Shown piece after piece: positions 1-12,316 of a stretch of 12,316 bases of DNA. The notes below the pieces were generated by a model that saw only the letters and a list, made by a program, of their open reading frames with translations, searched no databases and had not been told where the DNA came from. The position numbers were made by a program, and so were the translations under genes. This DNA comes from Candidatus Abyssobacteria bacterium SURF_5. GTDB lineage: Bacteria; Abyssobacteria; SURF-5. The DNA lies in contig QZKU01000001.1 in the NCBI GenBank assembly GCA_003598085.1, positions 1-12,316 of the forward strand, given 5' to 3'. Position 1 is the first letter of the stretch. The number at the start of each line of letters is the position of its first letter.

Positions 1-1
1 A

Positions 2-85
2 AGCATTTCCAAACGCGCCTTCGGATTCCATGACAACCGATATTTTACTCTTAAAGTCATACAGGCATTCTCAGGCAACAACTAA
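2..85 (+). CDS. Probable ISL3-family transposase, C-terminal end only (5' truncated by window edge)
   Basis: The frame is open from the first bases to TAA at 83-85 and gives 27 residues. The core KRAFGFHDNRYFTLKV resembles the C-terminal pattern of ISL3-family DDE transposases, roughly [KR]-R-x-[AG]-[YF]-G-[YF]-x-D-x-x-[FY]-F-x-L-K-[IV]. That resemblance is from memory of the family, not a search. The stretch is AT-richer than the genes that follow. A likely IS terminal repeat starts directly after the stop, and the gene remnant beyond it begins in mid-protein; both support an insertion sequence. With only 27 residues visible, another small basic C-terminus remains possible. Confidence 0.6.
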   Translation, partial: SISKRAFGFHDNRYFTLKVIQAFSGNN

Positions 86-100
86 ATCGGAGAAGAACCC
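86..100 (-). repeat. Candidate IS terminal inverted repeat (right end)
   Basis: Read inward from the IS end, the bases are GGGTTCTTCTCCGAT, which matches the GG-x-TCTT style of ISL3-family ends. The partner repeat lies outside the window, so this is an inference from one end only. Confidence 0.45.
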
Positions 101-238
101 AAAATGTTAACAAAAAGCGGGTGCGTCGTTCAGAATTCGGGCGGCTCGCTTGAGGTGATGTCGTCTGAACAGGCGGCTGAACGCATTGCCGCCAAGGACC
201 CGGAAACACGGGCGCTCTACGAACGGCGTGAACACTAA
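101..238 (+). pseudogene. C-terminal remnant of a second QueG-like Fe-S reductase, truncated by the IS
   Basis: The frame 101-238 reads KML... to TAA. From the Met, its 44 residues align without gaps to residues 305-348 of the intact Fe-S protein at 253-1299, with 22 identities. Conserved blocks are SGC-x-VQN and DxETRALYE at the very end. Upstream in this frame there is a stop at 83-85 and no Fe-S motif, so the catalytic part is gone. The intact gene follows after 14 bp, so the pair was a tandem duplication in one operon. The 50% identity shows an old duplication and not a recent copy. An ATG at 104 with GGAG at 89-92 (11-nt spacer) could allow translation of a 44-residue peptide, but the GGAG belongs to the IS end, so the signal looks accidental. 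It is best treated as a broken gene. Confidence 0.8.
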
Positions 239-252
239 TTGGAGATTGCGTC

Positions 253-1299
253 ATGTATAGTCTTGAACAGCTTATCATCGACAGAGTGATGGGAGAGGGC
301 GCATGCGCTTACGGTTTCGCAACGACCGAAACGCTTGCGGGCGGGCCGCCGTCGGTCAATCTCGAGTACGTTCTGCCGGGCGCACGGTCAGCCATCAGCT
401 TTGCTATTCCGCTCGACCAGAGCTGCATCCCGCCGTACCTGATGAAGAAGGATCACCTGTCGCAACAGAAGGACAACACCCGGGCAAACAAGATTGCCAG
501 CGGAATTGCGCTCGACCTTGCAAGGTATCTGGAGCAAAAAGGCTTTCCTTCTTATCCGGTGGCATCCAATCAGGTTTACCGGCAGGACACGCCTCGCGGG
601 ATTTTTGATTTGAAACCGGACGTCTCGCTCAGATACCTCGCAGTGCGATCCGGCGTGTCCCACATGAGTCTCTCGGGCAACGCCATAACGAAAAACGAGG
701 GCGCGGCCATCATTCTCGGCGGCGTCGTCACGACCGCTGAACTGCATCCGACCGCCCCGCTTCCGCAGGAGGAAAACTACTGCGACGGCTGCCGCCTCTG
801 CATGGCGGCCTGTCTCTCGGGCCTGATGGACCCGGAGGAAGAGGAAATAATAACGCTTGGAGGCGTCTCCTTCACTTATGCCAAGCGTCGCGAGTATAAT
901 CGATGTGGATACGTCTGTGGCGGGTTCACCGGTCTTCACCCCTCCGGCACATGGTCCACATGGTCGCCCGGCCGGTTCCCGATTCCGGAACGAGATGAAG
1001 ACTTCGGGCCGGCAGTCATGCAGCATCTCGACATTCACACCCGCAGGCCGGCGATGGATGGTGCGCGAATTCATCCGTTGATAGAAGGCAAATTCAGCAT
1101 GACGTGCGGAATGTGCCAATTAGTGTGTGCGCCCGACAAGGAGGAGCGCAAGAAGCGATACAAGATGCTGGCGGAGAGCGGCTGTGCCGTCCAAAATCCC
1201 GATGGCTTGATCGAGGCGGTGCCGCCGGCAGAAGCGTGCAGGCGCTTGGCCGCAATGGATTCCGAAACCAGAGCGTTGTATGAGGAAGTTCAGGGTTAG
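253..1299 (+). CDS. QueG-like (COG1600-type) double [4Fe-4S] cluster protein, probable reductase
   Basis: The 348-residue product has a first cluster motif CxxCxxCxxxC (Cys177, 180, 183, 187) and a second CxxCxxxC (Cys285, 288, 292), spaced as in epoxyqueuosine reductase QueG and reductive-dehalogenase Fe-S domains. It lacks the proline after the last Cys of each motif, and it has an extra conserved-looking block around Cys218 and Cys222 (CGYVCGGFTGLH, then WSTWSPGR). I therefore would not call it QueG; it is a QueG-like subfamily of unknown substrate. No Tat signal or membrane segment is visible, so it should be cytoplasmic. ATG 253 has GGAG at 241-244 (8-nt spacer). It is followed after 12 bp by the NMO-like gene and preceded by a broken paralogue. 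In context it may pass electrons to a flavoenzyme or reduce an acyl-CoA intermediate; this is inference. Confidence 0.85.
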   Translation: MYSLEQLIIDRVMGEGACAYGFATTETLAGGPPSVNLEYVLPGARSAISFAIPLDQSCIPPYLMKKDHLSQQKDNTRANKIASGIALDLARYLEQKGFPSYPVASNQVYRQDTPRGIFDLKPDVSLRYLAVRSGVSHMSLSGNAITKNEGAAIILGGVVTTAELHPTAPLPQEENYCDGCRLCMAACLSGLMDPEEEEIITLGGVSFTYAKRREYNRCGYVCGGFTGLHPSGTWSTWSPGRFPIPERDEDFGPAVMQHLDIHTRRPAMDGARIHPLIEGKFSMTCGMCQLVCAPDKEERKKRYKMLAESGCAVQNPDGLIEAVPPAEACRRLAAMDSETRALYEEVQG

Positions 1300-1300
1300 G

Positions 1301-1305
1301 GGAGG
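1301..1305 (+). promoter_or_regulatory. Ribosome binding site deciding the ATG 1312 start
   Basis: GGAGG lies 6 nt before ATG 1312. A TTG at 1306 touches this site with no spacer, so ATG 1312 is the credible start. Confidence 0.8.
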
Positions 1306-1311
1306 TTGGAG

Positions 1312-2205
1312 ATGCCGCGCTTACTGGAGATTCTGGGCAGCAAGTATCCCATCATTCAAGGCCCAATCGGTGAGTTGAACGACCCGAAAATGGTGGCTGC
1401 CGTCTGCAAGGCGGGCGGCTTCGGAATGCTCGCACTGGGGTTTGTCACGGACCTGGAAAACGTCAGGGAGATGGTCGCCGGGGTAAAGAGCCTGACCGAT
1501 AAACCATTTGGCGCAAATCTGATGCTCGCCATGAATCCGAACAACGAGGCTATCCTCGAGGTTCTGGCCGAAACGGGCGTAAAAACCGTAACAACCTCCG
1601 CCGGCTCGCCGAAAAATATTTATCCAAAGATCAAGGAACTGGGGTTGAACTACCTTCACGTCACGCTTGCAGCTGCGCTCGCAAAAAAAGCGGCCGACGC
1701 GGGCGCGGCCGCGGTAATTGTTTCCGGGAGCGAGTCCGGCGGTTTGCGCACCACCGGCCCCGAATCCACTAATCTGATCCTCATCCCGTTGGTGTGCGAC
1801 ATGGTGAGCATTCCCGTGGTCGCCGCCGGAGGAATCGCCGACCGTCGAGGATACCGAGCCGCAATGGCACTCGGCGCTCAGGGTGTACAAATCGGCACCG
1901 CATTCCTGGCCTCCGAGGAAAGCCCGGCCCCGCGCGCGTGGAAGGAAGCAATCGTTGCCTGCGGAGACACGGCGACGACGCTGTTGCCGATGGGGCGTAT
2001 GGCCATGCGCACTATCATCAATCCGAAGCTGGGCGAATTGATTGCCTCCGGCGCAGACCTCAGCCAGGAGTATAATATGCTGAATGCCGGCGAAGCGTGG
2101 CGGACGGGCAACTTCGACCTCTTTCCGGCTGGAGCGGGACAGGTAAGCGCATTGATAAATAAGATTAAGCCCGTCAAGGACATTATTGAAGAGATGGTTT
2201 CCTGA
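1312..2205 (+). CDS. Nitronate monooxygenase / FabK-like FMN-dependent TIM-barrel protein, catalytic His replaced
   Basis: The 297-residue product has the NPD/FabK fold signatures: N-terminal YPIIQGPIGELNDPKM, AGGFGML (35-41), the FMN-phosphate loops VVAAGGIAD (169-177) and GAQGVQIGTAFLAS (188-201), and a C-terminal GQVSALI. Nitronate monooxygenases and FabK have a catalytic His in E-x-GGH. Here the motif is SGSESGGLRTTG, with Leu145 at that place. Classical nitronate oxidation is therefore doubtful, and an acyl-CoA or enoyl reduction/oxidation role fits the neighbours better. The start is set by GGAGG at 1301-1305. It sits 12 bp after the Fe-S gene and 39 bp before the crotonase, so it is almost surely in one operon with them. 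Family assignment is firm; the reaction is unknown. Confidence 0.85.
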   Translation: MPRLLEILGSKYPIIQGPIGELNDPKMVAAVCKAGGFGMLALGFVTDLENVREMVAGVKSLTDKPFGANLMLAMNPNNEAILEVLAETGVKTVTTSAGSPKNIYPKIKELGLNYLHVTLAAALAKKAADAGAAAVIVSGSESGGLRTTGPESTNLILIPLVCDMVSIPVVAAGGIADRRGYRAAMALGAQGVQIGTAFLASEESPAPRAWKEAIVACGDTATTLLPMGRMAMRTIINPKLGELIASGADLSQEYNMLNAGEAWRTGNFDLFPAGAGQVSALINKIKPVKDIIEEMVS

Positions 2206-2244
2206 AGCCAGGCATGGAAACGCGAAGAGAGCGGAGGATGAGGA

Positions 2245-2940
2245 ATGGCGAAATTCGAATACGAGATGGACGAGCATGTGGCCGTGCTGACAATGAACAG
2301 CGGGGAGAACCGGTTTAATTTCCCCTTCTTCAAAGGTTTCTCGGAAATACTAGACACCATTGAGCATGATACCGCTGCCGATGTTCTTGTCGTCAAATCC
2401 GCGCATGAAAAGATTTGGTCGAACGGCATCGATTTGGACTGGCTCGGGCCCGCAATCGCGGAGGAAGGCCCGCAAATTCGCGACAAGTTCCTGGTCGAGA
2501 TGTATGGCTTCCTGAGACGCCTGCTGACGTATCCCATGATTACGATCGCGGCCATCAACGGTCACGCCTTTGCCGGCGGCGCCTTTCTGTCCTTCACTCA
2601 TGATTTTCGTTTCATGCGGTCGGACAGAGGCTGGATCTGCCTTCCTGAAGTAGACATCAACATTCCGCTCGGACCCGTTTTCACCGCCATCTCGAAACGG
2701 GCACTCCCCATGTACAAGTTCGAGGAAATGCAATACACCGCCAAGCGATTGACTGCTCAGGAATGCGAACAACATCACATTGTAATGAAGGCGTGCCCTC
2801 TCAACGATCTGATGAACGAGGTCCTTGCATTCGCGAACCCGCTAAAGAAGAGCAGGGAGATGATCGGGCAAATGAAACTCGATACGCACAAGGAGCTCTT
2901 GGCGGTTATCGATGACACTATCTCGTCACTGTCCAAATAG
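2245..2940 (+). CDS. Crotonase-family protein, Delta3-Delta2-enoyl-CoA isomerase-like
   Basis: The 231-residue product is short for the family (usually about 250-290). The oxyanion-hole segments are WSNGIDL (58-64) and INGHAFAGGAF (104-114). Of the two hydratase glutamates, the first (GGG-x-E in enoyl-CoA hydratase) is Phe114, and the second is kept as Glu135 in CLPEVDI. One-Glu crotonases of this type, including the eukaryotic ECI/PMI group with similar HDxRxMRxDRGxxxxxE text, move double bonds and do not hydrate them. A Delta3-to-Delta2 isomerase is therefore the best guess. ATG 2245 has GGAGGA at 2233-2238 (6-nt spacer). It is the last gene of the first putative transcript; a 224-bp gap with a promoter follows. 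Confidence 0.8.
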   Translation: MAKFEYEMDEHVAVLTMNSGENRFNFPFFKGFSEILDTIEHDTAADVLVVKSAHEKIWSNGIDLDWLGPAIAEEGPQIRDKFLVEMYGFLRRLLTYPMITIAAINGHAFAGGAFLSFTHDFRFMRSDRGWICLPEVDINIPLGPVFTAISKRALPMYKFEEMQYTAKRLTAQECEQHHIVMKACPLNDLMNEVLAFANPLKKSREMIGQMKLDTHKELLAVIDDTISSLSK

Positions 2941-2996
2941 CCCGTACCATCGCAGGAATCGCTTTTTGAAAGGTGCCAAGATGCCTCTTGTAAGCG

Positions 2997-3025
2997 TTGA
3001 GCATTTTGTCCGTACGGGATATAAT
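2997..3025 (+). promoter_or_regulatory. Sigma70-like promoter for the thiolase gene and downstream genes
   Basis: -35 TTGAGC (2997-3002), 17-bp spacer, -10 TATAAT (3020-3025), with a start expected near 3032 and a leader of about 130 nt before ATG 3165. The spacer contains the palindrome CGTACG (3011-3016). A 7-bp arm GTACGGG (3012-3018) is repeated inverted at 2941-2947, and CGTAC recurs at 3077-3081, so an operator is possible but unproven. This is the only large gap in the cluster (2941-3164) and holds no gene that I support. Confidence 0.6.
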
Positions 3026-3164
3026 CAAGGTCGTGCCACCGCCTGCGGATTAGTTGCGGGCTGATCCTTAATAGTTCGTACCGGAGCATTCGGCGCGCAG
3101 CGCTGTCTTAATCTCCGCAATCTCTCAGTAGTGCCGCATCGGACAGGAAAAGGAGCGAAAAGAA

Positions 3165-4415
3165 ATGGGTGACGATGTTTACATCATCGGAGTAGGAATG
3201 ATCAAGTTCGGAAAACATTACGAGAAGAGCGTCAAACAGATGACAGGAGAGTCGCTCGAACTCGTATTGAAGGATTGCGGTTTGACCCGCAAGGATATCG
3301 AAGCCGCCTGGTTCTCGAATACCGGCTGGGGCATGTACTCCTTTCAACATTCGATCCGCGGCCAGGTCGCCCTGAGCGCAAATGGGTTCGATAGTGTTCC
3401 CATCACCAACGTGGAAAATGCATGCGCCAGCGGAAGCACCGCCCTGCACGGCGCCTGGACGGCGATAAAAGCGGGCCTCTATGATTGTGTTCTGGCCATC
3501 GGGACCGAAAAAATGTACGACGAGGACCGTGTCAAGGTAATGCGTGGTTTCATGGCGGGGACCGACGTCGAAGAGATGATGCAGCGGATGGCAAAATTTG
3601 CGGAAGAGGAGCAGGCGCGAAAAGAGAAAGAGGCCAGGGAGAAAGGCGCTGAGGTTGTTGCCGAGAAGCCGGGCGGACACTCCGTCTTCATGGATTTTTA
3701 CGCAATGGGCGCACGCATGCATATGCAGAGATACGGTTCAACGCAGCGGCAGTTGGCCGTTATAGCGGCCAAAGCGCACAATAATTCGACCCTCAATCCG
3801 CTGGCCCAGTACACGTTTCCGCAGACGGTCGAGCAAGTGCTGGCGGACCGCGAAGTGGCCTATCCACTGACCCGCGCTATGTGTGCGCCGATCGGCGACG
3901 GCTCGGCTGCCGCCATTATCTGCAGCGAACGATTCTTCAAGAAACATCCTTCGGATCGGGCGGTCAGAATACGGGCGTCCGTGCTCAAATCCGGGAGACG
4001 CACCGGCGAGAACGATATCAGCCAGCGCGCCGCCGCCGTGGCTTACAAGATAACGGGGGTCGGTCCGGAGGATATTGACGTGATTGAGGTTCATGATGCG
4101 ACCGCATTCGGAGAAATCCATCAGATGGAAGCCCTCGGTTTCTGCCCGGAAGGTGAAGGCGGCATTTTCGCCGAGAGCGGCGCGACCGCGCTCGACGGCA
4201 AGATTCCGGTCAATCCGAGTGGCGGCCTGATCTCGCGCGGGCATCCCATTGGAGCATCCGGTCTGGCACAGACGCACGAACTGGTCACGCAGCTGCGCGG
4301 CGAGGCCGGAAAGCGGCAGATCAAAAAACACCGCATCGCAATGGCTGAAAACGGAGGCGGCACGCTTGGCAACGGAGAGGCCGCAATGACTATCCACATT
4401 TTTGAGAAGGTATAG
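3165..4415 (+). CDS. Thiolase-superfamily protein (SCP2-thiolase-like), lacking the acid/base cysteine
   Basis: The 416-residue product has the nucleophile Cys87 in NVENACASGSTAL, an SCP2-type EVHDAT motif (His310) and a GHPIGASG histidine (His360). Thiolases need a second Cys, either in the HDCF loop (SCP2 type) or in a C-terminal CxG. Here these read HDAT (Ala312) and ENGGG (395-399), so both are missing. The protein may thus be a thiolase variant, a Claisen/aldol-type lyase or a subunit needing a partner. Many bacterial relatives pair with a DUF35 Zn/OB-fold protein; none is encoded nearby. An E/K/R-rich insert at about 136-168, probably a long charged helix, sits in the lid region and is unusual. 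AAGGAG ending at 3155 precedes ATG 3165 by 9 nt. It is the first gene of the second putative transcript. Confidence 0.85.
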   Translation: MGDDVYIIGVGMIKFGKHYEKSVKQMTGESLELVLKDCGLTRKDIEAAWFSNTGWGMYSFQHSIRGQVALSANGFDSVPITNVENACASGSTALHGAWTAIKAGLYDCVLAIGTEKMYDEDRVKVMRGFMAGTDVEEMMQRMAKFAEEEQARKEKEAREKGAEVVAEKPGGHSVFMDFYAMGARMHMQRYGSTQRQLAVIAAKAHNNSTLNPLAQYTFPQTVEQVLADREVAYPLTRAMCAPIGDGSAAAIICSERFFKKHPSDRAVRIRASVLKSGRRTGENDISQRAAAVAYKITGVGPEDIDVIEVHDATAFGEIHQMEALGFCPEGEGGIFAESGATALDGKIPVNPSGGLISRGHPIGASGLAQTHELVTQLRGEAGKRQIKKHRIAMAENGGGTLGNGEAAMTIHIFEKV

Positions 4416-4483
4416 TTGTCGAAAAAGCCCCGACGATTTCTGATTTGACGTGTAGTGGGGAGTTTATTTTGCAATTCAAGCGC

Positions 4484-4490
4484 AGGAGGT
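4484..4490 (+). promoter_or_regulatory. Ribosome binding site supporting a TTG start
   Basis: AGGAGGT, a near-perfect Shine-Dalgarno site, lies 7 nt before TTG 4498 and fixes this non-ATG start. Confidence 0.85.
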
Positions 4491-4497
4491 ATCCGAT

Positions 4498-6432
4498 TTG
4501 GGCACGTTGAAGCATCTGTTATCACCGATCCGGATCAGGAAACTGGAACTCTTGAATCGGGCCGTCATGCCGCCGATGGGAACCAACCTGGGCGACGACG
4601 ACGGCATGGTCGGCGACGCGCTTCTGGCGTATATCGGACGGCAGGCCCGCAGCGGCGCGGCCCTGATCATTTCGGAAATCACCTGTGTCCACCCCAGCGG
4701 CATGGTCAGTCCGAACCATCTCGGAGCGTATGATGACCGCTTCATTACCGGACTGAAAAAATATGCCGCCGCAATCCATGAGGCCTGCGGCAAGGCTGCA
4801 ATGCAGCTCCACCATGCCGGCCGTGAGAGCTTTTTCCAACTGATGCAGGGAGAGGCGATTGGACCGTCGGCAATCCCGAGCGTGGTCTATCGGCAGGCGC
4901 CGCGCGAGATGACGCTGGCCGAGATTCAGGAGATAATCCACGCTTTTGGACGGGCCGCGTTGCGCGCTCGTGAGGCCGGTTTCGATGCCGTCGAGGTGCA
5001 CGGTGCGCACGGTTATCTGCTGACCCAGTTTCTGTCCGCACTCTCGAATCAGCGCCAGGACGAATATGGCGGCTCTCTGGTTAACCGGGCGAAATTCATT
5101 ATTGAGGTCTTGCGAGCCGTTCGACAAAATGTGGGCGATGATTTTCCCATTTCGCTTCGAATTTCCGCAGAGGAATGTATAAAAGATGGGTATACCGTCG
5201 AGGATATTCAGCAAATTTTACCCGAACTGGTGTCCGCCGGCGCGGATATTATTCATGCATCGCTCGGGACACACGGAACACCCGCCGGCATCACGAGCGC
5301 TCCGGCCGAGTACGAGCCCGGCTTCAACGCCTGGCGCGCCAAAAAAATCAAAGATGCAGTGAAAGTCCCCGTCATTGCGGTCGGCCGATTCACCGATCCC
5401 GCGCTTGCCGATGAAGTCATCGCGCGCGGGGACGCCGACTTGATCGCGTTCGGACGCCAGCAGTTGGCCGACCCTGACTTTTTGAAGAAGGCAAGGGAAG
5501 GACGCTCGAAGGAGATTCGCATATGCATCGCCTGCAACCAGGGCTGTATCGAGCGCCTCATGCTCGAGCCCGGCTCCTCTGTCCGCTGCGCGATCAATCC
5601 GGAAACGGGCCAGGAGCTCGCGTATCCAAAAAAGCCTGCGGAAACCAGCAGGAAAGTCTGGGTTGCCGGATCGGGGCCCGCGGGCCTGACCGCCGCCTAC
5701 GAGGCCGCGCGACTCGGTCACGAGGTGACGCTTTTCGAAAAAGAGGCAAGGCCCGGCGGACAGATATATTTTGCATCGAAGGCGCCGCACAAAGAGTGTT
5801 ACGAAAACTGGATTCACTGGCTGTGCGGACAGGTTGAGACGGCGGGAGTCACTACAAAATTGAATGCCCTCCTTACGCCGGATATGGTGAAAAGTGGACG
5901 GCCGGATATCGTCATTCTTGCTGCAGGCGCCGAGATAATCATTCCAACTATCCCGGGTGTCGAGCTCCCGCACGTGTGCAATGCGCTTCAAATCCTTGCG
6001 GGCGAGGTCGCGCCGAAAGAAACCGTTGTCGTTGTCGGCGGTGGGATGATCGGGATGGAGACGGCCGACTTTCTGATCGCGAGGGGGAGCAGGGTGACGG
6101 TCGTCGAACTGCTGCCGCGCTCGCCGGTCAAGAAGTTCGCCTCACACGGTTACATGCTTCACAAACGCCTGCGTGACGGCGGAGGCCGCTTGCTGCTGGG
6201 AACCAAGGTGGAACGAATCCGCGAGGATGCAGTGATCATCACGAGCGAACGGGGAGAGGAAGTGCTGCCGGCCAGGCAGGTGGTCATTGCAGTCGGCACG
6301 CGTTCTCGCTCCGGATTGAAAGCGCTTCTTGAGGAACACAAAATCCCGCACGTGGTTGTGGGAGACGCGGTACAGCCGCGGCGCATCATCGAAGCGACCG
6401 AAGAGGGCGCGCGGGCAGCCTGGAATATTTGA
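4498..6432 (+). CDS. FadH/BaiCD-like FMN-FAD-[4Fe-4S] NAD(P)H:enoyl(-CoA) oxidoreductase
   Basis: The 644-residue product has the full layout of 2,4-dienoyl-CoA reductase, BaiCD/BaiH and trimethylamine dehydrogenase. The Old-Yellow-Enzyme barrel (about 1-340) contains EVHGAHGYLLTQFLS and YGGS-x-x-NR. The [4Fe-4S] ligands are CxxCxxxC (Cys343, 346, 350) plus Cys364. The FAD motif is GSGPAGL (391-397), and the second nucleotide-binding motif is VVVGGGMIGMETADF (511-525). Tyr173 matches the proton-donor Tyr of E. coli FadH, and His259 may match its active-site His. The enzyme should be cytosolic, take hydride from NAD(P)H through FAD and the cluster to FMN, and reduce a conjugated C=C bond. It lies 82 bp after the thiolase-like gene and 22 bp before the first MaoC gene. 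Substrate choice (fatty acyl-, steroid- or cyclic acyl-CoA) cannot be read from the sequence. Confidence 0.9.
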   Translation: MGTLKHLLSPIRIRKLELLNRAVMPPMGTNLGDDDGMVGDALLAYIGRQARSGAALIISEITCVHPSGMVSPNHLGAYDDRFITGLKKYAAAIHEACGKAAMQLHHAGRESFFQLMQGEAIGPSAIPSVVYRQAPREMTLAEIQEIIHAFGRAALRAREAGFDAVEVHGAHGYLLTQFLSALSNQRQDEYGGSLVNRAKFIIEVLRAVRQNVGDDFPISLRISAEECIKDGYTVEDIQQILPELVSAGADIIHASLGTHGTPAGITSAPAEYEPGFNAWRAKKIKDAVKVPVIAVGRFTDPALADEVIARGDADLIAFGRQQLADPDFLKKAREGRSKEIRICIACNQGCIERLMLEPGSSVRCAINPETGQELAYPKKPAETSRKVWVAGSGPAGLTAAYEAARLGHEVTLFEKEARPGGQIYFASKAPHKECYENWIHWLCGQVETAGVTTKLNALLTPDMVKSGRPDIVILAAGAEIIIPTIPGVELPHVCNALQILAGEVAPKETVVVVGGGMIGMETADFLIARGSRVTVVELLPRSPVKKFASHGYMLHKRLRDGGGRLLLGTKVERIREDAVIITSERGEEVLPARQVVIAVGTRSRSGLKALLEEHKIPHVVVGDAVQPRRIIEATEEGARAAWNI

Positions 6433-6454
6433 TTCACAGGCCGAGGAGGAAAAC

Positions 6455-6892
6455 ATGATCGAGAAATCCGCTATTGGGAAAACAACTCGTACGCATTCGC
6501 TGGAGGTCGAGAAGGGCCACATCCGGCGGTTTGCGGAAGCGATCGGGGACGAGAACCCGTTGTACCGGGATGAAGAATACGCCCGCCGCAGCCGTTACGG
6601 CGGCATCATAGCGCCGCCGACTTTCCCCACTGTTTTCGGATTCGAGGGCGAGAAGGTAATGGAGGGCCTTCAGTTCGACTGCGCGCGCCTGCTGCACGGT
6701 GAACAGGAATACGAGTATTACCAGCCGATAAGGCCCGGTGACACGATGAGCTACAGCACGAAGATCGTGAACGTTGACGAGAAACAGGGCAAGAGCGGCC
6801 CGATGGATATCGTGACCACCGAGATGACCGGCTGCAATCAGAAGAACGAGCGAGTGTTCGTGGCTCGTTCCACCGTGGTAATAAGAAGATAA
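6455..6892 (+). CDS. MaoC-like hot-dog hydratase subunit, HadA/HadC type (FAS1-like dehydratase domain)
   Basis: The 145-residue single hot-dog protein has RRFAEAIGDENPLYRDEEYA, GIIAPPTF and LHGEQEYEYYQPIRPGDTM, typical of the N-terminal MaoC (FAS1_DH) domain and of mycobacterial HadA/HadC. The catalytic His of R-hydratases is Tyr37 here (GDENPLY), so it is probably the substrate-binding partner and not the active subunit. ATG 6455 has GGAGGA at 6445-6450 (4-nt spacer). An upstream in-frame ATG at 6329 lies deep in the reductase gene and is not credible. The next gene supplies the missing dyad and has the same length, so a heterodimer is likely. Confidence 0.85.
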   Translation: MIEKSAIGKTTRTHSLEVEKGHIRRFAEAIGDENPLYRDEEYARRSRYGGIIAPPTFPTVFGFEGEKVMEGLQFDCARLLHGEQEYEYYQPIRPGDTMSYSTKIVNVDEKQGKSGPMDIVTTEMTGCNQKNERVFVARSTVVIRR

Positions 6893-6910
6893 CGCCTCAT
6901 GGCCCTGAAA

Positions 6911-6915
6911 AGGAG
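6911..6915 (+). promoter_or_regulatory. Ribosome binding site deciding the ATG 6923 start
   Basis: AGGAG sits 7 nt before ATG 6923. The earlier in-frame ATG at 6899 has no Shine-Dalgarno site and lies only 6 nt after the previous stop. Confidence 0.75.
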
Positions 6916-6922
6916 TGAAGCG

Positions 6923-7360
6923 ATGGCAGGCCAGACCGTTTATTTCGATGACGTGAATGTGGGCGATGAGATTCCAAGCCTCGCGAAAGACCCCATCACC
7001 GAAGTACAGCTTGTGAAATATGCCGGCGCCTCCGGCGACTTCAACCCGATCCACACGGTTCACCATTATGCCGAGAAAGCCGGCCTCGGCGGCGTTATCG
7101 CCCACGGCATGCTCAGCATGGGCTTCGTCGGACAGCATGTTACTCGCTGGATGGGCGAGGCAGGCGAATTGAAGCGCCTGAAGGTTCGATTCGCCGCCAT
7201 GACGCGCCCGGGCGATGTCATTACCCTGAAAGGGAAAATCCTCGGCAAAAGGGAAACCGGCGGCGACAGCCTTGTGGACTGCGAGCTGTGGGCTGAGAAA
7301 CAGGATGGTACAAGGACGGTTGCCGCCAATGCGACCGTTGCATTGCCGCGGAGAAAGTAA
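6923..7360 (+). CDS. MaoC-like (R)-specific enoyl-CoA hydratase/dehydratase subunit, HadB type
   Basis: The 145-residue single hot-dog protein carries the complete hydratase-2 motif YAGASGDFNPIH, with catalytic Asp39 and His44, then GGVIAHGMLSMGF. It should hydrate trans-2-enoyl-CoA to (R)-3-hydroxyacyl-CoA, or dehydrate in reverse. The preceding gene lacks the His and matches the HadA partner, so the two probably form one HadAB-like enzyme. The start at 6923 was chosen on its ribosome binding site. It is the last gene of the cluster; a T-run and a new promoter follow. R-specific chemistry next to an isomerase-type crotonase means the intermediate would be the (R)-3-hydroxy form. No dehydrogenase for it is encoded here. 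Confidence 0.9.
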   Translation: MAGQTVYFDDVNVGDEIPSLAKDPITEVQLVKYAGASGDFNPIHTVHHYAEKAGLGGVIAHGMLSMGFVGQHVTRWMGEAGELKRLKVRFAAMTRPGDVITLKGKILGKRETGGDSLVDCELWAEKQDGTRTVAANATVALPRRK

Positions 7361-7396
7361 CCTTCTGCTTTTCTGAAGGAGCGATCGGATTTTTTT
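7361..7396 (+). terminator. Weak candidate terminator after the acyl-CoA cluster
   Basis: CCTTC (7361-7365) and GAAGG (7375-7379) can form a 5-bp stem directly after the stop. A run of seven T follows at 7390-7396, but about 10 nt separate the stem from the T-run, so this is not a classical terminator. The site is where one would be expected, because a new promoter follows. Confidence 0.3.
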
Positions 7397-7429
7397 CATA
7401 CCACTCGTTGAATCCCCTGCCGCACGTCT

Positions 7430-7459
7430 TTGTAAACGCATCTTCCTTCTTGTTATACT
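7430..7459 (+). promoter_or_regulatory. Sigma70-like promoter for the membrane-protein pair
   Basis: -35 TTGTAA (7430-7435), 18-bp spacer, -10 TATACT (7454-7459). Transcription would start near 7466, about 50 nt before ATG 7515. The -10 box is good and the -35 is partial. Confidence 0.45.
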
Positions 7460-7514
7460 ACTAATGCGGCGCCCCTGGAGATGATTGTTCATTTCTGAAG
7501 GATACGAATTGTTG

Positions 7515-7910
7515 ATGAGACGGATTCTCCTGATCCTTATTCTCCTCCATGTTCTTGTTGCGGCTAAGCCTCTCGGTCTCGAGCTGAAGAGAACCGTGCG
7601 CGACATGCGGGTTCTGAAGGGGAAAGACAACAACGAAAGACTGCGGCTCATGCTGGGCGGTGTGTTGGACTCGGTTGAAGACCACGAATTTATCTCACGC
7701 TGTGCGCGCGAGATCCCGCCGGATGCGGATGTTCTTGTTGTCACCAACGTAATGACAAACGTGTACACGCTCTCATACTACCTTTACCCGCGGAAGGTAT
7801 ACTCAAGCGAAGCAGGACCCGACAATCAATATTGGATCGTCCATTATTTCACTCCGAAAGCGCTCGGCCTTAATAAGTTGGAGGGCCCGGTCCGGCTTGA
7901 CAATACTTAA
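7515..7910 (+). CDS. Small membrane-anchored protein of unknown function, partner of a GT-C-like protein
   Basis: The 131-residue product starts MRR followed by a hydrophobic helix (about 4-16), then KPLGLELKR, so it has one N-terminal membrane segment or an uncleaved signal. A soluble domain of about 110 residues follows, probably outside the membrane. The text IPPDADVLVV...YYLYPRKVY resembles short extracytoplasmic segments seen in or beside polytopic glycosyltransferases of the GT-C class. That is an impression only, and I do not recognise the family. The start is uncertain: TTG 7509 or 7512 (AAGGA at 7498-7502) or TTG 7485 (GGAG at 7476-7479) are possible; ATG 7515 is the conservative choice. 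Its end overlaps the next gene by 14 bp, which implies translational coupling and a joint role. Confidence 0.65.
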   Translation: MRRILLILILLHVLVAAKPLGLELKRTVRDMRVLKGKDNNERLRLMLGGVLDSVEDHEFISRCAREIPPDADVLVVTNVMTNVYTLSYYLYPRKVYSSEAGPDNQYWIVHYFTPKALGLNKLEGPVRLDNT

Positions 7911-9327
7911 TGTTCTTTGGTCTCTTCTCACTATCTGCATCATCGGCTATGCGTTCGCGCTGCTCATCTTTCGGCGGGCTCGAATCTCGGGCGTCACCCT
8001 GTTTCTTCTTTCGATTGGATTGGGCTTTGGTATCCTCGCCGAGTTCTGCTATTTATTCCTCATGTTTTCCAGGAAGATTCCCTTCCAGTCGCTGTACTCC
8101 CTGATCGCGCCAAGTCTTATTCTCGTGCTGTTCATGAAGCGCCGCGCCTGGGGCGCCTCGTGGGAAAGTCTTGCGTCGCAATGTTGGGAACTGGCGAGGA
8201 CTTTTGGAAAAGAGCCCCTGCCGAAAAGATTGCTGGTGTTATCCGCTGTAGTAGTCGTCATCACAATTGTTGCAATCACTTCCTTCAACCTGGTGGCTCG
8301 GCCGGCGTATCAATTCGATTCGCGCGCGATCTGGCTCCAGAAAGCGAAGATTCTGTATCATGAACGCACCATATTCTCCGACGCTGTCGTAGATATAGCC
8401 AGAAATCATCCGCACCCGCGCTACCCGTTGCTCTTGCCAATGACGCAAAGCTGGGTCTTCTATCATATGCAGGAGACGGATGACCGGGCCGGCCGACTTC
8501 TGTTCCTGCTCTTTTTTGTGGGCCTCCTGGCCGCAACGTACGAGCTTTCGAAGACAGAATCCACAAAACGAGTGGCGGCCTTCAGCCTCTTCCTTCTGCT
8601 GCTCGTACCGTTTATGTATAGCGGAATTCTGCCGGGAACCGCGTCAGGATACGCAGATTTGATTCTCTCCTTTTATATCACTTCGAGCGCGTTGATGATG
8701 GCGCTCTGGTTGAAGGAAAGGAAACTCGTGTTCGTATTGGCGGGCGCATTTCTGGCAGCCGCTTGTGCAATGGTCAAAAATGAGGGACTGGTGTTTGCCG
8801 GTAACCTCCTGATTCTTACTGCAATTTTCTCTCTGGAGAAGGGTTGGTTGGCTCGGCGAAAAGAAGGTGTGCTTCTTTTCTTTGTGATAACGGGGTTGCT
8901 TCTTGCGCCGGCGTTATCTGTCCGATCGAGGTTGCCGGCATTTCTTGACGAGAATTATCTCGCGCATGCTACGCCGGCTGCGATTATTGCTGGTGTGAGC
9001 AGAGTGCCGAAGACGTTCAGCGGTTTTATCCGTGAGTTCAGCGATTTTAGTGACTGGGGGGTTTTCTGGCTGCTGATCGGCGTTGCGGCCGTACAATGCG
9101 TCATGACCCGAAGGCGAATCCCGTTATTTATCCTCGCACTGATCCTGGTTCAAGTGTTTGCGTACTTCGCGATATTCATCATTACGCCGAATGACCCGGC
9201 GGGCCAGATGCGCGACGCGCTCTCGCGGCTGTTCTACCACGTCTCATCCCTCGGCGCCGCACTCGTGGCTTTCCAACTCGCTCCTGAAAAACGAATGCCT
9301 CCCTCATCCTCCCAATTGCGCTCATAG
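7897..9327 (+). CDS. Polytopic membrane protein, putative GT-C-type glycosyltransferase
   Basis: The 476-residue product has roughly ten or more hydrophobic helices (for example about 5-25, 33-57, 110-132, 200-216, 228-245, 275-293, 322-340, 408-430). A polar loop after the fourth carries YQFDSRAIW (Asp141) and HPHPRYPLLLP (171-181). A loop Asp followed by a WxxKAK-like segment and a later KNEG (294-297) recalls GT-C enzymes that use polyprenyl-phosphate sugars (PMT/ArnT class). The match is loose and no donor can be named. The only in-frame start near the hydrophobic N-terminus is TTG 7897, with GGAGGG at 7880-7885 (11-nt spacer); it overlaps the previous gene by 14 bp. Its stop overlaps the stop of the convergent lipoprotein gene by 6 bp. 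It is likely an envelope glycan or lipid modification protein. Confidence 0.65.
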   Translation: MTILNVLWSLLTICIIGYAFALLIFRRARISGVTLFLLSIGLGFGILAEFCYLFLMFSRKIPFQSLYSLIAPSLILVLFMKRRAWGASWESLASQCWELARTFGKEPLPKRLLVLSAVVVVITIVAITSFNLVARPAYQFDSRAIWLQKAKILYHERTIFSDAVVDIARNHPHPRYPLLLPMTQSWVFYHMQETDDRAGRLLFLLFFVGLLAATYELSKTESTKRVAAFSLFLLLLVPFMYSGILPGTASGYADLILSFYITSSALMMALWLKERKLVFVLAGAFLAAACAMVKNEGLVFAGNLLILTAIFSLEKGWLARRKEGVLLFFVITGLLLAPALSVRSRLPAFLDENYLAHATPAAIIAGVSRVPKTFSGFIREFSDFSDWGVFWLLIGVAAVQCVMTRRRIPLFILALILVQVFAYFAIFIITPNDPAGQMRDALSRLFYHVSSLGAALVAFQLAPEKRMPPSSSQLRS

Positions 9328-11970
9328 CTCGCCGTGCTGCAGGTGTGCTTCGAACACGTCGCTTTCCGAGAGGATCAATTCCTCGCGGAAAACGATCGAA
9401 TTACCGGCGTCGCGAGTCAGCACGGCCTCCAATTGACTCCCATTTTTCCATGTTTTCGCATCAACTTTCCCCTTCGGGGCTTCATCCGGCAGACTCAGGC
9501 GCTTCAGCCGCAGCGTTCCGCGCCGAACGGTTATCTTGAGTTGCGCGCCTGAGCCGGTCCTCGCAAAATCAAGCGTTGCTGTCACCCCCGGCACTATGAG
9601 AGGCGTTCGCAGGTCGCGAATTTGATTTGGAGGATCAATTGCAAGAGATGCATGCGGGGCATGATAACGAAAACCCTGCACGCCGAGCAGCACCGCCCAC
9701 GCCGACATCGGCCGGTAGTAGAACGGCCAGGCCATCGGAAGCCCCGTATCCCCGTCGCATGCTTCCCGAATATTCCACAGGTTTCCGAGCCGCACGGCGT
9801 AATTCTCATGGACCTCGTTAACGGCGGCAAGGGGCTCTTCATAGAAGCCTCGATACAGCCCCAGCGAGGCGACGGCAAACGTTGCGCCGGGCCAAACGGA
9901 AGAGCTTTGTGCCTGAAAATAGCCGGCGTGGCCTGGATAATCGATGCCTTGTCCCGGTGAGAAGCCGTTTACGATGCCATATGGAGTCGCGGGATCATTG
10001 AATTGAAAGACCGCGGCGAGCGTTTTCTGTATTCGCTCCGGATCGAGCAGATCGCCCAGTCCGAGCATATCGGCGTACCACTGGCCATTGAGCGCATCAG
10101 CAAAGCAGACGTCGGCCCTCTCCTCCGAAAGCGCATAAAACCGCCCGTTCCACAGCGTCCGCTCGACGGTGTCGCGGGCGTTGTCGAAAAGTTCGCGATA
10201 TTCTTTTGCCCGAGAGCGGTCATTGAAAACGAGCGCCGTTTCCTCGGCCGCGCGCAAAGCAGCAAGCCAGATGCCCGCGATATAGATCGGCGAGTCGCCC
10301 ATGTCGTAATCATCATATGACTGAGCGACTCGAACAAGGTCGGGAAGATTGTCGCCGTCACTGTCGGCTTGCGCAACCAGAGTCATCGCCTCCTTGATCG
10401 CCGGCCACATCTCCCTCAGAAACGCCTCGTCCCCTGTCCAGATATAATCCCGGTAAACCATCAAAACGAACGAGAGGTTATTCTGCAAGAATGGCCTGCC
10501 GAACGGCAATTCGAGCGAAAAACCATAGAACTGTTCCGGTATTTGCCCGACCTTCGCGCCTCCGAAAGGCCCGCGATATTTAGCCAGCCGCCGGAGAATC
10601 TGCTGGTCGAGTTCCGGGAAGAGGAGGGCCAGCGGGATCGAGCCGTAATACCTGACATGAATGCAGTCCGGATTTGCGCAGCCGTTTGTGGATTCCAAGA
10701 TATTGAAGCCGCCGTCTTCGGTCCAAAACGATGTCTTGAAAAAGGGATAGAGAGAGTTACAGAGAAGATGTTTCACATCGGGGTCGACGTTGCTTTCATA
10801 TATGCCGCTTGTCCAAAGCGCCGTCTCTCTCTCCAGCCGATCCCGGTTCTGGAAGAAATACCTGTTGATTTCCTCGAGACTGCCGAACTTGTTGTATCTG
10901 CGGCCAATGTATTTATTCGCCTCGTTCTCTTGCGTTGTCCCCAGTTCGAGAAATTTCTGCTCCATCTGGTAGCCGCGGGTCGGGCGCTGCCGCTGATCGG
11001 GGTAATACCATGAGAGGAGAAACGTGATTTCCCGGCTCGCGCGCGGCTCGATGTCGACCTCTGAACATAGAGCGATCCTGCCATTGTGCCCTATCCGCCC
11101 GCGAAGCGTTCCCGTCTTCTCGAATTCGGCTGGCAGGAACGGCCCTTCCCAGCCCGCGGAAAAGGCGGCGCTGGGTGACGATGTCGCTATCGCGATTGAA
11201 TCGGGGCCGGATTCGCAGCGAATAATGGAAAAATGATCGGTTCTCTCGAATTGCGCGCTTGCCTGCTCAAAGAAAGAGCCAACTGCAAAGAGAAGAGAAA
11301 CATGAACCGGCTCGTCTGAAATGTTCATCAGCTTGAAAGTAAAGCAGGCGACCGGGAGACAGGAATTTTCGGCATCATGAGGTATAAACGGGGAAAAGAC
11401 GGAACTGGTGACGGCGACAGGCTGTTCGCCGGCGCCGTAATCGAGAGAAACGAAAGGGAACCTGCCCTCATAGGTAATCTCTTTCGTCCTCTTTCGGCCT
11501 GCCCACCGACTGTCCTGCAGGATGCGCGTCTTGTGCCAGCCCGGTGTTTCCGTCCGTATCGCCGCGAAGGAAAATTCCGGCTCCTTCGCGAGGTCCCAAT
11601 TCCCCGCAATTCTCCAGTCATGCAGCGCGCCGTCCGGCCACAGTTCGATTGTTCCGGCCCCCAATCCGCCCAACGGTACTCCGGACCTGCCTCTGAGGCC
11701 CTTCAAGTACTCGTCCCGGCAGCGAATCAGAAGAGGGCCCGCCTCCGAGGGATCGGCCGCCTTCGCCCGCTCGAGCAACTCCTTCAGCTTGAGCGTGTCG
11801 TGCCCGAGGACCTCTTCGATCTGCATGTTCTGTTCGAGCAGGTGCAGTTCGTTTGCTATCGCTGTGTCGGACCGGAAAGTCGGCGGGGGAGCGGAGTTAT
11901 CGCCTCCGCAAGCGGCGCAATTGGCGATAACGAAAAGAAACGCTGCCAAAAAGATCGGTTTTGAGATCAT
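9322..11970 (-). CDS. GH116/DUF608 (GBA2-like) family putative lipoprotein
   Basis: The 882-residue product starts with a hydrophobic signal (about 5-20) and CAAC-GGDNS, so Cys21 is a probable lipidation site; Cys18 is an alternative. SGVPLGGLGAGTIELWPDG (96-114) and HDWRIAGNWD are hallmarks of the N-terminal beta-sandwich of DUF608/GBA2-like proteins. SDGDNLPD (537-544), SYDDYDM (551-557) and IYIAGIWLAALRAAEE (562-577) match the catalytic (alpha/alpha)6 domain. Asp553 fits the acid/base Asp (D593 in the Thermoanaerobacterium enzyme, D677 in human GBA2). The nucleophile Glu, from memory in an N-E-L-Y context, appears as N-S-L-Y (Ser406), so activity is uncertain. The family hydrolyses beta-glucosides or beta-xylosides and glucosylceramide. 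A beta-rich C-terminal part follows (about 770-882). The gene is alone on the minus strand with its own promoter. The Shine-Dalgarno site is weak (GGA before ATAG-ATG). Confidence 0.8.
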   Translation of the reverse strand: MISKPIFLAAFLFVIANCAACGGDNSAPPPTFRSDTAIANELHLLEQNMQIEEVLGHDTLKLKELLERAKAADPSEAGPLLIRCRDEYLKGLRGRSGVPLGGLGAGTIELWPDGALHDWRIAGNWDLAKEPEFSFAAIRTETPGWHKTRILQDSRWAGRKRTKEITYEGRFPFVSLDYGAGEQPVAVTSSVFSPFIPHDAENSCLPVACFTFKLMNISDEPVHVSLLFAVGSFFEQASAQFERTDHFSIIRCESGPDSIAIATSSPSAAFSAGWEGPFLPAEFEKTGTLRGRIGHNGRIALCSEVDIEPRASREITFLLSWYYPDQRQRPTRGYQMEQKFLELGTTQENEANKYIGRRYNKFGSLEEINRYFFQNRDRLERETALWTSGIYESNVDPDVKHLLCNSLYPFFKTSFWTEDGGFNILESTNGCANPDCIHVRYYGSIPLALLFPELDQQILRRLAKYRGPFGGAKVGQIPEQFYGFSLELPFGRPFLQNNLSFVLMVYRDYIWTGDEAFLREMWPAIKEAMTLVAQADSDGDNLPDLVRVAQSYDDYDMGDSPIYIAGIWLAALRAAEETALVFNDRSRAKEYRELFDNARDTVERTLWNGRFYALSEERADVCFADALNGQWYADMLGLGDLLDPERIQKTLAAVFQFNDPATPYGIVNGFSPGQGIDYPGHAGYFQAQSSSVWPGATFAVASLGLYRGFYEEPLAAVNEVHENYAVRLGNLWNIREACDGDTGLPMAWPFYYRPMSAWAVLLGVQGFRYHAPHASLAIDPPNQIRDLRTPLIVPGVTATLDFARTGSGAQLKITVRRGTLRLKRLSLPDEAPKGKVDAKTWKNGSQLEAVLTRDAGNSIVFREELILSESDVFEAHLQHGEL

Positions 11971-12059
11971 CTATTCCAGCCGCTGATAGTTTCACAAGAG
12001 GAGGGGAAACAGGGGGAGGCGAACGACGAGTCTGTCTTTTCCATGTCAATATCAACCAT
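11967..12059 (-). CDS. Possible leader ORF (30 aa) overlapping the lipoprotein start by ATGA
   Basis: On the minus strand, the first ATG after the predicted transcription start (about 12081) is at 12059. It opens 30 codons (MVDIDMEK...) ending in TGA at 11969-11967, which overlaps ATG 11970-11968 as ATGA. This geometry allows translational coupling and could make up for the weak ribosome binding site of the lipoprotein gene. The leader ORF has no Shine-Dalgarno site and no recognisable motif, and the same frame is open by chance as far as 12206, so its expression is doubtful. Confidence 0.25.
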   Translation of the reverse strand: MVDIDMEKTDSSFASPCFPSSCETISGWNR

Positions 12060-12087
12060 GCAACTTTGGGGATCTTTATTATGTGGA

Positions 12088-12116
12088 ATTTTATAAGACC
12101 TCGCTGCCGCTGTCAA
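12088..12116 (-). promoter_or_regulatory. Strong sigma70-like promoter for the GH116-like gene
   Basis: Read on the minus strand: -35 TTGACA (12116-12111, consensus), a 17-bp spacer, and -10 TAAAAT (12093-12088, 5 of 6). Transcription should start near 12081, giving a leader of about 110 nt. This is the best promoter in the window. Confidence 0.75.
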
Positions 12117-12152
12117 GGCATGGCGCTCCTCAGGAGGGCGTGAGAGGCTGAC

Positions 12153-12177
12153 ATCCGGCAGGCTGAATACGCCGGAT
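12153..12177. repeat. 7-bp perfect inverted repeat upstream of the GH116-like promoter
   Basis: ATCCGGC (12153-12159) and GCCGGAT (12171-12177) flank 11 bp. Relative to the predicted minus-strand start it covers about -72 to -96, where an activator site could lie. A chance hairpin is equally possible. Confidence 0.35.
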
Positions 12178-12235
12178 TTGTGAGTACAGGCTCGCCCCAT
12201 GATCAAGCAGAATCCCTCTTAGGGCTTACGCATCT

Positions 12236-12261
12236 AAATCGGCCCTTGGGGGCGGATTTTT
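12236..12261 (+). terminator. Candidate intrinsic terminator hairpin
   Basis: AAATCGGCCC (12236-12245), loop TTGG, then GGGCGGATTT (12250-12259) pair at 9 of 10 positions and run into five T at 12257-12261. As a plus-strand terminator it has no gene before it in the window. It may instead end a transcript arriving from the right on the minus strand, where the T-run is weaker. Confidence 0.35.
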
Positions 12262-12316
12262 GCTGACTGCTCCTTCTTATTGGCTCTGTTGGGTTTCCTT
12301 TGTGGTTTTGGAGATG

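Follow-up and report, generated by a model that had tools for sequence, protein, structure and literature searches.

We find that a short open reading frame at the edge of a contig of Candidatus Abyssobacteria bacterium SURF_5 is, with a probability that we put at roughly 0.94, the 3' end of a reductase gene (copy A) that was complete until an ISL3-type insertion sequence (IS) split it, with the two halves now lying on contigs C125 and C1. The stretch of DNA analyzed here, the window, comprises bases 1-12316 of contig C1; the genome is a metagenome bin of 5,103,455 bp in 145 contigs. We propose that an ISL3-type element transposed into a complete copy A at codons 306-307 of 350, an event that would have duplicated the 8 bp CAAAATGT. 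As a result, the gene on C125 would end 10 codons into the element and a 44-codon tail would be left beyond the element's right end (104-238). The multicopy element would then have broken the assembly of the MAG at this site, so that the window shows the tail alone. The window contains the following features.

1..99, plus strand: right end of a multicopy ISL3-type insertion sequence, 98-100% identical at 8 contig ends whose flanks differ.
2..85, plus strand: 3' end of an ISL3 transposase gene, the last 27 codons and stop (ending in KRAFGFHDNRYFTLKVIQAFSGNN), assigned from the PF01610 match of a related element.
89..99, plus strand: terminal inverted repeat GGAGAAGAACC, the reverse complement of which, GGTTCTTCTCC, is found at left ends.
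100..107, plus strand: target-site duplication of 8 bp, CAAAATGT; these 8 bp are found again before the left IS end on C125.
104..238, plus strand: copy A tail, the last 44 codons and stop, with 22/44 identity to copy B, an open joined frame and a dS close to that of the body.
239..252, no strand: intergenic spacer of 14 nt with a GGAG ribosome-binding-like sequence for copy B, read directly.
253..1299, plus strand: reductase copy B, 348 aa, intact, with nine conserved Cys and a QueG/RdhA-like fold (alignment, AlphaFold2, VIA-align).
1312..2205, plus strand: nitronate-monooxygenase (NMO)/FabK-like flavoprotein, likely in the same operon (PF03060, 176 bits), near a family reductase in 6 other loci.
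2245..7360, plus strand: likely remainder of the operon, encoding a crotonase, a thiolase-like protein, a BaiCD/FadH-like Fe-S flavoenzyme and two MaoC-type hydratases.

The 44-codon frame at 104-238 can be aligned gap-free with residues 305-348 of the copy B protein, 22 of 44 residues being identical, in agreement with the first-pass annotation. The BLOSUM62 local score of this alignment is 111, as compared to a maximum of 48 and a mean of 25 in 5,000 shuffles, and a whole-genome search using the copy B protein as query recovers the tail separately (E 1.5e-7). Two further early observations held up on inspection: the tail and the neighboring reductase are 14 bp apart (239-252), and nothing upstream in frame matches the rest of the protein, because positions 1-99 are the end of an insertion sequence. 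The homology of the tail starts within the target-site duplication (100-107) and not at any start codon. Read across the junction, K (101-103), M (104-106) and the L that follows form the “YKML” of homologs, and YKM(L) is present in several of these. The 8-bp duplication and the 350-codon frame obtained when the halves are joined (see below) together identify ATG 104 as codon 307 of copy A, an internal Met of the conserved YKM, and not as a start codon. That the 44-codon frame is instead an independent, conserved small gene is extremely improbable: while the IS end puts a GGAG ribosome-binding-like sequence shortly 5' of ATG 104, the frame starts inside the target duplication and forms part of the rejoined 350-codon frame, and in about 80 family loci the C-terminal piece is separate only in Methanosarcina sp. 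Ant1, as a decayed fragment, and in a contig-edge cut. As a side observation, a GGAGAAG in the IS end (window 89-106) lies a few bases 5' of ATG 104, and accidental translation of the tail is possible.

The DNA to the left of the tail belongs to a mobile element. Window positions 1-98 occur at eight contig ends in the genome with 98-100% identity, and these ends continue into differing DNA from base 100 onward; it is because the ISL3-type element is multicopy that contig C1 is cut here. The 27-aa transposase tail encoded in the window is too short for Pfam or NCBIfam scoring; it aligns at the C-terminus of plasmid ISL3 transposases, in matches that are individually not significant, and a longer relative was scored in its place. 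This relative is an element end in the sister genome G001 (L147:2-124), 85% identical at the DNA level. The 41 aa that it encodes match PF01610 (DDE_Tnp_ISL3) at profile positions 209-239 of 240 with 27.9 bits (cutoff 23), suggesting that the window starts inside an ISL3-type insertion sequence near its right end. A weak promoter-like match is present at 30-57 in the IS end and is not evidence of expression.

To pair the broken ends we relied on the inverted repeats and the 8 bp that flank them. The elements on C125, C117, C40, C87 and C3 have GGTTCTTCTCC as their left end, and GGAGAAGAACC is found at right ends. Three of the five left ends have an exact 8-bp partner among the eight right ends, with about 6e-4 chance pairs expected from the 5 x 8 pairs. 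Aside from C125 and C1, the exact pairs are C87/C68 (TACTTTCC) and C3/C99 (GAAAAAGA), and these two lend support to the pairing method. The left IS end on C125 (L009:1-97) has 81% identity to the four other left ends, and the right end on C1 is of the common type; the copy A site may therefore hold a mosaic or variant element, or two adjacent elements. The variant left end leaves the reading of the gene unchanged and makes the exact nature of the element less certain. In a search of the whole bin, we found no full ISL3 transposase or IS body, most likely because the contig carrying the IS repeat was left unbinned.

The remainder of copy A is located on C125. This contig begins with the left IS end, followed on the complement strand by a QueG-like gene of the same family that carries copy A codons 1-307 (L064, complement, upstream of about base 90). 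The gene is open up to the residues DKEERKRRYKM and then runs into the element, such that it now reads through 307 native codons and another 10 from the left end of the element before reaching a stop. CAAAATGT adjoins the element on both C125 and C1, and an in silico join of the two contigs in which one CAAAATGT is kept yields a single uninterrupted 350-codon frame; there is no stop or frameshift in the 44-codon tail. It was initially proposed that the tail is the 3' end of a QueG-like reductase 14 bp upstream of its neighbor and interrupted by an insertion sequence, and this part of the proposal stands. The additional idea that the tail is the leftover of a deleted gene does not, given that 307 codons are intact on C125.

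Some observations weigh against the join. The exact 8-bp match falls on the partly conserved YKM codons and is for that reason less improbable than a random match, and the tail is 60% identical to the ortholog in the sister MAG SURF_17 as compared to 86% for the body; among pairs with a comparable body identity, no other tail value is as low. The link between C125 and C1 is also drawn from contig ends in a metagenome bin. A different explanation would be that the tail is a decayed remnant whose 5' part was deleted, and that the gene on C125 is another paralog, into which a related element happened to insert at the same codon. The two IS ends may stem from separate elements, given that the C125 left end is a variant, and the best match of the tail by score is the locus L079, with the SURF_17 ortholog second. 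However, such a coincidence would have to reproduce the same codon, a compatible IS orientation, an exact 8-bp duplication and an open joined frame. In addition, body and tail show about the same dS relative to SURF_17, and the genome has no other copy without a tail or with this tail. We consider this explanation very unlikely and retain the split of a single gene.

A metagenome bin raises another question, namely whether the split is polymorphic or an assembly effect, with an intact copy A in part of the population and the bin representing the inserted allele. In favor of this scenario, the genome is a MAG in which contigs break at insertion sequences; against it, no contig with the intact version is found in the bin, and a bin would normally retain the majority allele. 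We regard it as unlikely.

Comparison of copy A with its SURF_17 ortholog also bears on the age of the insertion. The dS is 1.15 for the body and 1.28 for the tail, and the pN/pS of the tail is 0.42, versus 0.36 for the tail of an intact control pair (C7 versus G002:C58). The protein identity of the tail is variable in other ortholog pairs as well. We detect no relaxed selection or decay of the tail beyond that of the control-pair C-terminus, in a comparison of 41 codons that has little power. A recent insertion would be the best fit to these sequence comparisons, and 41 codons permit no strong statement.

We used a whole-genome search and phylogeny to place the reductases of SURF_5 relative to each other. 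Besides the split copy A and copy B (253-1299), the genome encodes a third full-length paralog on C7. Identity between A and B is about 60%, and the two are not sisters in a maximum-likelihood tree of 82 proteins, so they do not represent a recent tandem duplication. In the same tree, A groups with a gene on SURF_17 C47 (support 100/100), the C7 paralog groups with one on SURF_17 C58 (99/95), and B is without supported close kin (best identity 64%). Indeed, copy B has no close ortholog (best 64%) in the genomes reached, the sister MAG SURF_17 included. A full-length first copy was to be looked for in a relative, and we found it in SURF_17 (QZKI01000117.1, 34,599 bp; L058/L068), where the ortholog of A has a body 86% identical and an intact tail. 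Unlike copy A, this ortholog stands alone, with no adjoining second copy and no insertion sequence inside.

Tandem arrangement of these genes is rare more generally. In about 80 loci drawn from many phyla, the one other case of complete adjacent copies is a Nitrospinota MAG, which has three consecutive copies, and in the multi-copy genomes among 24 searched whole, the copies are at separate places. The single copy in SURF_17 and the rarity of adjacency thus do not support a heteromer or a lineage in which the genes are always paired. For the same reasons, we could not sustain the earlier suggestions that a lineage has kept a tandem pair and that such a pair implies two functions or a heteromer: the SURF_17 copy is alone, adjacency occurs in one other lineage, and A and B are not sisters. 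Two functions for A and B are possible, as for any diverged paralogs, and a required heteromer is not implied. The Nitrospinota MAG, CSMAG_3060 (L059/L115, G033:C181), has its three family members separated by spacers of roughly 35-40 bp, and in one of these copies (L059:2074-3135) Trp replaces the conserved cluster cysteine 180. In Methanosarcina sp. Ant1, the decayed C-terminal fragment (L118:2578-2781) derives from a second copy and lies about 1.1 kb downstream of an intact copy; it is a remnant of the sort that the first-pass annotation envisaged for SURF_5.

The structure of the family was examined through copy B. Its AlphaFold2 model (mean pLDDT 95, pTM 0.92) has its best structural matches by VIA-align among reductive dehalogenases and epoxyqueuosine reductase (Z 14-17), followed by the B12 chaperones CblC and CblD. 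In this model the N-terminal domain has a cobalamin-binding fold (QueG/RdhA Z 14-17 and CblC Z 7-10, with ranges from residue 1-2), and copy B is predicted to bind cobalamin. The nine Cys follow the pattern of a di-cluster ferredoxin domain with two [4Fe-4S] clusters, CxxCxxCxxxC ... CxxCxxxC; in a 54-row alignment C177, C183, C187, C218, C222, C285, C288 and C292 are invariant and C180 is near-invariant. In the model, 56 residues follow the final cluster Cys and contain a helix, a hairpin and two short helices. In one genome scan we identified 114 stretches matching the family, in many phyla; these relatives were found with an alignment as query, and a single-protein query returned none. We found no experimentally named family member, and literature searches returned no paper on the reductase family of copies A and B.

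These data suggest what the insertion did to copy A. All nine conserved Cys (177, 180, 183, 187, 218, 222, 285, 288 and 292 in copy B numbering) precede the insertion, and it is conceivable on this basis that the truncated 317-aa product is still active and the insertion nearly neutral. However, the lost part includes the invariant residues G310, G318 and Y343 and the near-invariant Q314 and A328, and it corresponds in the copy B model to a confidently predicted hairpin (311-323) and two helices (325-340), mostly with pLDDT >90. An active truncation is therefore quite unlikely in our estimation. Copy A is likely inactivated, since the tail it has lost is predicted with confidence to belong to the fold and contains invariant residues.

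The genes on either side of the insertion point to an operon. A TetR regulator is located directly upstream of copy A on C125, and the genes for copies A and B and for the acyl-CoA-type enzymes downstream may once have formed one operon behind this TetR-type regulator. The insertion may be polar on copy B, since it lies between the regulator and the downstream genes. These downstream genes likely function in an anaerobic pathway of the acyl-CoA type. The BaiCD/FadH-like Fe-S flavoenzyme (window 4498-6432) does not reach the 825-bit cutoff of the BaiCD model, with a score of 567 bits. In other genomes, an NMO-like gene is near and co-directional with a family reductase in six loci, and the same is true of a 4Fe-4S protein of roughly 360 aa in about 16 loci. 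We also considered whether the operon is shared with SURF_17 and rejected this: orthologs of the crotonase (86%) and the BaiCD-like enzyme (78%) are on other contigs there, with no reductase in the stretches read. Further along the window are an ORF for a 476-aa membrane-protein-like product with no Pfam match (7897-9327) and, convergent with it, a GH116-type glycosidase with a lipoprotein-like N-terminus (9322-11970, minus strand; PF04685, PF12215). As a tentative idea that we hold at clearly less than even odds, the clade of A and B may represent class III B12 reductases of anaerobic bacteria and Methanosarcina that work with flavin reductases on a substrate that is an acyl-CoA or a related compound, in which case the IS would expose redundancy among the diverged SURF_5 members.

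Taken together, the split gene is an ordinary insertion-sequence disruption in an uncharacterized reductase family. An apparent orphan fragment is hereby turned into an explained transposition, with a target duplication and both gene halves. There is a caution here for genome annotation, in that an ORF at the contig edge of a MAG can turn out to be what lies beyond an insertion sequence. Lastly, the affected family shares its fold with the few known B12/Fe-S reductases.

The systems described here can be compared to known ones. 8-bp duplications are typical of ISL3 elements. The element in copy A resembles this family in its termini beginning GGTTCTTC, its 8-bp target duplication and its inverted repeats, and the transposase C-terminus of the related element matches PF01610; it differs in that its own body was not recovered from the bin and in that the C125 left end is an 81% variant of the other copies in the genome. 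With regard to the reductases, QueG (PDB 5d6s, 5d08, 5t8y) has the same overall fold as copy B (Z 14-15 over 225-238 residues) and the two-[4Fe-4S] Cys pattern. However, QueG carries a C-terminal HEAT-repeat domain (residues 258-372; PMC4646009) whereas copy B ends in a short hairpin and two helices, and the neighbors of copy B are acyl-CoA and flavoprotein genes. We therefore rejected copy B as a QueG, as it scores 25.6 bits against the 200-bit TIGR00276 equivalog cutoff and the HEAT domain is absent. The RdhA enzymes (PceA 4uqu, NpRdhA 4ras, 8q4h) match at Z 15-17 over 208-234 residues with 14-19% identity, the best match being Z 16.6 over 231 residues with the B12-binding and di-cluster core fold present, and they share the order of a cobalamin-binding-like domain followed by a di-cluster domain. 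Unlike RdhA, copy B is shorter and its N-terminus, MYSLEQLIIDRVMGEGACAYG, is without the RR (twin-arginine) motif; it has no RdhA family match in Pfam or NCBIfam, and the Abyssubacteria paper (PMC6121073) does not mention dehalogenation. The best reading of the modeled fold is that copies A and B represent a further, uncharacterized branch of the cobalamin/[4Fe-4S] reductase fold group. The QueG structure paper proposed that there are further uncharacterized families dependent on B12 and [4Fe-4S] (PMC4646009), which makes the clade of A and B a reasonable candidate for biochemistry.
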